The notes below the pieces were generated by a model. The model did no database searches. It was not told the origin of the DNA and worked only from the letters and a program-made list of their open reading frames with translations. 60,591 nucleotides of DNA from a virus: the IMG/VR virus record IMGVR_UViG_3300030060_005467, positions 24,851 to 85,441 of that record. One strand, given 5' to 3'. Shown in pieces: positions 1 to 60,591 of this stretch; the first letter of the stretch is position 1; every line of letters begins with the position of its first letter. The translations under genes and the position numbers were made by a program.

Positions 1-326
1 ACCAAAAATACTTGGAATACTTCGTAAGCTCAGAAGGTTCAAAAGAGGACGTATATACGGACGAAAATATAGGTCATGGCGCACCATGGTTATGGCATAT
101 ATATGAACTAACTGGGGATGGTAACGTTATTTGGGAAGGGGAAACACAACCATTAATATTCACACATTTTTCACAATTTGTTGACAATGGTAACTCATAC
201 ATACCATCTACAATGCACCATATATATACACCCTTATCTGAATATACAAATAATAAAGAATTAAAAATAATTTATGATGAATATCATGAAGCATTACAAA
301 GTATAAAAAATAAATATAAGGTATAA
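1..326 (+). CDS. Glycosyltransferase, C-terminal fragment (5' end outside window)
   Basis: The reading frame is open to the left edge of the window, so only the last ~108 residues are visible; the TTG at 12 is not the real start. The visible part has a Trp-rich stretch followed by 'PLIFTHFSQF' and a later 'YTPLSEY'. This resembles the C-terminal end of sugar-nucleotide-diphosphate glycosyltransferases found in bacterial glycan clusters, where a 'FxHFSGF...Y.PL' pattern is common. It is followed 10 bases later by another glycosyltransferase on the same strand, which supports the call. The catalytic part is not visible. Confidence 0.5.
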   Translation, partial: QKYLEYFVSSEGSKEDVYTDENIGHGAPWLWHIYELTGDGNVIWEGETQPLIFTHFSQFVDNGNSYIPSTMHHIYTPLSEYTNNKELKIIYDEYHEALQSIKNKYKV

Positions 327-336
327 ACACTTAAAC

Positions 337-1218
337 ATGAAAATAGCATTTGGAATGATTGTATTTGAAGGTGATTATGTACTAAAGCAATGTCTAGAAC
401 AAGTATACCCGTTTGCCGACCAAATATTAATTGCAGAAGGTCCAGTTTCGTACTGGCAAAGGCAAGGAAGAACAACTTCATTAGATAACACTAATAAAAT
501 ACTTGATGAGTTTCCTGACCCAGACAATAAGATTAAAATTGTTCACGGTCAGTATAACGAAAAGGATGACCAATGTAAAGCATACATGGAACACATTAAT
601 GACGATATTGACTATATCTGGAATTTAGATTCCGATGAATTGTATACAACTGAAGACCTGAAGAAAATCATCATGTTTTTGGGGGAAGAAAAACCGACTA
701 GCGTTGGTATTAGAAGTTGTTCATTTTACGGTGGATTTGAATACTACTTAACTGGTTTCGAATTAAATCGCGATAACTTTTTGCGTATATTTAGGTATGA
801 GAAGGGGGCAACATGGAAAACCCATAGACCACCAACAATTCAATACTCACCTAATTCAAACATAGTCAAAAAACACATTGATAGTAATTCGCTATGGGAT
901 AAGTTAGGTGTTCAGATGTATCATTATTCTTACACATTCCCAGACCAGGTATTTAAAAAAGTTAATTATTATAAAGATAGTGTTTCTAGGGATAATTGTA
1001 TTGACGATTACTTCAACTCAGTATACTTGCCATGGGTAATTGGTGATAGAGAAAAAACAGAATTATTTTGGAACGGTGTTCACGAATTCAAGCCACACAT
1101 TAGAGGAGCGTGTAAAACAGCCTTATTCGAGTGGGAGCATCCAGAATCCATACAAAATAGTATGGGCACCTTAACTGAAGAATTTAATAAGCAATTAAAA
1201 AAATATAGTAATGAATAA
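337..1218 (+). CDS. GT-A type glycosyltransferase (family 2-like)
   Basis: A 293-residue protein with the opening of a GT-A nucleotide-sugar fold (MKIAFGMIVFEGD, then 'ADQILIAEGP'). A clear metal-binding 'NLDSDE' motif lies near residues 96-101. No membrane segment is visible, so it should be soluble. It probably transfers a sugar from a nucleotide donor to a glycan or protein acceptor; donor and acceptor cannot be told from the sequence. It overlaps the next gene by 8 bases, so the two are probably translated together as part of the sugar island. Confidence 0.7.
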   Translation: MKIAFGMIVFEGDYVLKQCLEQVYPFADQILIAEGPVSYWQRQGRTTSLDNTNKILDEFPDPDNKIKIVHGQYNEKDDQCKAYMEHINDDIDYIWNLDSDELYTTEDLKKIIMFLGEEKPTSVGIRSCSFYGGFEYYLTGFELNRDNFLRIFRYEKGATWKTHRPPTIQYSPNSNIVKKHIDSNSLWDKLGVQMYHYSYTFPDQVFKKVNYYKDSVSRDNCIDDYFNSVYLPWVIGDREKTELFWNGVHEFKPHIRGACKTALFEWEHPESIQNSMGTLTEEFNKQLKKYSNE

Positions 1219-2134
1219 AAAACTTAAAACATATATCATACATTATAAACAGGTTTTTGAGGACGTTAACATCCCAGAAAAGGGTGTTAAGTTAGAAGAA
1301 TACCTAAACGGTGGTAGGCAAGACATCTTAGAAAATTTTGATATTTTCTGTGAAAACGTAAGGAGTTCCAAAACAAAAAACAAGAATTTTGAACTGTTTG
1401 ATATTGTCGATAAAGTAGACTCTAACACCATTATTGTGGTTGGTCTATATTTGGAATTATTAGAGTTTTGGGGTCAAAGAGATTATATAAAAAAAGTGTG
1501 TAATTATTATTGTAGTAAGTATCAAAATAATAAAGTTATTGTAACATGGAACCATGACACCAAAGCTAGTCAGGTATTTAATTTCATGGACGAATGTAAA
1601 AATCTTTATGTATTAAATTTTAATACCGATAAAAAACATGAAAGACATATTTTATTACCGTTTTGGACAATAGATGATAATCATTTAATTGAGGAAAAAA
1701 AATATCTAACTAATTTAGTTTGTGAATTTAATAATCAAATAAGGCGAAACTTAAGAGCGTCCCTTAGTGGAAAACCAAATATTTTGATTTCTGAAAGAAT
1801 CGATTTTGATTTATATAGAAAAACACTTAGTGAATCATCATTCACTTTATGCCCCAAAGGATTAGGTTTATCCTCGTATAGATTTTTTGAGTCGTTTCAT
1901 CTAAATACAATACCAGTACTATTTGCCGATGATGTGGTTTTACCATATGAAGACGACATAGATTATAATAAAATAATTATTAGAATTCCAGAAAACAAAT
2001 CAACCAATGGTGAATATATACTTGATTTATTAAATTCAGTTAACCAAAAAGAAATGTTATTAAATATAAAAAACACCAGGGAAATGTTTACATTAAAGGG
2101 TGTTCAGAATAAAATTTATAGAACTTTAATATGA
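1211..2134 (+). CDS. Exostosin-like glycosyltransferase (GT47-type)
   Basis: A 307-residue protein. The C-terminal half carries the exostosin signature: 'YRKTLSESSFTLCPKG' followed by a Ser-Tyr-Arg-Phe-Phe-Glu-Ser helix and 'NTIPVLFADDVVLPYED'. In exostosins this region binds the nucleotide sugar. The N-terminal third is Lys- and Asn-rich with no recognised domain. The gene overlaps both neighbours by a few bases, typical of a tight operon. Exostosin-like enzymes are known from bacterial O-antigen and capsule loci; the sugar used here cannot be predicted. Confidence 0.7.
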   Translation: MNKKLKTYIIHYKQVFEDVNIPEKGVKLEEYLNGGRQDILENFDIFCENVRSSKTKNKNFELFDIVDKVDSNTIIVVGLYLELLEFWGQRDYIKKVCNYYCSKYQNNKVIVTWNHDTKASQVFNFMDECKNLYVLNFNTDKKHERHILLPFWTIDDNHLIEEKKYLTNLVCEFNNQIRRNLRASLSGKPNILISERIDFDLYRKTLSESSFTLCPKGLGLSSYRFFESFHLNTIPVLFADDVVLPYEDDIDYNKIIIRIPENKSTNGEYILDLLNSVNQKEMLLNIKNTREMFTLKGVQNKIYRTLI

Positions 2135-2946
2135 TTCCAGTAGTCTTCATACATAAAGGATACCAAGATTATTTGGGATGTACCTTGAGGCAAGCAAATA
2201 AGAATAACCCTATTATTTTTATCGGCGACACCAACCTACCGTTTACCTCACCAACTTTAACAAACATTCAAATCAATGATAATTTTCAGAGTTGTGATGA
2301 ATTTAAAAGTCATTACCAACACTTAAACACTACACCTATTGATTATGAAATCTTTTGTTATCAAAGATGGTTTATTTTGAAAAATGTTATGGAAAAAAAC
2401 AACCTAGATGTTGTATTTTATGTTGATTCCGATGTTATGCTATTTACCGACATTACTAAAGAGTGGGATAAGTTCAACCAATACGATATGACACTCTTAC
2501 ACAGAACTGCAGCGATTTCCTCATATATTACTTTAAACGGCATCACAAACTTATGTAATTTAATAATGGATACATACAAAAATAAAAATTCATACAATTA
2601 CAAGAAAATCGCATCACACTACCACGTAAGAAGAGAATGCGGTTTACCTGGTGGAGTTTGCGACATGACATTACTAGAATTTTTTCATTACAATTCTGAA
2701 TATGGTGGTGGACCTGGTATGGTCGGTGAAATGATGCAAATAGTTGATAACTCAACGTATGACCACAACATAAACGTAACAGACCAAGGATTCGCCATGT
2801 CTTCTGGCCATAAAGACTATAAAATACGAAACGGTATACCATACGTTTTTAATCATAGACTAAATAAAGAAATAAAATTTAACTCACTACATTTTCAAGG
2901 TGGGGCAAAAGAACTAATTAAAGACGTGTATGAACAATGTAAGTAA
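2131..2946 (+). CDS. Putative glycosyltransferase with DxD motif
   Basis: A 271-residue protein. The N-terminal part (MIPVVFIHKGYQDYL, 'NPIIFIGDTNLPF') suits the start of a GT-A fold. 'DVVFYVDSDVMLF' around residues 93-105 contains the DSD metal-binding motif expected after a beta strand. The start overlaps the previous stop (ATGA) and the end overlaps the next gene by 17 bases. Likely role: one sugar-transfer step in the glycan encoded by this island. Family assignment is uncertain. Confidence 0.6.
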   Translation: MIPVVFIHKGYQDYLGCTLRQANKNNPIIFIGDTNLPFTSPTLTNIQINDNFQSCDEFKSHYQHLNTTPIDYEIFCYQRWFILKNVMEKNNLDVVFYVDSDVMLFTDITKEWDKFNQYDMTLLHRTAAISSYITLNGITNLCNLIMDTYKNKNSYNYKKIASHYHVRRECGLPGGVCDMTLLEFFHYNSEYGGGPGMVGEMMQIVDNSTYDHNINVTDQGFAMSSGHKDYKIRNGIPYVFNHRLNKEIKFNSLHFQGGAKELIKDVYEQCK

Positions 2947-3529
2947 ATCATGGAAAGACAGCAATGTTTTTCTAAAACAACTAGAATTAAATCTAAAAGA
3001 ATTATCTTCAATTAGAAATTACCCAACACACTGGATAGACTTTATAGAGTTAATAAAAACAAACAATCCAGCAAGTATATTAGACATAGGCTGCGGCTGC
3101 GGGGCTATTTTTGAACTATGTAGATATCATTTTGAAAATATGAAATATTTTGGACTTGATTATTCGGAGAACGCTATTATATTAGCTAAAAAAACATGGG
3201 ACACTAATAGCTTTGATGTTATGGATTATAAATCATTAACTAAAGATTATATATCTGAATTTGATTTACTACATCTTGGGGCTTTATTAGACGTATTACC
3301 AAATGGTGATGAAGCATTAGAATACATCTTATCTATTACACCTAAAAGTGTGTTAATTACTAGGATGAAATTTACAGAAAAAGAAAGTTACTACGAAACG
3401 TATAAAGCTTATGATGAAATTACCACATGTGCTTATTACCATAACAAAACAAACTTTTTAAATTTATGTGAGAAATATGGTTATGCCGTTTCTCATTTAA
3501 ATAATAACTTTTATTTAAATAAAAAATAA
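2930..3529 (+). CDS. Class I SAM-dependent methyltransferase
   Basis: A 199-residue protein with the SAM-binding glycine loop 'ILDIGCGCGAIFEL' near residues 44-57, followed by the acidic end of strand 2 ('YFGLDYSE'). 'FDLLHLGALLDVLP' fits strand 4. It has the usual size of a single-domain class I methyltransferase. Its place between sugar genes suggests methylation of a sugar or of the glycan carrier, but this is inference from context. The stop codon overlaps the next start. Confidence 0.75.
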   Translation: MNNVSKSWKDSNVFLKQLELNLKELSSIRNYPTHWIDFIELIKTNNPASILDIGCGCGAIFELCRYHFENMKYFGLDYSENAIILAKKTWDTNSFDVMDYKSLTKDYISEFDLLHLGALLDVLPNGDEALEYILSITPKSVLITRMKFTEKESYYETYKAYDEITTCAYYHNKTNFLNLCEKYGYAVSHLNNNFYLNKK

Positions 3530-4281
3530 TGAAAGAATTTTTAGAAAGATGGGATAGGAACGATTTAAATAACGCAATTAATGAATTTAAATCCCTATAC
3601 GAATCAAGACCAATTAAAGATAATGACGGAGGAATGAAATCGGCACATATGTTTCCAGCGTGGTTTATAGTTAAACAATTAAAACCAAAGTTCTTAATTG
3701 AGAGCGGTGTATGGAAAGGACTTGGTACCTGGTTCTTTGAAAACGCTAGTCCAGAAACTAAGATAATTTCTATAGACCCAGAGCCTAGATTCAGAATTTA
3801 CACTAGCCCAAACTCTACATACCAAACACAAGACTTTCTTAAAACCGACTGGTCTCATCTACCCAAGGATGACACAATGATTTTTTTTGATGACCATCAA
3901 AACTTTTTTGAGCGCTTAAAACACGCACACAGCCTAGGTTTTAAGAAAATAATGACCGAGGACAACTACCCCTATCAACAGGGTGATTGCTACACACCAA
4001 AAAAAATACTTGCTAATTGTAAATATGTTATCGACAATGCAGGTAGTCGAACTTGGTATGATAAGAATGACAAAGATTTAGAATATTTTAATTCAAATGT
4101 GGTGACTTATCAAGAAATGCCACCTTTATTTAAATGTGACGTAACCAGATGGGGTGATGCGTGGGATGACAAATACCCTACACCAGAACCACTACTAACC
4201 AATCATGATAAAACTGAATATCCATTATTCTTTGAAGAAAGAAAGGACTATACTTGGATATGTTATATGGAAATGAAATAA
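3529..4281 (+). CDS. Methyltransferase-like / cephalosporin hydroxylase-like Rossmann protein
   Basis: A 250-residue protein with a Rossmann-type pattern: 'FLIESGVWKGLGTWFFE' (SAM-type loop), 'IISIDPEPRF' (acidic strand end) and 'TMIFFDDHQNFFERL'. The DDH segment resembles small-molecule methyltransferases and the cephalosporin hydroxylase family found in polysaccharide loci. A Trp-rich C-terminus closes the protein. A role in modifying a sugar is inferred from its neighbours. It abuts the previous gene and is 19 bases from the next. Confidence 0.5.
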   Translation: MKEFLERWDRNDLNNAINEFKSLYESRPIKDNDGGMKSAHMFPAWFIVKQLKPKFLIESGVWKGLGTWFFENASPETKIISIDPEPRFRIYTSPNSTYQTQDFLKTDWSHLPKDDTMIFFDDHQNFFERLKHAHSLGFKKIMTEDNYPYQQGDCYTPKKILANCKYVIDNAGSRTWYDKNDKDLEYFNSNVVTYQEMPPLFKCDVTRWGDAWDDKYPTPEPLLTNHDKTEYPLFFEERKDYTWICYMEMK

Positions 4282-4300
4282 ATAACTAAAAAACAAAAAA

Positions 4301-5233
4301 ATGATAGATATTACAATCGAAAATAATTTAGAACTATTCCAAGACTATAAAAAAGCGTTAGATTTTTTATCTAATATAAACGATAAAACATACGAATACC
4401 CTAAAGAAATAACTTATTTTCACGTTTATTCTGAAATAAAAACTGAAAAAGAGTTATTATGTATAGAGTCTTACTTGGCCACTCAAAACTTAGAAAAAAC
4501 TAAATTAATTTTATGGTCTGATTACGATATAACAAACACCGACCTAATCAAACCTTATAAACACCTGATTGATATGCGGGTATATGACTTCAAGAAAGAA
4601 TCCAAAGGAACAATTCTTGAAGGAAACGAAATACTAGAAAACGCTAACGACACTAAACACTACATGAAGAGCGGTATATTGAGGTTTTTAGTTACACACA
4701 ATTACGGTGGTGTCTGGCTAGACATGGATATGGTCTTACTAAGAAACTTTAAACCAATACTAGACCAAGAATGGGCTTACATGTGGGGTTCAGAAACCGA
4801 TTTTAATAATTTTGGACCATGCGCAGCTATTATGAATTTAAAAAAGAAAAGCGAACACGCTAAAATATGCTTAGAAGAAATGGCTAAGTCTGAGATAATT
4901 CCAGACAGCACTGCCTTGGACCATGTATTATTAGCAAAGGTTTACACCAGAAGAAAATTCACTGTATTCCCATCCACATTTTTTAACACTGAGTGGCAAA
5001 TGAACACTAGTTGGGATGGTGATAAAAAAATATATAATCCATCAGGTATCGGTACTAAAACTGAAAGCGGGTGGTTTAATAAAAACGAATATAGTAATTC
5101 GTTATTTGAAGATGCTTTTTCTTGGCACTGGCACAACTCATCTTATAAGAATAGAGAAATAGAAGAAGGTAGTAAATTTAATTTATTACAAAATAAAATT
5201 AAAAATAAACTAAATGATAAGGGTATCATATGA
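4301..5233 (+). CDS. Glycosyltransferase with DxD sugar-binding region (capsular/alpha-1,4-GalT-like)
   Basis: A 310-residue protein with the family core: 'LILWSDYD' in the N-terminal half, then 'SGILRFLVTHNYGGVWLDMD' near residues 125-144. The tyrosine, double glycine and DMD triad form the donor and metal site of this family (Gly_transf_sug). A late 'HWHNSSYKN' suits the C-terminal catalytic segment. It overlaps the following dehydratase gene by 4 bases (ATGA), so it is co-translated with the nucleotide-sugar genes. Confidence 0.7.
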   Translation: MIDITIENNLELFQDYKKALDFLSNINDKTYEYPKEITYFHVYSEIKTEKELLCIESYLATQNLEKTKLILWSDYDITNTDLIKPYKHLIDMRVYDFKKESKGTILEGNEILENANDTKHYMKSGILRFLVTHNYGGVWLDMDMVLLRNFKPILDQEWAYMWGSETDFNNFGPCAAIMNLKKKSEHAKICLEEMAKSEIIPDSTALDHVLLAKVYTRRKFTVFPSTFFNTEWQMNTSWDGDKKIYNPSGIGTKTESGWFNKNEYSNSLFEDAFSWHWHNSSYKNREIEEGSKFNLLQNKIKNKLNDKGII

Positions 5234-6183
5234 TTAAGAAGGCTTTAATAATTGGTATTTCGGGTCAAGACGGCTCACTCTTATCAAAATATTTGCTAGA
5301 TAATAATTACGAAGTGTATGGTACGTCTAGAGACTATGAAATAACTAACTTTAACGGTTTAAAAAAGTTGGGTATTTTTAATGATGTTAAAATATACTCG
5401 ATGGTGTTAAATGATTTTAGGAGTGTACTTAAAATTATTAACATGGTGAAACCTGATGAAATATATAATTTAGGTGGCCAAACCTCCGTAGGTTATTCTT
5501 ATTTACAACCTTTTGAAACATTTGAAAGTATTGTTAATGGTTGTCTAAACATTTTAGAATCTATAAAATATTTAGATGTTGATTGTAAAATATTTAATCC
5601 CAGTTCTTCAGAATGTTATGGGGGGTCTAACACTGTGTTAAATGAAAAATCACCATTCAACCCCATATCACCATATGCGATTGCAAAAACATCGGCATAT
5701 TGGCTAACATCAAACTATAGGGATACTTACGGAATACATACATGTTCGGGTATTTTAAGTAATCACGAATCATTTTTAAGAAATAAAAGATTTGTAACCA
5801 TGAAAATAGTTAACAGCGCAAAAAAAATTAGTCAAGGATTAGAAAAAACTTTAGAATTAGGCGATATTACAATAAAAAGAGACTGGGGGTGTGCCGAAGA
5901 GTATGTAAGAGGTATGCACCTAATGCTTCAACAAGAAAAACCAGAAGATATGATAATATCAACTGGCGTATCAATAAGTTTAGAAGAATTTGTTGATTAT
6001 ACATTTAAAAAATATGAATTAAACTATAGAGACCATCTAGTAATTAATGATGAATTTAAAAGACCTAACGAAATCAACACAATTAAATTATCTAACGATA
6101 CTTTATATAGTAAATTAAAGTGGAAACCTAAAAAAAATGTGTATAATGTTATAGATAATTTAGTAGACAAAATTAACGAATAA
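5230..6183 (+). CDS. GDP-mannose 4,6-dehydratase-like SDR epimerase/dehydratase (paralogue of the gene at 7569)
   Basis: An extended short-chain dehydrogenase of 317 residues. It has the NAD(P)-binding 'IGISGQDGSLLSKYL' at the start, a catalytic 'NPSSSECYGG' segment and 'SPYAIAKTSAYW' with the YxxxK pair. It also has 'ILSNHES' and 'LGDITIKRDWGCAEEYV', which are GDP-mannose dehydratase hallmarks. It aligns along its whole length with the product of the gene at 7569 but is clearly more diverged. It lies directly before an aminotransferase and a ketoisomerase, so it may supply the keto-sugar they use. The exact substrate is unproven. Confidence 0.7.
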   Translation: MIKKALIIGISGQDGSLLSKYLLDNNYEVYGTSRDYEITNFNGLKKLGIFNDVKIYSMVLNDFRSVLKIINMVKPDEIYNLGGQTSVGYSYLQPFETFESIVNGCLNILESIKYLDVDCKIFNPSSSECYGGSNTVLNEKSPFNPISPYAIAKTSAYWLTSNYRDTYGIHTCSGILSNHESFLRNKRFVTMKIVNSAKKISQGLEKTLELGDITIKRDWGCAEEYVRGMHLMLQQEKPEDMIISTGVSISLEEFVDYTFKKYELNYRDHLVINDEFKRPNEINTIKLSNDTLYSKLKWKPKKNVYNVIDNLVDKINE

Positions 6184-6191
6184 AGGATATT

Positions 6192-7133
6192 ATGATTAAT
6201 TTATTTCACATACCATCACATAAGATTGACACAGCAAACTACCAAAACATGCTACACGATAAAGTTGTTGTAGAATTTGAGGAAAAAATTGCAAAATATG
6301 TGGGCGCGAAATATGCGTGTTCAGTAAATAGCGCCACTAATGCCATATTCTTAACATTTCTAAACGCTAAAACAACTGTCACTGTACCGTCTATGATTCC
6401 ACCAGTAGTTTTAAACGCATTAATAACTTCTGGTAATAAAATAAAGTTTAAAGACAATATAGATTGGGTTGGTGACTCATACATTTTACATGAGTTCGAC
6501 AATTATAAAATTGTAGATTCAGCGCAGAAGGTAGAGAAGGGTCAGTTCATTAAAGAATGTAATGATAATGACTTATTATTACTTAGCTTCTACCCAACAA
6601 AACCTATTGGTGGGTGTGATGGTGGTATGATACTATCTAATGATTATAAAAAGATTAAATGGTTTAAAGAAGCCACATTAAACGGAATGACATTCTCCAA
6701 TAACAATTGGGAACGAAAAATCTCATTTCCTGGGTATAAAATGTACATGAACTCAATCCAAGCTGAAATCGCCTTAAATAACTTTAAAAGTTACGAAAAT
6801 AAATTATTAAAATTAAAACAAACTCGTGAATTATATAATGAAAAATTAGGTTATAATAACACTAGCAACCACTTATATCGCATTGAAATGGATGGGCGAG
6901 ATGAGTTTATAAAATACGCTAAAGATAAAGGTGTTACATGCGGTATACACTATGAAGCTACACACTTAAACCCAGTGTACTCTAACCATGATAGTTCTTT
7001 TAAACTTGATTTACCTAAAACAGAGAAGAATTCTAAAAATACGGTATCTATACCGTTTCATGAAAAACTAACACTAACCGACACAGAAATGATAACTAAC
7101 ATAATTAAAAACTTTACAGATGGGAATAGATAA
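6192..7133 (+). CDS. DegT/DnrJ/EryC1-family sugar aminotransferase
   Basis: A 313-residue PLP enzyme, shorter than the usual ~370. 'YACSVNSATNAIFL' fits the cofactor phosphate loop, 'KIVDSAQKVE' the PLP-ring Asp segment, and 'LLSFYPTKPIGGCDGG' carries the Schiff-base lysine. The C-terminal 'GIHYEATHLNPVY' is also typical. These enzymes transfer an amino group to 3- or 4-keto-deoxyhexoses bound to a nucleotide. The downstream ketoisomerase suggests a 3-amino product. It overlaps the next gene by 14 bases. Confidence 0.8.
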   Translation: MINLFHIPSHKIDTANYQNMLHDKVVVEFEEKIAKYVGAKYACSVNSATNAIFLTFLNAKTTVTVPSMIPPVVLNALITSGNKIKFKDNIDWVGDSYILHEFDNYKIVDSAQKVEKGQFIKECNDNDLLLLSFYPTKPIGGCDGGMILSNDYKKIKWFKEATLNGMTFSNNNWERKISFPGYKMYMNSIQAEIALNNFKSYENKLLKLKQTRELYNEKLGYNNTSNHLYRIEMDGRDEFIKYAKDKGVTCGIHYEATHLNPVYSNHDSSFKLDLPKTEKNSKNTVSIPFHEKLTLTDTEMITNIIKNFTDGNR

Positions 7134-7503
7134 TTTAAGAATAATTAAAGATGAAAGAGGTACACTAGCCCCAATAGAGTTAAATTCTTTCTATTTTTCA
7201 GTTAAACGTATTTTCTACGTGACAGATGTCCCGACTGGAGAGACAAGAGGGTGCCACTCTCACTACAAAACTAAACAGTATTTAATTTGCATAAAAGGAG
7301 TCATTGAGGTTATCCTACATGACGGTAAAAAAGAAACCATAACTACGTTAAAACAAAACGAAGGGTTATTAATACCTGAACTAATATGGGACTCTCAAAA
7401 GTTTATAACTAAAGATGCAGTATTATTAGTTCTGTGCTCAACGCCATACGATATTAATGATTATATTTTAGATTTTGACGAGTTTTTAAAAATAACTAAA
7501 TAG
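7120..7503 (+). CDS. WxcM/FdtA-type sugar 3,4-ketoisomerase (cupin)
   Basis: A 127-residue single cupin. Features are 'DERGTLAPIELN' at the start, 'GETRGCHSHYKTKQYLIC' with the conserved RG-H-H active-site pattern, and 'CSTPYDINDYILDFDEF' at the end. All are typical of FdtA and of the WxcM C-terminal domain. Known family members convert dTDP-4-keto-6-deoxyglucose to a 3-keto sugar before amination. No dTDP-glucose genes lie in this window, so a GDP-sugar substrate or host-supplied dTDP-sugar must be considered. Confidence 0.8.
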   Translation: MGIDNLRIIKDERGTLAPIELNSFYFSVKRIFYVTDVPTGETRGCHSHYKTKQYLICIKGVIEVILHDGKKETITTLKQNEGLLIPELIWDSQKFITKDAVLLVLCSTPYDINDYILDFDEFLKITK

Positions 7504-7568
7504 TATTTATTTTTTTTTAATTATTACTATATTATCAAATAAATAATTTAAGTTTACAACTAAATAAA

Positions 7569-8558
7569 ATGAATAAAATCGCACTAATTACAGGTATTAA
7601 TGGACAAGACGGCTCTTATCTTGCAGAATTATTGATAGAAAAAGGTTACGAAGTTTGGGGCACTATTAAACGTAATTCAGTATCAGAAACACAAACTACT
7701 AGAATCGAAAACCTAAGAAGTAGTGGTAAAGTTAATTTAGAATATGCTGACCTAACAGACATGGCATCACTGGTTAGAGTCTTACAAAAAACACAACCAA
7801 ACGAAATTTACAATTTAGCTGCTCAATCACATGTAAGAATTAGTTTTGACCAACCAATATACACCGCTAACGCAACTGGGCTTGGAACACTAAACTTATT
7901 AGAAGCAATTAGAATGGTTTCACCAAACTCAAAAGTATATCAAGCATCATCTTCAGAAATGTTTGGGAACAACATAGATAAAGACGGCTATCAAAGGGAA
8001 ACAACACCCATGACACCAGTATCACCTTACGGTTGCGCTAAAGTATTTTCTTATAACATTTGTAACAATTACCGTAACTCATATGATATGAAAATATGGA
8101 ACGGAATACTATTTAACCACGAATCACCCAGAAGAGGAACTAACTTTGTTACCAACAAAGTAGTGAAAGGTGCAGTTAGGATTAAATTAGGGTTACAATC
8201 AGAATTACATTTAGGTAATTTAGACGCAACTAGAGACTGGGGACACGCAAAAGACTATGTAGAAGCTATGTGGTTAATGCTACAAGACAACAATCCTGAC
8301 GATTATGTATGTTCTACAGGAATATCACACTCGGTTAAAGATTTATGTGTTTATACATTTAAAAGTTTAGATTTAAAATGGCAAGACTACGTTAAAGTTG
8401 ATTCAAAATTTTTAAGACCAGAAGAACTAAAAGATTTAAAAGGTGACTCAACTAAGCTCAGAAATAAAGTAGGTTGGGAACCTAAATATACTTTTGAAAC
8501 AATGATTGATGAAATGATTGAATATTGGTTAGAATATTATAAATTTAAAATGAATTAG
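7569..8558 (+). CDS. gmd: GDP-mannose 4,6-dehydratase
   Basis: A 329-residue extended SDR. 'ALITGINGQDGSYLAELL' is the family's NADP-binding start. 'QASSSEMFGN', 'SPYGCAKVFSYN' (YxxxK), 'LFNHESPRRGTNFVTNK' and 'LGNLDATRDWGHAKDYVEAM' are diagnostic of Gmd. It converts GDP-D-mannose to GDP-4-keto-6-deoxy-D-mannose. The next gene makes GDP-L-fucose from that product, so the pair is a complete two-step pathway starting from host GDP-mannose. A 65-base AT-rich gap precedes it, with a near-match (GTATTTAT) to the window's late motif. Confidence 0.93.
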   Translation: MNKIALITGINGQDGSYLAELLIEKGYEVWGTIKRNSVSETQTTRIENLRSSGKVNLEYADLTDMASLVRVLQKTQPNEIYNLAAQSHVRISFDQPIYTANATGLGTLNLLEAIRMVSPNSKVYQASSSEMFGNNIDKDGYQRETTPMTPVSPYGCAKVFSYNICNNYRNSYDMKIWNGILFNHESPRRGTNFVTNKVVKGAVRIKLGLQSELHLGNLDATRDWGHAKDYVEAMWLMLQDNNPDDYVCSTGISHSVKDLCVYTFKSLDLKWQDYVKVDSKFLRPEELKDLKGDSTKLRNKVGWEPKYTFETMIDEMIEYWLEYYKFKMN

Positions 8559-8562
8559 TCTA

Positions 8563-9471
8563 ATGGATAGAATTTTAGTTACTGGAGGAAACGGTCTTGT
8601 TGGTTCACAATTTAAAGGAGATGAATATCATAAAGTAAGTTCAAAAGACTATAACCTAACAAACCCAAAAGAAACTTACCATATAATAAAAAGAGACTGG
8701 GATGCGGTAATACATACCGCAGCTAAAGTTGGCGGGTTAGGTGAAAATATGAGTAAAAAGGGTGAGTTTTTTTATCAAAACATAATGATGAATACGAATG
8801 TTATTGAATCTTGTAGAAGGGCTGAAATTAAAAACCTAGTGATATTCCTATCCACCTGTGTTTTTCCAGATGATATAGAATACCCACTAACTGAAGATAA
8901 AATTCATTTAGGTCCACCTCACTTTAGTAATGACGCTTACGCATATTCAAAAAGGATGGCAGATGTTCAAATAAAAGCATATAGGGAGCAATATGATTTA
9001 AATTACAAATCCGTAATACCAACAAACATATACGGACCAAATGATAACTTTAATATTACAAACGGACACGTAGTGCCAAGCCTAATACACAAATGTTTTA
9101 TAGCCAGAGAAAATAATTCAGACTTTAAAGTATGGGGTAGTGGTAAACCACTTAGAGAGTTTATTTTCAATAAAGATGTTGCTGAATTAACTAAATGGGT
9201 TTTGGATAATTATAATGAAGACGAACCCATTATACTATCAACTTCAGAAGAAATTTCAATAAAGGACTTGGTAGATATAATTGTAAGTGAGATGAATTAC
9301 AAGGGTAGTGTTAAATGGGTTTCAGATAAACCAGATGGGCAATTAAGAAAGCCAAGTGATAATAAAAAAATTAAAAAATATTTACCAGACTATAAATTCA
9401 CCCCAATTGAAATTGGTATAAGAGAAACTGTTAAATGGTTTGAGGAAAACTACCCCAATATTAGAAAATGA
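8563..9471 (+). CDS. fcl: GDP-L-fucose synthase
   Basis: A 302-residue epimerase/reductase. 'ILVTGGNGLVGS' binds NADP. 'AAKVGGLGEN', 'FLSTCVFPD', 'AYAYSKRM' (YxxxK) and 'TNIYGPNDNFN' follow, then 'HVVPSLIHK' and 'VWGSGKPLREFIF'. All are hallmarks of GDP-fucose synthetase (Fcl/WcaG). It takes the Gmd product to GDP-L-fucose, a donor for the glycosyltransferases encoded upstream. It starts 4 bases after gmd and overlaps the next gene by 4 bases. Confidence 0.93.
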   Translation: MDRILVTGGNGLVGSQFKGDEYHKVSSKDYNLTNPKETYHIIKRDWDAVIHTAAKVGGLGENMSKKGEFFYQNIMMNTNVIESCRRAEIKNLVIFLSTCVFPDDIEYPLTEDKIHLGPPHFSNDAYAYSKRMADVQIKAYREQYDLNYKSVIPTNIYGPNDNFNITNGHVVPSLIHKCFIARENNSDFKVWGSGKPLREFIFNKDVAELTKWVLDNYNEDEPIILSTSEEISIKDLVDIIVSEMNYKGSVKWVSDKPDGQLRKPSDNKKIKKYLPDYKFTPIEIGIRETVKWFEENYPNIRK

Positions 9472-10457
9472 TGATAAATTGGTTTAAAAAAAACTTAGCA
9501 GCCCTTTCTTTAGCTATGTCTAAGGTGGAAAAAAACACACTAACCCAAGACGGGTTAAGTCTTGATGTGGGTGAACGTGAAGAACAAAGTTACAAAAAGG
9601 GCACTCTAGAATATGCTCTAGTAAAGGGAGAGGTAACACAAGAAGTTAAAGACCTTAGATGGAGAATGTATAAAATGATAGAAAGTTCAGAGGGGCTAAC
9701 AACTAAGATAATTGGATATGATGATGATGGGTTACCAATAACCGAAACGGTTAAAACCAGTAAGAGTGCAGACAGAAGAAAACTAAAAAAAATAAAAGTA
9801 GATTCTGAAGACAAGTACCCGTTAGAAATGGTTCAAAGTAACTTACCAATAGTCATGAGCACAACAGAAGCTGGACTAAATGGTAACATGACGGGTTATA
9901 CTGATGAGGAAATAATAACCAAAACAAACACTAGTGGTAAACATACCGATTCAAATTATGAATCTGAAGGAACTACGCTAGGTGAAATAAATAATGAAGA
10001 TTATAATTCATTACTTAAATCTGAAAGACCAATTAAAATAACTAGAGAGCTTAAACCAAAATTTGAAATAGAGAATTTTACAAAGAAAGTAAATGTAAGA
10101 ACTATTGATAATGAAAATAAGCTATTAGAATTCTATATTAGCATATACCCCGATAATTACGACAGGAAAACAAATTTGTTATTATCAGAAATAAAAAGAG
10201 CAATTAAAAATCCAAGAGCAACTAGTATTTTAGATATTAATAAAATAAACTTTATAACCTATAAAACGATGGGTAGTAAAGATTTTTATGAATACGAGTA
10301 CGATGTATTATCATTTGACAAGATTGTACAATTCGATGGGTTTTATGTGATTAAATTTAAATGTAAAGCGATTGTAAATGGAAGATACCTATTGGAGGAT
10401 TATAGAGAAGTTGAATTAGATAAAAAATACGAAAACAAAGAAAGAAAAACTAAATGA
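9468..10457 (+). CDS. Unknown phage protein, 329 aa
   Basis: No family recognised. The N-terminal 90 residues are charged and probably helical. A Thr/Ser/Gly-rich middle (about 110-175) looks like a linker. The C-terminal ~140 residues have alternating hydrophobic and polar residues that suit a beta-rich domain. The start overlaps fcl (ATGA) and the end overlaps the phoH-like gene (ATGA), so it is translated between the sugar island and the PhoH gene. A virion or assembly role is possible but unsupported by motifs. Confidence 0.6.
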   Translation: MMINWFKKNLAALSLAMSKVEKNTLTQDGLSLDVGEREEQSYKKGTLEYALVKGEVTQEVKDLRWRMYKMIESSEGLTTKIIGYDDDGLPITETVKTSKSADRRKLKKIKVDSEDKYPLEMVQSNLPIVMSTTEAGLNGNMTGYTDEEIITKTNTSGKHTDSNYESEGTTLGEINNEDYNSLLKSERPIKITRELKPKFEIENFTKKVNVRTIDNENKLLEFYISIYPDNYDRKTNLLLSEIKRAIKNPRATSILDINKINFITYKTMGSKDFYEYEYDVLSFDKIVQFDGFYVIKFKCKAIVNGRYLLEDYREVELDKKYENKERKTK

Positions 10458-11269
10458 AAATAAAAACTAAAAATGTCACAGAAGAAGACTACGAAGAAAT
10501 TCAACGCTATATCGACAATAAAAATAAGAAAAACAACAAAAATATGACTAGAAACCCTATAAATGAATTTACAAATTCTTACAGTGTTAGAGATTTTACT
10601 TGCAAATCAGAAAACCAAAAAAAGATTATAAAATCAATATGTAATAAAGACACTATAATAACTGTAGTTCACGGTCAAGCTGGTACTGGTAAAACTTTTT
10701 CTGCAATACAGGGGATGTTAAAACAATTTAAATCAGCACATAAATCAGGTGACGGATATAAAAAAATATACTTATTAAAATCAGTTAAAACCCTTGATAA
10801 TAAATCAGAAGATATTGGATTTCTAAAGGGTACAATGGAAGAAAAGGTTGCTCCATTCATGTTTTCATATGACTTTAATTTCGCTCAAATAGTAGATAAA
10901 GTTGCATACGGAGTAGCTAGAGAAACTCAACTTATAGAGTTTTTACCATTAGCGTATATAAGAGGTATTGGTTTAAGTGATTGCATCATTATATTGGATG
11001 AAGCACAAAACGTAAACAATTCAATATTGAGAACTGTTTTATCCAGAATAGGGAAAAACTGTAAATTAATAATCCTGGGGGATACCAAACAAAAAGACAG
11101 TTCAAACGGACAAACATCTGGTTTAAATTTTATGATTAAACATTTTGGTGATATCGAAGGTATAGATTTTATTCAGATGGGGCCAGAAGACCAATCTAGG
11201 GCTGAAATAATTAATATTATCGAGGACAAATATGATGACCTTGAAAGACAAGGAATAAATATCAGTTAA
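10454..11269 (+). CDS. phoH: PhoH-family ATPase
   Basis: A 271-residue P-loop protein. 'VVHGQAGTGKTFSAI' is the Walker A motif near residue 73. 'IILDEAQNVNN' is Walker B, and 'KLIILGDTKQKDSSNGQTSGL' contains the GDxxQ-type motif of the PhoH/RNA-helicase-like group. PhoH proteins are common in marine and T4-like phages; their role in infection is unsettled (RNA processing or stress have been suggested). It is the last gene of the overlapping run that begins at the left edge. Confidence 0.88.
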   Translation: MKIKTKNVTEEDYEEIQRYIDNKNKKNNKNMTRNPINEFTNSYSVRDFTCKSENQKKIIKSICNKDTIITVVHGQAGTGKTFSAIQGMLKQFKSAHKSGDGYKKIYLLKSVKTLDNKSEDIGFLKGTMEEKVAPFMFSYDFNFAQIVDKVAYGVARETQLIEFLPLAYIRGIGLSDCIIILDEAQNVNNSILRTVLSRIGKNCKLIILGDTKQKDSSNGQTSGLNFMIKHFGDIEGIDFIQMGPEDQSRAEIINIIEDKYDDLERQGINIS

Positions 11270-11328
11270 TCAACATTTTTTTTAAAATATAGTTTACTTT
11301 ATGGGATATCTACCTTATAATAGATATT

Positions 11329-11940
11329 ATGAGAATAGGTATTACACTAGATGAAGTCCTAAGAGATACGTTAACACAATTTTTGTATACTTACGAAAAG
11401 TATTACAACGTTGAAACAGACTTAAAGATAGAAGACATAACATCTAAAAACTTTAGCAAATTTGTAAAGTTTGACTCTTTAGATGATATGAATAAGTTTC
11501 TATACGAAGAAGCTTCATTAGAGATTTTTGGACACGCAGACCAAAAATTAAATAATTTAATGAGCAAATTTAATACCTTCTTAATCGACATTAACGATGA
11601 AGAAGAACACACTGTGGAAATCGTTTCTAGAGAAGTACACAGTAGCATACCATCAACTCTATTTTTCTTATCTAAATTATCATGCAGAGCAGAAAATATT
11701 AGATTTGTCCAAGACCATGAAAATTATTGGGACGGGGTTGATGTTTTAGTCACAGCAGACCCCAAAGCTTTAGACACAAAACCAGATAACAAGTTATCGG
11801 TTAAAATAAAGGCTCCATACAATTCTGAGTCATCAGGTGATTTCGAGTTAGATTCAATCTTACCATTTATTAGATATGAAAGTTTAAGGAATAAGATTTT
11901 AAATACAAAAATTATAAATTACGAAAATATAGAAGATTAA
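11329..11940 (+). CDS. HAD-like (5'-nucleotidase fold) protein lacking the nucleophilic Asp
   Basis: A 203-residue protein that follows the plan of phage and bacterial 5'(3')-deoxyribonucleotidase-like HADs. The first motif reads 'MRIGITLDEVLRD', where active relatives have a DxD at this point. The first Asp, the nucleophile, is Thr6 here; Asp8 remains. The later 'ENIRFVQDHENYWDGVDVLV' and 'TKPDNKLSVKIKAPYN' segments keep the family's C-terminal layout. It is therefore probably inactive as a phosphatase and may bind nucleotide or protein instead. The next gene follows after one base. Confidence 0.65.
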   Translation: MRIGITLDEVLRDTLTQFLYTYEKYYNVETDLKIEDITSKNFSKFVKFDSLDDMNKFLYEEASLEIFGHADQKLNNLMSKFNTFLIDINDEEEHTVEIVSREVHSSIPSTLFFLSKLSCRAENIRFVQDHENYWDGVDVLVTADPKALDTKPDNKLSVKIKAPYNSESSGDFELDSILPFIRYESLRNKILNTKIINYENIED

Positions 11941-11941
11941 T

Positions 11942-12295
11942 ATGATTGAAATTGGAGGAATAGAATATTATATCGATTTAAACAATCTTGATAAGATTAT
12001 AACAAGTAAAGCATCCAGGGGAAACACAATAACCGAAACAGAAAGAAAATCTATACTTGATGACAACGGAAAAGTAATAAGTACTGAAGTTGTAGAAAAA
12101 ACCTATGAAAGACCAAGAGAAATCAACATGGCAAGGTACGAAACAGTAAGACAACTTATTGAGGTTATATTAACAACCCTAGAAGACATTGACGATGAAT
12201 TAGGTATTGATAGAGCATTAAGTGATTTATCATTGCCATTCAAACTCAGCTTTAATACATTAATAGCTAACGGAATAATAAACGAAATAAAATAA
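11942..12295 (+). CDS. Unknown small phage protein, 117 aa
   Basis: No family recognised. It has a short beta-like start (MIEIGGIEYYIDL), a central hydrophilic stretch with several Thr/Glu/Lys, and a helical C-terminal half ('ARYETVRQLIEVILTTLEDI') that could support oligomerisation. It follows the HAD-like gene by one base, so the two are co-translated and may act together. No signal peptide or membrane segment is visible. Confidence 0.6.
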   Translation: MIEIGGIEYYIDLNNLDKIITSKASRGNTITETERKSILDDNGKVISTEVVEKTYERPREINMARYETVRQLIEVILTTLEDIDDELGIDRALSDLSLPFKLSFNTLIANGIINEIK

Positions 12296-12317
12296 TAAAA
12301 ATTAAATTAAATTAAAA

Positions 12318-13436
12318 ATGGAAGAACAAGAAAAAGTACAAAAAGAACTTGTTGAAAGCGTATTAACTAAATTAGATAATAAAGATTTTGGTTTATACTT
12401 TTTTACCTTGGATACCAAAGGTAACCCTACGGCTGGAATTGCCAACATATATGAACACGTTAAATTACTAACCGAATTGGGTTATAAGGCATATATCCTA
12501 CATGAGAAAAATGATTACAAATTAAGAGGGGATGCTGAAGGTATGGGATTGTCTGATTGGTTAGGTGAGGAGTACGCACAGTTGCCCCACGTATCAATTG
12601 AGAGTCAAGGGATTCAAATCAAAGCAGAAGACTTTTTAATTGTTCCAGAAATTTTTTCAAATGTAATGGACCAAGCTAAAAAATTTCCATGTAAAAAGAT
12701 AGTTTTATCACAAAGCTACGATTATTTATTAGAATTATTACCATTAGGTAGAAGATGGTCTGATTATGGCTTTAATGATGTAATAACAACTAGTCAAAAA
12801 CAAGCAGACTATATAAGTTCATTATTTCCATCAACTAGAAGTAAAGTCGTACCCGTAAGTATTCCAGAATATTTTAAACCATCAGACAAACCAAAGATAC
12901 CAGTAATTACAATTTGCGCTAGAGAGCAAGGTGTCGCAGCTAAGATAGCTAAAATGTTTTACTTACAATACCCACTTTATAAATGGGTAACCTTTAAAGA
13001 ATTAAGAGGATTAAGTAGAAAAGATTTTGCCGAAGACTTAGGTAAGTCATGTTTAAGTGTATGGTTAGATGACTCAGCTGGATTTGGGACATTTCCATTA
13101 GAAGCTATGGAATGTAATACACCAGTAATTGGTAAAATGCCAAATATGATTCCAGAATGGATGGAAACTATCGATGAAAACGGAAAGGCATCAATAAAGA
13201 ACAATGGTATTTGGACAAATACACATTTAAATATACCTGAATTAATCGCAACATATTTAAAAGTTTGGCTTGAGGATTCAGTACCGCAAGACTTAACTGA
13301 AGGTATTAAAGACAGTAAGGGTAAATATACATCAGAAAATCAAAAAGAAATCTTAGATGAAGTTTACACATCATTAATTCAAGGTAGAAAGGATGAATTA
13401 AATAACACTATTAAATTATTAGAAACTCAAAAATAA
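12318..13436 (+). CDS. GT-B glycosyltransferase (family 4-like)
   Basis: A 372-residue protein. 'GNPTAGIANIYEHVKLLTEL' gives the N-terminal Rossmann start of GT-B enzymes. The C-terminal 'GFGTFPLEAMECNTPVIGK' is the donor-binding segment of GT4, with the conserved Glu and the Pro-Val turn. Strand-like segments ('KKIVLSQSYDYLL', 'VITTSQKQADYI', 'KVVPVSIPEYF') match the family plan. It is separated from the main sugar island but lies next to a second transferase, so the pair may build a different glycan or finish the same one. Confidence 0.8.
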   Translation: MEEQEKVQKELVESVLTKLDNKDFGLYFFTLDTKGNPTAGIANIYEHVKLLTELGYKAYILHEKNDYKLRGDAEGMGLSDWLGEEYAQLPHVSIESQGIQIKAEDFLIVPEIFSNVMDQAKKFPCKKIVLSQSYDYLLELLPLGRRWSDYGFNDVITTSQKQADYISSLFPSTRSKVVPVSIPEYFKPSDKPKIPVITICAREQGVAAKIAKMFYLQYPLYKWVTFKELRGLSRKDFAEDLGKSCLSVWLDDSAGFGTFPLEAMECNTPVIGKMPNMIPEWMETIDENGKASIKNNGIWTNTHLNIPELIATYLKVWLEDSVPQDLTEGIKDSKGKYTSENQKEILDEVYTSLIQGRKDELNNTIKLLETQK

Positions 13437-13441
13437 TTAAC

Positions 13442-14251
13442 ATGAAAGAAAATAAAACAAACATAAGTGTAATATTACCAATTCACGAATTAAACGGAGA
13501 GAAAGAAGTTACACTTTTCAACGCTGCAATAGAAAGTGTTGTTAATCAAGAGGTAAAACCAGAAGAATTACTTATTGTAGTACCGAGTGGCTCTAAAATA
13601 GAAGAAACTATGAAAACATTTGACTTTGGTAAAGCAAAGGATATTGTTAAAGTTGTTAGCAATCCAGACGGCGCTGGATTTCAAGCACAAATTAACTATG
13701 GTGTAAGTCAAGCTAAAAGCGAATGGTTCAGTTTTTTAGAATTTGATGATGAGTACTCTAATAAATGGTTTAAAAATGTAGTTGAATATAGAAAGGCGCA
13801 CACCGATGTTGATATATTCATGCCCATCATCGTTGATACTGACGCAAATAATGGAGCTTTTATGGGACTAACCAATGAAGCTGTTTGGGCTAATTCATTT
13901 TCAGACGAACTAGGGTTTCTAGATGAAAACGGATTGCTAACATTCCAAAACTTTAACATTGATGGTTTTGTTATGAAAAAAGAAGCTATTGAAAACTGGG
14001 GAGGATTAAAAGAAAATATAAAATTAACATTCATCTATGAATTCTTGTTAAGAATGGCAGTTAATGGTGTTAAAACTATGGTCATTCCTAGATTTGGGTA
14101 TAAACATCAGAATAAAAGAGAAGGTTCTTTATTTGAGCAATACGCAAACGAAATGGACCCACTAGAAGCTAAATGGTGGTTAGACCAAGCTAAAAAAGAA
14201 TACTTTCACAAAAGAGAAAGAGATATAAGTTACGACAAAAGTATGGGATAA
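13442..14251 (+). CDS. Family 2 glycosyltransferase
   Basis: A 269-residue GT-A protein. 'NISVILPIHELNG' opens the fold, 'AAIESVVNQEVKPEELLIVV' is the typical helix and strand 2, and 'NYGVSQAKSEWFSFLEFDDE' contains the acidic metal motif (FDDE). It is paired with the GT-B gene upstream (5-base gap) and directly abuts the sigma-like gene. Function: sugar transfer to an unknown acceptor. Confidence 0.8.
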   Translation: MKENKTNISVILPIHELNGEKEVTLFNAAIESVVNQEVKPEELLIVVPSGSKIEETMKTFDFGKAKDIVKVVSNPDGAGFQAQINYGVSQAKSEWFSFLEFDDEYSNKWFKNVVEYRKAHTDVDIFMPIIVDTDANNGAFMGLTNEAVWANSFSDELGFLDENGLLTFQNFNIDGFVMKKEAIENWGGLKENIKLTFIYEFLLRMAVNGVKTMVIPRFGYKHQNKREGSLFEQYANEMDPLEAKWWLDQAKKEYFHKRERDISYDKSMG

Positions 14252-14995
14252 ATGGCTAAGAGAAGAGGACGCAAAAGGAAAAATGATTTATACTTTGGTC
14301 CAGAACAAGAATTAGCTGTTTTAAAATATTTAAGTACAGAGAACGAAAAAGAAAGGAATGCAATCTACAACGAATGGCTTAGAGACCCGTTGAATAAAAT
14401 GATTGAATCGATAATTAGGAAATATAAACTATATAGAAAGATAGAGTCTTTTGAACATTTACACTCAGACACACTTTCATTCCTAATAACAAAAGCTCAT
14501 AAATTTGAAAATTCTAAAGGTAAGAAAGCTTATTCTTATTATGGAACGATTTGTAAGAATTACATTCTAGGATTATTAATTGCTGATGAAAAAAAGATAA
14601 AGCAAGTAGAATCATATGAAAATGTAAGTATTGTGGTAGAACACAAACCAGACCAACAGTATGAACTTGACGACAACGAATTCACCATGAATAAGTTTAT
14701 CGGTAGATTAATAGATAGTATTAATGAGGAGATAAATGGTGGATGTAAGGGTAGTAAGAAAAAATTAAATGAAAACGAACTTAAAGTTGGTTATGCTTTA
14801 ATTGACATACTTAAAGATTGGGAAATAACGCTAGACCTAATGTCTGGAGGTGCTAAATTTAACAAAAACTCAATACTTGAGAGCATGAGACGATATACTG
14901 GCCTAACCACTAAAGATATTAGACTGGGAATGAAGCGATTTAAGGTTTTATATGAACTTGTTAAAATAGATGGAATGGAAAACGGAATAAAATAA
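14252..14995 (+). CDS. Probable late-transcription sigma factor (T4 gp55-like)
   Basis: A 247-residue basic protein. Its middle resembles sigma-70 region 2 as found in gp55-type factors: 'LNKMIESIIRKYKLYR', 'FEHLHSDTLSFLITKAHKFE', then 'KKAYSYYGTICKNYILG'. This matches the bacterial pattern of a core-binding helix, an acidic turn and an aromatic melting helix. In T4, gp55 directs host RNA polymerase to simple late promoters. It lies just before the virion genes and could recognise the ATATTTAT motif seen upstream of them. The first ten residues are strongly basic (MAKRRGRKRK). No region 4 is evident, as in gp55. Confidence 0.6.
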   Translation: MAKRRGRKRKNDLYFGPEQELAVLKYLSTENEKERNAIYNEWLRDPLNKMIESIIRKYKLYRKIESFEHLHSDTLSFLITKAHKFENSKGKKAYSYYGTICKNYILGLLIADEKKIKQVESYENVSIVVEHKPDQQYELDDNEFTMNKFIGRLIDSINEEINGGCKGSKKKLNENELKVGYALIDILKDWEITLDLMSGGAKFNKNSILESMRRYTGLTTKDIRLGMKRFKVLYELVKIDGMENGIK

Positions 14996-15032
14996 AAAAC
15001 TAATTTTAGATATTTATTTATAAACACTTACT

Positions 15033-15425
15033 ATGCCAAGGAAAAAAAAGCAACAAATAAAACTTAATGACTCAGCAGCCATAGAGGGCTTGCTTCAAGA
15101 AATTTATAATGATGCGTGTGGTAACATAATCGCTGCTCAAAACAACATAAATGAAATGAGCAACGCTGCCGAACCAGAAGATGTTGACGACTTGACTAAA
15201 ATAGCCAAAGAAAAGACTAGCGCACTTAAGATTAAAGACTCAGCAATGAGGATGAAATTAGAAGTGGCTAAACTACAAACCGATGTACTAAAAAATGGGG
15301 GTGATACAGAAAAAGCAATTAATGAAAAAAATAATGGAAAAGTCTCGATAAGCGACTTTAAAGCCGTTAGAAGAATGATGGAGGAAAACTCTAAATCAGA
15401 TAACACTTATAAAGATGAAGAATAA
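15033..15425 (+). CDS. Small helical protein, possible terminase small subunit (gp16-like)
   Basis: A 130-residue, mostly helical charged protein with a basic start (MPRKKKQQIK) and long Ala/Glu/Lys helices. These include 'LLQEIYNDACGNIIAAQNNI', 'ALKIKDSAMRMKLEVAKLQ' and a C-terminal 'ISDFKAVRRMMEEN'. Size, helix content and position at the head of the virion block suit a T4-type small terminase, but I cannot confirm homology. Its start is 10 bases after a late-type motif (15010-15023). An alternative is an assembly chaperone. Confidence 0.4.
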   Translation: MPRKKKQQIKLNDSAAIEGLLQEIYNDACGNIIAAQNNINEMSNAAEPEDVDDLTKIAKEKTSALKIKDSAMRMKLEVAKLQTDVLKNGGDTEKAINEKNNGKVSISDFKAVRRMMEENSKSDNTYKDEE

Positions 15426-15427
15426 TC

Positions 15428-16894
15428 ATGGGCATCATAGACCAAAAAAGAAACTTATTCTCAAAGATAGCTGCGGTAAACGCACTAGGTAACATACCAA
15501 GGGGTAGTGTTAATAGCTCTTATTCATCCGTAAACAACAAGACAAATAGTACTGATTTTCTAATAGATTTAACAACAGCTTTAGTTGGAGCTAAAGCATT
15601 AAAAGACTATGTTATTGACACTATTTCCTATAAATTACCACAAATAGAGGAAGCAATTAAGGAGGGTTTAAAACTAGAACTTAAAGAATTAATCTCATGT
15701 GATATAAACCCATCAATACCTATTTGGTTTAGAAATGGAAACTCTGGAATTGAATTAAAACTTACTGATGTAGATTTTTTTGGTATAATGAAAGTAAACC
15801 CAACCAGCCTTGAAGGTAGTTTAATATACACCGATACTGGGACTGGCATTAACAGTAAAGATTTTAATACTTATCTATACAATACAATACAAACACCACT
15901 CTCACCAACAAACTGGGGACTTTCCACAACTGGAACCAATATATTGGAAACTGAGTTTAAATCTGTCGGCACTACAAATAATAATGTTATTAAATTAACA
16001 ACCAGTTCCGATTATTCAAGTAAAAAATTATCAGAATTTAATAATGATTTTATCGATAGCTTGTCATTATTTGGGAACCCTGGGTCATTAAGTTCTGGTA
16101 AAGTTATCGCTTTAATATTAGAAGAGTTATTTGGGTCCATATCTTCTGTTACTAAAAAAAGTAAAAAACAAATTGAATCTGAATTAGAACTTAAAGAATG
16201 TATAAGTTGTATATTAGATTCTGAAAACGATGTCGTAGATGATAATTTTTTTGATTTTGACAATCCAACACTAGCTAGAATAGACAGAGAGTCAAACGAC
16301 AGACGAAAAGGTATTAGAGAATTAAAAACCTGCGGTAATCTTAAAGTTCAAGTGGGTAGTGGGGTTGCCAATCAAGCAATAACAAATATAGACGCAACAA
16401 CAACTAAGGTTGAAGAAGTTTCCGCAATAGTAGACGCATTAAATAACGCAGCTGATGTACAGGCTAGTTTCGCATCAAATGATGTAAATAGAGAAACGAT
16501 ACGAACTAACTTTTTTATTGAGATAGTTAAAAAGTTACAAAGGGTTGTTATGTCAGCAATAATGACTCCAGAATTTATAACTCTTTTTGCTATAAATCAT
16601 CAAATAATATATGGCCAAGGTAGTAGTTATGATAATCCCATAGATTTTGTTAAGAAAAATAGAAAATTAGTTAAAAACATTGGTAAAATAGTATTAAATG
16701 TACTTTTAAATTTACTACTAAATATTGTGTTATTATACATAAGTGCAAAACTTAAACAAAAATTCGCAGATGATAAAATAGAAAAAGCTAAAAATTATGT
16801 GAGTATACTATTAAGTTACTCTGGGGTTCCACCAAACATAATAGCGCAAATAAGGAAAATAAACACACAACCAATACCAAACTTTAATAATTAA
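15428..16894 (+). CDS. Unknown virion-associated protein with C-terminal membrane-like segment
   Basis: A 488-residue protein without a recognised family. Two pairs of Cys ('LISCDINPSIP' and 'LKECISCILDSE') and a Thr/Ser/Gly-rich middle lie before a helical region. A strongly hydrophobic stretch, 'IGKIVLNVLLNLLLNIVLLY', lies near residues 417-436 and could be a transmembrane helix or a buried coiled segment. It sits between the possible small terminase and the baseplate-like gene, so a tail or baseplate role is likely by position. A C-terminal hydrophobic helix could meet the host membrane during injection. Confidence 0.5.
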   Translation: MGIIDQKRNLFSKIAAVNALGNIPRGSVNSSYSSVNNKTNSTDFLIDLTTALVGAKALKDYVIDTISYKLPQIEEAIKEGLKLELKELISCDINPSIPIWFRNGNSGIELKLTDVDFFGIMKVNPTSLEGSLIYTDTGTGINSKDFNTYLYNTIQTPLSPTNWGLSTTGTNILETEFKSVGTTNNNVIKLTTSSDYSSKKLSEFNNDFIDSLSLFGNPGSLSSGKVIALILEELFGSISSVTKKSKKQIESELELKECISCILDSENDVVDDNFFDFDNPTLARIDRESNDRRKGIRELKTCGNLKVQVGSGVANQAITNIDATTTKVEEVSAIVDALNNAADVQASFASNDVNRETIRTNFFIEIVKKLQRVVMSAIMTPEFITLFAINHQIIYGQGSSYDNPIDFVKKNRKLVKNIGKIVLNVLLNLLLNIVLLYISAKLKQKFADDKIEKAKNYVSILLSYSGVPPNIIAQIRKINTQPIPNFNN

Positions 16895-16895
16895 T

Positions 16896-17342
16896 ATGTC
16901 AGATTGTAAACCATCAGAAAAATCACCAACAGGTGATGTTGACTTAACATCAATAAGCTCTATACTTAATGTTATATTAGGGTTATTTAGCATGGCTCAA
17001 AAACCAGCTAGAAGGATACCCCCACCATTATTATTATTAGGGAAAAACTTAAGACCTGGTATGAGTGCTAGAAATTTGGCAGCTAGAACAATAGCAAGAC
17101 TTGAATCTGAAGCTGGATTACCAATGGGTGATGTTTTTTCAGACGGACCAAACAGAGAGGCTCTAAAAGTAAAAATGATGTCCGAAGAACTAGTCAGCAT
17201 GATACAAACTGAAGCTAAGGTTGATGTAGCAATAGACCCAGGGGCAATACAAATAACTGCAGCAGGTACAGCTGGACCTATACCAGTTGTAGTTCAAGGG
17301 GCTAACACACTTTTTGTTACTGGAGGGGGTGGTGTCCGTTAA
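16896..17342 (+). CDS. Unknown virion-region protein, 148 aa
   Basis: No family recognised. A hydrophobic segment 'LTSISSILNVILGLFSM' is followed by a Pro/Leu/Gly-rich turn and an Ala/Arg helix. The C-terminal half is rich in Ala, Gly, Val and Thr and looks beta-structured. It starts one base after the previous stop and ends 10 bases before the next preferred start, so it belongs to the same virion operon. It may be a small baseplate or hub component. Confidence 0.5.
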   Translation: MSDCKPSEKSPTGDVDLTSISSILNVILGLFSMAQKPARRIPPPLLLLGKNLRPGMSARNLAARTIARLESEAGLPMGDVFSDGPNREALKVKMMSEELVSMIQTEAKVDVAIDPGAIQITAAGTAGPIPVVVQGANTLFVTGGGGVR

Positions 17343-17352
17343 AATTTTTGAT

Positions 17353-17535
17353 ATGGAAAATTTAGAAGATAAAAGTACTGACGAATTAAAAAAATACTTC
17401 GAGGAATTACATAATAATCACCTTGATTTAAAAAAAAGAATGTTAAACGCATTTGATTTAATGAAAAGTATGGAGGAAAGGGGTAAACAAGTTTATAAAA
17501 TATTACTTAAAAGAACTGGAGACTTAAATGAATAA
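17353..17535 (+). CDS. Small coiled-coil protein, 60 aa
   Basis: The ATG at 17353 (MENLEDKSTDELKKYFEELH) is preferred over the in-frame start at 17314, which lies inside the previous gene. The whole product is one charged amphipathic helix suited to a coiled coil. It overlaps the next gene by 8 bases. Possible roles are an assembly chaperone or a small baseplate part; the sequence gives no more. Confidence 0.5.
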   Translation: MENLEDKSTDELKKYFEELHNNHLDLKKRMLNAFDLMKSMEERGKQVYKILLKRTGDLNE

Positions 17536-18619
17536 GTACAGTAGCGGAAAATCAATGGAACCATTTAAAGCTGGCTCAAGCTTTAAAAACATATATATAG
17601 CACCAGTTATAGCTGTAGGTAAACTTCGTATGTCCGATAAGGAATTAAGTGAAAATTTTGATGCTATAAACATAGATAAAATTAAAAAAAGTCTAGAAAG
17701 ATTTAATGCTGATGAGCATTCAATTAAAGTTGCATTATATGGGTCAAAACTAGATGGTAATAAGGAAGATTACAATTACTCAAAAAAAGACACAGTAGCT
17801 TTACCAAACTGTTTTCCTCTAACACCCAAACATATAAATATGGTACCTAAAGTGGGTGAGCTAGTGGTAGTAATGGCCCAAAGTTCCGAGGAAAGATTCA
17901 ACGATAGATTTTATGTGGGTCCAATAATATCAACCTTAACAAAGTTAGATAAAGATATAGGTATAACTTCATTGTCTAATCACTCAGACGGTATAACCGA
18001 CTCAACCGAAGAAATTAGTAAAGTACCCCTAGCTAGAGGTATTTATGAAAACCCTCAAAATTTAGTTATAGAAGGTAGGAACAATACAGATATCATCCAA
18101 AGAGACGAAGAGATACTACTAAGGTCTGGTAAGTTTATAACAGGTAATCCCTTAGAATTCAATTCGGTCAATCCAGGCTATATCCAAATAAAAAGTAAGT
18201 TTAACTATAATATAGAAAATGATAAATTATTTACGGGTCCACCTAGCCCTAACGGAACTGTAATTCCAATAACAGTAACAAATATTGTATCGGATAAGAT
18301 AAACTTACTAACATACAACGGCTCACCAAATTTAAGTTCTGAAAATGGATTAACTAATGTTGACAAAAAAACAAACATTGCTGAATACATAAATGACGAA
18401 AAACTTGAGGAAATATTGAACGATGCTCATCAGTTAGTATTTGGGGACAAATTAGTAGAGTACTTACAATTAATAAGAACAGCTTTGCTTAACCACGTAC
18501 ACAACGGAAACGGGAAGATAGCATGTGATATCGCCCCTAGTATAGCCGTAAAAGATTTCACAGATAAAGCAAAAGAATTAGAAGCTGAGATGTTATCTAA
18601 AAATATTAGAATTAATTAA
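17528..18619 (+). CDS. Probable baseplate hub / OB-fold protein (gp5-like), tentative
   Basis: A 363-residue protein. The segment 'PKVGELVVVMAQSSEERFND' and following 'FYVGPIIS' looks like the OB-fold of gp5/VgrG-type hub proteins. The late 'LVEYLQLIRTALLNHVHNG' closely follows the helix that precedes the beta-helix in phage hub proteins, with its conserved His-Val-His. No lysozyme motif is visible. Position among tail genes agrees. Confidence is moderate because the call rests on two short segments. Confidence 0.45.
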   Translation: MNKYSSGKSMEPFKAGSSFKNIYIAPVIAVGKLRMSDKELSENFDAINIDKIKKSLERFNADEHSIKVALYGSKLDGNKEDYNYSKKDTVALPNCFPLTPKHINMVPKVGELVVVMAQSSEERFNDRFYVGPIISTLTKLDKDIGITSLSNHSDGITDSTEEISKVPLARGIYENPQNLVIEGRNNTDIIQRDEEILLRSGKFITGNPLEFNSVNPGYIQIKSKFNYNIENDKLFTGPPSPNGTVIPITVTNIVSDKINLLTYNGSPNLSSENGLTNVDKKTNIAEYINDEKLEEILNDAHQLVFGDKLVEYLQLIRTALLNHVHNGNGKIACDIAPSIAVKDFTDKAKELEAEMLSKNIRIN

Positions 18620-18648
18620 GATTTTCAGATATTTATTAATAAAAGAAA

Positions 18649-20049
18649 ATGGTAATTAGGTCATATTTTGATAAAAACAATACATTATTACACAATAATA
18701 ATACAAATGTTGGTAGAAACCCTATAGCCGAACTATTTTATGGTGGGTCTGGGGCTGAGCAATCATTCACTAGATTTATATTTTATTTTGACGAAACTAG
18801 ACTCAAAGAATTATATAATAACAAGACATATGCCGACATATCAAAATTAAAACACACTTTAAGGTTAACTAATACTGGTTCGTTTGATACAGAACTACTA
18901 GGTAAAGACAAATGTAAAACCAAAAAAAGAACATCATCATTTGATTTAATAGTATTCCCAATAACAGAAGAATGGGATGAAGGATACGGTTACGACTATG
19001 GGGACTGTACATACATAGGCGAAGGTGCCCAAGCGTTTTGTGCGTCAAACTGGATAGAGGCTAAAACGCTAACAAACTGGGCAGTACCTGGTATTTATTC
19101 TGGGTCACCAACAACCATAAACACACAGCATTTTTCACAGGGTAATGAAAACATAGAAATAGATATCACAGATACGGTTAATGGGTATATCACAGGCAGC
19201 ACCAATTACGGGTTAGGTATCGCATTTCCTAGAACACTAGAAGTGTTAGAAACAACCAAAAAACAATATGTTGGTTTCTTTACTAGACATACACAAACTT
19301 TTTACGAGCCATTTGTAGAAACAACATACAGTGAAACTATTAGTGATGATAGAAGTGATTTTTATTTAGATAAAAATAACAAATTATATTTATACTCTAA
19401 TTTAGGTGGTGTTCCAACTAATTTAGATGCACTACCTGGGGTTGTCATTAGAGATGGTAATGGTGACATATATAAAACAATAGAACCAAGTGGTGTTACA
19501 CATGTAACTAAAGGGGTTTACTCCATAGATATTAATGTTACTGGAACTACAGAAAATGTGGATTCAATTGGCTTTACAGACACATGGAGCGGTATTACCG
19601 TTAATGGTGTAACCAGACCAAACATAGAATTGGATTTTATATTAAAGGATAGTAATAAATACTATAACATAGGTGACAACTATTCCCAACCTAAGAAATT
19701 CGGGTTAAACGTTACTGGTATTAAACTAGAGGAGAGGTTATATAGGGGTGATGTAAGAAGAGTAAATATCTCAGTTAACATTCCATATACTGTGAACCAA
19801 AAACAACTAGTAGATAGCATTAAATACCGTTTATACGTTAAGGAAGGTAGAAATGAATTCACCGTAATTGATTTCCAAGATGTACATATGGCAAATAATG
19901 CAAATTACTTTTTATTAGATACCCAAAGCTTACTACCAGGGACTTATTATTTAGATGTAAAAGTTGCATCTAACTTAGAAGTCACTACAACTAAAGAAGT
20001 GATTAGTTTTGATATAGTTAGTCAAAGTAATTCAAGAATATCACAATAG
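18649..20049 (+). CDS. Beta-rich virion structural protein, 466 aa
   Basis: No named family. The start 'VIRSYFDKNNTLLHNNNTNV' leads to 'RFIFYFDETRLKELYNNK', and a Tyr/Gly/Asp-rich 'EEWDEGYGYDYGD' follows. The remainder alternates hydrophobic and polar residues as in stacked beta-sandwich domains, ending in two Ig-like stretches. It heads its own unit behind a late-type motif (18629-18642) and precedes the spike gene. Likely a tail-sheath-proximal, baseplate or fibre-attachment protein. Confidence 0.55.
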   Translation: MVIRSYFDKNNTLLHNNNTNVGRNPIAELFYGGSGAEQSFTRFIFYFDETRLKELYNNKTYADISKLKHTLRLTNTGSFDTELLGKDKCKTKKRTSSFDLIVFPITEEWDEGYGYDYGDCTYIGEGAQAFCASNWIEAKTLTNWAVPGIYSGSPTTINTQHFSQGNENIEIDITDTVNGYITGSTNYGLGIAFPRTLEVLETTKKQYVGFFTRHTQTFYEPFVETTYSETISDDRSDFYLDKNNKLYLYSNLGGVPTNLDALPGVVIRDGNGDIYKTIEPSGVTHVTKGVYSIDINVTGTTENVDSIGFTDTWSGITVNGVTRPNIELDFILKDSNKYYNIGDNYSQPKKFGLNVTGIKLEERLYRGDVRRVNISVNIPYTVNQKQLVDSIKYRLYVKEGRNEFTVIDFQDVHMANNANYFLLDTQSLLPGTYYLDVKVASNLEVTTTKEVISFDIVSQSNSRISQ

Positions 20050-20090
20050 GAAAATAAAAATAATAATATTTATAAAATAAACGATATAAC

Positions 20091-22373
20091 ATGGCTAATA
20101 AATTTTTATTCTTAAGAACATTAAACAGTCCATTTGTTGGTAATGCTGCCGACATAACTAAAAATTCTGTTTTAAGTCATAATGATGTTGACAACAACTT
20201 TATATTTCTTAAGGGGGAAGACATATTAACAGGTTCAACTTCTGGTAGTGATTTGATATTAAATAAGGTAAATTCAGATACTATATCAATAGATTTATCA
20301 TCACTAATTAGTAGTCAAGATAATTATACAACTGGGGGGACTTTAACAAATAATGAAATTGTATTTAACAGGACCAATTCATTATCAGCTTATACTATAG
20401 ATTTATCCAATTTAGTCCCAAATGTAGATTATGGTAATATAATTTTTGTTTCAGAATCAGGAAACACTACAGAGACTAGGACTAATGTAATAGGTAATAT
20501 AAATAAACCAGTAACTTTAGAAAGAGCAAGTCAAATAGCTCAAAGTGGGGACACAATACACGTTAAATCGGGTATTTATAATACCAGTATAACTGGAATC
20601 ACTGGACTTTCAGTTATTGGTGTTAACCATTATTTTGAACCTAATTCTAAGGTATATAAAACAACAACTGGACCAATGTTTAGTAAATTTAACGGTAGTG
20701 GCATCATTGGTGAAGCTAACGTATACGGACATGGTTCTTTTTACGGCTCTGATTCATGTGGTCCTATATTTTACAACTTCGGTGTGGTTTCTTCAGCATA
20801 CACTCAAGTATACGAGTGGGATGTTTGTGAAAACAGTTCCAATGATGCTTATTATGGCCTGTATAATGGACACACACTGTTAAATGGTAAGAGAAAAATA
20901 TTAAGTACCTCTGGTAGAGCAATTAACAATAACCCTAGTGATTTCTACAACCTAACAGTTAATTGTCCAGATATAGAATCAACTACAGGGGCAGGTATTT
21001 ATCACCTAGTCGGTGGAGGTACTTCTGGTAAGTTAGTAGTTAATGCTAGTAATATAATTGGTACTGGAGCAACAAACACTGGTGGTGGTATTGTTGTAGC
21101 AAACCACTCAAACAGTGGAAGCCACTTAATTAACGCCTCATATGTTAACTATGTATACTCTGTTTCAGTTCCATTAACTCAACATTTAATTTTAAATGTT
21201 GGTAGAATTGATGAACTTACTTTTAGTGGTAGATATTTGAAGGTAAACGGACACCTAGGGTGGCTAAACGGAGCATTTAATGGTATTGCCGACATCAACT
21301 TAATTGACAGGTCATGGGCTGCTGGTAGAGGCGTAATAAACACAACATTAAATGGTGATTTTAACATAACTAGTGATAGACATGGTACTGAAAACCCAAG
21401 TCAAGCATCATTAGTAAGCTCATTAGCTGGTAACATTACAGCTAACTATAGACTACAAAAACCAACACCAGCCATAGGTTCATTTTCCTATGATTTTGTT
21501 GAGGGTTGGTTTATCGCAACATCAGGTGGTAGTACCCTTAATATGCTTGGTAATTGGGATATTCAAGACACTTTCATTAGTCAAGCTGGTGGTAGATTAA
21601 ATATACCTAGTGGTACGGTAATAAATATTGGACCTAAAAAAACACCAGGAGGGGCTACATTCGGAGCCGTTGGCGAGACATTTGGTTTTGGTAGTACAGA
21701 TGTTAATATAGGTGGGACTATCGTTGAAAGATGTGACCCATCCGCACCATGTGATACTAGTCAATCAGCACATACATACTCAAATACGTTAATGTTAGTT
21801 AGAGATTGGGATGAAGTTTCTAAACCTACTCAAAGTACTAGAGTAGTTTATAACGGAGCAACAATAATCGTCAGAGACCAAAATAGTCAAATACTAACAA
21901 CCCAAACTAATTACACCGTTAACCCGCTAAAAATTATAACAGGTGGTACGGTTGGGATTTATAGCGGTGGTTTAAACACAAATAAGATGAATTCCTTTGC
22001 AGCTGAAAAGGAAAAGATAAGGGTATTAGTTAGTGGTGGTACAGCAAGCTACACTGTTAGTGGTGGTACTGGAACCTTTAGCGCCCACACCTTTACTACA
22101 ACTACTGGTACAACTGCAGCGCAGTGTGCTTTAGAGTTAACATCATTAACTAACGCTAGTTCTACTGTAAAGGTAACAGCGTCACAAGACACTTCAGGTG
22201 TTGATGAATACTTTTATCTAGAATCTGATGTTGCTGGATATGATTTAATGATGACATACAACACAAAAACCGCTTTCGGTGTAACTATAAGGTATAATAC
22301 TCACCCAATAACAGATATAGTTGGAGGTATGCTTATAGAAGATGAAGACATAATAAAAGACCAATATAATTAA
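20091..22373 (+). CDS. Tail spike/fibre with right-handed beta-helix
   Basis: A 760-residue protein. The first ~110 residues ('SVLSHNDVDNNFIFLKGEDI') resemble N-terminal virion-attachment modules of phage fibres. From about residue 140 a pectate-lyase-like beta-helix begins ('LERASQIAQSGDTIHVKSG'), with many Gly/Asn/Thr/Val turns over ~400 residues. The C-terminal ~130 residues are separate and may be a trimerisation or second binding domain. Beta-helix spikes often bind or cleave host surface polysaccharide; catalytic residues cannot be assigned here. A late motif at 20066-20073 precedes it. Confidence 0.75.
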   Translation: MANKFLFLRTLNSPFVGNAADITKNSVLSHNDVDNNFIFLKGEDILTGSTSGSDLILNKVNSDTISIDLSSLISSQDNYTTGGTLTNNEIVFNRTNSLSAYTIDLSNLVPNVDYGNIIFVSESGNTTETRTNVIGNINKPVTLERASQIAQSGDTIHVKSGIYNTSITGITGLSVIGVNHYFEPNSKVYKTTTGPMFSKFNGSGIIGEANVYGHGSFYGSDSCGPIFYNFGVVSSAYTQVYEWDVCENSSNDAYYGLYNGHTLLNGKRKILSTSGRAINNNPSDFYNLTVNCPDIESTTGAGIYHLVGGGTSGKLVVNASNIIGTGATNTGGGIVVANHSNSGSHLINASYVNYVYSVSVPLTQHLILNVGRIDELTFSGRYLKVNGHLGWLNGAFNGIADINLIDRSWAAGRGVINTTLNGDFNITSDRHGTENPSQASLVSSLAGNITANYRLQKPTPAIGSFSYDFVEGWFIATSGGSTLNMLGNWDIQDTFISQAGGRLNIPSGTVINIGPKKTPGGATFGAVGETFGFGSTDVNIGGTIVERCDPSAPCDTSQSAHTYSNTLMLVRDWDEVSKPTQSTRVVYNGATIIVRDQNSQILTTQTNYTVNPLKIITGGTVGIYSGGLNTNKMNSFAAEKEKIRVLVSGGTASYTVSGGTGTFSAHTFTTTTGTTAAQCALELTSLTNASSTVKVTASQDTSGVDEYFYLESDVAGYDLMMTYNTKTAFGVTIRYNTHPITDIVGGMLIEDEDIIKDQYN

Positions 22374-22378
22374 TAACC

Positions 22379-22966
22379 ATGGGGATACGTAATAAAAACA
22401 TAAAAAATGGTAATGGTATTAGCTACTCAAAAGAAGTTGATAGCTCAGCTGATTGGAGTGGTGTAACTAATAGTACATACTTTAAAGATTTATCGGATTC
22501 TTTAATATATTATAAAAATTCTGGAGGTACAGTAGTATCCTTATTTGAAGAAGGTGGTGGTGGTAGTAGTACCCCAGCCTTAAATAGTGGCCAAATTTAT
22601 GTAGGTGACTCATCTAACACAGCAGCTTCAGTATCGATGAGTGGTGATGTTAATATAAACATTTCTGGGGTTACAACAATACAATCAGACGCTGTTACAT
22701 ACGACAAGATGCAAGACACGACTCAAGCAGCATTGTTGGGTAATCAAGCGGGTTCAGGAACGGTAAGTGAAATACCAATAGTTGAACAGTATATCCCTGC
22801 TGGAACAAATAGGACATTGTTAGAAAATACTTCTAATTGGAATATAAATGGAAGTTACACAGGAACATCAATAACAGGAACTTACCAAGGGCAAGCTCAC
22901 TACAACGGTAATTATTGGTTCACAGCTGTAGATGATAATGTATGGATAAGATTAATAAGAGGTTAA
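22379..22966 (+). CDS. Small tail-fibre protein, 195 aa
   Basis: Starts 5 bases after the spike stop. It has a charged start, a Gly-rich linker ('FEEGGGGSS') and 'GQIYVGDSSNTAASVSMSG', a repeat-like unit common in phage fibres. The C-terminal beta-rich domain ends 'NYWFTAVDDNVWIRLIRG'. The aromatic, Gly-rich end resembles receptor-binding tips. Probably a distal fibre or an adaptor for the large adhesin that follows after 4 bases. Confidence 0.6.
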   Translation: MGIRNKNIKNGNGISYSKEVDSSADWSGVTNSTYFKDLSDSLIYYKNSGGTVVSLFEEGGGGSSTPALNSGQIYVGDSSNTAASVSMSGDVNINISGVTTIQSDAVTYDKMQDTTQAALLGNQAGSGTVSEIPIVEQYIPAGTNRTLLENTSNWNINGSYTGTSITGTYQGQAHYNGNYWFTAVDDNVWIRLIRG

Positions 22967-22970
22967 TATT

Positions 22971-24686
22971 ATGGCTATAGTACTAAATAAACAAAGGATA
23001 ATTTCAACAACCCCAACTCCAAGACAAACTTGGACTAGACCAACTGAATGGTTAGATATGCCATCAATGTCACAAGGTGATGAGAAAGTATGTATGCTCG
23101 TTAAAGTTTACGAAAAAGGAAGTAATTACCTTATTACTAAATTCAGAGGTGATTACCAAGTAGATTGGGGCGATGGAACTACCGTAACTACTCATTCAGA
23201 TAATACAGACGCAGAGCATGAATTTGCTTGGAGTGGAGCTTCACCAAGTTCATTAACAAGCGGGGGCTATAGACAAGTAATAGTAACCGTTACTGCTCAA
23301 GGAGGCTCTACATTAACGGAGTTCATTAGACCAAGTTCACCTTATGCACATTCAAACGATGTATATAGAGGTTTTGGGAACAATAATGTTTTAAGCGTGA
23401 AAATGGCGGGAACAGCTTTTACAAGTATGTATTTAGGTATGTGGACTTGGAGTGCTCTTGAGGAATTTGAATACGTAGGAACAGCACCTAATTTAACTAA
23501 TCCTGCACAATGTTTTAATAATTGTTCAGCTCTTAAAAAGGTTATTCAATGGGACACATCGGCAGTTACAAGTTTTAATAATTTGTTTCAAAATTGTAGT
23601 TCGTTGATTCAACTACCAGAATTAGACACAAGTAGTGGAACTAATTTTACATATATGTTTCAAAATTGCCAGGCGATAGATTACATACCACCAATGGACG
23701 TTTCAAGTGCTACTAATTTAAGCTATGTCTTTAATACCTGTAGGAATTTATCTAGTAATCCTATTACCAATTTTACTGGAATTACAAATATGACGGCAGC
23801 ATATTCAAATACAAATCTAAAAGTATTTAAGGCAAATTTACCAAATGTAACAAATATGCACCTTTGTTTTGATGGTTGCTATAATTTAGAAGTAGTAGAT
23901 ATTACCGCAGGTACGGGTGTTCTTACAACTATGACGTATGTATTTAGGAATTGTTACGAGTTAAAAGAAATAAAGGCATTTGACACATCGAATGTTACTA
24001 ATTTTACTTTTTGTTTTAGTGGTATAAAATCAATAAGAGACTACAGTTGGATAGATACATCAAACACAACAAACTTTGAATCAATGTTTGAGGGGAATTA
24101 TCTAACAGACGCAAGTTTTTTAAATGTAACAGCAAATGCTACAAACATAATAGAAGTGTTTAAAAATTGCCCTAAGTTGGAAAAAACACCGACATCTTTT
24201 GATTGTACTAATGTTACAAGTCTTCAAGGTGTATTTGAAAATTGCTATATATTAGATGACTTCCCCACTTTAAATAATACAGGAAATGTTACAAGCACCT
24301 ACCATATGTTTTATAATTGTAAAGGTTTAGAAGTTGCTCCTCCTATAAGCGGGACATTATCAGTTTGTAGAGGTATGTTTATTAATGCGGCTAATTTAAA
24401 GTCTGTCCCTGCTTATAATTTAAGTGGAGTTACAACATGGCCTAATGGTTATCAGTTTTGTGAAAATGCTTCCAATCTTAGAGAGAGTTTAGTAACAGGT
24501 ATTCAGACAAGACATAATTATAAAAAATGTTCTCTTAAACAGGCTGAGATAGTTACTATTTTTAATAATTTAGGGACAGCGAATGGTGCACAGACAATTT
24601 ATGTTGACACGAATCCAGGTTCAGCAGATTTATCAGGAACTGATATAGCAATAGCAACAGGAAAAGGATGGACAGTAGTTAATTAA
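22971..24686 (+). CDS. BspA-like / DUF285-type leucine-rich-repeat adhesin, fibre tip candidate
   Basis: A 571-residue protein with about 12 imperfect repeats of the type 'NVTNFTFCFSG', 'FNNLFQNCSSL' and 'FTYMFQNC', each ~23-25 residues. This is the DUF285/BspA-type surface repeat ('MF..C..L....D.S.vtnm'). The first ~130 residues include 'YQVDWGDGTTVTTHSD', a PKD/WGDGT-like turn. Such repeats are usual in bacterial surface proteins. Here they sit in a fibre operon, so the likely role is binding to host surface proteins or glycans. By eye the DNA is less AT-rich than its neighbours, possibly from transfer. Confidence 0.75.
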   Translation: MAIVLNKQRIISTTPTPRQTWTRPTEWLDMPSMSQGDEKVCMLVKVYEKGSNYLITKFRGDYQVDWGDGTTVTTHSDNTDAEHEFAWSGASPSSLTSGGYRQVIVTVTAQGGSTLTEFIRPSSPYAHSNDVYRGFGNNNVLSVKMAGTAFTSMYLGMWTWSALEEFEYVGTAPNLTNPAQCFNNCSALKKVIQWDTSAVTSFNNLFQNCSSLIQLPELDTSSGTNFTYMFQNCQAIDYIPPMDVSSATNLSYVFNTCRNLSSNPITNFTGITNMTAAYSNTNLKVFKANLPNVTNMHLCFDGCYNLEVVDITAGTGVLTTMTYVFRNCYELKEIKAFDTSNVTNFTFCFSGIKSIRDYSWIDTSNTTNFESMFEGNYLTDASFLNVTANATNIIEVFKNCPKLEKTPTSFDCTNVTSLQGVFENCYILDDFPTLNNTGNVTSTYHMFYNCKGLEVAPPISGTLSVCRGMFINAANLKSVPAYNLSGVTTWPNGYQFCENASNLRESLVTGIQTRHNYKKCSLKQAEIVTIFNNLGTANGAQTIYVDTNPGSADLSGTDIAIATGKGWTVVN

Positions 24687-24708
24687 AAAATTAAAAAATT
24701 AAAAAATT

Positions 24709-24897
24709 ATGTTTTATAAATACGAAGAAGAATATAAAGAATGGACCACAGGAAATAAAATATCATTTCCCGATGGAACTACTTTATCTGTTGATAACAA
24801 AACAGAAAAAGATGGTTGGTTTTGGAGTGATGAACCACCTGCTGAATATACAGAATGGTTAAAATCGCAAGATTATAACAACAATAACGCAATCTAA
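24709..24897 (+). CDS. Unknown small protein, 62 aa
   Basis: A short acidic, Trp- and Tyr-rich protein ('YKEWTTGNKISFPDGTTLSV', 'GWFWSDEPPAEYTEWLKS'). It lies between two fibre genes with 22- and 12-base gaps. Its small size suggests a fibre-assembly chaperone or a small tip domain; no family recognised. Confidence 0.5.
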   Translation: MFYKYEEEYKEWTTGNKISFPDGTTLSVDNKTEKDGWFWSDEPPAEYTEWLKSQDYNNNNAI

Positions 24898-24909
24898 ATT
24901 TAATCTATC

Positions 24910-25530
24910 ATGAGTGCAACACCAAACGTAAATGTATTAAAATTAACAGGAATTAACGCTATTAGCGGTAAAACATCTTTAAATAATAACGACATAATCC
25001 TAATTGAAGATAGTGAGGCTAGTAACACTAAGAAAAAAGCTACAATTGCTGATATTAAAGCAACGGTAGGGTCTGCTGGAACCCCAGGGGTTGCCCAGTC
25101 AATAAATAGTTTTGACTTAGCTAATACTACTGCTAATTCACCTATAACTAATGAAGTATATTCAGTAAAGGTAATACCTACGGTGTTGAGGGAGGTCACT
25201 CAAATGAGCTTCTTTGTAACCAGTATTGCTGCTGGACAAACAACTAGTGTCGGTATTTACAACAACTCAGGCACACTATTAGCTCAAGGGTCTGTAGCCG
25301 CTAGTGCCCTAGGGATAAGAACTGCAACTCTAAACACTACAATTACCTTAGCCGCAAATACTGAGTATTACTTTTCAATATGGGACTCTAACGGTACTGC
25401 TAACTACGCAAGTAAAGCCCTATTTAATCTTAACATTTTAGGGAAGGCTGGAGTTCATTCTAGTTCAACACTACCTAACTCAATGCCTGGTAGTGCAACG
25501 AATAAATGTTTTTGGCTTAATGCATTTTAA
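24910..25530 (+). CDS. Tail-fibre-like protein with carbohydrate-binding-type C-terminus
   Basis: A 206-residue protein. The first ~60 residues, including 'SLNNNDIILIEDSEASNTKK' and then 'KATIADIKA', match an N-terminal module often seen in phage fibres and adhesins. The remaining ~140 residues are beta-rich with 'TTSVGIYNNSGTLLAQ' and 'AANTEYYFSIWDSNG', like a jelly-roll carbohydrate-binding domain. It may be an alternative receptor-binding fibre in the same operon. Confidence 0.6.
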   Translation: MSATPNVNVLKLTGINAISGKTSLNNNDIILIEDSEASNTKKKATIADIKATVGSAGTPGVAQSINSFDLANTTANSPITNEVYSVKVIPTVLREVTQMSFFVTSIAAGQTTSVGIYNNSGTLLAQGSVAASALGIRTATLNTTITLAANTEYYFSIWDSNGTANYASKALFNLNILGKAGVHSSSTLPNSMPGSATNKCFWLNAF

Positions 25531-25575
25531 CATAAAAAAAATATAACTTTAATAAAAATTTAAATATTTATAATT

Positions 25576-25998
25576 ATGAACGCAAATGTATACGAATATG
25601 GTAATGACCCAAAAACAGGTCTTAAAAGAAGATTAATAAGAGACACGGCTGTTGTACAAGAAGAAATGGACTCAAATGCAAAACCTAAAGCTGTTGTACA
25701 TTTAAGATTACAAACTTATGTTGAAAACGAAGATGTTGTAACTGTAGTTACAGATGTAACTGCAGGGTATGAAGTTATTAAGGGTGAAATTTCTTATAAT
25801 ATAGATGGTGAAACTTTACCAAAGTATATTATTAACCCAACAACTGGTGAAAAAACTTTAGATATTGACCCAGAAACTGGTGAACCTTTCGCAAGAGACA
25901 ACGGTTATGAAAATACTATAATCTTATCTAAATGTCCAATATCTTTTGACGCAGTATTAGATAACAGCATTAAAGAATATTATAAAATTGTAGACTAA
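25576..25998 (+). CDS. Unknown virion-region protein, 140 aa
   Basis: Last gene of the rightward virion block, before the terminator at 26037. Two short acidic beta segments ('VTVVTDVTAGYEVIKGEISY' and 'GEKTLDIDPETGEPF') suggest a small beta domain. A late-type motif lies only 12 bases before its start (25564-25571), which would give a very short or absent leader. No family recognised. Confidence 0.5.
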   Translation: MNANVYEYGNDPKTGLKRRLIRDTAVVQEEMDSNAKPKAVVHLRLQTYVENEDVVTVVTDVTAGYEVIKGEISYNIDGETLPKYIINPTTGEKTLDIDPETGEPFARDNGYENTIILSKCPISFDAVLDNSIKEYYKIVD

Positions 25999-26036
25999 TT
26001 TACATTTTATTATAAAATCATTTAATTATTTTACAG

Positions 26037-26064
26037 GCCCCTTATATATATTAATATAAGGGGC
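26037..26064 (+). terminator. Rho-independent terminator closing the rightward virion operon
   Basis: A perfect 11-bp stem (GCCCCTTATAT / ATATAAGGGGC) with a 6-base loop is followed by a T-rich run. It lies 38 bases after the last rightward virion gene. Confidence 0.85.
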
Positions 26065-26095
26065 TTATTTCTTTACCCCAAAATAAAACGTTATA

Positions 26096-26227
26096 ATGAT
26101 TGGACCACTTTTAATTATGGGATTAATTTGCGCCGCTATATCAACACTTTTAAAAAACAATTCATCACCAATAACAATAGAAAAAGACGAAGATTTAGAA
26201 GAAGATACAAAAAAACGGCTTCCATAG
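26096..26227 (+). CDS. Small membrane protein candidate, 43 aa
   Basis: A 43-residue frame in the gap between the rightward and leftward virion blocks. It starts MIGPLLIMGLICAAISTLLK, a single hydrophobic helix, followed by a charged acidic/basic tail ending KKRLP. The Cys lacks a proper lipobox. It begins just after the terminator at 26037, so it would need its own promoter. It may be a small membrane or lysis-related peptide, or chance. The 338 bases between 25999 and 26338 hold nothing else but the two hairpins. Confidence 0.35.
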   Translation: MIGPLLIMGLICAAISTLLKNNSSPITIEKDEDLEEDTKKRLP

Positions 26228-26297
26228 ATTAAATCTAATGAACTTTCTTGTTATACCTGGTGTGGTAAGACATTTTATAGTACGTGAGTTAAATACA

Positions 26298-26323
26298 AGC
26301 CACTAGAATAAGTTTTAGTGGCT
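26298..26323 (-). terminator. Hairpin terminator candidate between convergent genes
   Basis: An 8-bp stem (AGCCACTA / TAGTGGCT) with a 10-base loop. Read leftward it is followed by TTGTATTT. It lies just past the stop of the leftward gene at 26339. Confidence 0.5.
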
Positions 26324-26338
26324 AAAGAAGACCTTTTT

Positions 26339-26572
26339 CTAATTTTTTGACCCATACATACTTGGTTTTGGGCCACCTTTTTTAATATCTAATAATAATT
26401 GGTATTGCTTAGGACTTAACTTAACAAAATCACCACCGTCAGATATCCATTGTTTAAGAATTTTAATTCCAGTCTTATTTGTTGTATTTGTAAGAACACC
26501 CTTTAAGTGTTTTACAGATATTGATTTGTAATCTACACCCTCTGTAAGTATTTTCTTTATTAAATCTTTCAT
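26339..26572 (-). CDS. Unknown small protein, 77 aa
   Basis: A basic 77-residue protein. It starts 'MKDLIKKILTEGVDYKS', an amphipathic helix of a kind repeated at the start of other proteins in this genome (compare the metallopeptidase at 54774). The rest is Lys- and Gly-rich with a short 'SPKQYQLLLDIKKGG' helix. It is the end of the leftward head block, with its own late-type motif 12 bases upstream and a hairpin after its stop. Function unknown. Confidence 0.55.
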   Translation of the reverse strand: MKDLIKKILTEGVDYKSISVKHLKGVLTNTTNKTGIKILKQWISDGGDFVKLSPKQYQLLLDIKKGGPKPSMYGSKN

Positions 26573-26576
26573 GTAT

Positions 26577-26584
26577 ATAAATAT
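26577..26584 (-). promoter_or_regulatory. Late-type motif ATATTTAT
   Basis: Reads ATATTTAT toward the gene at 26339, 12 bases before its ATG. A transcript from here would be almost leaderless, so this copy is less certain. Confidence 0.4.
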
Positions 26585-26593
26585 ATAAATTAA

Positions 26594-26815
26594 TTAATTA
26601 CAATCCTCTTTTTTACCCCTTTTTAAATTTAGTAATACGTATTCACCAACTATTGTGGTTATAGAACCCAATATAAAAGCTATTAATTCTTCAATCCTAC
26701 CATTAGTATCACGTTCTAAGAATACTATACTAATAGTAGATATAATTAATATCGTACAAAGTGTTATAGTTAATAATAACACAGCAACATCTTTCGGTTT
26801 TAAATTTCTAAACAT
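26594..26815 (-). CDS. Small membrane protein, 73 aa (holin-like class)
   Basis: The ATG at 26815 (MFRNLKPKDVAVLLL) is chosen because the longer frame from 26872 runs through the capsid gene's terminator and the late motif at 26822. Two hydrophobic helices are visible ('VAVLLLTITLCTILIISTIS' and 'LIAFILGSITTIVGEYVLL'), with a basic C-terminal tail. Size and topology fit phage holins or small membrane proteins, but there is no family evidence. It forms its own unit right after the capsid terminator. Confidence 0.5.
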   Translation of the reverse strand: MFRNLKPKDVAVLLLTITLCTILIISTISIVFLERDTNGRIEELIAFILGSITTIVGEYVLLNLKRGKKEDCN

Positions 26816-26821
26816 ATATCT

Positions 26822-26829
26822 ATAAATAT
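26822..26829 (-). promoter_or_regulatory. Late-type motif ATATTTAT
   Basis: Lies between the capsid-gene terminator (26861-26886) and the ATG at 26815, in the direction of that gene. The start is 7 bases past its end. Confidence 0.5.
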
Positions 26830-26860
26830 CTGTGATTATTATAAAAGTTAATACATAAAA

Positions 26861-26886
26861 AAAGGTGAACAATTAAGTTCACCTTT
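26861..26886 (-). terminator. Rho-independent terminator after the major capsid gene
   Basis: A perfect 10-bp stem (AAAGGTGAAC / GTTCACCTTT) with loop AATTAA. Read leftward it runs into a T tract. It lies 28 bases past the capsid stop. Confidence 0.85.
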
Positions 26887-26913
26887 CTTAAGTATGTAAA
26901 GATTATATTTCTA

Positions 26914-28722
26914 TTATCTTAATTCAGCAACGTTGAATGTTGGTACACCGTCAACTTTAACATGTCCGTAGAAACGGTTGTTCACCATTTTCTTAGCATA
27001 TCTTGTCATAATCCCTTTTACAGGAGCGAAGTTGAACGGGTTGTACATTGTTGGAGTAAGTTGCATTGGCACGTATGGTGCGTAGATGTAACCAGTATCC
27101 AATAATGATTTCCCTTTATGTCCAATAATCATAGAGTGTGCTGGAGCATATGGGTCTCTATAAATTTGGTATCTTCCCGAAAGAGAACCAACTTTTTCAA
27201 TACCCATGTTATATTGGTCTTGCTCTGGGTTAGCGTCAGAAACGTGGAAGTATTCTAAATCATCAAAAATAGCTGAGATTTCAGAAGATACAACTACGAA
27301 GTTTGCACCACCTCTAAGAGTAGACTTATGAATTTGTGCAGAAATTTGGTTAACTTTAGTAATTAAAGTTTGATTCCAATCTTTTTGCGTATAAGCATTA
27401 GATGCTTGAGAAGACTTTCTCCATCCTTGGTAATCCCATCTTGAAGAAACACCTGCAACTCTTAAATCTCTTAAGATTTCTCTATCGATTTCAGCAGCAA
27501 CTTGCTCAGACAACATAGAAGTCAATTCAGCTTCAGCGTCAATGTTGTGGAATGCACTAACATCTTGCGCTAATTCTGGAGACCATGTAGCTCTTAATTT
27601 TCTTTCTTCAACAGCAACAACAACTTCATCCAATTTGAAAGAAACTTCACCTAGTTCAGTCTCTAATTCAAGAGAAGCGTATTGTGTCCAAGAAATACCG
27701 AAAGCAGTTTTAGTTAAAGCAGATTGAGCACCAACCATTGTAGCACCAACGTAACCGTCATAAGTAGCGGTACCACCTTGAGCAACTGGGTGAGATAAAT
27801 CAACTTCAATATATAAGTCACCACCAGCATCACAAATATCACCGTAGTCAACGATTCCTTTTCCGTACTTCTGAGTAACCAATCTAAATGGTAATTCACC
27901 ACCATTAGCAGCAATTACATTAGCATCTTGGTCAACTAAGTTACCACCAGTAGCGTTAGTAACTTTCAAAGAAGCTAAGAAAGCTTCAGTATCCATTTCG
28001 TTTCCGTCTGGACCTGTTAATCTACCCTTACTTCTAGTTGCGTTTGCTGTAAATCCAGATACTTTAACGATAGCACTTCTAAGTGAACCATCAGTAGCAG
28101 TTGGAAGTGCAGAAAAAGCAGCAGCATAACCAAATTCTCCAGCAGAATTTAATGTTTGTAATTCTCTTCCAGGGTTGGTAATAATAGTTACCGTACCTTT
28201 TGAGTTATCAAACAATCCATCATTGTAATATAAGTCATATAAAGACTTAGCTTTCATTGGAGTAGCAGCACAGTTTCCAGCAACATCAACACAATCAGGA
28301 AGACCGTGAGAAGCCATCGAAGTGTGTGCAGAATACTGAGCACCATCAACATATGGGTCACCAGCAGCACCAGCAGCATTAACTCTGTTTGATGTTTGTG
28401 GTACGAAGTAGAACAATTTACCAATTGGCATGTTCATAGCTTGTACAGATACAATATCATTAGCTAATAATTTTGAGAATACTCTTCTCACGATAGGGAA
28501 TACTACCGTTTCAAAAGACCCTGAAGACGTAGCATCAGTTGCCTCTGTTAATAAAGAAGTCGCCTGATTCTCAAATAATTGAGCAACGTTTTCTTTAACG
28601 TGACCTTTAAGACCATCTAAGAATCCTAAAGAATCCCACTTTTGTTGAGTTTGTTCACGAATAACCTTCATGTGGTTTAATCCGATGTTCCCAACTTGTC
28701 CAGAATTTAATAAATGTGACAT
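26914..28722 (-). CDS. Major capsid protein (T4 gp23-like)
   Basis: A 602-residue protein. The N-terminal part 'ENQATSLLTEATDA' mirrors the T4 gp23 propeptide junction, where the prohead protease cuts after LTE; the predicted cut is E60|A61. It is followed by 'PIVRRVFSKLLANDIVSVQ' and 'MNMPIGKLFYFVP', typical of the gp23 N-arm and spine. Later 'AEIDREILRDLR' and a C-terminal 'KKMVNNRFYGHVKVDGVPTF' also fit. The order protease, scaffold, capsid is that of T4. It is longer than T4 gp23 (521 aa), perhaps with an extra surface domain in the Gly/Ala-rich middle. It is probably co-transcribed with the scaffold, since only 39 bases separate them and no motif lies between. Confidence 0.92.
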   Translation of the reverse strand: MSHLLNSGQVGNIGLNHMKVIREQTQQKWDSLGFLDGLKGHVKENVAQLFENQATSLLTEATDATSSGSFETVVFPIVRRVFSKLLANDIVSVQAMNMPIGKLFYFVPQTSNRVNAAGAAGDPYVDGAQYSAHTSMASHGLPDCVDVAGNCAATPMKAKSLYDLYYNDGLFDNSKGTVTIITNPGRELQTLNSAGEFGYAAAFSALPTATDGSLRSAIVKVSGFTANATRSKGRLTGPDGNEMDTEAFLASLKVTNATGGNLVDQDANVIAANGGELPFRLVTQKYGKGIVDYGDICDAGGDLYIEVDLSHPVAQGGTATYDGYVGATMVGAQSALTKTAFGISWTQYASLELETELGEVSFKLDEVVVAVEERKLRATWSPELAQDVSAFHNIDAEAELTSMLSEQVAAEIDREILRDLRVAGVSSRWDYQGWRKSSQASNAYTQKDWNQTLITKVNQISAQIHKSTLRGGANFVVVSSEISAIFDDLEYFHVSDANPEQDQYNMGIEKVGSLSGRYQIYRDPYAPAHSMIIGHKGKSLLDTGYIYAPYVPMQLTPTMYNPFNFAPVKGIMTRYAKKMVNNRFYGHVKVDGVPTFNVAELR

Positions 28723-28761
28723 AATTGTTTTAAATTTTAATTTTAATCGTTTTTATTATTT

Positions 28762-30087
28762 TTATTTATTATCGACTCTCTTAATTAAGTCCATAATTCT
28801 AGAAGTTTCTTTGTCAACATAAACAGTACTTTCGTTTAACTGTTTAGATGAGCTAGAATTAACTTCTTTTTCAATCTTATTATTAATTGACTCGTTAATT
28901 GGCTTTCTTGCGCTCAATTCACTAGCAATCGTTTTATAAAGTTTTTTCGATTCCTTAAGAGTTGAAACTTCGTTATCAAATCTTTTAAAGATTCCTTCTT
29001 TTTCATCCTTAGTTGTCGAGTGCTCCATAAATAACTTAGTTACATAAGTTAAATTAGAGTTAAAAACTACAGTTTCAGCCAACATTGTTCTAAATTGTTT
29101 AAGAGCTTTTTTGTATTCTTCATTTTTCCCCTTTAACTCAGTAGCTTCAGTTAGCAAAGTATTATATTTTTTAGTTGTTTCAGACACCGCTGTTACATTT
29201 GGAGCTTTAACGTTGTTAGCTTTTCCACCAGCACCCTTAATATCGGTTAATGTGTTAGCTACAGTACGACCCTTACCAACTTGTATTTTTTCTTCGATTG
29301 ACCCTTCACCTTCTTCACAAGTTTCCTCCTCAGTGATTTCTTCACCTTCAGCGATTTCTTCACCTTCTTCACAAGTTTCCTCCTCAGTGATTTCTTCACC
29401 TTCTTCACAAGTTTCCTCCTCAGTGATTTCTTCACCTTCAGCGATTTCTTCACCTTCTTCACAGTACTCATCTTCATCTAGGTCAATTTCGTACATAACT
29501 TCATCCATAACCTCGTCTTCGATTTCTGAATCAATATCTATATCGACACCTTCTCCAGAACCTTCACCAGTCTTAATAACAAATTCACCAGGTTCGCTAA
29601 CGTTTAATTTAACTTCACCAGCTTCATCATCAACAACCACTTCGATTTCATCATCACCAGTCAACTTTTTGTAAACTGCAATAACATCATCGTCTGATGC
29701 TGTTGTCATATCCATCTCTATCTCATCATCTGATGCTACTGCATCCATTCCAGTTTCGTAATCACCTTCAAGGTCATCACCTACATCTGAGCCATCGATG
29801 TCACCAACTTCGATTTCGTCTTCTTCTTCACCAGCTTCGTCATCACCCTCGATATCATCAAGTTCGATTTCTTCACCAGCGTCATCAGAAGCATCAGCTA
29901 CTTCAGTTTCATCTTCATCAACATCTTCTTCTAAATAACCTTCTTCTATAGATTCTTTCACTAAACTTTCAATTTCTTCTTTCGCAACGGAACGAAGTAT
30001 TTCTTTTGTGTTGGCATTTAGAGCTTCTTGAATTCTTTTCGCATCCAAGATAGCTTCTTCTAAAATTGATTTCTTTTTATCAGCCAT
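28762..30087 (-). CDS. Prohead core/scaffold protein (gp22-like) with acidic tandem repeats
   Basis: A 441-residue, extremely acidic protein (Glu/Asp-rich 70-270) between the prohead protease and the capsid gene, the T4 position of gp22. The middle holds tandem repeats built on 'EEITEEETCEEG' and 'EEIAEG', which place three Cys residues in the acidic tract. The C-terminal ~170 residues are helical with 'YNTLLTEATELKG', a likely protease site. Scaffolds of this type are degraded by the gp21 protease before DNA packaging. The assignment rests mainly on position and composition. Confidence 0.75.
   Translation of the reverse strand: MADKKKSILEEAILDAKRIQEALNANTKEILRSVAKEEIESLVKESIEEGYLEEDVDEDETEVADASDDAGEEIELDDIEGDDEAGEEEDEIEVGDIDGSDVGDDLEGDYETGMDAVASDDEIEMDMTTASDDDVIAVYKKLTGDDEIEVVVDDEAGEVKLNVSEPGEFVIKTGEGSGEGVDIDIDSEIEDEVMDEVMYEIDLDEDEYCEEGEEIAEGEEITEEETCEEGEEITEEETCEEGEEIAEGEEITEEETCEEGEGSIEEKIQVGKGRTVANTLTDIKGAGGKANNVKAPNVTAVSETTKKYNTLLTEATELKGKNEEYKKALKQFRTMLAETVVFNSNLTYVTKLFMEHSTTKDEKEGIFKRFDNEVSTLKESKKLYKTIASELSARKPINESINNKIEKEVNSSSSKQLNESTVYVDKETSRIMDLIKRVDNK
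29300..29463 (-). repeat. Tandem DNA repeat inside the scaffold gene
   Basis: A 36-base unit (12 residues, EEITEEETCEEG) and an 18-base unit (EEIAEG) alternate as A-B-A-A-B. The copies are nearly identical at DNA level, which points to recent duplication or slippage. Confidence 0.85.
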
Positions 30088-30143
30088 TTTTTTAATATTT
30101 TTTAAAAAATTTTTATAGTAGACATATGTATGCCCACTTGTTT

Positions 30144-30151
30144 ATAAATAT
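30144..30151 (-). promoter_or_regulatory. Late-type motif ATATTTAT
   Basis: Lies between the protease stop and the scaffold start, pointing to the scaffold and capsid genes. The leader would be about 50 bases. Confidence 0.5.
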
Positions 30152-30190
30152 GTCCTATTTTGTTAAAAAGACAAGTTTTTTATTTTTTTT

Positions 30191-30898
30191 TTAATCTAAT
30201 AGAAATTTGTTTATTTTATCTATTAGTAAATTTTTAGATTTTTCTTTTGATTCAGTAAATGGTTTTGCTTCTTGTGCATCTTTAAACATCCATGAACCTG
30301 GGGTACTTGGAGATGTTACGACATCCCAACAGATTAATTCAAAATCATCTTGGACTATATTTTGACCAGCAACTTCTTTAAGTGAACCAACGCCTCTAGA
30401 TGATACACCAATCATAATATTATTCTTAATAAGGTTAGCAACCTCATCACCCTTAGTTGATACAATACCGTAATTAACATAACCAGGAGACATCAAAACC
30501 TCCATCTTACCCATAAGAGTTTTACCTTCCCACCAAGTTTCAATAATATTGTGAGATATTCTATCACCAGCAATAATAGAAGACTCTGGATGGTCTAATT
30601 CACCAATCGCTCTTCTTTCTTTAATTAATTGTTGATAATTATTAACTTCCCTTTCTAAGATTTCTTTTGGGTATATTCTTCCATTTCTATTCTTAACACC
30701 CCATTTTTGCAATACCACGTATAATACCAACGGAGAGGTAATAATAGAACCACTCTTATCTAAACTCTTTATTTCATTAACAAATGGTTTATTTCTAGAA
30801 TCATTTGGGTCAACATAACCTGCATCACTTTCTATTAACACACCTAAACCTTGTTGACCTGGTTTTAATATTTTTAAATCTCCTGACATGATTATCAT
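30191..30898 (-). CDS. Prohead protease (T4 gp21-like)
   Basis: A 235-residue serine protease. 'KNRNGRIYPKEILEREVNNY' is the family's N-terminal core. 'RAIGELDHPESS' gives the catalytic His (H103) and 'MIGVSSRGVGS' the catalytic Ser (S166 or S167). 'FELICWDVVTSPSTPGSW' completes the domain. It matures the head by cutting capsid, scaffold and other proteins, typically after (L/I)xE. The ATG at 30898 is used; an internal ATG at 30889 (MSGDLKIL) is an alternative that would leave a longer gap to the motif at 30905. Confidence 0.92.
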   Translation of the reverse strand: MIIMSGDLKILKPGQQGLGVLIESDAGYVDPNDSRNKPFVNEIKSLDKSGSIITSPLVLYVVLQKWGVKNRNGRIYPKEILEREVNNYQQLIKERRAIGELDHPESSIIAGDRISHNIIETWWEGKTLMGKMEVLMSPGYVNYGIVSTKGDEVANLIKNNIMIGVSSRGVGSLKEVAGQNIVQDDFELICWDVVTSPSTPGSWMFKDAQEAKPFTESKEKSKNLLIDKINKFLLD

Positions 30899-30904
30899 TT
30901 ATTA

Positions 30905-30912
30905 ATAAATAT
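30905..30912 (-). promoter_or_regulatory. Late-type motif ATATTTATTAATAA
   Basis: Sits directly after the terminator at 30931 and before the protease gene. It has the same 14-base form as the copy at 18629 on the other strand. Confidence 0.6.
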
Positions 30913-30930
30913 AGGTTAGAAATAAAAAAA

Positions 30931-30951
30931 ACCCAGAAATGAATTCTGGGT
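30931..30951 (-). terminator. Rho-independent terminator
   Basis: An 8-bp stem (ACCCAGAA / TTCTGGGT) with loop ATGAA. Read leftward a run of Ts follows. It ends the unit that finishes with the gene at 30979. Confidence 0.8.
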
Positions 30952-30978
30952 CAGGTAAATACTTTATATTTATGTGAT

Positions 30979-31422
30979 TTATTTTTTAGTTTTTCTAAAA
31001 TCAAAATATTTAAATTGTTCTAGAACATCACTGGTAATTACATTACCAACCAAGTCTAACTCTCTCTTTACTTTACCCTCTTGTAACTTAAATAAGTTTT
31101 TTTGAAAAATGGTAATTTCACAATTCATAAATGACTTTTTACCATATGATATCCCAGATTCTCTCATATCAAAATCAACTATACATCTATTTATGTGAAA
31201 CAAATCAGAATCTAAAATAGATTTTAATTTAATTTTAATATCCTTAGTAACACTTCTTAAAATAGGGCCATAGTTAATTTCACCATCAACAACAGCTTGT
31301 CCCCATGCTGATATGTTAACGTATAATGCTTTTGGATTTTTATTATCTACAGTTCCAGAAACTACTCTGTAATTTTTGTGTCCTTGAGAAACCAACTGTT
31401 TACCATTCTTAGTAATAGTCAT
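30979..31422 (-). CDS. Unknown head-cluster protein, 147 aa
   Basis: No family recognised. It has a basic N-terminus, then alternating strand-like segments ('ALYVNISAWGQAVVDGEINY', 'INRCIVDFDMRESGISYG', 'SFMNCEITIFQKNLF') that suggest a small beta domain. It lies between the coiled-coil membrane protein and the prohead protease, so a head role is possible. A terminator follows its stop. A 47-base gap without a clear motif separates it from the upstream gene. Confidence 0.5.
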   Translation of the reverse strand: MTITKNGKQLVSQGHKNYRVVSGTVDNKNPKALYVNISAWGQAVVDGEINYGPILRSVTKDIKIKLKSILDSDLFHINRCIVDFDMRESGISYGKKSFMNCEITIFQKNLFKLQEGKVKRELDLVGNVITSDVLEQFKYFDFRKTKK

Positions 31423-31469
31423 AATTTTTAAATTTTTATAACTATAGGTATTTTTTTTAAAAAGTCAAG

Positions 31470-31811
31470 TTAATTTTTAACCTTAAGCAAAGCAATAAAG
31501 GCACCAAACGCTATTTGAACTACAGCCCATACCGTAATAGCTACAGTTCTAAAAGTATTAAGTGTTGTAACGTCTTTTTTAAGTTCTTTAAGTGTAGCTG
31601 GACTAGCTATATCATCCATATATCTCTTCCACTTGATGATACCTTCAACTTCTTTTTCCACACTTTCAATTTTACCTAATTTGTGACTTATTTCAGTAAG
31701 TATTAACTGAATTTTTTCATCATTTTCGTTGAGTCTTTCTAATTCATTTAAAACCAACTTAGAATACTCATTCCACCCATTTTGAGGGACCCCTTTACCG
31801 TTTTTTTCCAT
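31470..31811 (-). CDS. Coiled-coil protein with C-terminal membrane helix (XhlA-like layout)
   Basis: A 113-residue protein. Residues ~15-65 form a charged coiled coil ('LVLNELERLNENDEKIQLIL'). Residues ~91-110 form one hydrophobic helix ('VAITVWAVVQIAFGAFIALL') followed by a short basic tail. This layout is shared by the haemolysin XhlA family and similar small phage proteins that aid lysis or anchor complexes to the membrane. Homology cannot be shown by eye. It follows the PAS gene by 4 bases, so it is part of the head operon; a membrane-docking role in head assembly is another option. Confidence 0.5.
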   Translation of the reverse strand: MEKNGKGVPQNGWNEYSKLVLNELERLNENDEKIQLILTEISHKLGKIESVEKEVEGIIKWKRYMDDIASPATLKELKKDVTTLNTFRTVAITVWAVVQIAFGAFIALLKVKN

Positions 31812-31815
31812 TTTT

Positions 31816-32412
31816 TTATAAATTTGTAATATCTATATGCGTACCTACCATTCTAACTGGGTTTTTATCAGCGTCCCATTCTATAACGCTACCCCTAGAT
31901 AATATCCTAACGGTATGTCCGTGCTTATGTCTGTATCTTGTGATACTTTTAAACTTATATTCTCCTTTACTTTCAAAATGTTTATTTATTTCTGTATTCA
32001 ACTCTATTAAGTCATCTTCGTTGGCTAATCCCTTACAACCTTGCAACTCCGTGTTTAATTCATCATCTTCAAACCCCAATTGTCGCATTAAGCCAGGACT
32101 TGCGGTGAACGAATCGAAAAATAAATCAAAATCGAATAAATTTTCACTCTTAGGCTTTGTACTTAGAGGGGGTTTTATCTTAGTAACGGACTCATTCAAA
32201 TTTGTCGGTCCGTCATCTTCCTCATCAATATTATCTACAAAATTTTCATAAACTTTTAAACTATTATTTATTGTCCAGTCCCAATACCCATCAGTAGTAT
32301 AACCTAAAGTCAACTTCAATATTTCTAAACGATTGAACACATCGGTGTCTCTAATGCAAAGCTGCTCAACTAGTTCTCGAAGTTTTTTTATGTTATTGGA
32401 CTGACTAAACAT
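31816..32412 (-). CDS. PAS-domain protein (PAS_3-like)
   Basis: A 198-residue protein. The N-terminal 'LGYTTDGYWDWTINNS' is the opening strand of a PAS_3 fold. A ~60-residue Ser/Lys/Asp-rich insert follows. Then 'SPGLMRQLGFEDDEL' and a C-terminal 'YRHKHGHTVRILSRGSVIEW' with 'PVRMVGTHIDIT' complete the classic PAS/PAC pattern. No kinase, cyclase or DNA-binding domain is attached. It lies 3 bases from the gene upstream and 4 from the one downstream, inside the head operon. It may sense a ligand, or may simply have been recruited as a structural or host-interaction domain. Confidence 0.75.
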   Translation of the reverse strand: MFSQSNNIKKLRELVEQLCIRDTDVFNRLEILKLTLGYTTDGYWDWTINNSLKVYENFVDNIDEEDDGPTNLNESVTKIKPPLSTKPKSENLFDFDLFFDSFTASPGLMRQLGFEDDELNTELQGCKGLANEDDLIELNTEINKHFESKGEYKFKSITRYRHKHGHTVRILSRGSVIEWDADKNPVRMVGTHIDITNL

Positions 32413-32415
32413 AAT

Positions 32416-33240
32416 TTATCTTAAATTACTCTTTAAATCATTTAGTTTTAAAACGTCAAGTTCAAAACTATCAATATTATATCTTTTATCTAACAAATTC
32501 TCTTTAAGATTTAAAAGACTCATCTTTAAATCCGCATCAGCATTTTCTAATTTACCATTAACCAAAGCTAAACATTCACTTACTGACTCTTTAAATATTT
32601 CTTCTTTTTTAACCTCGTCTGAATTATGCATTATAATATCATTTAACAATGAAACTTCAGATTCACTAAGAGATTTACCATATTCTTTGTTAAATTTACT
32701 AACCATTATCGCTGATAAATCTTTGTTGGATAATACGGTATCCCCTAAACTTTCTGTTATTTCCTTTTCGGGTTCTGTGTTATTTATTATATACTCAGCA
32801 ACCTTATGCGTTACCTCAACAATGTCACCAACTGTTTTAGTGGTCTTTTTAGTGTTAATTAAAAAAGAAATGTTTTCGTGTAATTCCTTTAACTCTTGAT
32901 TATGATAATCATAATCACCAAGCTCAGAATTTCTTACAATAGGTTTACATATTTTTGAATATGACTCACTTATTTCTTTCTTTGAAAACTTATCCATTAA
33001 AGAAATGTTCTCTTTAACAAATTCAATAGCCTTATCTTTATCACTTTCTATCTTGTTTTCAATGTTGTTGAAAATATAGAACTGAGTCTTAAGTGATTGA
33101 TTCTCCTTAAGAGCCTTTATATAGTCTTTAAAAATACCTTTTCTTTTTTTATTGCCAGTAGCAATTGATTCAGCTAAAACTCCATTGTATACTGTTTTCA
33201 GTTGACCAAAATTCTTATGTACTTTTTGCTTATCTGCCAT
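32416..33240 (-). CDS. Unknown helical head-operon protein, 274 aa
   Basis: An almost entirely helical, charged protein without Cys clusters or membrane segments. Runs such as 'KAIEFVKENISLMDKFSKKE' and 'EILKELHENISF'-like heptads suggest a bundle or coiled coil. It follows the portal gene behind a late-type motif (33260) and precedes the PAS gene by 3 bases. By position it could be a prohead core or chaperone component, but no family is recognised. Confidence 0.5.
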   Translation of the reverse strand: MADKQKVHKNFGQLKTVYNGVLAESIATGNKKRKGIFKDYIKALKENQSLKTQFYIFNNIENKIESDKDKAIEFVKENISLMDKFSKKEISESYSKICKPIVRNSELGDYDYHNQELKELHENISFLINTKKTTKTVGDIVEVTHKVAEYIINNTEPEKEITESLGDTVLSNKDLSAIMVSKFNKEYGKSLSESEVSLLNDIIMHNSDEVKKEEIFKESVSECLALVNGKLENADADLKMSLLNLKENLLDKRYNIDSFELDVLKLNDLKSNLR

Positions 33241-33259
33241 AATCCCTAGTTTATATTTT

Positions 33260-33267
33260 ATAAATAT
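33260..33267 (-). promoter_or_regulatory. Late-type motif ATATTTAT
   Basis: Between the portal stop and the start at 33240, directed toward that gene, with a leader of about 14 bases. Confidence 0.55.
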
Positions 33268-33287
33268 AAAAAAAATCTACAAAAATA

Positions 33288-35315
33288 TTATTCATTGATG
33301 ATTTTATCGATATCACCTATCATATCATTAATGGTTTTGTTAACCCTAATATTCTTATCGGAAACCTTAACCCTTTCATTTATTAAGGTATCATCGTTAC
33401 TATCTTTTAAAGAGCTAAGCAATTTATCAAAATAGTTATCAGAATATTTTTTTAACTTTTTTTTATGTTTTAACTTATTCTCTGTAAGTAAATTATCTAT
33501 TTTTTTTATTGATTCTTCAGTAGCTTCTGGCTCTTCAGCACCACCTTCATCACCAAAGTCTAAGTCATCACCACCTTCATCTTCACCACCTTCAGCTTCA
33601 CCAGCTTCATCATCACCAAAATCAACTTCATCATCACCTTCGTCACCAAAGTCTAGGCCTCCACCACCGAAGCCTCCACCGCCTCCACCGAAGCCACCTT
33701 CATCACCACCTCCTGAATCATCAGAAGATTCAGAAGAACCTCCACTTTTAGCTGCGTCTATATCTCCGTAAAGTCTATCAACTTCATCAAATGTTCCAGT
33801 ATGTTTAATAACATTGGCCGTGTTTTCCATTTCAGCTGCCGCCGCTTTCTCAACTCTTTGCTCAAGGAAATCTTGTTTAATTTCCTCATCGGACCACTCT
33901 AGTATTTCCCGTTTACCTCTAGTCATAGACATAACACCAAACCCGTTACCAGAATCAGTTGTCGCGTCTTTATAAAGTGTAATCTTAGATTGCATTTGTT
34001 CAATCTTAAGCATTTGAGCTTGAGTTGATGGGTTATTAAGTGTTAAAGTAAAGTTGTCTAATTCATCTTCCAACCCTAATAAGAACAAATGTAAAATAGC
34101 AATCTTATTTAATTCCATAATCATAGATTGCTGTATTAAATTTATAGTTCTAGTAAATCTAATATCTTGTAGAGCTAAATTCTTACCATCACCAAAAGCA
34201 TCCTCAAACCCCAAGAAAGACTTAGGTACTCTCAATGCCGTAAATAACTTTCTTTGTAGGTATTCTATATCTGCAATTTGGTCCAAATTACTAGCACCAG
34301 GTAAAGTATCAATAGGATTAGGAGCATCCTCACTTCTAACTGGTATGAAAAAATCCTGGTCATTAGCCATTTGATTATACTGTAAATCAACCTGACCAGT
34401 CTTAGGGTCAGTAATAGGTGTCCTTTTAAATCTATTGGCTATTTCATCTACGTAAGATGGCACATCCTCATCATCAATGTTACCAACGAAAATCTTATAA
34501 ACTCTTCTTTCTGGCGCCCTAGTAACTCTATAAATCAACATAGCGTCTTCAGAAAGAATTAATTGTTTCCATATTCTCCTAGCTTTTTCTAACACAGAGG
34601 TACCATAAGGTAGTCTTCTATCATCACCAAGCAATCTAAAGTGAGCAACTTGCCAAGAATTAAATTCGTAGTCCTTACCTCGCCACACGAATTTAACTTT
34701 AGAATCCTTACCATCAGCAATTTCTGAAGTACTCATTACCCTGCCAAAAACATCTCCCTCTCTTCTCTCTATCTCAAAGTTAGGTAATTGTCTAGCACCC
34801 ATAATACCAGCCTTATCGTCAATATTAAGGAACACAAAGTTATCCCCATATTTACAAGTGTTTCTGGTCCACATAGGTAATGATGTGTGAATATCTAATC
34901 TATTAAAGAATAAATCTTCTAATATCGTTTTAACTCTTTTAGAGTTTGAGTAAATATTTAAAACCCTACCCTTATCATTAACGGTAGTTGATTCCTCTCT
35001 CATTATATCTAATGTAGCAGCAATTTCTGGGTAAAATTCCATGTTCTCAAAGTCAGAATAAGAACCAATTCTAGTAGTCTCATAATGTATTGTTTTTTGA
35101 AACATTTCATTATCTACTTTTCTCCACATACCACCAACATACTTATTCTGTTGTGCTTGTAGTTTAGCCACATCATATTCTGCTTTATCTGTGGTCTTAA
35201 ATATAGTATCATTATCAATCGAATACTTATTAGATTGAGCCACACTTGACTGAACCCCAGTAGGTCCGAATATGTTATTTAATTTTTGAAATACCGTTAA
35301 CTTCTTTTTAGCCAT
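33288..35315 (-). CDS. Portal protein (T4 gp20-like) with acidic Gly/Asp-rich C-terminal extension
   Basis: A 675-residue protein. 'MEFYPEIAATLDIMREESTT' and 'NTCKYGDNFVFLN' are typical of gp20. 'AERRVYKIFVGN'-like and 'LFTALRVPKSFLGFED' segments follow, the latter being a strong portal hallmark. The core ends near residue 510. The last ~160 residues contain an unusual stretch of Gly, Asp and Glu ('GDEGGFGGGGGGFGGGG', repeated 'DFGDE') and a helical tail. The extension may be cut off by the prohead protease ('LLTE' follows it). The terminase gene lies upstream, separated by a small gene. Confidence 0.9.
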   Translation of the reverse strand: MAKKKLTVFQKLNNIFGPTGVQSSVAQSNKYSIDNDTIFKTTDKAEYDVAKLQAQQNKYVGGMWRKVDNEMFQKTIHYETTRIGSYSDFENMEFYPEIAATLDIMREESTTVNDKGRVLNIYSNSKRVKTILEDLFFNRLDIHTSLPMWTRNTCKYGDNFVFLNIDDKAGIMGARQLPNFEIERREGDVFGRVMSTSEIADGKDSKVKFVWRGKDYEFNSWQVAHFRLLGDDRRLPYGTSVLEKARRIWKQLILSEDAMLIYRVTRAPERRVYKIFVGNIDDEDVPSYVDEIANRFKRTPITDPKTGQVDLQYNQMANDQDFFIPVRSEDAPNPIDTLPGASNLDQIADIEYLQRKLFTALRVPKSFLGFEDAFGDGKNLALQDIRFTRTINLIQQSMIMELNKIAILHLFLLGLEDELDNFTLTLNNPSTQAQMLKIEQMQSKITLYKDATTDSGNGFGVMSMTRGKREILEWSDEEIKQDFLEQRVEKAAAAEMENTANVIKHTGTFDEVDRLYGDIDAAKSGGSSESSDDSGGGDEGGFGGGGGGFGGGGLDFGDEGDDEVDFGDDEAGEAEGGEDEGGDDLDFGDEGGAEEPEATEESIKKIDNLLTENKLKHKKKLKKYSDNYFDKLLSSLKDSNDDTLINERVKVSDKNIRVNKTINDMIGDIDKIINE

Positions 35316-35361
35316 TTTTAATTTTTTTTTAATATAGTCTTTTTTACAAAAAATTCAATAG

Positions 35362-35607
35362 TTATTCAACGTAATCACACTGAACATAAGCTGTTCTAGT
35401 GGGCTGACCAAGAACAACTACCACATTATATGTATATGTCACTGAATTATCATTACCCTGAGTACCTATAGGAGTACTACATGAATGTATACCACCAATG
35501 TTATTTTTATTTGGATTTTTTTTAACAGATGTATCTGGAGACCACTTATACAAACCAGCACCACCTAACCCTGTTTTCCTTATATATTTTTTATCATTTG
35601 AAGCCAT
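35362..35607 (-). CDS. Unknown small protein, 81 aa
   Basis: It lies between terminase (6-base gap) and portal genes. The first half is Gly/Lys/Asn-rich with 'GGIHSCSTPIG'; the second half is beta-like ('TYTYNVVVVLGQPTRTAYVQ') and ends with a second Cys. Size and position suit a small virion or packaging accessory. No family recognised. Confidence 0.5.
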   Translation of the reverse strand: MASNDKKYIRKTGLGGAGLYKWSPDTSVKKNPNKNNIGGIHSCSTPIGTQGNDNSVTYTYNVVVVLGQPTRTAYVQCDYVE

Positions 35608-35613
35608 ATCTTT

Positions 35614-37422
35614 TTATTTTGTTCCACTTAATAACCATAAATAATCCCCATTAGGGTCTTGCATATTCTTAGAAATTTGTTTTGAAAATTTTGGTTTAGG
35701 TAGTGAACCCTTATTTCTCATATTTCTAGGTACAAAACCACTACTATTATCTTCTTTATTTGAAGAGCCAACTTGCCAACTAGATAATATAGCCTTTGTT
35801 TTCTCCTTCATTTTATGTAATTTTTTAAATGAAAACTCTAAAACATATATCGGCATACCAAGCGACATCAATAAATCATCATGATAACCCTCCATATGGT
35901 CAGCCCTACCGTTTTTATATATAAACGTTTTCATTTCCGAAACCATTCTTCTAGATTTGATTACTATTGTCCTATTTCTAATAGCCTCCTCAAGTCTTTG
36001 AATCATCACAACCCTAACACCATTAGCATTGAACCCAGGTATCTTTTCATCTCTACCGTACATCTCTAATTGACTCTTTTTACTATTAAGAATCCTACCT
36101 CTAGGTTCATCATAATATAAGTATTTATAATCTAGTTCAATTAATTTAAGTACTGTAGAAACACCCATACCACCAGCTACATCAACAACAGTAAGCGCTT
36201 TATACATATTACCGTATTCATAAACATACTCAGCAAGTATATCTGGCTGAACCTTACCTTGATACTCCATAACTTGAGTCATAGTAGTAACATCAATTAT
36301 AACTATTGTGGACGAATCCTTACCATCACCCCTACTAACATCAACTCCCATTATATACTCATGTCCTTTTTCAGGTTGCTCCCAAATCCAAAACTCTTTT
36401 TCTCTTCCATCAACCCACTTAGGGTCTTCAATACCATTATCCTCATGGTACTTTATATCTATATCTGCAATAACATTACCACCAGAACCTAAAAATGAAA
36501 CATCTAATTCTTGAGCTATTTTTCTAGTGTTGTTATTAAGAGTGGCACACATATTCTCATACCAACTACTTGTTGGTTTATAACCCTTTTTTAGCATTTC
36601 AGGGTAATTTTCAATTATAAACTCAACTTCTTGTATCTTTTCAATAATATCACCTTGTTCATCCTTTTTAATCCAAAAAAGGTCACGATTTCCATATTCA
36701 TCCTTTATGTACCTAGGGTCTTCATACCACCTCATTTCAATTACATTATAATTATTCTTACCAATCTTGGATTGGTCATAAGTTTTATAATATAATGGGT
36801 CCATACCATTCGGTGTTGAAATCAACATAACCCTACCACCAGTAGCACACGATGACATCGCCGCAGCATATACAGAATCTCCATTATCAATAAACGCAGC
36901 CTCATCAAAAATCAGATAAGTAGGTGTATAACCCCTAAGAGCGTCCTCAGATGTAGCTACAGCTATTATTTGAGTACCATTAGGTAACTCAAGCTCAATT
37001 TTAGAATCAGTTACAAATATATCCCTACCTTCATTTTCAGGTGAACCGTAGTATTCTGGACCCCAAACCCATCTAGGTAATTGAAGTAGATAATCTTTAA
37101 TACCTCTAACGAATTTTTGTGCTAATTTCAACTTATTGGCAATAACTAGAATAGTCTCTGGTTTATCTGGGTCAGAAAATCCAGCCTTAATAGCCATATA
37201 AGCCTGTGTGGTTGTAGATATACCAGCTTGCCTAGGCTTTGTCACCAAATTATAAGGATACTTCTCATATGCCCTTACAATTTGTTTCTGTCTAGGGAAT
37301 AGGTTAAATGGTACAAATCCACCCTGAGTTAAATCCTTGGTCTCCAAATAGGTACCAATAGCATAAATAGGGTCTTGCACACACTTAGCGTATTCAAATA
37401 ATATTTCACTACTAGTTAGCAT
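35614..37422 (-). CDS. Terminase large subunit (T4 gp17-like)
   Basis: A 602-residue packaging motor. The ATPase has a Walker A variant 'TKPRQAGISTTT' at 61-72 and Walker B 'YLIFDEAAF' at 169-177. 'GGRVMLISTPNG' is the coupling motif. The nuclease domain begins with 'YIMGVDVSRGDGKDSS', whose Asp residues bind metal (D361 and neighbours). 'QELDVSFLGSGGN' links the domains. It pumps DNA through the portal and cuts concatemers. A late motif at 37435 follows the previous unit's terminator and precedes this gene by 13 bases. Confidence 0.95.
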   Translation of the reverse strand: MLTSSEILFEYAKCVQDPIYAIGTYLETKDLTQGGFVPFNLFPRQKQIVRAYEKYPYNLVTKPRQAGISTTTQAYMAIKAGFSDPDKPETILVIANKLKLAQKFVRGIKDYLLQLPRWVWGPEYYGSPENEGRDIFVTDSKIELELPNGTQIIAVATSEDALRGYTPTYLIFDEAAFIDNGDSVYAAAMSSCATGGRVMLISTPNGMDPLYYKTYDQSKIGKNNYNVIEMRWYEDPRYIKDEYGNRDLFWIKKDEQGDIIEKIQEVEFIIENYPEMLKKGYKPTSSWYENMCATLNNNTRKIAQELDVSFLGSGGNVIADIDIKYHEDNGIEDPKWVDGREKEFWIWEQPEKGHEYIMGVDVSRGDGKDSSTIVIIDVTTMTQVMEYQGKVQPDILAEYVYEYGNMYKALTVVDVAGGMGVSTVLKLIELDYKYLYYDEPRGRILNSKKSQLEMYGRDEKIPGFNANGVRVVMIQRLEEAIRNRTIVIKSRRMVSEMKTFIYKNGRADHMEGYHDDLLMSLGMPIYVLEFSFKKLHKMKEKTKAILSSWQVGSSNKEDNSSGFVPRNMRNKGSLPKPKFSKQISKNMQDPNGDYLWLLSGTK

Positions 37423-37434
37423 TATCTTTTATTT

Positions 37435-37442
37435 ATAAATAT
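37435..37442 (-). promoter_or_regulatory. Late-type motif ATATTTATAAATAA
   Basis: Located between the terminator at 37464 and the terminase start, in the gene's direction. It also contains TATAAATA, the T4 late sequence. Confidence 0.6.
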
Positions 37443-37463
37443 CTAAAAAGTAGTAAAAAATAA

Positions 37464-37487
37464 AAAAGCCCCACATGTGGAGCTTTT
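37464..37487 (-). terminator. Rho-independent terminator
   Basis: AAAAGC and CCAC pair with GTGG and GCTTTT around one mismatch. Leftward it continues into a T run. It ends the long unit that finishes at 37510. Confidence 0.8.
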
Positions 37488-37509
37488 AATACTTTACATT
37501 AGTTAATAT

Positions 37510-38655
37510 TTAGATTAAATCTTCAAAGTTAAAATGGTCATCGCCCATTGCTTCATTAAATTCATCTTCATCCATTTCTTTTTTAATTGATTCAACCATT
37601 TCAGAAATAATCATTCTACCCTTTTTCGTTTTACCTATAATTTCCTTCATTAAATGATTAAATTCATTTGGCTCCATGGTAGCCAAATCAGCATAAACAT
37701 GATGTTTTAAATTAAAATCTTCAGCAGGTATCGCATCACAAAACCTTCTCCATATCGCTGGACCAAATCTCATATCCCAAGGCTCCGCTTGTAAAAAGTC
37801 AGCCTTACCTATAACATAATTTGCAACATTCTCTTCAGTAGGTAATCCATGTGTTGATAAAACCTCCATAACACCCTTATACAACTCGTGAATCAAGACA
37901 GGAAAAACCATAGCCTTAGCTTTAATCACAGGTTTGTTAACACCATTTTCGTCTTGCTCATATTCTGTTTCACATGTACCACCTCTAACACCCTTATCCA
38001 TGTCTGGAATAATATAATACATCATATCAGCAGCTGACATCATCTTTTTATATGTATTTGGTAAAGTATCGTTAATTTCAGACAATTGTTCATGAACCAT
38101 GTGGAACATATGATTAACACTCTTGGACGCACCCTGTGTCATAGCATTTAATACTCTTCTTTTATGTACCTCACTATTTGCTCTAACTATTTCATCGTGG
38201 TCATTAAACTCCTCATCAAGATTCTCAATAGGGGTTTCATTTATTCCGTTAGAATCTATATTGGGTGTTAACTGAACATCAAAATCAATAGACCCCTCTG
38301 GTATATCAAATTCTTCAACAACCATTTCTATGGCTATTTGTTCTAAAACCTCTTTATGTTCAGCCTCCATCTTCATGGCATCCATAACCAAGTTCATTTG
38401 CTCCTTAATTATAGTCATGTTATCAACATGCTCCATATCAAAAGCTTCTCTACACCTTTTAACCACTTCTTTAAATCTTTCTCTAATTAACTTCATTTCA
38501 GAAGTTATAACATCTCCTTCAGGAAATATATCACAACCAGATAAAGAGTGTTTGTTTTCTCTTAAATTTTCTTCTAATTTAGAATGTATTCTTTCAGTAA
38601 TACCTTCAGAATATAAAGAGTTTTCATTAAGTTGTTTTTTACTATTTTTTGCCAT
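37510..38655 (-). CDS. Unknown virion/packaging-region protein, 381 aa
   Basis: A helical, acidic protein rich in Met and Glu. Segments such as 'RFKEVVKRCREAFDMEHVDN' and 'VVKAKAMVFPVLIHELYKG'-like helices are seen. A central 'MFHMVHEQLSEIND' could be part of a bundle. 'AEPWDMRFGPAIWRRF' is the only Trp-rich segment. It overlaps the upstream gene by 14 bases and is the last gene before a terminator. No family recognised; a structural or chaperone role by context. Confidence 0.5.
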   Translation of the reverse strand: MAKNSKKQLNENSLYSEGITERIHSKLEENLRENKHSLSGCDIFPEGDVITSEMKLIRERFKEVVKRCREAFDMEHVDNMTIIKEQMNLVMDAMKMEAEHKEVLEQIAIEMVVEEFDIPEGSIDFDVQLTPNIDSNGINETPIENLDEEFNDHDEIVRANSEVHKRRVLNAMTQGASKSVNHMFHMVHEQLSEINDTLPNTYKKMMSAADMMYYIIPDMDKGVRGGTCETEYEQDENGVNKPVIKAKAMVFPVLIHELYKGVMEVLSTHGLPTEENVANYVIGKADFLQAEPWDMRFGPAIWRRFCDAIPAEDFNLKHHVYADLATMEPNEFNHLMKEIIGKTKKGRMIISEMVESIKKEMDEDEFNEAMGDDHFNFEDLI

Positions 38656-40060
38656 TTCTTAAATTTTTAACTTTAAATGTTTTTACTACTTTTCTAGGTG
38701 TTTTATGAGTCTCACCTATATTCTTAACCGCTTCAGTTAGCTCTGATTTAGTCATCTTAGGTCTTACTGATTCAAAAGGTAAACCATCCTCAACGGAATC
38801 CAAATCAATAGGTTTACCGTGATTACCTATGTTTTTTAATAACTCTTGGTATTCTTCATAATCGTCAGCACCAACTTCAATATCTAACTTTTCATCATCA
38901 CCAAAATGGTCTCCATTAACCTCTTCAATATTACCATTATCTACCATTTTAGGGTTTTTCATATCAGAAACATCTAGAATCCTATTAGATTCAGCCGCAT
39001 CTAAAACCTTATTAAATATGTTCAATGCGTAAGGACCCATTTTATGTTCGTTTTCTGGAGTGACATTGTAACTACCCAACAAAGGGTTGGTTATTTCATC
39101 TTTACTCCTAGATATACCGCCTTTAAACTGAATACCATCATCATCAATAATAACATCTAATATATGATAGTACATTTTGTTTCTATCAGCTTTAACAAAA
39201 GCAACGTTATTACCATTAATCTTAGCGTTATTAACTCTATCGGACAACTCTTGATATCTAGAAAGTTCATAACTATTAAAACCTTCTTTTAATGGTGAAT
39301 TAGATTCTGATATTAAAAGTTCATCTAATTTAGATGACAATTTTTCAATAGCTTTATCATTACTCAACACTCCGACATCTGAAACAAAGTCATATAATTT
39401 TGATGGGACATATGCTTGTAGTTTTTCACCCTTGTAATACTCAGTTATTGGCTTTACACCTTGTTCATCAAAATAATTCGGTAATAATTCTACAAGAGTT
39501 GGGAAGCCATGTTTACATAAATTTAATCTAACATTTTTATGTTTATGTAATTGATTTTTATCTACAATACCACTTTTTTCTTCAGTCCTACCAATATTAA
39601 TAACCGCAGTTGATGCAAAATTTTGTTTTAATAATTCTGACTTAGCTTTTTCAATTTTTTGTTTCAAAATTACGGTATTATTACCATTTTGATAGTTACT
39701 AGCAACTTCATCAACACTATCTGGTAACTCACCCTTAGTGAACGCAAAATCCTTAATATCTGATAAAGACATACCTTCAGCAGCCTTTTTAATTTCAGAA
39801 CTAGGGCAATCACCATCCACTTTACATTTATGAACTGCGTTAAAAAATCTTCTTTGACTATCAGAAACTGAATCCTCATTCATATCTTCACTTGAATCTA
39901 AAGCACTTGAAACAACATCAGCAGCTAAATCTTCAGAACCATCTATACCCATTTGCTCAAAGTCACCTGCGGTTTGATTTATTACCGCTTTAACTTTATT
40001 AACTCTATTATTAATTTTTGCGTCTAAATTTTCTTTTATGTCTTTTTTCTTAATCCTCAT
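38642..40060 (-). CDS. Unknown protein with internal DUF3008-like segment
   Basis: The ATG at 40060 (MRIKKKDIKENL) is preferred over a GTG one codon upstream. Residues ~65-115 read 'DSQRRFFNAVHKCK', then 'SSEIKKAAEGMSLSDIKDFA' and 'FTKGELP'. This resembles the small DUF3008 proteins ('QQRFMG.VHA..' and 'MS..D..DFA.TKH'). The rest (472 residues in all) is charged and helical with an acidic C-terminal third and a basic end. It overlaps the next upstream gene by 11 bases. Function unknown; the embedded module is noted in the findings. Confidence 0.55.
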   Translation of the reverse strand: MRIKKKDIKENLDAKINNRVNKVKAVINQTAGDFEQMGIDGSEDLAADVVSSALDSSEDMNEDSVSDSQRRFFNAVHKCKVDGDCPSSEIKKAAEGMSLSDIKDFAFTKGELPDSVDEVASNYQNGNNTVILKQKIEKAKSELLKQNFASTAVINIGRTEEKSGIVDKNQLHKHKNVRLNLCKHGFPTLVELLPNYFDEQGVKPITEYYKGEKLQAYVPSKLYDFVSDVGVLSNDKAIEKLSSKLDELLISESNSPLKEGFNSYELSRYQELSDRVNNAKINGNNVAFVKADRNKMYYHILDVIIDDDGIQFKGGISRSKDEITNPLLGSYNVTPENEHKMGPYALNIFNKVLDAAESNRILDVSDMKNPKMVDNGNIEEVNGDHFGDDEKLDIEVGADDYEEYQELLKNIGNHGKPIDLDSVEDGLPFESVRPKMTKSELTEAVKNIGETHKTPRKVVKTFKVKNLRNGKK

Positions 40061-40472
40061 CACTATTAATTTTTTTTACGTAAACGTTATAATCCAATAT
40101 TAAATCTCTTTCATATAAAGTATCTTCTACGGAATCAATATCTTCACCGAACTTAAAAAAAAGTCTTTTTTCAGGATACTCTTCATAATCTAATATATCT
40201 TCCCAAGCTAACGCTACAATACCATCTACAGCGTCAAAAACAGCGAAACTATGGTGCTTTTGAACTAAATCAAGTTTCAATTCAGTGATTAACCTACCAA
40301 CTTTAACTATAAAATTACTACTTGGTGGTTCTGGTTCACCCACTGAAGCTGGATAGGAATCCCAATCAACACCACTAACGTCTTTAACCGACTCATCATC
40401 CGAAAATAAGAACTCATAAACTATCTTACCAGTCCAGTCAACGCCCATTTGATTTACATATACTAATTTCAT
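40050..40472 (-). CDS. Unknown phage protein, 140 aa
   Basis: An acidic, Trp/Tyr-containing protein. It opens 'MKLVYVNQMGVDWTGKIVYE', then 'IVKVGRLITELKLDLVQKHH', and ends 'LILDYNVYVKKINSDED'. The mixed strand and helix pattern suggests one compact alpha/beta domain. It overlaps both neighbours by a few bases (ATGA with the upstream gene), so it is translated in step with them. Likely a virion-assembly or structural component by context only. Confidence 0.55.
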   Translation of the reverse strand: MKLVYVNQMGVDWTGKIVYEFLFSDDESVKDVSGVDWDSYPASVGEPEPPSSNFIVKVGRLITELKLDLVQKHHSFAVFDAVDGIVALAWEDILDYEEYPEKRLFFKFGEDIDSVEDTLYERDLILDYNVYVKKINSDED

Positions 40473-41557
40473 TGCTCCATTTTTGGTTTTGGTTTAACCG
40501 CAGGTTTAGTTTCCCAAATTCTTTTTCTTCTAGGTGAAGGTTTTTCTGTTGGTACAACTGGAGTCTCCCTAACTGGGTTAGGTGTAGTTTTCTCACCTGG
40601 GTTATGTAATGCTAATTCTTCCATATTAAACGTTTCTTCAAATATAGCATTTTTTTCTGAATAATCAAAATTTTCATTCTTTTTTGATTTTTTACCCCAT
40701 TTTTTTCCCTTACCTTTTGTACCACAAGCTGATGGGGTTGGTCTACACGCTGGGTATTTGGCTCTTTCCTCACCCTTTTCTCTACCACAAGGTTTACATT
40801 TTTTTCTACCAGTTTTAGGGTCTTTTCTACATGTATTACAGTCTACCCATCCAGAAGATTTTCCAGAACCACCCTGTCTTTCAAACCAACCATGTAATCC
40901 TTTATCCTTTTCTTTAGAGTAATCAGTTTTTTTTTCCTCTAAATTATTCTCTTCAGATAAATCCTCTTCTTTAATATCTTTCCATATTTCACCCTTTCTA
41001 CATCTAACTACAGCACCAGAAGCATAAGCCGAAGGCCAAGTGTCATATTTTCTCTTAGCTATTCTAGTACACCTGTCATCTTTTTCCAAAATAACACTAG
41101 ATTGATTTATTTCAACTACCAAATCAGTGGAACCCTTAATAACTCTATGGAAAGTGTTTTTAGGTATTTCTATTTCTTCATTAACAGATATTTTTCTTGG
41201 TAGTTCATTATCAAATTGAATCATCCAATCATTTTCATTAATAGCTGTTACGATTCTATCTTCTTTGTCTCTGTGCCACTCTAATTCATCTGAATCAACC
41301 TTACTTGAAAAGGTTCTCTTAATTACACCATGCTCGTTTATAGATTCAATATAAGGTCTTTCACTAACATTACTTAATAAAAAATTAGTAACCTCTTCAA
41401 TATCATCTTTAGCTGTTGTAACATGCTCACCAGCCCAATCGTGACCATGACAAATTAAATCATCTATAGTTTGTTTATCTAATGACATTATTTTTTCAAT
41501 ATCTCTAGATATTTGCTTCAAGTTTTCAAAAAACATGTAATTTCTAAATTCCTTCAT
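40469..41557 (-). CDS. Cupin-like protein with Cys-rich DUF5872-type domain
   Basis: A 362-residue protein with three parts. Residues ~75-155 look like a small cupin ('ELEWHRDKEDRIVTAINEND', 'IPKNTFHRVIKGSTDLVVEI'). 'YDTWPSAYASGAVVRCRKG' is a motif often found next to this domain. Then 'GLHGWFERQGGSGKSSGWVD', a series of CxxC pairs ('CNTCRKD', 'CKPCGREKG') and 'YPACRPTPSACG' form a DUF5872-type zinc-ribbon-like domain. A basic linker and a Pro/Lys-rich tail follow. It may bind nucleic acid or protein inside the head; no function is established. Confidence 0.6.
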   Translation of the reverse strand: MKEFRNYMFFENLKQISRDIEKIMSLDKQTIDDLICHGHDWAGEHVTTAKDDIEEVTNFLLSNVSERPYIESINEHGVIKRTFSSKVDSDELEWHRDKEDRIVTAINENDWMIQFDNELPRKISVNEEIEIPKNTFHRVIKGSTDLVVEINQSSVILEKDDRCTRIAKRKYDTWPSAYASGAVVRCRKGEIWKDIKEEDLSEENNLEEKKTDYSKEKDKGLHGWFERQGGSGKSSGWVDCNTCRKDPKTGRKKCKPCGREKGEERAKYPACRPTPSACGTKGKGKKWGKKSKKNENFDYSEKNAIFEETFNMEELALHNPGEKTTPNPVRETPVVPTEKPSPRRKRIWETKPAVKPKPKMEQ

Positions 41558-41577
41558 AATTTAACGTTTTAAAATTT

Positions 41578-42768
41578 TTACCACCAAGTACCACCACCAG
41601 ATAAACCTAATTTTTTAGCGTATCTAGGTAATCTACAAGACCAATAACCAGCCTTACACTTATCGTTATGTCTACCCTTAGAGCAACCATGTCTAGCATT
41701 ATAAGACTTCTTAGCTTCCTTATTACTCAATTTAGCCTTAAGTCCACCAGACCCAAACGAAATCTTCTTAATACCCCTAGGGTTTGATTTAGTTTTAGCG
41801 TTACAACCTGGTACAAATACTTTGTAAGCTTTTCCACCACCAGCACCTCTGCTTGGTGAATTAGATTTCTTACCCTTATATTTATCGCCTTCTTCTAAAA
41901 TGTGTTCAACATCATTCTCAATGATAAGGTTTAATAAAATCCTTTCACCCTCAATAATAACTGATTGATTAGTAAAATCCTCTATTAGTTTCTCATCATT
42001 TTCATTTAGTTTAATAGCATTTAAATCATTAAGTGTTTTAACTTCAGTATATAATTTAACATAAGTATCAGAACCGTATCTAAATAATCCTTCACCTAAA
42101 GCTATTTTATTATCTAAGTGATATTGTAATTCATCACTAACTTCCACACCTTCCGAAATTTCCATTGGGTTTGACCAAGAATCTTCATAAAGAGTTTCTT
42201 CTATTTCTTCTACCTCATCTTCAACCTCAAAGCTATCACCCTCCTCATCTTTAGGTTCTTCTGAATCAATGTCCAAATCTTTATCGATATCGTCATTATC
42301 ATCATCCGCACCAGATGTCTTAACCTTTCTAATAATATCCTTTTGGTCTTCTTCATCCATTTCAGATGTATGGGTTGCTGAGATAACACTATTGATAGCG
42401 TATTTTTCTAAATCAAAATCAGGTTCACCTCTTTCATCATTATATTTTCTAAGTGACGTACCTAATTTACCAGCAATTTGCTGTATATACTTCTCTGGGT
42501 CTTCATCTTCATCAGCTTCAACACCAGCGTCAAATGGCTCATCATCAAATGGCTTTTCATTATCACCACCCTTATCATCACCAAATGACAAATCATCACC
42601 TTCAGCATCATCAAATGCATCAAGTGACTCATCCTCGCCATCAGAACCACCAAAAGCTGGCTCACTCTTTGGAGTGTCCAGCTTTAGTTTATACTTTGTT
42701 TCTTCTTCTAGATTGTAGTCTTCTTCCTCTTCTTGGAATAGACCAGTAGATTTACCATCATGTCTCAT
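41578..42768 (-). CDS. Acidic virion-region protein with Cys-rich C-terminal domain
   Basis: A 396-residue protein. The first ~200 residues are extremely acidic and rich in Asp/Gly/Phe ('DDAEGDDLSFGDDKGG'). After a helical middle, the last ~80 residues are basic. There 'AYKVFVPGCNAKTKSNPRGI', 'KAKLSNKEAKKSYNARHGC' and 'DKCKAGYWSCRLPRY' form a small zinc-ribbon-like domain. I have seen this kind of domain in other phage virion-region proteins, often at the C-terminus. Acidic N-terminus and basic C-terminus could allow stacking or DNA contact. It precedes the DUF5872 gene in the same unit. Confidence 0.55.
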   Translation of the reverse strand: MRHDGKSTGLFQEEEEDYNLEEETKYKLKLDTPKSEPAFGGSDGEDESLDAFDDAEGDDLSFGDDKGGDNEKPFDDEPFDAGVEADEDEDPEKYIQQIAGKLGTSLRKYNDERGEPDFDLEKYAINSVISATHTSEMDEEDQKDIIRKVKTSGADDDNDDIDKDLDIDSEEPKDEEGDSFEVEDEVEEIEETLYEDSWSNPMEISEGVEVSDELQYHLDNKIALGEGLFRYGSDTYVKLYTEVKTLNDLNAIKLNENDEKLIEDFTNQSVIIEGERILLNLIIENDVEHILEEGDKYKGKKSNSPSRGAGGGKAYKVFVPGCNAKTKSNPRGIKKISFGSGGLKAKLSNKEAKKSYNARHGCSKGRHNDKCKAGYWSCRLPRYAKKLGLSGGGTWW

Positions 42769-42794
42769 CTCATTAAGAGACGCTTCACTTTTAC

Positions 42795-43898
42795 TTAATC
42801 TTTTTTTTTTAAAGCTTCCATCATGATAGCTTTTTCAGTTTCACCAAGAGATTCGATAATATCATTAATTTTATCATCTTCAGTAGCTATGGAATCGATA
42901 ACCTCATCCATTTCTTGAATTGCTCTAGCGATTGAAAAACCTTTCTTAATTGGGGCTTTTTCTTCATACACCCTCCCCGATTCTGTATCAAAAAGTTCTG
43001 CAGTTCTAACTAATCCGTCCTTTTCTTCATCCGTCATTTGATTTAAGCTACCATTTGGCTTACCTATGGATTGCATATATTGAGTAACAACCTCTATATA
43101 ATCACCACAAACTATATCCACTAACGGTTTGTTTTGTGAACCTAATTTTTGACGTATATTTCTAGCGTGAACACTTTCACCTGGTTTGCTAGAAAGAGGG
43201 TTAACCTCTTTTTCATCACCCATATTAAATTCGAAATATTCGTCTATATTTCTATCGCAACTAAATAAACGAGCAAGCCCCCCTAAGTCACCAGTAATCA
43301 TCTCATCGATAGCAGTTTCATTTTCACTTAACTTAACCTTTTCTATATCTTTTTCACATGTAGAATCAGCAACGTTATCTCCAAAACCATCTTCTTCTTT
43401 ACCCTCTTTATTGTCGTACTTTAATTCAGCACCCTTAGAGTCAACAACATACTCCTGACCATCACCAATACCTTTTTCAGCTGACAACTTCATGTCTGCT
43501 TTAAGTGGGTGATGCTCTGAAACTAAGTCGTCATTTTCAAATACATTAATTTTACCAGACTTACCAATAGCTTCATTTATACTCATGAACTTAAGGTTCA
43601 ACTGTTTAATGGCTTTTGCGTAAGAAGAATAAGCTTTATCTTTTTTGTTTTGTAACCCACCTATATAATTAAAATCTTCGTTCAATAAAGAATCTTTATT
43701 TTCAGAAATTTTTATAAAATACTCGTGATTTTCTCTTACGATAGCATAAACGTTACCATCAGGCCCCATTTTAGTTAATTCAACAACTGAACGAGTAATT
43801 CCTTCATTAACTGGAACTTTAGGCATTAATTGTCTAATTCTGTCAAGTTTATCGTTACCCTTTAAGGTAGTTGGTTTTACTATATTTGATTTTCTCAT
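42795..43898 (-). CDS. Unknown virion-region protein, 367 aa
   Basis: The ATG at 43898 (MRKSNIVKPTTLKG) is used rather than an upstream TTG. Segments 'MGPDGNVYAIVRENHEYFIK' (beta-like) and 'GGLQNKKDKAYSSYAKAIKQ' give a mixed fold in the first third. A second domain follows ('ITGDLGGLARLFSCDRNIDE'). The C-terminus is helical. 'MSINEAIGKSG' contains a possible prohead-protease site (INE|A). It is the first gene of a long leftward unit, 18 bases downstream of a late-type motif (43916). Likely a head-associated protein; no family recognised. Confidence 0.5.
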   Translation of the reverse strand: MRKSNIVKPTTLKGNDKLDRIRQLMPKVPVNEGITRSVVELTKMGPDGNVYAIVRENHEYFIKISENKDSLLNEDFNYIGGLQNKKDKAYSSYAKAIKQLNLKFMSINEAIGKSGKINVFENDDLVSEHHPLKADMKLSAEKGIGDGQEYVVDSKGAELKYDNKEGKEEDGFGDNVADSTCEKDIEKVKLSENETAIDEMITGDLGGLARLFSCDRNIDEYFEFNMGDEKEVNPLSSKPGESVHARNIRQKLGSQNKPLVDIVCGDYIEVVTQYMQSIGKPNGSLNQMTDEEKDGLVRTAELFDTESGRVYEEKAPIKKGFSIARAIQEMDEVIDSIATEDDKINDIIESLGETEKAIMMEALKKKD

Positions 43899-43915
43899 TT
43901 TCAATTTCTTTATAT

Positions 43916-43923
43916 ATAAATAT
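43916..43923 (-). promoter_or_regulatory. Late-type motif ATATTTATATATAAAG
   Basis: Precedes the gene at 42795 by 18 bases, in its direction. It probably drives the unit ending at 37464. Confidence 0.55.
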
Positions 43924-43944
43924 TATAATTTTATGCAAAAGTTA

Positions 43945-44208
43945 TTATGGTTCTGGATAATTACTTAATGTTGTATTACCAGTAATAACATTCATCGGTT
44001 CACCAATTACATAAACATTTGCAGTTGCACTAATACTTTTAACAACAATTTCAATATCTGAACCCTTAGCCATTGTAACCGAAACACCGTTAATAGTTAC
44101 TGTACTATCAACACCCGCATATACTTTAAAGTATGCATAATTAGTCAAATCAGCATCAGCCGCTGCATGAATAATTCCATATACACTACCTATACCTTTT
44201 ACTCCCAT
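43945..44208 (-). CDS. Small beta-rich structural protein, 87 aa
   Basis: An Ala/Val/Thr-rich protein without long helices: 'GIIHAAADADLTNYAYFKVY' then 'STVTINGVSVTMAKGSDIEI'. It looks like a compact beta domain with an Ala-rich surface, such as a capsid decoration or whisker protein. It forms its own unit between a terminator (44258) with late motif (44235) and the next late motif. No family recognised. Confidence 0.5.
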   Translation of the reverse strand: MGVKGIGSVYGIIHAAADADLTNYAYFKVYAGVDSTVTINGVSVTMAKGSDIEIVVKSISATANVYVIGEPMNVITGNTTLSNYPEP

Positions 44209-44234
44209 ATCAATTATTTATTACTTTTATATAT

Positions 44235-44242
44235 ATAAATAT
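44235..44242 (-). promoter_or_regulatory. Late-type motif ATATTTATATATATAAAAG
   Basis: Immediately follows the thymidylate synthase terminator and points to the gene at 43945, 27 bases away. Confidence 0.55.
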
Positions 44243-44257
44243 AAGCATAAATAAAAA

Positions 44258-44277
44258 AAACCCTCAAAAGAGGGTTT
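44258..44277 (-). terminator. Rho-independent terminator after thymidylate synthase
   Basis: An 8-bp stem (AAACCCTC / GAGGGTTT) with loop AAAA and a T tract when read leftward. Confidence 0.85.
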
Positions 44278-44290
44278 AATTTAATAATTT

Positions 44291-45277
44291 TTATACTGCA
44301 ATGGGTACTCCACGCCAATTAGTATAGGATTCATAATTAAGTATCTTAAAGTCATCAAATTTATAACTAAACATATCCTTACCTTTATTTAGTGACAACT
44401 CAGGTTGTTCATACTTATACACATCTCTACCCAATTGCTCCTCTACATAAGTAATATGGTTATTATATATATGGACATCACCTAAATTACCAATCAATTC
44501 TCCTGGTACCATATTAACTTGCTGAGCAAACATATGAAGTAGCATTGCATAACTAGCGATATTAAATGGAAGACCTAAGAAAGTATCAACACTTCTTTGA
44601 TTCCACATTAATGATAATTCTCTGGTTGGTATTCCATCACTATCTAAATCCAAGTTATCCATAGCATCTTCAGGTTTAACATTTTCTAAATGTTCTTTAT
44701 CCCAAATTGCAACTCGTTCTTCTAAACTCAATTCTCTAGTATAAACTTGAAAGAAGTTATGACAAGGAACTAACTTCATTTGTTCTAGCTCTCCAACATT
44801 CCAAGCACTTACAACCATTCTACGAGAATCTGGGTCATTTTTTAATAACTCGATTACATTATTAATTTGATTAATCCCTGGGTTGTGTTTCTTCACAAAT
44901 GGGAAATGACCTGTTTCATCCCTTTCTCTTTTAAGTAATGTTTCGTATGTTCCTCCCCAATCTACCCATTGCTTACCGTACACAGGACCAAGTTCACCTG
45001 AATTATCAGCCCATTCGTCCCAAATAGTAACATTATTATCATTAAGGTATTCAATATTAGTTTCTCCATTTAAAAACCAAAGTAATTCATGGGTGATTGA
45101 ACGCAAGTGTAACTTCTTTGTGGTTAATAACGGAAAGCCATCTTTCATGTTAAACCTAACTTGCCTTCCATACACTGATAGAGTTCCAGTTTCGGTTCGG
45201 TCATTCTTTTCATTACCATTTTTTAAAATGTCCTCTAATAAGTCATGGTAAGTTTTAGTCGCATTTGGTTTATTCAT
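44291..45277 (-). CDS. thyA: Thymidylate synthase ThyA
   Basis: A 328-residue enzyme. 'RTETGTLSVYGRQVRFNM' is the start of the family and 'LLTTKKLHLRSITHELLWFL' binds substrate. 'LVPCHNFFQVY' contains the catalytic Cys172 and 'DVHIYNNHITYVEEQL' the dUMP contacts. It is longer than the usual ~264 because of an insert after the Cys segment ('LSLEERVAIWDKEHLENVKP'). It makes dTMP from dUMP for phage DNA synthesis. The KTSC gene ends 2 bases before its start, so the two are co-translated, and a terminator follows. Confidence 0.95.
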   Translation of the reverse strand: MNKPNATKTYHDLLEDILKNGNEKNDRTETGTLSVYGRQVRFNMKDGFPLLTTKKLHLRSITHELLWFLNGETNIEYLNDNNVTIWDEWADNSGELGPVYGKQWVDWGGTYETLLKRERDETGHFPFVKKHNPGINQINNVIELLKNDPDSRRMVVSAWNVGELEQMKLVPCHNFFQVYTRELSLEERVAIWDKEHLENVKPEDAMDNLDLDSDGIPTRELSLMWNQRSVDTFLGLPFNIASYAMLLHMFAQQVNMVPGELIGNLGDVHIYNNHITYVEEQLGRDVYKYEQPELSLNKGKDMFSYKFDDFKILNYESYTNWRGVPIAV

Positions 45278-45279
45278 AT

Positions 45280-45720
45280 TTAAAATTTGTATTGTTTAAT
45301 TATCTTATTAACTTCATCTAACCCATTATCAAAAACGGATAACCTATTTTTAACTGGAATAAGGTCATCATTTAAAGTTTTTGACAACTCACTAATCAAA
45401 GATGACAACCTATCAATACCAACAGTAGCTTCATTAAGTTTTATGTTACTTACTTTATCGAAAATAACATTAACATCAACATTTTCATGCTTTAATGTCG
45501 CATATTTTTTTATATGTGAATTCAAGGTCTTACCTTGACTTTCAGAAGTCTCAAAACGCATATAATCCGTTTCTGGTACATTTTGGTAAGTGTAATTACC
45601 ACCATAGTTAAAAGTGATATTTAAATTTTTACTACCCCTATCGTAACTAGACGCCACAATGTTTGACGATTCATAGATTGCCTCTACAACACCATCTTTT
45701 TCTACTCTTTCTAAAATCAT
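45280..45720 (-). CDS. KTSC-domain protein
   Basis: Residues ~15-75 match a KTSC domain: 'SSNIVASSYDRGSKNLNITF' then 'YTYQNVPETDYMRFETSESQ' and 'GKTLNSHIKKY'. In other proteins this domain occurs alone or fused to lysyl-tRNA synthetases and phage proteins; its role is unknown. The C-terminal half is helical. It is followed by thyA after 2 bases. No catalytic motif is visible. Confidence 0.8.
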   Translation of the reverse strand: MILERVEKDGVVEAIYESSNIVASSYDRGSKNLNITFNYGGNYTYQNVPETDYMRFETSESQGKTLNSHIKKYATLKHENVDVNVIFDKVSNIKLNEATVGIDRLSSLISELSKTLNDDLIPVKNRLSVFDNGLDEVNKIIKQYKF

Positions 45721-45749
45721 AAGAATTGTTATTTAAATTGATAATATAT

Positions 45750-46025
45750 TTAGTCATACAATCTATAAGACTGCACTCTAGATAATTCAAAAGGGTGACA
45801 AGTCATGTACTCTTGCTCGTCAGAATCTAAAACCTCTACGATTAAGAAATTTCCACAAAACCTGATACACACATCTTCATATGTATAATTATCAACTTTA
45901 GGTAAATGACTACTATAAATTGAATCGTAACTTGAGTTATTAGTTGAATTATTTTTAGAACTATATAGAATAGTTATTTTAGAATAAACTTTATTAATGT
46001 CTTCAACTTTATTAATGTCTTCCAA
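45750..46025 (-). CDS. Unknown small protein with duplicated N-terminal peptide, 91 aa
   Basis: The only usable start is TTG at 46025, which lowers confidence. The first 12 residues are a perfect repeat of EDINKV, reflecting an 18-base duplication. A Ser/Asn-rich linker then leads to a small mixed domain ('EDVCIRFCGNFLIVEVLDSD'). It is the first gene downstream of the leftward host-type promoter at 46063-46093. Confidence 0.45.
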   Translation of the reverse strand: MEDINKVEDINKVYSKITILYSSKNNSTNNSSYDSIYSSHLPKVDNYTYEDVCIRFCGNFLIVEVLDSDEQEYMTCHPFELSRVQSYRLYD

Positions 46026-46062
46026 ATTTTTAACTTTAAAATTAATAATTATTAATCAATTA

Positions 46063-46093
46063 CAAATATACTAAAAATTTAAATTATGTCAAC
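46063..46093 (-). promoter_or_regulatory. Host-type promoter, leftward (TTG-N19-TATATTTG)
   Basis: Read leftward, GTTG is followed after 19 bases by TATATTTG, the Bacteroidota -33/-7 pattern. It precedes the gene starting at 46025 and the KTSC/thyA genes, and is divergent from the clp promoter. Confidence 0.55.
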
Positions 46094-46094
46094 A

Positions 46095-46125
46095 GTTGTT
46101 TTTTATATTTTTATATGTATATTTG
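46095..46125 (+). promoter_or_regulatory. Host-type promoter for clp (GTTG-N19-TATATTTG)
   Basis: Matches the Bacteroidota housekeeping pattern. Transcription would begin near 46131, which supports the clp start at 46142 rather than 46115. Confidence 0.6.
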
Positions 46126-46141
46126 CCTAAACTTTGAATAT

Positions 46142-48838
46142 ATGAAAAGAAGGCGAGACCTTACAGACATGGTTAAGAAGATAATGAAATTAGCTCAAGA
46201 AGAAGCTAAGAATAATTCAGATAGGGAACTTAGACCAGAGCATATACTATTAGCTATTTTAAACGAAGAAGAGAATAAAAGTAATAGGGTTTTAAAGTTT
46301 ATGGGTATGGATACAGCATTGCTGTATGACATAGTTAGCGAATACTTAAGGCACACATCACTAAACTACAGTTTTGCCAGCACAACCAAATCAAGATTAC
46401 CACATGACCCAAATAGTAATAAGATAATGAAACTAGTTGATAAGGAGTCTGAAAAAATGGGTGATGTAGTTATAGATACAACGCATATAGTATTATCTTT
46501 ATTATCGGAAAAAGAATTGGATTTGGTTAAATTGTTAAAAATTAATAAGTTAAGTTACACCTCATTTAAAGAAGGCGTTATAAACTACAACGATAACCCA
46601 AAAGAAATAACTAATAAAAAAAGTGGGGATGACTTGTTTTCGGATAAAAGTAATAAAAACGAATATATAGATAAAATAATGGATAAATTTAAAAACTACA
46701 CTATGGATGAACTAAGAAATGAATTTAAAGATTCTGATATTGAAGAATTAAGAAAAAGACTAGAGAATGATATGGATGATGAAACCCCATATTTCGATGC
46801 TAAAAGCTCCCTACCATTTGAGGATGGGGATGACCTATCTTCGCCAAAGGGTAGTAAAATGAAGAGAAGTAAAAAAGAGTCAACTAAAACACCAGTATTG
46901 GATAACTTCTGCAGAGATATATCCAAAACCGCAAAGGAAGGTGGTCTTGACCCAGTTGTTGGTAGAAAAAAGGAAATAAAAAGAGTTTCACAAATACTAT
47001 CAAGACGAAAGAAAAACAACCCAATACTAATAGGTGAACCTGGAGTAGGTAAAACAGCTATAGTTGAAGGGTTAGCCATGTTAATTAAAGAAAACAAGGC
47101 ACCTAGAATTTTATTAGATAAAAAAATATATTCTTTAGACTTAGCTGCCATAGTTGCTGGGACAAAATATAGAGGTCAATTCGAAGAGAGAATGAAGGCT
47201 ATATTAGAAGAGTTAAAAGACAATAAAGATATCGTGTTATTTATTGATGAAATACATACAATAGTTGGCGCTGGAAATGCAACTGGAACTATGGATGCCG
47301 CTAACATCTTCAAACCAGCTTTAGCTAGAGGTGAAATACAAGTTATTGGTGCAACAACTCTTGATGAATTTAGAGAAAACATAGAAAAAGACGGAGCGCT
47401 AACCAGAAGATTCCAACAAGTATTAGTTGAAGAACCAACTCTTGAAGAAACTAAAACAATACTTGAAAACATAAAACAGAGATACGAAGACCACCACAAG
47501 GTTAGATATACTGATGAAGCCATAGATGAGTGTGTTAAATTATCTGATAGATACATAATGGATAGAGCTATGCCAGACAAAGCCATTGACGTATTAGATG
47601 AAGCTGGAGCAACAACAAACATAAATCACGAAGCTCCTGATAACATTAAAAAACTTGAAGATAAGAAAGAGCTTATTAAGGAAGAGAAAAATAAAGTAGT
47701 TATCTCTCAAAAGTACGAAGAGGCTGCAAAATTAAGAGACGAGGAAAAAAATGTAAACTCAGAACTAGACAAGGCTAAAAAAGAATGGATGGACAGCATG
47801 GATAAAACCAGAACTGTAGTTGGTGTTGATTTAGTAGCTGAAGTAGTCTCTATGATGAGCGGAATACCGTTAAACAAGATTTCTTCACAAGAAACTAAAC
47901 GACTAATGTCAATGGACCAAGAATTAACTGGAAAGGTTATTGGTCAAGATGATGCGGTCAGTAAAGTGGTTAAAGCAATTAAAAGAAACAGATTAGGTAT
48001 TAAAGATAAAACAAAACCAATTGGTTCATTTATATTTTTAGGTCCAACTGGAGTTGGTAAAACATACCTAGCAAAACTATTAACTGAACAGATATTTGGT
48101 GACGCAGATGCAATAGTTAGGGTTGATATGTCCGAATACATGGAAAAACACGCAACATCTAGACTTATTGGACCACCACCAGGATATGTTGGTTATGAAG
48201 AAGGGGGGCAATTAACTGAAAAGGTTAGAAGAAAGCCATACTCTGTAATTCTTTTTGATGAAATAGAAAAAGCTCATGATGACGTGTTCAACTTACTTTT
48301 ACAATTATTAGACGAAGGTCAGTTAACAGATGGGTTAGGTAGAAAGGTTAATTTTAAAAATACACTTATAATCTTAACATCAAATGTCGGAGTTAAAGAA
48401 CTTAACACATTCGGTAAGGATATGGGGTTCAAAACTAACGCATCTATAGCTAATGAAGAAGAAAAAGCTCGCTCTATTATTGAAAAGGCGCTTAAGAAGA
48501 AATTTAAACCAGAATTTTTAAATCGTATAGATGATACTGTCATATTTAATAGTCTAAAAAAAGATGATATAAATAAAATTATCTATAATGAGTTAGAGAA
48601 ATTAAAAGATAGAGTAATGGCAGAACTAAACATCACATTAAAGGTAAACAAAACCGCTATTGAATATGTTGCCGAACAAGGTTACGATGAGGCTTACGGT
48701 GCAAGACCTTTAAACAGGGCAATTCAAAAACATATTGAAGACCCTATAACTGACGATATATTAAGTGGTAAGTACTCGGAGGGTGATACTATTAAGATTT
48801 CTTTTGATAAGAAAACTAATAAAATTGTGTTGTCGTAA
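46142..48838 (+). CDS. ClpC-like AAA+ unfoldase (Hsp100)
   Basis: An 898-residue protein; the ATG at 46142 ([14 protein letters not shown]) is chosen because the longer frame starts inside the promoter. It has a Clp N-domain ('[15 protein letters not shown]'). The first AAA+ module has Walker A 'GEPGVGKTA' near residue 297 and Walker B 'LFIDEIHT' near 364. A UVR-like middle region ('[12 protein letters not shown]') follows near 523, and the second AAA+ module has 'GPTGVGKT' near 633 and '[10 protein letters not shown]' near 702. The short middle region is ClpC/ClpA-like, not ClpB-like. 'KDMGFKT' near 760 occupies the place of the ClpP-docking loop. It could refold or unfold proteins, or feed them to host ClpP. 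Confidence 0.92.
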
Positions 48839-48862
48839 TTACTAAGTACGTTATGATAAATT

Positions 48863-48890
48863 AAAAGCGAAGACTTAGGTTTTCGCTTTT
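48863..48890 (+). terminator. Terminator after the clp gene (bidirectional position)
   Basis: A 9-bp stem (AAAAGCGAA / TTCGCTTTT) with a 10-base loop, followed by Ts on the + strand. It separates clp from the converging gene at 48898. Confidence 0.8.
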
Positions 48891-48897
48891 TTTATAC

Positions 48898-49587
48898 TCA
48901 CTTAACGTAACTCATTCTTTTTTTAATTCCAACAATATAATGATGTGACATTATGTTATTTCCAGCCCCTAGATAATATTTAAGCTGAGAAGGTCCGATA
49001 TTATAAGACACCAATGCCTTAGTTATATTCCTATATTTAAGTTCATTACTCATTATCTTACCCCATAGAGTTATATTGTTAACCTTATTAGATAACCAAG
49101 TTTTAGCCTTACCCCATTTTTCACTCTTACGATACTTTGTATTATTTACAAATGAATAATCAGTAACTCCCATTTTTTTAAAAATAATACTATCATTTTT
49201 AGTTATAGTTTTTCTTAAATAACCTATGGACGTAGAGCGTAGTATTTGAGCAAACCCAACGGCACCAGTACAACTTATCACTAAATCACCATTTCTCCTA
49301 TATTGTTGAGCACCAGATTCAAGAAGAACCTGACCCAATAACCAATCAAAAATCAACTCATTAGTATCCAATTTGTAAAACTCCGTAACCTTACAAAAAA
49401 CAATAGCTAATGATGTATCATTATCATTGTTATAATTGTTAAATGTTGAAAAAACCTTATTAAAGTTTTTGGGTAGATTATCGTCTACTTTCCTGAACCT
49501 TAAATCAAGATTGGTTGATTTAGGTAAATTGATTGATATTAAAATTAATGAAATTAATAGCGTTTTAGTTAGTAACCTGAATGACAT
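48898..49587 (-). CDS. Secreted lytic transglycosylase-like lysin
   Basis: A 229-residue protein with an N-terminal signal-like helix ('LLTKTLLISLILISI', residues 5-19). The SLT-type catalytic region has 'GQVLLESGAQQY' (catalytic Glu90) and 'CTGAVGFAQIL', with 'ITKALVSYNIGPSQLKYY' as the late Asn/Gly motif. It should cleave peptidoglycan in the periplasm. As a secreted phage lysin it may act at the end of infection or in superinfection control. A host-type promoter lies upstream at 49617-49648. Confidence 0.75.
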   Translation of the reverse strand: MSFRLLTKTLLISLILISINLPKSTNLDLRFRKVDDNLPKNFNKVFSTFNNYNNDNDTSLAIVFCKVTEFYKLDTNELIFDWLLGQVLLESGAQQYRRNGDLVISCTGAVGFAQILRSTSIGYLRKTITKNDSIIFKKMGVTDYSFVNNTKYRKSEKWGKAKTWLSNKVNNITLWGKIMSNELKYRNITKALVSYNIGPSQLKYYLGAGNNIMSHHYIVGIKKRMSYVK

Positions 49588-49616
49588 AGGGGTAATAGTT
49601 TAGTTTGTTCGTATCA

Positions 49617-49648
49617 CGAATATACGAATAAATAAATTAATTACCAAA
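49617..49648 (-). promoter_or_regulatory. Host-type promoter (TTTG-N20-TATATTCG)
   Basis: Read leftward it matches the Bacteroidota pattern with one mismatch in the -7 box. It lies directly after the terminator at 49656 and before the lysin gene. Confidence 0.5.
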
Positions 49649-49655
49649 TAAAAAA

Positions 49656-49686
49656 AATAAGGCACTACATTAAGTAACGCCTTATT
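49656..49686 (-). terminator. Rho-independent terminator
   Basis: An 8-bp stem (AATAAGGC / GCCTTATT) with a 15-base loop and a T tract when read leftward. It ends the unit at 49697. Confidence 0.75.
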
Positions 49687-49696
49687 GAATTTTTTT

Positions 49697-49882
49697 TTAT
49701 TTCTTACTAGTAATAGCTTTAACCTTAGCCTCTAATTCAGTAATCTTGTTTTCAAGAATAGTTTCTTGTGATTCTTTTTGCTCAGCAATCCACTGTTTTT
49801 TCTTTTCAGATACCGTTTCAGTCACAATTTTATCAATTAAATCTACTAACTCGCTTTCTGTAATTTTAACTCTTTTTGACAT
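49697..49882 (-). CDS. Small coiled-coil protein, 61 aa
   Basis: A Lys/Glu-rich, fully helical protein ('ITESELVDLIDKIVTETVSE', later 'ILENKITELEAKVKAI'). The opening 'VKITESELVDLI' matches a short motif that begins several small proteins in large phages (compare 52260). It forms a single-gene unit between a late-type motif and a terminator. Function unknown. Confidence 0.55.
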   Translation of the reverse strand: MSKRVKITESELVDLIDKIVTETVSEKKKQWIAEQKESQETILENKITELEAKVKAITSKK

Positions 49883-49919
49883 GTTCTAGAATTTTTAAAA
49901 AGTTTTATATAGTCTTAAT

Positions 49920-49927
49920 ATAAATAT
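49920..49927 (-). promoter_or_regulatory. Late-type motif ATATTTATATTAAG
   Basis: Points to the gene at 49697, about 38 bases before its start. Confidence 0.45.
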
Positions 49928-49959
49928 GTTGTAAAAATACAAAAGTCAAAAAAAATAAT

Positions 49960-51405
49960 TCACATTTTAACGGAGGGTAGTAATTTTTTTAATTTTAGAT
50001 AGTTTTCATTGCCGATTTCACTAATATTAAAGGCAATTCTATGTAACGAACCACCATTAGATTTATCTAAGTATTTTATTTCTTCAGGTATTACCTCAAC
50101 CTTATTACCGATAATGTTAATAAATAACAAATTTTTCAAATTACCAATTTCTTTGGGCAACTCATGAATATCGTTGTGTGGTAACAGCAATTCTTGTAAA
50201 GACTTCAATTTACCAATAGAGGGGTCTATCTTGTTTAATTTACAACCCTTAATTATTAAAGTGTTTAGTTTTTCAAACTTACTCATATCTGGTAACCTAA
50301 CAATATCTCTATCACTAAATCTAATTATCGGAGTATAAGCCTCTATTATATCAAACAAAGCTTCAGTCCACCCAAATTTAATTAAATGTTTTACATAACA
50401 ATTATCATGATGGTTGGTAAATGTCTTTTTATATTTAACATCCTTAGCCATACTTATTAATTCGTGGTGAAAAAAATTAGAAATACCGTCACTATTAACA
50501 ATCACATCTTTATAAAAATTACCAGAATCTTTACTTTGTAGTCTGTCTTTAATTTGAGAACTTTCAAAATGTATTTGATACAAGTAGTTTGTTTTTAATT
50601 CACCAGAAAAAAATCTATTATCGACTATAATATAAATGTTAGATTCACCACCATCTGGTTTCCTATATTCTGGTTTACTTCTATAATGATTAAACATTCC
50701 ACCACTGTTTTTAGCCGTACACCAACCAGTAAATTCACCAAATATTAAACTAGCTTCTTTACACTTAGGTATAAATAAAGTAAACCTCCTATCCCTAACT
50801 GGTATCTCTGCCTTACCACTATCAACAAACTCATTCATAATCCTTTCCATATTGGAAGGGTCTTTATCAATAAATGGGTCAACAGCATCATACAATTGAC
50901 TAAGAGATTTGTATTGATTTATATCGCTTGGGTTCTTGACACCCTTTAAAATAAAACTATTTGAAGATAATTCTTTAAACTTTTTCTTTCTTTTATTCTT
51001 ATCAAAAAGAATTAGATATTCTTTTGCCAGAGGTAGGTCTTCACTAAAAAATCTTTCAGCTTCATCATGTTCACCATTTTTAACGTGCCTAGTAAATACA
51101 TTTAACATCCACTGAGTGTACATTTTATTTTTAGTCGGGTCAGATTCAACCATCATATTAAACACCGATGACGACACATCAACCCTAACATCTTTTTTTG
51201 TACCATCTAATGTCACACCATTAGAATCAACAGCTTTACGGGACAATAGAGCAAATACTTTATCTTCTTTTGAAAGCAAGGTAGTTTCAATTAAACGACA
51301 CTCTAGAGTTAAGGAATTACATATTGTGCCCATATCTTCCACACTATCGTCAAAAACATTATATTTTTCTAACAAAAAGGATATCCTGTCCACATTTTTA
51401 TCCAT
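49960..51405 (-). CDS. Leucine-rich-repeat protein with 'WCTA' N-terminal domain
   Basis: A 481-residue protein. The middle (about 225-300) has 'FGEFTGWCTAKNSGGMFNHY', 'SNIYIIVDNRFF' and 'YLYQIHFESSQIKDRLQSKD'. This is a pattern found in uncharacterised large-phage proteins and reminiscent of the PcfJ core seen in the gene at 53320. The last ~110 residues are LRRs ('LPDMSKFEKLNTLIIKGCKL', 'LKSLQELLLPHNDIHELPKE'). LRRs usually bind proteins, so an effector with a protein partner is possible. Substrate and activity unknown. Confidence 0.65.
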   Translation of the reverse strand: MDKNVDRISFLLEKYNVFDDSVEDMGTICNSLTLECRLIETTLLSKEDKVFALLSRKAVDSNGVTLDGTKKDVRVDVSSSVFNMMVESDPTKNKMYTQWMLNVFTRHVKNGEHDEAERFFSEDLPLAKEYLILFDKNKRKKKFKELSSNSFILKGVKNPSDINQYKSLSQLYDAVDPFIDKDPSNMERIMNEFVDSGKAEIPVRDRRFTLFIPKCKEASLIFGEFTGWCTAKNSGGMFNHYRSKPEYRKPDGGESNIYIIVDNRFFSGELKTNYLYQIHFESSQIKDRLQSKDSGNFYKDVIVNSDGISNFFHHELISMAKDVKYKKTFTNHHDNCYVKHLIKFGWTEALFDIIEAYTPIIRFSDRDIVRLPDMSKFEKLNTLIIKGCKLNKIDPSIGKLKSLQELLLPHNDIHELPKEIGNLKNLLFINIIGNKVEVIPEEIKYLDKSNGGSLHRIAFNISEIGNENYLKLKKLLPSVKM

Positions 51406-51478
51406 AATAAAACACTTAAATGTAGTTGCAAATATACAAATTAATACCTAAAATTTGTTTAGATATTTGTATTATTTT

Positions 51479-51817
51479 CTAATAAAATCTATTTTCAAAA
51501 TCTTCATCTATAAACTCATTAATTCTTTTTTTAATCAACCATAAAAATCCAGATAAAACCTCAGATTTATTTAAAACATCAACCATTACTTCGTTAGGGT
51601 CTTCATCGTCAGTCAACCTATATCTAGCTTCATCAAAAAGGTCAAGTCTGTCAGCATTAACCAACTCAGCCATGATTAAATTATACGTGTCCCACCTGTG
51701 TAATATGTTTTCGTCTTGGATATTTTTTAGGGTGTTTTCTAAAAATTTATTAAATTCTTTGTCGAGATTTAAACATCGACCAGAACCTCCTTTAATGGGA
51801 TAATTAAAGTTTTTCAT
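51479..51817 (-). CDS. Unknown small protein, paralogue of the gene at 51936
   Basis: A 112-residue acidic protein. The central 'HRWDTYNLIMAELVNADRLD' and 'RYRLTDDEDPNEVMVDVLN' match the neighbour's 'EKWATYNQVILELKHSL' and 'QYKLTETKHPENTCIEVL' in order and spacing, so the two arose by duplication. It is a compact, probably all-helical protein of unknown function. Confidence 0.55.
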   Translation of the reverse strand: MKNFNYPIKGGSGRCLNLDKEFNKFLENTLKNIQDENILHRWDTYNLIMAELVNADRLDLFDEARYRLTDDEDPNEVMVDVLNKSEVLSGFLWLIKKRINEFIDEDFENRFY

Positions 51818-51847
51818 AGGTCAAATAATTAGTATTGTTATTTAATG

Positions 51848-51855
51848 ATAAATAT
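51848..51855 (-). promoter_or_regulatory. Late-type motif ATATTTATCATTAA
   Basis: Points to the gene at 51479, about 30 bases before its start. Confidence 0.4.
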
Positions 51856-51935
51856 CAAAAAAACCACCAATATTAGCTATAGATTTAAAGTTTTTTTACA
51901 AGATTACCCATACTAAACGTATGGCTAGATTTTAC

Positions 51936-52256
51936 CTAAAAATTTTTTATTTTATGGTACAATCTATCTAGTTCTGGAGTTAGTTTATCCAAACTACTTA
52001 AGACTTCTATACATGTATTTTCTGGATGTTTTGTTTCAGTTAATTTATACTGAAGTTCCTTGACTCTTAACATATCCTTCAAGCTATGTTTAAGTTCTAG
52101 TATTACTTGATTATAAGTTGCCCACTTTTCTCTGTCATGATTTGTAGATGTGTATATATTTTCAGTTAAACATTCTTCATATGTATTTTCTAAATATGAA
52201 TCGAAGTTACCGTAAACCTCTCTTAGTTTAAACTTTATTTTATCCTTTACATCCAC
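51936..52256 (-). CDS. Unknown small protein, paralogue of the gene at 51479
   Basis: A 106-residue protein with a GTG start (no in-frame ATG nearby), 3 bases after the stop of the gene at 52260. It shares the W-x-TYN and LT-x(4)-P patterns with its neighbour (see 51479). Charged and helical. Function unknown. Confidence 0.5.
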   Translation of the reverse strand: MDVKDKIKFKLREVYGNFDSYLENTYEECLTENIYTSTNHDREKWATYNQVILELKHSLKDMLRVKELQYKLTETKHPENTCIEVLSSLDKLTPELDRLYHKIKNF

Positions 52257-52259
52257 TTG

Positions 52260-52601
52260 TCATTTATATATCTCAACGTTTTTTGACAACATTCCATTAT
52301 TTATTTTACCATCACACCAGTCATTAACTACTTGCTTTAAAAACTCAACCCCATAATTATACTTAAGTTTAAAGTATTCTAAAAGTTTTTCTGGGGATAT
52401 CAACTGACCATCAAAAATTATCTCAAAACATTTTCTTTGACTATAGTCGTTACCATCTCTATATGTCTCAATAGCCTTCCTGTAATTACTTTCAAGGTCT
52501 TTCTCAATCATCTTAACAATGTTAGAATGATTAGTCTCCTCAAGTATTAAATTACTTAATATCTTTAACTGATTTTCGGTTATAATCAACTTAGTCTTCA
52601 C
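52260..52601 (-). CDS. Unknown small protein, 113 aa
   Basis: It begins at GTG with 'KTKLIITENQLKILSNLILE', a helix like those opening other small proteins of this phage. The C-terminal half has 'GVEFLKQVVNDWCDGKINNG' with one Cys. It is mostly helical and charged. A late-type motif lies only 5 bases upstream (52606-52613). It is followed after 3 bases by the gene at 51936. No family recognised. Confidence 0.5.
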   Translation of the reverse strand: MKTKLIITENQLKILSNLILEETNHSNIVKMIEKDLESNYRKAIETYRDGNDYSQRKCFEIIFDGQLISPEKLLEYFKLKYNYGVEFLKQVVNDWCDGKINNGMLSKNVEIYK

Positions 52602-52605
52602 AATA

Positions 52606-52613
52606 ATAAATAT
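52606..52613 (-). promoter_or_regulatory. Late-type motif ATATTTAT
   Basis: Just before the GTG start at 52601; too close for a normal leader, so uncertain. Confidence 0.3.
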
Positions 52614-52624
52614 TGTAAAATAAC

Positions 52625-52930
52625 TTAAAGTTTAGAAATTTCAAGTAATTTTTCCTTAGATAACGCTCCTGGTAATTTATTATCAATCTCACCATTTTTA
52701 AAAACTAAGGTTGTTGGAATACTTCTAATTGTATATCTAGCCGAAGCTTCAGGTGCCGAATCTATGTTAACCTTAGCTATTACCACATCTGGATTCTCTT
52801 CTGAAAACTTTTTTAACGTGGCCCCATACATTCTACAAGGACCGCACCACCCTGCCCAAAAATCAACCAAAACTAACTCATTCTCTTCTAAAACTTTTTC
52901 AATATTCGAATCATCAACGTCTATAATCAT
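52625..52930 (-). CDS. Thioredoxin
   Basis: A 101-residue thioredoxin. 'LVDFWAGWCGPCRMYGATLK' holds the WCGPC active site (C29, C32). 'VNIDSAPEASARYTIRSIPT' has the cis-Pro loop. It is a cytoplasmic reductant, probably for ribonucleotide reductase or other thiol enzymes in infection. T4 also encodes a thioredoxin-like protein. Confidence 0.95.
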   Translation of the reverse strand: MIIDVDDSNIEKVLEENELVLVDFWAGWCGPCRMYGATLKKFSEENPDVVIAKVNIDSAPEASARYTIRSIPTTLVFKNGEIDNKLPGALSKEKLLEISKL

Positions 52931-52954
52931 AACTTTTTTTTTAAAACTTAATTT

Positions 52955-52962
52955 ATATTTAT
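52955..52962 (+). promoter_or_regulatory. Late-type motif ATATTTAT
   Basis: Points to the gene at 53007. A near-match, GTATTTAT, lies on the other strand at 52965-52972 toward thioredoxin. Confidence 0.35.
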
Positions 52963-53006
52963 ATTATAAATACACATTAAAGATACAAAAGTAACTCATA
53001 AAGTAA

Positions 53007-53258
53007 ATGAATGATACTAAAATAATACTTAATTTAATTAACATTTCAATACCTAACTCACACCCAGCACTATACCAATACATAACGGGTGGAGAAAAAA
53101 GCAAAGAATCTGCAATAAATAGAATTTACAATCTATTTGAGGGGGTTATAACGCCACCTTATTCAAGTAAGCAAGTAAGGGATGTTGTTAAGTGTTTTTT
53201 AGACGTTAAAAACGAAATGTACTCCAGGGGTGAAATAAAAATAACACCAATATATTAA
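53007..53258 (+). CDS. Unknown small protein, 83 aa
   Basis: A basic, probably helical protein ('LNLINISIPNSHPALYQYIT', later 'SAINRIYNLFEGVITPPYSS'). It stands alone between divergent thioredoxin and the PcfJ-like gene. It has no recognised domain. Confidence 0.5.
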   Translation: MNDTKIILNLINISIPNSHPALYQYITGGEKSKESAINRIYNLFEGVITPPYSSKQVRDVVKCFLDVKNEMYSRGEIKITPIY

Positions 53259-53263
53259 TATAA

Positions 53264-53295
53264 TTTGGTAGTTTGAAAAGTTTTTACTATATTTG
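53264..53295 (+). promoter_or_regulatory. Host-type promoter (TTTG-N20-TATATTTG)
   Basis: A perfect match to the Bacteroidota -33/-7 pattern with 20-base spacing. It lies 24 bases before the start of the PcfJ-like gene. Confidence 0.7.
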
Positions 53296-53319
53296 AAAAT
53301 ATGTTAAAAATTAAGTAAT

Positions 53320-54483
53320 ATGAAAGAAAGTCAAAAAGTAAAAGAAAAATACTATAAAGATGGTCACGTAATGCTAGGTGAACACTACTCAAGTAAAGTT
53401 AAAAAACTACATGAACTATATGAAGCTGATAAATTTAAAGCTAGAGTTTATTTTATGAATGAAAGGCACGACTTTAATAACTCCAGATTAGTTTTTTTTA
53501 TGAAAAAGAATGGAGATTTTGATATTGTTAATTTTGTAAGAACTTACGGAATTAGTAAAACCAATAGAATATACTCTAGAGAAAAAAGAACATTTCAACT
53601 TAAATTTAGTAAGAATAAATTTACATTAATACATTTAAACAGGGTATCAGCACCGACAATTGCAAACATTGCAAACAAATCAATTGGGTTTACTGAGACT
53701 TATGACTTACCAAAATGTATTCTTGGTATTATTGGTAACAGATTTGCGTGGGTTAGATTTATTACAGAAAATTATTCACTACATAACATAAGCCTTAATA
53801 CCTTTATTAATAAAAAACTATTTACACTTAAAAAAGCATTAAAACACGCACTTAAATGTCCATACCCAGTGGCTAAAATGTTAAACGAGTCTAAAACAAC
53901 TCATAACGGAATTTCTTATCTTAAATACTACATGGATTACATTTCAAACGTTGAGTCACTCAAACCTTCTTGGGTTAATGAAAAATTTGATTTATTCTAC
54001 GACTCTTTAAAGATGGCCAAAATTGTAGATAAAAAAGTTAATGCGTCTTGGTCAGATAGACGATTGAAAGAAGAACATGATAAATGGAGTAAAATAATAA
54101 ATGACGTAATGTTCATTGATTGCGATAGAAAAATGAATATAACCCAAGTGTTTGAAGACTTTTCAAAGTTTTCAAAATATAAGATAATAACAACAACCAG
54201 AAGACTTGCGGAAGAAGGTTTGACGATGAACCACTGTGTGGGTAGTTATGTTAGTAAAATAGAGGCTGGTCGTAGTGCTATATATGTTTTACCTGGACAT
54301 ACATTTGAAGTAACTAAAAAATGGTATAAGGGGGAAGAACTTTTGTCATTAGGTCAAATAGTCACTTACGGGAATGGTAAAGCTGATAATAAAATTAAAA
54401 AGGAAGTTGTTGAGGCTATTAAAAACTTTAATGGAGGGATAAAATCAACCGACACCCTATTGGATGAAATATTCCCATTTTAA
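53320..54483 (+). CDS. PcfJ-like protein
   Basis: A 387-residue basic protein. The C-terminal core reads 'RLAEEGLTMNHCVGSYVSKI' near residues 292-311, followed by an Ala-Ile-Tyr-Val-Leu strand. This is the hallmark of the PcfJ family, first named in conjugative plasmids and common in phages and mobile elements. The N-terminal two thirds are Lys-rich helices and strands. The biochemical role of PcfJ proteins is not settled. It has its own host-type promoter and ends at a shared terminator. Confidence 0.8.
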   Translation: MKESQKVKEKYYKDGHVMLGEHYSSKVKKLHELYEADKFKARVYFMNERHDFNNSRLVFFMKKNGDFDIVNFVRTYGISKTNRIYSREKRTFQLKFSKNKFTLIHLNRVSAPTIANIANKSIGFTETYDLPKCILGIIGNRFAWVRFITENYSLHNISLNTFINKKLFTLKKALKHALKCPYPVAKMLNESKTTHNGISYLKYYMDYISNVESLKPSWVNEKFDLFYDSLKMAKIVDKKVNASWSDRRLKEEHDKWSKIINDVMFIDCDRKMNITQVFEDFSKFSKYKIITTTRRLAEEGLTMNHCVGSYVSKIEAGRSAIYVLPGHTFEVTKKWYKGEELLSLGQIVTYGNGKADNKIKKEVVEAIKNFNGGIKSTDTLLDEIFPF

Positions 54484-54486
54484 AAT

Positions 54487-54515
54487 AAAAAAGCTGGTTA
54501 ATACCCAGCTTTTTT
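54487..54515 (+). terminator. Bidirectional terminator between convergent genes
   Basis: An 11-bp stem (AAAAAAGCTGG / CCAGCTTTTTT) with loop TTAATAC. It overlaps the 3' end of the gene at 54498 and serves both directions. Confidence 0.85.
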
Positions 54516-54752
54516 TAATTCATCTTTAGTCGGGAACCCTAAGTCCATTTGACATACCTTACAAATCTTTTTAACCTGTATTGGTGTTCCACGAACAGCT
54601 TTAACGTCATACTCCAAATGCTTACATTCTTCTTGTATTTCATTAACTTTTTCATTAAGCTTACTAATTTCATTTTTAAACTTAGATACTGATTTGTTAA
54701 TTTCATCAGATGTCATTTTATCCTCAAAATTATTTTGTGGCTCTTGTAACAT
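54498..54752 (-). CDS. Coiled-coil zinc-binding small protein, 84 aa
   Basis: Residues ~15-45 form a coiled coil ('INKSVSKFKNEISKLNEKVN'). The C-terminal part has 'ECKHLEYDV' and 'KKICKVCQMDLGFPTKDELK'. The Cys-x-His and Cys-x2-Cys groups suit one zinc site, as in small phage zinc-ribbon proteins. The end 'DELKKAGY' is also seen in such proteins. It may dimerise through the coil and bind nucleic acid. Confidence 0.6.
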   Translation of the reverse strand: MLQEPQNNFEDKMTSDEINKSVSKFKNEISKLNEKVNEIQEECKHLEYDVKAVRGTPIQVKKICKVCQMDLGFPTKDELKKAGY

Positions 54753-54773
54753 TTTATAAAATTTTAAAAAAAC

Positions 54774-55187
54774 TTATTGATTGTTTGTGTAAATCTCTGG
54801 GTTTTGTCTGCCGAAAACTCTGATGATTTCCCCAGCCTTAGCGTTAGCCTCATTTTCAATACTCGACCCATCAGCACCCTCTTCTTCTAGACCCTTTAAA
54901 TCGCCTCTTTCATTTTGCTGATGATGAACTAACTCATGCGCAACAGAACGCATTACATCCATTATCGCTCTGTCCTTTATATAAACACATATAACACGAT
55001 TTACTATGTCATAATATGCTGTCGTTGTGATATCCTCCCTATCCTTTGTCAATTTAATACTACAGGGTTTTTCAAGACCTAAATAGTCGTTAACAAACAA
55101 AATAAACTTATCCATTAACGCTCTATTAGTCATGTCATTTTCATTTAATAATGACTCCCTTAATAACGTCCTAATCAAACCCTTCAT
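54774..55187 (-). CDS. Zinc metallopeptidase-like protein (HExxH)
   Basis: A 137-residue protein with 'MRSVAHELVHHQQNERGDLK', whose HELVH (84-88) is the zinc-binding and catalytic motif. 'SSIENEANAKAGEIIR' supplies a likely third ligand (Glu111 or Glu113). The layout is that of minimal phage metallopeptidases of the gluzincin type. The start 'MKGLIRTLLRESLLNEND' is a basic helix. It may process virion or host proteins; substrate unknown. Confidence 0.75.
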   Translation of the reverse strand: MKGLIRTLLRESLLNENDMTNRALMDKFILFVNDYLGLEKPCSIKLTKDREDITTTAYYDIVNRVICVYIKDRAIMDVMRSVAHELVHHQQNERGDLKGLEEEGADGSSIENEANAKAGEIIRVFGRQNPEIYTNNQ

Positions 55188-55227
55188 AATTCAAACTTAG
55201 TGTATAAAATTATCATTTAAGTTATAT

Positions 55228-55235
55228 ATAAATAT
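55228..55235 (-). promoter_or_regulatory. Late-type motif ATATTTATATATAAC
   Basis: Points to the metallopeptidase gene, about 40 bases before its start. Confidence 0.4.
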
Positions 55236-55292
55236 TTACTTTTAACTTAAAATCCATATTTTTGGTTATAATATAGTTAAAAAAAATATTAA

Positions 55293-55817
55293 ATGAAGAG
55301 TGTAGAAGACTATAACTTTAATACAGATATTAACGTTGGAGAAAAGGGAGAGAGTATAATTTCTAACTTTCTGATTAGTCATGGTTGTAAGTTTATAAAT
55401 GATAATAAAGACAACAAATACGACTTAAAAATGTTGACACACAACAATATACCAACAACTATAGAAATAAAAACAGACGTTTATTGTTATCCTGAAAGAA
55501 CTGTAATTTCAGAAAATAATACAGAGGAAATTATAAAGGCAAGAGATACTGGTAACATGTTTATAGAAAAAGAATGCAGGGGTAAATTATCTGGGATTTC
55601 AGTTAGTAAATCAAGATGGTTTGTAATGTATTACCCCTATTTTAAACAAGCTTGGTTTATACGAACTGGTGATTTGAGAAACTTAATAGAAAGTAACAAC
55701 TTCTACGTTGCTACTGGTGGAGACCCAGGTAGTAATACTAAAGGATATTTAATTAAAAGAAACTTCTTTAAAAAACATTTTAAAGTTAAAACTATTGATG
55801 AAGAATGGGAAGATTAA
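55293..55817 (+). CDS. PD-(D/E)XK nuclease-like protein
   Basis: A 174-residue protein with the restriction-endonuclease-fold pattern: 'NVGEKGESIISNFLISHGCK' (helix with Glu20), 'NKYDLKML' (Asp44) and 'PTTIEIKTDVY' (E58-x-K60). It probably cuts DNA or resolves branched DNA. It overlaps the HNH gene by 13 bases, so the two nucleases are translated as a pair. A TATTTTTG box at 55257-55264 could be a weak host-type promoter. Confidence 0.7.
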   Translation: MKSVEDYNFNTDINVGEKGESIISNFLISHGCKFINDNKDNKYDLKMLTHNNIPTTIEIKTDVYCYPERTVISENNTEEIIKARDTGNMFIEKECRGKLSGISVSKSRWFVMYYPYFKQAWFIRTGDLRNLIESNNFYVATGGDPGSNTKGYLIKRNFFKKHFKVKTIDEEWED

Positions 55818-56296
55818 CAGTAGAATTAATACCTAGAACTCTATTTTTTTCAAATGTAAGAACACTCCTACCTAAAAAATATTGGGACAATATAAGAAAG
55901 GATTCGTATGAAAAAGCACAAAATAAATGCGAAATATGCGGTGACACAGGTAAAAACCAAGGATACGGTCATAATGTGGAATGTCATGAAATTTGGGAGT
56001 ACGATGACGAGAAAAGAATTCAAAAATTAACAGGTTTAATTTCATTATGTCCAAAATGTCACCAAGTAAAACATTTTGGTAGAACAAGTGCTATAGGTAA
56101 ACAAGCAGAAGCTTTCAAACACATGGAAAAGGTTAATAATTGGAACCACAAACAATGTTTGGACCACCTAAAACTTGCAATGTCTGAATGGATGGATAGG
56201 TCAAAGTACCAATGGTTTATTGATTTAAGTTATTTGAATGAAAACTATGAAATACCTAAAAAATTAATAACTGAAGCCGAAAGAAAAAGAAAATAA
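55805..56296 (+). CDS. HNH endonuclease-like protein
   Basis: A 163-residue protein with two zinc-binding Cys pairs (C42-x2-C45 in 'NKCEICGD', C82-x2-C85 in 'SLCPKCHQVKH') around the catalytic-type 'VECHEIWEYDD' segment. This CHEIWEY form of HNH domain is common in large phages. It may be a free-standing DNA endonuclease or packaging helper, not obviously a homing enzyme in an intron. Its start overlaps the PD-(D/E)XK gene. Confidence 0.8.
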   Translation: MGRLTVELIPRTLFFSNVRTLLPKKYWDNIRKDSYEKAQNKCEICGDTGKNQGYGHNVECHEIWEYDDEKRIQKLTGLISLCPKCHQVKHFGRTSAIGKQAEAFKHMEKVNNWNHKQCLDHLKLAMSEWMDRSKYQWFIDLSYLNENYEIPKKLITEAERKRK

Positions 56297-56317
56297 TAAG
56301 TTATATTGACATATATT

Positions 56318-56422
56318 ATGAGAAATAAAGAGTATGATTTAGTTGTTTGCCCACATTGTGGGGAAATTAAACAGAAATGGCAAATTATTTGTCCAAAATG
56401 TAAAAAAACCAGTTCAAAGTAA
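56318..56422 (+). CDS. Mini zinc ribbon, 34 aa
   Basis: A 34-residue frame, 21 bases after the HNH gene. It contains 'VCPHCGEIKQKW' and 'IICPKCKK', a complete two-CxxC zinc ribbon. The regular Cys spacing and the in-operon position argue that it is real despite its size. Possible nucleic-acid binding or transcription accessory. Confidence 0.6.
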   Translation: MRNKEYDLVVCPHCGEIKQKWQIICPKCKKTSSK

Positions 56423-56438
56423 ATTTATTAGCATATAA

Positions 56439-56470
56439 TTTGGTATTTATACTTATTTTACCTATATTTA
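56439..56470 (+). promoter_or_regulatory. Host-type promoter (TTTG-N20-TATATTTA)
   Basis: Matches the Bacteroidota pattern with one mismatch at the end of the -7 box; 25 bases before the lipoprotein gene. Confidence 0.55.
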
Positions 56471-56495
56471 AGTTATAAATTTAAAAACAAACGAT

Positions 56496-57077
56496 ATGAA
56501 AAGGTTATTTTATCTATTTTTTACTATTTTTATTTTATTTTTCACCTCTTGTGAAAAAGAACCGCTATTTGAAGAACCCCAGGAGCAATTTGGGGTACCC
56601 GAAGAGGACACTTTAAGTCTATATGGTAAATATTTGCTTTTGTCTGGTAAAATGTACGTCACGAACTTAGAAACCAACCAAAAAACCGTGTACAACCATT
56701 TCGATAGTGTAAAAACAACGTCTACATTAAGGTATTTCGGCTCTATATACAATATAGAAGAGATTGAACAAAATGTAACCACTTGGGAATTTAAAGCACC
56801 GCCATTTATACCTGGTACAGGAGAGTTTATATTAAATAATGACACATTAGACCCATATGGATTCAAGGTAACGAACTATAATTGGACAATTACTGAACAC
56901 CCATTAACTAATACGTCAGGAATTACACAAAAAATAGGTGGTTCAGCCAGGCCTATATATGGTTACTTACTGAATAAAGCCGATAGTACAGTAATGTTTA
57001 GACTACACGAAGAATACCAAGCCATTAATGGTCAAAATTGCAAATATGTTAGTGAATTAAAATTTAAAAAAATATAA
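56496..57077 (+). CDS. Phage-encoded lipoprotein
   Basis: A 193-residue protein. A basic start and hydrophobic helix ('MKRLFYLFFTIFILFF') end in the lipobox 'FTSC', with the Cys at 19. The following 'EKEPLFEEP' is acidic, as in Bacteroidota lipoproteins that are moved to the outer surface. The mature part is beta-like, with repeated Tyr/Thr/Phe strands. A phage lipoprotein expressed from a host-type promoter may block superinfection or change the cell surface. It overlaps the small membrane protein at 57077 by one base (TAATG). Confidence 0.75.
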   Translation: MKRLFYLFFTIFILFFTSCEKEPLFEEPQEQFGVPEEDTLSLYGKYLLLSGKMYVTNLETNQKTVYNHFDSVKTTSTLRYFGSIYNIEEIEQNVTTWEFKAPPFIPGTGEFILNNDTLDPYGFKVTNYNWTITEHPLTNTSGITQKIGGSARPIYGYLLNKADSTVMFRLHEEYQAINGQNCKYVSELKFKKI

Positions 57078-57241
57078 TGACCACATTTATTAGACTACTA
57101 CTTCATGGTGTAGTGATTACGTTCCTATGTATCTCGTACTTACACCGATATGAAACGAACAAATTTATCATATCTTTATTATTAACAGTATTATCGATTA
57201 GAAGATTAGCTATTTTTGAAAAAAATAATCAGGTTCCGTAA
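57077..57241 (+). CDS. Small membrane protein, 54 aa
   Basis: The ATG overlaps the lipoprotein stop (TAATG), so translation is coupled. Two hydrophobic helices are visible ('FIRLLLHGVVITFLCISYL' and 'FIISLLLTVLSI') with basic loops. It could be a partner of the lipoprotein or a small lysis or exclusion peptide. No family recognised. Confidence 0.55.
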   Translation: MTTFIRLLLHGVVITFLCISYLHRYETNKFIISLLLTVLSIRRLAIFEKNNQVP

Positions 57242-57462
57242 TAACTATTAATTACGTAATAAATTTCATCGTCTGACGCACCATAATAGTTCTTCAATAG
57301 GAGATGTAATTTAATCTTTAGTATATTTAGGTCGGAAGAAATCATATACGGTGAACCATCAACCATTACACCACGCTTAAACCGCCTACCAACCTTTATT
57401 TTACCGACAGGAAACGATTTTCTTACAAAATTATCCATTAAATCAACTATAATCTTATCCAT
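57229..57462 (-). CDS. Unknown small protein, 77 aa
   Basis: A basic protein ('MDKIIVDLMDNFVRKSFPVG', 'FKRGVMVDGSPYMI', 'LKIKLHLLLKNYYGASDDEI'). It converges with the membrane-protein gene and overlaps it by 13 bases. No recognised domain. Confidence 0.5.
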   Translation of the reverse strand: MDKIIVDLMDNFVRKSFPVGKIKVGRRFKRGVMVDGSPYMISSDLNILKIKLHLLLKNYYGASDDEIYYVINSYYGT

Positions 57463-57475
57463 ACCTCTATAAATA

Positions 57476-57507
57476 CTTGCTTAATAACGTTTAATTTAAT
57501 ATATTTG
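57476..57507 (+). promoter_or_regulatory. Host-type promoter (CTTG-N20-TATATTTG)
   Basis: Near-perfect Bacteroidota pattern. The ATG at 57516 would be only a few bases after the predicted start of transcription. Confidence 0.5.
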
Positions 57508-57515
57508 TATATCAA

Positions 57516-57869
57516 ATGGTAATAAACGAATTGGATGCCTCTAAATTAAAATACGATAATCTTATAAATTACAGAATTTGTGAGGAATTATTTATTTCAT
57601 TTAAAAAAATGAAAAAATATAACTCGTTTAGTAGTATGTGCAATAACTTTAGAGAATTAATCGATAATAATATAAAAATATACGGTGAGTTGAACATAAT
57701 ATTGGATAAAACAATAAAAAATATAACTGAACTTTATAACCTGGAAAGATGGGAGGTAATTAACCTAATATTTGATTTTTTTATTGATAGAAAATGGGAA
57801 AGTTATCAACCCATAGTTGAGGTCTTATTAAAGTCTAGTTATATAGAGGATTCAATAAAAAAAAAATAA
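57516..57869 (+). CDS. Unknown small protein, 117 aa
   Basis: A Lys/Ile/Asn-rich, helical protein ('CEELFISFKKMKKYNSFSSM', 'IIKNITELYNLERWEVINLI'-like helices). It stands alone behind a host-type promoter. No domain recognised. It is the last gene before the run of very small genes. Confidence 0.5.
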   Translation: MVINELDASKLKYDNLINYRICEELFISFKKMKKYNSFSSMCNNFRELIDNNIKIYGELNIILDKTIKNITELYNLERWEVINLIFDFFIDRKWESYQPIVEVLLKSSYIEDSIKKK

Positions 57870-57880
57870 GTTAAAATTTA

Positions 57881-57912
57881 TTTGGTGATGAGATAAAAAT
57901 TACATATATTTG
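57881..57912 (+). promoter_or_regulatory. Host-type promoter upstream of the small-gene array (TTTG-N20-TATATTTG)
   Basis: Perfect Bacteroidota -33/-7 match with 20-base spacing. It could drive the small genes and the cassette array that follow. Confidence 0.65.
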
Positions 57913-57966
57913 AAAAGTCATTAAAAATTAAAGGCAAATAATTAAGTAATTTTTAAAAGTGCTATA

Positions 57967-58230
57967 ATGAATAAAAAAACACCACTCACGACTGAAGAAA
58001 AAAGAGTTTTACATGAAATTAAAAAGAAGTATAATAACGATGGGTTTAGCGTATTATTAGACGATTATAAAGTATCTAAAGTAAAAGTAAAACGTTCCCA
58101 TAAAAAAACGATATCAGATAAAATTATTGATATGTTTATAGATGGTGAATGCCCAGATACGATTAGTAGGGAATTAGAAGTAAAAAGGAGTGAAGTTGAT
58201 AAAATTTTAATGGAATATGGAGCAATATAA
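57967..58230 (+). CDS. Unknown small protein with HTH-like C-terminus, 87 aa
   Basis: A basic protein. The C-terminal 'ISDKIIDMFIDGECPDTISR' and 'ELEVKRSEVDKILMEYG' have the helix-turn-helix spacing of small DNA-binding proteins. The N-terminal half is basic and linker-like. It overlaps the next gene by 14 bases. First gene after the promoter at 57881. Confidence 0.5.
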   Translation: MNKKTPLTTEEKRVLHEIKKKYNNDGFSVLLDDYKVSKVKVKRSHKKTISDKIIDMFIDGECPDTISRELEVKRSEVDKILMEYGAI

Positions 58231-58420
58231 AACAACAAACATGGAAGGTCAAGTAATATATTATGAAGGGTTCGTAGCTCAAAAAGTTGTTATGGGTCGA
58301 ACAATAGTCTTTAAATTAATGAAGGGTGATGAAACAATAACGCACTTGAAGTGGGATGAAAACCCACACGATAACATATCATTAGTTTGTAAATACATAG
58401 ATAACATTAGTAAAAATTAA
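58217..58420 (+). CDS. Unknown small protein, 67 aa
   Basis: A small mixed protein ('VIYYEGFVAQKVVMGRTIVF', 'ITHLKWDENPHDNISLVCKY'), probably beta then helix. It overlaps the gene before it. No domain recognised. Confidence 0.45.
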   Translation: MEQYKTTNMEGQVIYYEGFVAQKVVMGRTIVFKLMKGDETITHLKWDENPHDNISLVCKYIDNISKN

Positions 58421-58425
58421 ATAAA

Positions 58426-58677
58426 ATGAACAAAAAGGACTACGAATTAATTAAAAAATTAATAAACAGTAACACGGAGTACTCACTAACATCAAGAAAT
58501 GAAGCAATGGATAAGTTAGATAAGTATTTAAATGAAAGTATAAGTTATGATACCGCACAAGAATACGGAGAATACTGTTTTTCTGCCACAAAAAGAGGTA
58601 TGCTACCAATAGCAATAAATATTTTTGTGAAAAAACCAAAATGGAAATACAAACCATCAAAAAGAATTGGAAAGTAA
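58426..58677 (+). CDS. Unknown small protein, 83 aa
   Basis: A helical basic protein ('YELIKKLINSNTEYSLTSRN', 'YGEYCFSATKRGMLPIAINI') with a Lys-rich end. It is followed by a TAATG overlap with the next gene. No domain recognised. Confidence 0.45.
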   Translation: MNKKDYELIKKLINSNTEYSLTSRNEAMDKLDKYLNESISYDTAQEYGEYCFSATKRGMLPIAINIFVKKPKWKYKPSKRIGK

Positions 58678-58850
58678 TGTTTGATGTAAGTAAATACATA
58701 AATGAATTAGAAGAGAAAAAGCAAATTTTAAAATGGCTTATAGATGGTAGAGAAATACATTGTTTACCAATAAGTACAGTTGGTTATTTGACTAAAGAAA
58801 GAATTTGCGAGTTATATAACGTGGAGTTAAATTATTTTATTGCATTATAA
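58677..58850 (+). CDS. Unknown small protein ending in an attC-like site, 57 aa
   Basis: The ATG at 58677 overlaps the previous stop (TAATG) and is preferred over the longer frame from 58641. The product (MFDVSKYINELEEKKQILKW) has a helix and a small C-terminal beta segment. Its stop codon lies inside the R'' box of attC-like site 1, as is common for integron cassette genes. Confidence 0.5.
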   Translation: MFDVSKYINELEEKKQILKWLIDGREIHCLPISTVGYLTKERICELYNVELNYFIAL

Positions 58851-58905
58851 CGTTCCGTATATGATTTGCGGAATGGAATGGAGTTAATTATATACATTGT
58901 TATAA
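58845..58905 (+). repeat. attC-like site 1
   Basis: TTATAAC at the left pairs exactly with GTTATAA at the right. Inside, GTATAT (58857-58862) pairs with ATATAC. The stop of the preceding gene lies in the left box. Length 61. Confidence 0.6.
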
Positions 58906-58915
58906 AAAGTTTATT

Positions 58916-59131
58916 ATGGAAGAATTTACACAACACGATTGGAATCATATGCACGACTGCATATTACACGCAACTTGGAACACAACGAAGAATAAATCTA
59001 CAAGGAGAGAACTTGTGGAAATTTTCAATAAACTACCAGAAGATATGAAAAGAGATGCTTACGAATGGGGTATGTCTGATACACTATGGCGAGATAAGTT
59101 TATTGAATGGTATGAGCAAAATTGTTTATAA
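58916..59131 (+). CDS. Cassette 1 gene, unknown, 71 aa
   Basis: An acidic, Trp-rich helical protein ('QHDWNHMHDCILHATWNTTK', 'DAYEWGMSDTLWRDKFIEWY'). Its stop lies in the left box of attC-like site 2. Only 15 bases separate its start from the cassette boundary. Function unknown. Confidence 0.55.
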   Translation: MEEFTQHDWNHMHDCILHATWNTTKNKSTRRELVEIFNKLPEDMKRDAYEWGMSDTLWRDKFIEWYEQNCL

Positions 59132-59180
59132 CGTTTAGTATAAGACCCGTTTTTTCTATGGGTTTTATACATTGTTATAA
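59126..59180 (+). repeat. attC-like site 2
   Basis: TTATAAC pairs with GTTATAA, and GTATAAGACCC with GGGTTTTATAC except for one position. The loop is TTTTTTCTA-like. Length 55. The most regular of the four. Confidence 0.65.
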
Positions 59181-59239
59181 CCAGTATGGTTTATTTAAGA
59201 TAAAACTTTACTTTTTAATAATAAAATATATATTATAAA

Positions 59240-59458
59240 ATGGATATTAATAATTTTATACCATCATTTGGTGATTTCATAGTTTATTGTGCTGAATGTA
59301 ACATACAAAAGGATAAAGCATTAATAATGATGATGGAATTTTTAGATAACCCTAAAAAATATGACCACCCAGAAATAATTAAAAGTTATTTAAATGAGAA
59401 TTTAGATATAAATCAATATATACAATTAAAAAATAGGATATGGAAAAAAGTGAATTAG
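59240..59458 (+). CDS. Cassette 2 first gene, unknown, 72 aa
   Basis: A helical acidic protein ('FGDFIVYCAECNIQKDKALI', 'YLNENLDINQYIQLKNRIWK'). It overlaps the second gene of the cassette by 19 bases, so they are translated together and may form a pair. Function unknown. Confidence 0.5.
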   Translation: MDINNFIPSFGDFIVYCAECNIQKDKALIMMMEFLDNPKKYDHPEIIKSYLNENLDINQYIQLKNRIWKKVN

Positions 59459-59784
59459 TTATTAAATACGAACAAATGTATTTTTTGGATAAAACCAAAG
59501 AAGAAAATAAGCAAGAATTATCTGAATTATTCGAAAACTTCAGTAAATACCTAATAAACATAGGGGAAGAAAATTTATTATGGGGAAAATGTGATTTTGC
59601 GATTTTATTTATCCCCTTAATCAAAAAATTATATGAGGAATATGGTGAAACCGATTATAAGGGTGTTTACGTTGATTTTAAAAAATGGTATAATAGAGAA
59701 GGTGTTCACTGGGAAGAAGAAATAGTTAATATTGATTTATTGGATTATATGGGTTTATATATTCAATATTATAAATCGAAGTGA
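59440..59784 (+). CDS. Cassette 2 second gene, unknown, 114 aa
   Basis: A Glu/Lys-rich helical start and a Trp/Tyr-rich second half ('VYVDFKKWYNREGVHWEEEI', 'LLDYMGLYIQYYKSK'). It ends 14 bases before attC-like site 3. No domain recognised. A paired small gene could be a two-component defence or toxin system, but nothing in the sequence shows this. Confidence 0.5.
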   Translation: MEKSELVIKYEQMYFLDKTKEENKQELSELFENFSKYLINIGEENLLWGKCDFAILFIPLIKKLYEEYGETDYKGVYVDFKKWYNREGVHWEEEIVNIDLLDYMGLYIQYYKSK

Positions 59785-59798
59785 TGTCGTAATATTGT

Positions 59799-59859
59799 TT
59801 ATAACGCTCCAGCTAAACGTCTGCGACTGGAAGGAGTTGCGTTTTAGCTCGTGTTAGGC
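59799..59859 (+). repeat. attC-like site 3
   Basis: Left box TTATAAC, right box GTTAGGC, the classical GTTRRRY form. AGCTAAACG pairs with CGTTTTAGCT with one extra T, like the unpaired base of attC sites. Length 61. Confidence 0.6.
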
Positions 59860-59893
59860 ATAGTAATATTATTAACAGATAAAATATATAAAA

Positions 59894-60232
59894 ATGGGAA
59901 TGTATACAGAATTTATTATAGATGTGAAATTGAAAGATAGCACACCAAAAGAGGTTATTGATTGCGTTAATTGTATGATGGGAAATATAGATAATAATTT
60001 ATTTACCTATGAAAGAAACCCTTTAAATAATTATTGCGGTAGTGAAACATTTGAGAAGAGTTTTGAAGACCTACACTTAAAAGCTCACGGAGATATAAAA
60101 AACTATTGGAGTGATATTGAAAGGTTTGTAGACTTCTTAAAGCCTTATGTTGAAACAGGTTTTATTGATAATGAAGCTTTTGCCAAATCATTATATGAAG
60201 AGTTTGACGAATGGGAGTTTTATTATGCCTAA
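59894..60232 (+). CDS. Cassette 3 first gene, 'MGMYTE' family protein, 112 aa
   Basis: The opening 'MGMYTEFIIDVKLKDSTPKE' is shared by a family of small unknown proteins seen in phages and bacteria. The rest is mixed with 'NYWSDIERFVDFLKPYVETG' and an acidic, aromatic end. Function unknown. Confidence 0.6.
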   Translation: MGMYTEFIIDVKLKDSTPKEVIDCVNCMMGNIDNNLFTYERNPLNNYCGSETFEKSFEDLHLKAHGDIKNYWSDIERFVDFLKPYVETGFIDNEAFAKSLYEEFDEWEFYYA

Positions 60233-60269
60233 TGATACAACTAAACACAGTTATTAACGAATTAAAAAG

Positions 60270-60524
60270 ATGAATATGACTTTTAAACAGAAAGATGAAA
60301 TAATTGATATACTGGAAAACTTACCATATTGGGATACTTGCCCCCAAGATTATAAAGACAGAATACCTGAATTAGTTAAAGCACTAAACCAAGTTAATAA
60401 TGGTGTTTTAGATGATGTTATGGCTTTGTTTAAGCCTAATGAACTTTGGAGAATGGCACAAAAATATAACTGTGATGATTTTACTCAAATGATAGAGCAA
60501 AGTAAAAGATTAAATAAACTATAA
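60270..60524 (+). CDS. Cassette 3 second gene, unknown, 84 aa
   Basis: A helical acidic protein ('QKDEIIDILENLPYWDTCPQ', 'DDVMALFKPNELWRMAQKYN'). Its stop lies in the left box of attC-like site 4. No domain recognised. Confidence 0.5.
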   Translation: MNMTFKQKDEIIDILENLPYWDTCPQDYKDRIPELVKALNQVNNGVLDDVMALFKPNELWRMAQKYNCDDFTQMIEQSKRLNKL

Positions 60525-60577
60525 CGAATTGTATATGATTTGTTGAGGAACGAAATAAAATATATACGGTGTTATAA
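60519..60577 (+). repeat. attC-like site 4
   Basis: Left box CTATAAC, right box GTTATAA. GTATATGATTT pairs with AAATATATAC if one G is left out, the position of the unpaired base in attC sites. Length 59. Only 14 bases of the next cassette lie in the window. Confidence 0.6.
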
Positions 60578-60591
60578 GCCGTTTTAAAACT

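Follow-up and report, generated by a model that had tools for sequence, protein, structure and literature searches.

An array of imperfect palindromes at the right-hand end of a viral contig raises the question of whether a T4-like phage carries an integron-style cassette array and, if so, what moves its cassettes. The window, the whole stretch of 60,591 nucleotides that was analyzed, covers the right-hand part (60.6 kb) of a viral contig of 85,441 bases. The phage qualifies as T4-like, since T4-type PHROG families were matched by its major head protein, its prohead protease, its portal, and its terminase. Among named phages, Flavobacterium phage immuto and a few others come closest, at ~30–44% identity, and the TerL of the best named phage is only 29.5% identical. 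The host is likely a member of the Bacteroidota, judged from these named relatives and from promoter and start contexts that we read as Bacteroidota-like. The closest relatives are the syntenic contigs G003 and G006, and neither contains the sites described here. The phage also encodes a 907-aa Clp-type AAA+ ATPase (46115–48838; PHROG "ATP-dependent protease").

Table 1. Sites, genes, and contig end at the right-hand side of the window.
Feature	Positions	Strand	Details
Four ORFs ahead of site 1	57967–58850	+	First, homologue in phage L269 (40%); other three, none in the relatives searched
Site 1	58845–58905	+	TTATAAC...GTTATAA; covariance model E 7e-7
Cassette ORF, 71 aa	58916–59131	+	Weak matches to PHROG families of unknown function; stop within left box of site 2
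Site 2	59126–59180	+	TTATAAC...GTTATAA; E 8.7e-9; left box matches right box of site 1 (7/7)
Cassette ORF, 72 aa	59240–59458	+	61% homologue in related phage L289, outside any array
Second ORF of the same cassette, 114 aa	59440–59784	+	No family match
Site 3	59799–59859	+	TTATAAC...GTTAGGC; E 0.0012; left box matches right box of site 2 (7/7)
Cassette ORF, 112 aa	59894–60232	+	PHROG 4334 family; protein 84% identical in phage contig G001/L153
Site 4	60227–60423	+	GCCTAAT (60227–60233)...GTTATGG (60417–60423); long ORF-containing core; overlooked in the earlier note
ORF, 84 aa	60270–60524	+	First ~50 residues inside the site 4 core, remainder in the next gene part
Site 5	60519–60577	+	CTATAAC...GTTATAA; E 5.9e-9; left box matches right box of site 4 (6/7)
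Contig end	60578–60591		Attachment site and recombinase predicted past this point

The window contains five attC-like sites (Table 1). Sites 1, 2, 3, and 5, read directly from the sequence, have inner arms of at least 6 bases, left spacers of 5 bases, and right spacers of 3 bases, and a single unpaired base lies in an inner arm of sites 3 and 5. Gene stops fall within left boxes at 58848–58850, 59129–59131, 60230–60232 (site 4), and 60522–60524. The exact box pattern occurs twice in the window compared to 0.11 expected and reached two in no shuffle; four sites fall inside 1.8 kb compared to at most one in 60 Markov shuffles. Covariance model R1 was trained on 30 sites from other phage arrays that obey the box rule described below, and the window sequence was excluded. 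It returned four matches in the 60.6-kb window (E 5.9e-9 to 0.0012), exactly sites 1, 2, 3, and 5, with no further match elsewhere in the window. A 260-kb set, composed of 20 kb from the rest of the contig plus sequence from relatives, gave no match. These data establish the sites.

Site 4 closes the chain of boxes. Its left box pairs with the right box of site 3 at 6/7 positions, and the junctions across the window read GTTATAA/TTATAAC, GTTATAA/TTATAAC, GTTAGGC/GCCTAAT, and GTTATGG/CTATAAC (slashes within such sequences mark junctions). L214, which comes from a different viral contig, has a site whose core matches that of site 4 at 93% identity over 193 bases. The shared stretch runs from the left box (TAA) to the right box (GTTAT), and the genes differ on both sides.

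An earlier note, made from the sequence alone, had described four attC-like palindromes in one orientation (sites 1, 2, 3, and 5) with three gene stops in left boxes and one unpaired inner-arm base in the last two, and these claims held, with the stop in site 4 now added as a fourth. Its observation that the left box of site 3 fits the start of its own cassette, and not its own right box, also held; the box pairs with the previous right box at 7/7 positions. Its site count was incomplete, and the missed site 4 explains why its final site appeared to fit the rule only partly. The covariance search that it suggested gave the four significant matches above. Its statement that the window lacks an integrase is correct and extends to the whole 85,441-base record, in which no integrase or integrase candidate was found.

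The cassette genes were compared with other phages. The cassette with the 112-aa ORF recurs in an unrelated phage between other neighbors; its DNA homology with G001, a contig with three arrays and more than 20 sites in total, extends from the region of the GTTAGGC box as far as GCCTAA, and the sites on either side differ. No window cassette ORF has a homologue within the recombinase loci described below, and a genome scan with one cassette protein gave a single short, uninformative match. The left edge of the array is placed between ~58230 and 58845 because only the first of the four ORFs ahead of site 1 has a homologue in relatives. On the right, the contig stops 14 bases past the last site, so the array is open. 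ORFs that begin inside a site and cross its right box were seen in the window (60270–60423), L153 (4115–4351), and L329 (6108–6380), with the motif ..ADVS../..DDV..; site swaps would therefore exchange protein N-termini.

One alternative is a chimeric contig in which assembly joined a phage genome to a piece of a bacterial integron. The array does sit at the end of the contig, and no array is present in L269 and G006, the nearest relatives across the junction. Against this, another viral contig encodes one of the cassette proteins at 84% identity, a related phage has a homologue of a second cassette gene, and TerL-related phage contigs bear arrays. We consider a chimera very unlikely.

To measure the box rule, 115 pairs of adjacent sites were taken from 45 viral stretches. 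In 70 of these pairs (61%), the variable three bases of the left box agree with the right box of the preceding site; they agree with their own right box in 11 (10%) and with the next one in 9. Pairs discordant between the previous-box and own-box tests number 63 versus 4, and shuffled pairs obey the previous-box rule at 8%. Cassettes shared between phage arrays have their breakpoints at the boxes. Many IMG/VR contigs are fragments and a few are possibly bacterial. A first pattern scan of viral contigs was set aside, as true sites were few among its returns and most were another repeat family or chance matches. A different palindromic repeat (TTATAACGTTTTGTTATAATATGTCC...) is common to many viral contigs (L005, L011, L014, L019, and others) and lacks attC-type inner arms.

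These results bear on the idea that the palindromes separating the small phage genes are transcription terminators, RNA elements, or MITEs. In its favor, the hairpins sit between genes and their predicted folding is only moderately stable. However, an Rfam scan found no family, and the breakpoints of shared cassettes lie at boxes. Terminators or MITEs would match their own box, and they are contradicted because the left boxes in phage arrays follow the previous right box. Ordinary palindromes are all but excluded. The window contains an integron-style cassette array in a T4-like phage, and the box rule is also found in dozens of other phage arrays.

The boundaries of the mobile unit were taken from recent exchanges between phages, which are 98.6–99.7% identical and bounded at AA/C of the left box. 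The L214/L229 exchange (368 bases, 98.6%) and the L205/L253 exchange (758 bases, 99.6%) are both bounded by left boxes on the two sides. A filled target in L208 (TTATAAC/GGTTTGG...ACCTAAC/ACCAAGC) can be compared to the empty target in L261 and L200 (TTATAAC/ACCAAGC). These left-box bounds, together with the Freya insertions described below, indicate that the mobile unit in the relatives is a site plus its downstream gene rather than a gene plus its site. Some older pairs instead break at right boxes (window/L214, the left side of window/G001, and L223/L253), which leaves room for a second crossover point or for homologous exchange from site to site. Co-inheritance of gene versus site over 307 units was mixed, with too few independent pairs. 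An attachment-site piece, ACCAAGCTAAGAAACGTAA, is duplicated on either side of one cassette in L208 (minus strand), and a G001 gene outside its arrays (L159 14050–14482 = G001 54050–54482) lies within the array region of L250 (3959–4395)/L246 at 92% DNA identity.

The polarity of the phage arrays is the reverse of the classical one. At their right end, phage arrays close with a half site, such as TAACTATTATATATC, TAACTATCATATATA, or TAACTAGCATATAGA. In recombinase-linked phage arrays 224 ORFs point toward the recombinase and 8 away, compared to ~24 away and 6 toward beside classical IntI. In our reading, the unpaired inner-arm base of the window sites is in the arm that a classical attC would have for the opposite polarity. 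Single-strand folding of the bottom strand was no better than that of the top, which leaves the strand used undecided.

A TIGR02249 profile search over 49 virus records gave only one sub-threshold recombinase, and this was the lead to a phage family. In G033 a tyrosine recombinase ORF directly follows the terminal half site of the array. The Freya recombinase (see below) is 36% identical to that of G033, and as queries the two find 71 viral contigs of up to 349 kb. Among 46 loci with at least 2 kb upstream of the recombinase, at least two sites occur in 40 and a chained pair occurs in 37, whereas none of 68 loci with at least 2 kb downstream has a chained array there. An attI-like attachment site, xxTAACTAnnATATA in most relatives, lies just before the recombinase gene. 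These data show where the recombinase gene sits relative to the array.

The phage recombinases score below the TIGR02249 cut-off. Their nearest NCBIfam models are NF040815, TIGR02225, and TIGR02224 (XerA/XerC/XerD), also below cut-off. The distance from box I to HxLRH is 86–91 residues in the phage enzymes, 133–134 in the classical IntI measured, and 93–95 in two Xer proteins. The additional domain is a defining feature of IntI (PMC9668308), and the stretch that the phage recombinases lack corresponds to it. In the tree the phage enzymes form one group (98/94) separate from 19 Pseudomonadota IntI (100/99); IntI from other phyla were left out. Plasmid-borne bacterial relatives branch beside the phage group and not with IntI.

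Two plasmid loci were noted. In a Chryseobacterium plasmid (NZ_CP041688; L454, 4743–10545), a 347-aa recombinase from the same broad family is followed by an array whose sites are 132–148 bases long; neighboring boxes chain in 3/4 cases and the genes point away from the recombinase. An Acinetobacter plasmid with tet(X3) carries a relative of the phage recombinase (~48% to L347) between ISVsa3 and tet(X3) (L457, 2967–3632). No array was seen at this recombinase, and genes similar to it recur on other Acinetobacter plasmids.

A search of named phages with a G001 array led to the Polaribacter phages Freya_1–10. The deposited assemblies of seven isolates (1, 2, 5, 6, 8, 9, and 10) were compared. 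Their sequence is common up to the array and differs by whole units, most of them directly before the "integrase" gene. The gains are +842 (1 to 2), +902 (2 to 5), +472 (5 to 6), and +307 bases (9 to 10), each exactly at AAC/ACCCCTATAAC before the integrase, a junction also written AAC/ACCCCTATAACAACAATAAG. Freya_8 equals Freya_10 minus one internal 902-base unit. Thus, in the Freya isolates and in L208/L261 cassettes are gained exactly at the attachment site and lost by excision between sites; the comparison covers those phages and not the window phage. Only 2/4 of the Freya junction boxes have an exact upstream partner, and model R1 did not detect Freya's own sites. To Bartlau et al. 2021 (PMC8776804), the Freya integrase indicated temperate potential; their main text does not use the word "cassette." In Danklef_1 and Danklef_5 (L432 and L433) the recombinase is cut to its C-terminal part, the neighboring region is equal in size, and the length difference lies elsewhere. 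This combination fits the expectation that cassette gain requires an intact enzyme.

The remaining alternative is an inert CALIN, with cassettes that came from a host chromosomal integron and are moved, if at all, by a host IntI in trans. The window record has no recombinase and fits the definition of the phage CALINs of Qi et al. 2023 (PMC9892861), at least two attC sites with the integrase not in the record. That study described CALINs in virulent phages, and showed that some of them are substrates for IntI1; among the phage attC sites that this enzyme can recombine is one from P12002L, whose sites match model R1. Against an inert CALIN, a phage-encoded recombinase lies beside sites of the same type in the 37 of 46 loci above, also in contigs of the window's TerL type. 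Freya isolates vary right at the phage recombinase, and model R1 found no sites in 71 kb surrounding 20 classical intI genes. An inert CALIN is therefore unlikely.

We favor as likely the explanation that the window shows the distal part of an integron-like cassette array that is carried by the phage and served by a Xer-like phage recombinase. In this mechanism, the Xer-like tyrosine recombinase would pair the folded attC-like site of a circular unit with the simple attI-like site before its own gene, and strand exchange would occur at the conserved GTT (AAC) triplet. The inserted unit would be a site, the following gene, and xxxAA. New cassettes would enter beside the recombinase, with all genes facing it, and recombination between two sites would delete an internal unit. 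The recombinase as the actor is inferred, with no experiment here that shows cassette movement by it, and the folded strand as substrate is likewise an inference. Several observations count against this explanation: the record shows neither a recombinase nor an attI, several viral array contigs lack a recombinase as well, some pairs break at the right box, Freya's own sites escape model R1 and only two of its four junction boxes have exact upstream partners, and the unpaired inner-arm base lies in the arm expected for the other polarity. Several contigs with a recombinase and an array carry a terminase related to that of the window, four at 46–48% TerL identity and thus closer than any named phage, and the expectation that the window phage has the same machine rests mainly on this. 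Predicted beyond the contig end, and absent from the record, are a tyrosine recombinase of ~270 aa and an attI-like TAACTAnnATATA. We infer that the recombinase lies past this end or has been lost, as in array contigs without one; no recombinase was seen in array contigs G001, G040, and G002 either.

The phage system shares with class 1 and chromosomal integrons the imperfect palindromes with xxxTAAC...GTTAxxx boxes, the cassette box rule, a junction at the GTT triplet, a single attachment site for insertion beside a tyrosine recombinase gene, and excision of internal cassettes. Unlike these integrons, it has a recombinase without the IntI insertion, placed outside the sampled IntI clade; its cassette genes face the attachment site, and its recombinase gene reads on from the array and not divergently. 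Unlike XerA/XerC/XerD, the phage enzymes are tied to cassette arrays and an attI-like site. The phage CALINs of Qi et al. (P12002L, PH101, and TJE1) are likewise attC-like clusters in virulent phages, and P12002L has five window-type sites, but no phage recombinase, attI, or cassette movement was described there for virulent phages. Freya and Danklef (Forsetiviridae) are HK97-type phages of 44–49 kb and not T4-like, although Freya has the recombinase, attachment site, and varying cassettes.

The broader claims of the earlier note can now be judged. An integron-style array in a T4-like phage is supported by the box rule and by shared cassettes with breakpoints at boxes. The note had placed cassette boundaries at G/TT; this is corrected, as exchange in relatives occurs at AA/C of the left box. 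It had asked for cassette variation in other phages, which is present in the Freya isolates and in L208 versus L261/L200, and ordinary terminator or MITE behavior, which it named as a refutation, is contradicted by the discordant pairs (63 versus 4). Its remark that few reports of phage attC arrays exist held. Such arrays were already known from Qi et al., though not in the recombinase-bearing form. No description of a phage-owned recombinase of this kind or of inverted cassettes was found in the open-access literature searched; subscription papers and preprints were outside its scope. The complete, inverted, phage-owned form was not found described.

A bolder reading, which we also regard as likely, is that Bacteroidota phages, from 44-kb siphophages to phage contigs of ~350 kb, own a complete integron-like gene-capture system with a separate Xer-like recombinase family that lacks the IntI domain and with inverted cassettes. 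The window phage would be one of the owners, with its recombinase just past the contig end. Detection tools that demand the IntI domain miss these elements. The arrays point to a recombinase that captures cassettes although it lies beyond the IntI clade sampled here, which touches the question of whether structured sites require the IntI domain. Lytic and large phages would gain, lose, and trade accessory genes singly by a dedicated route, and isolated phages are available for testing it.
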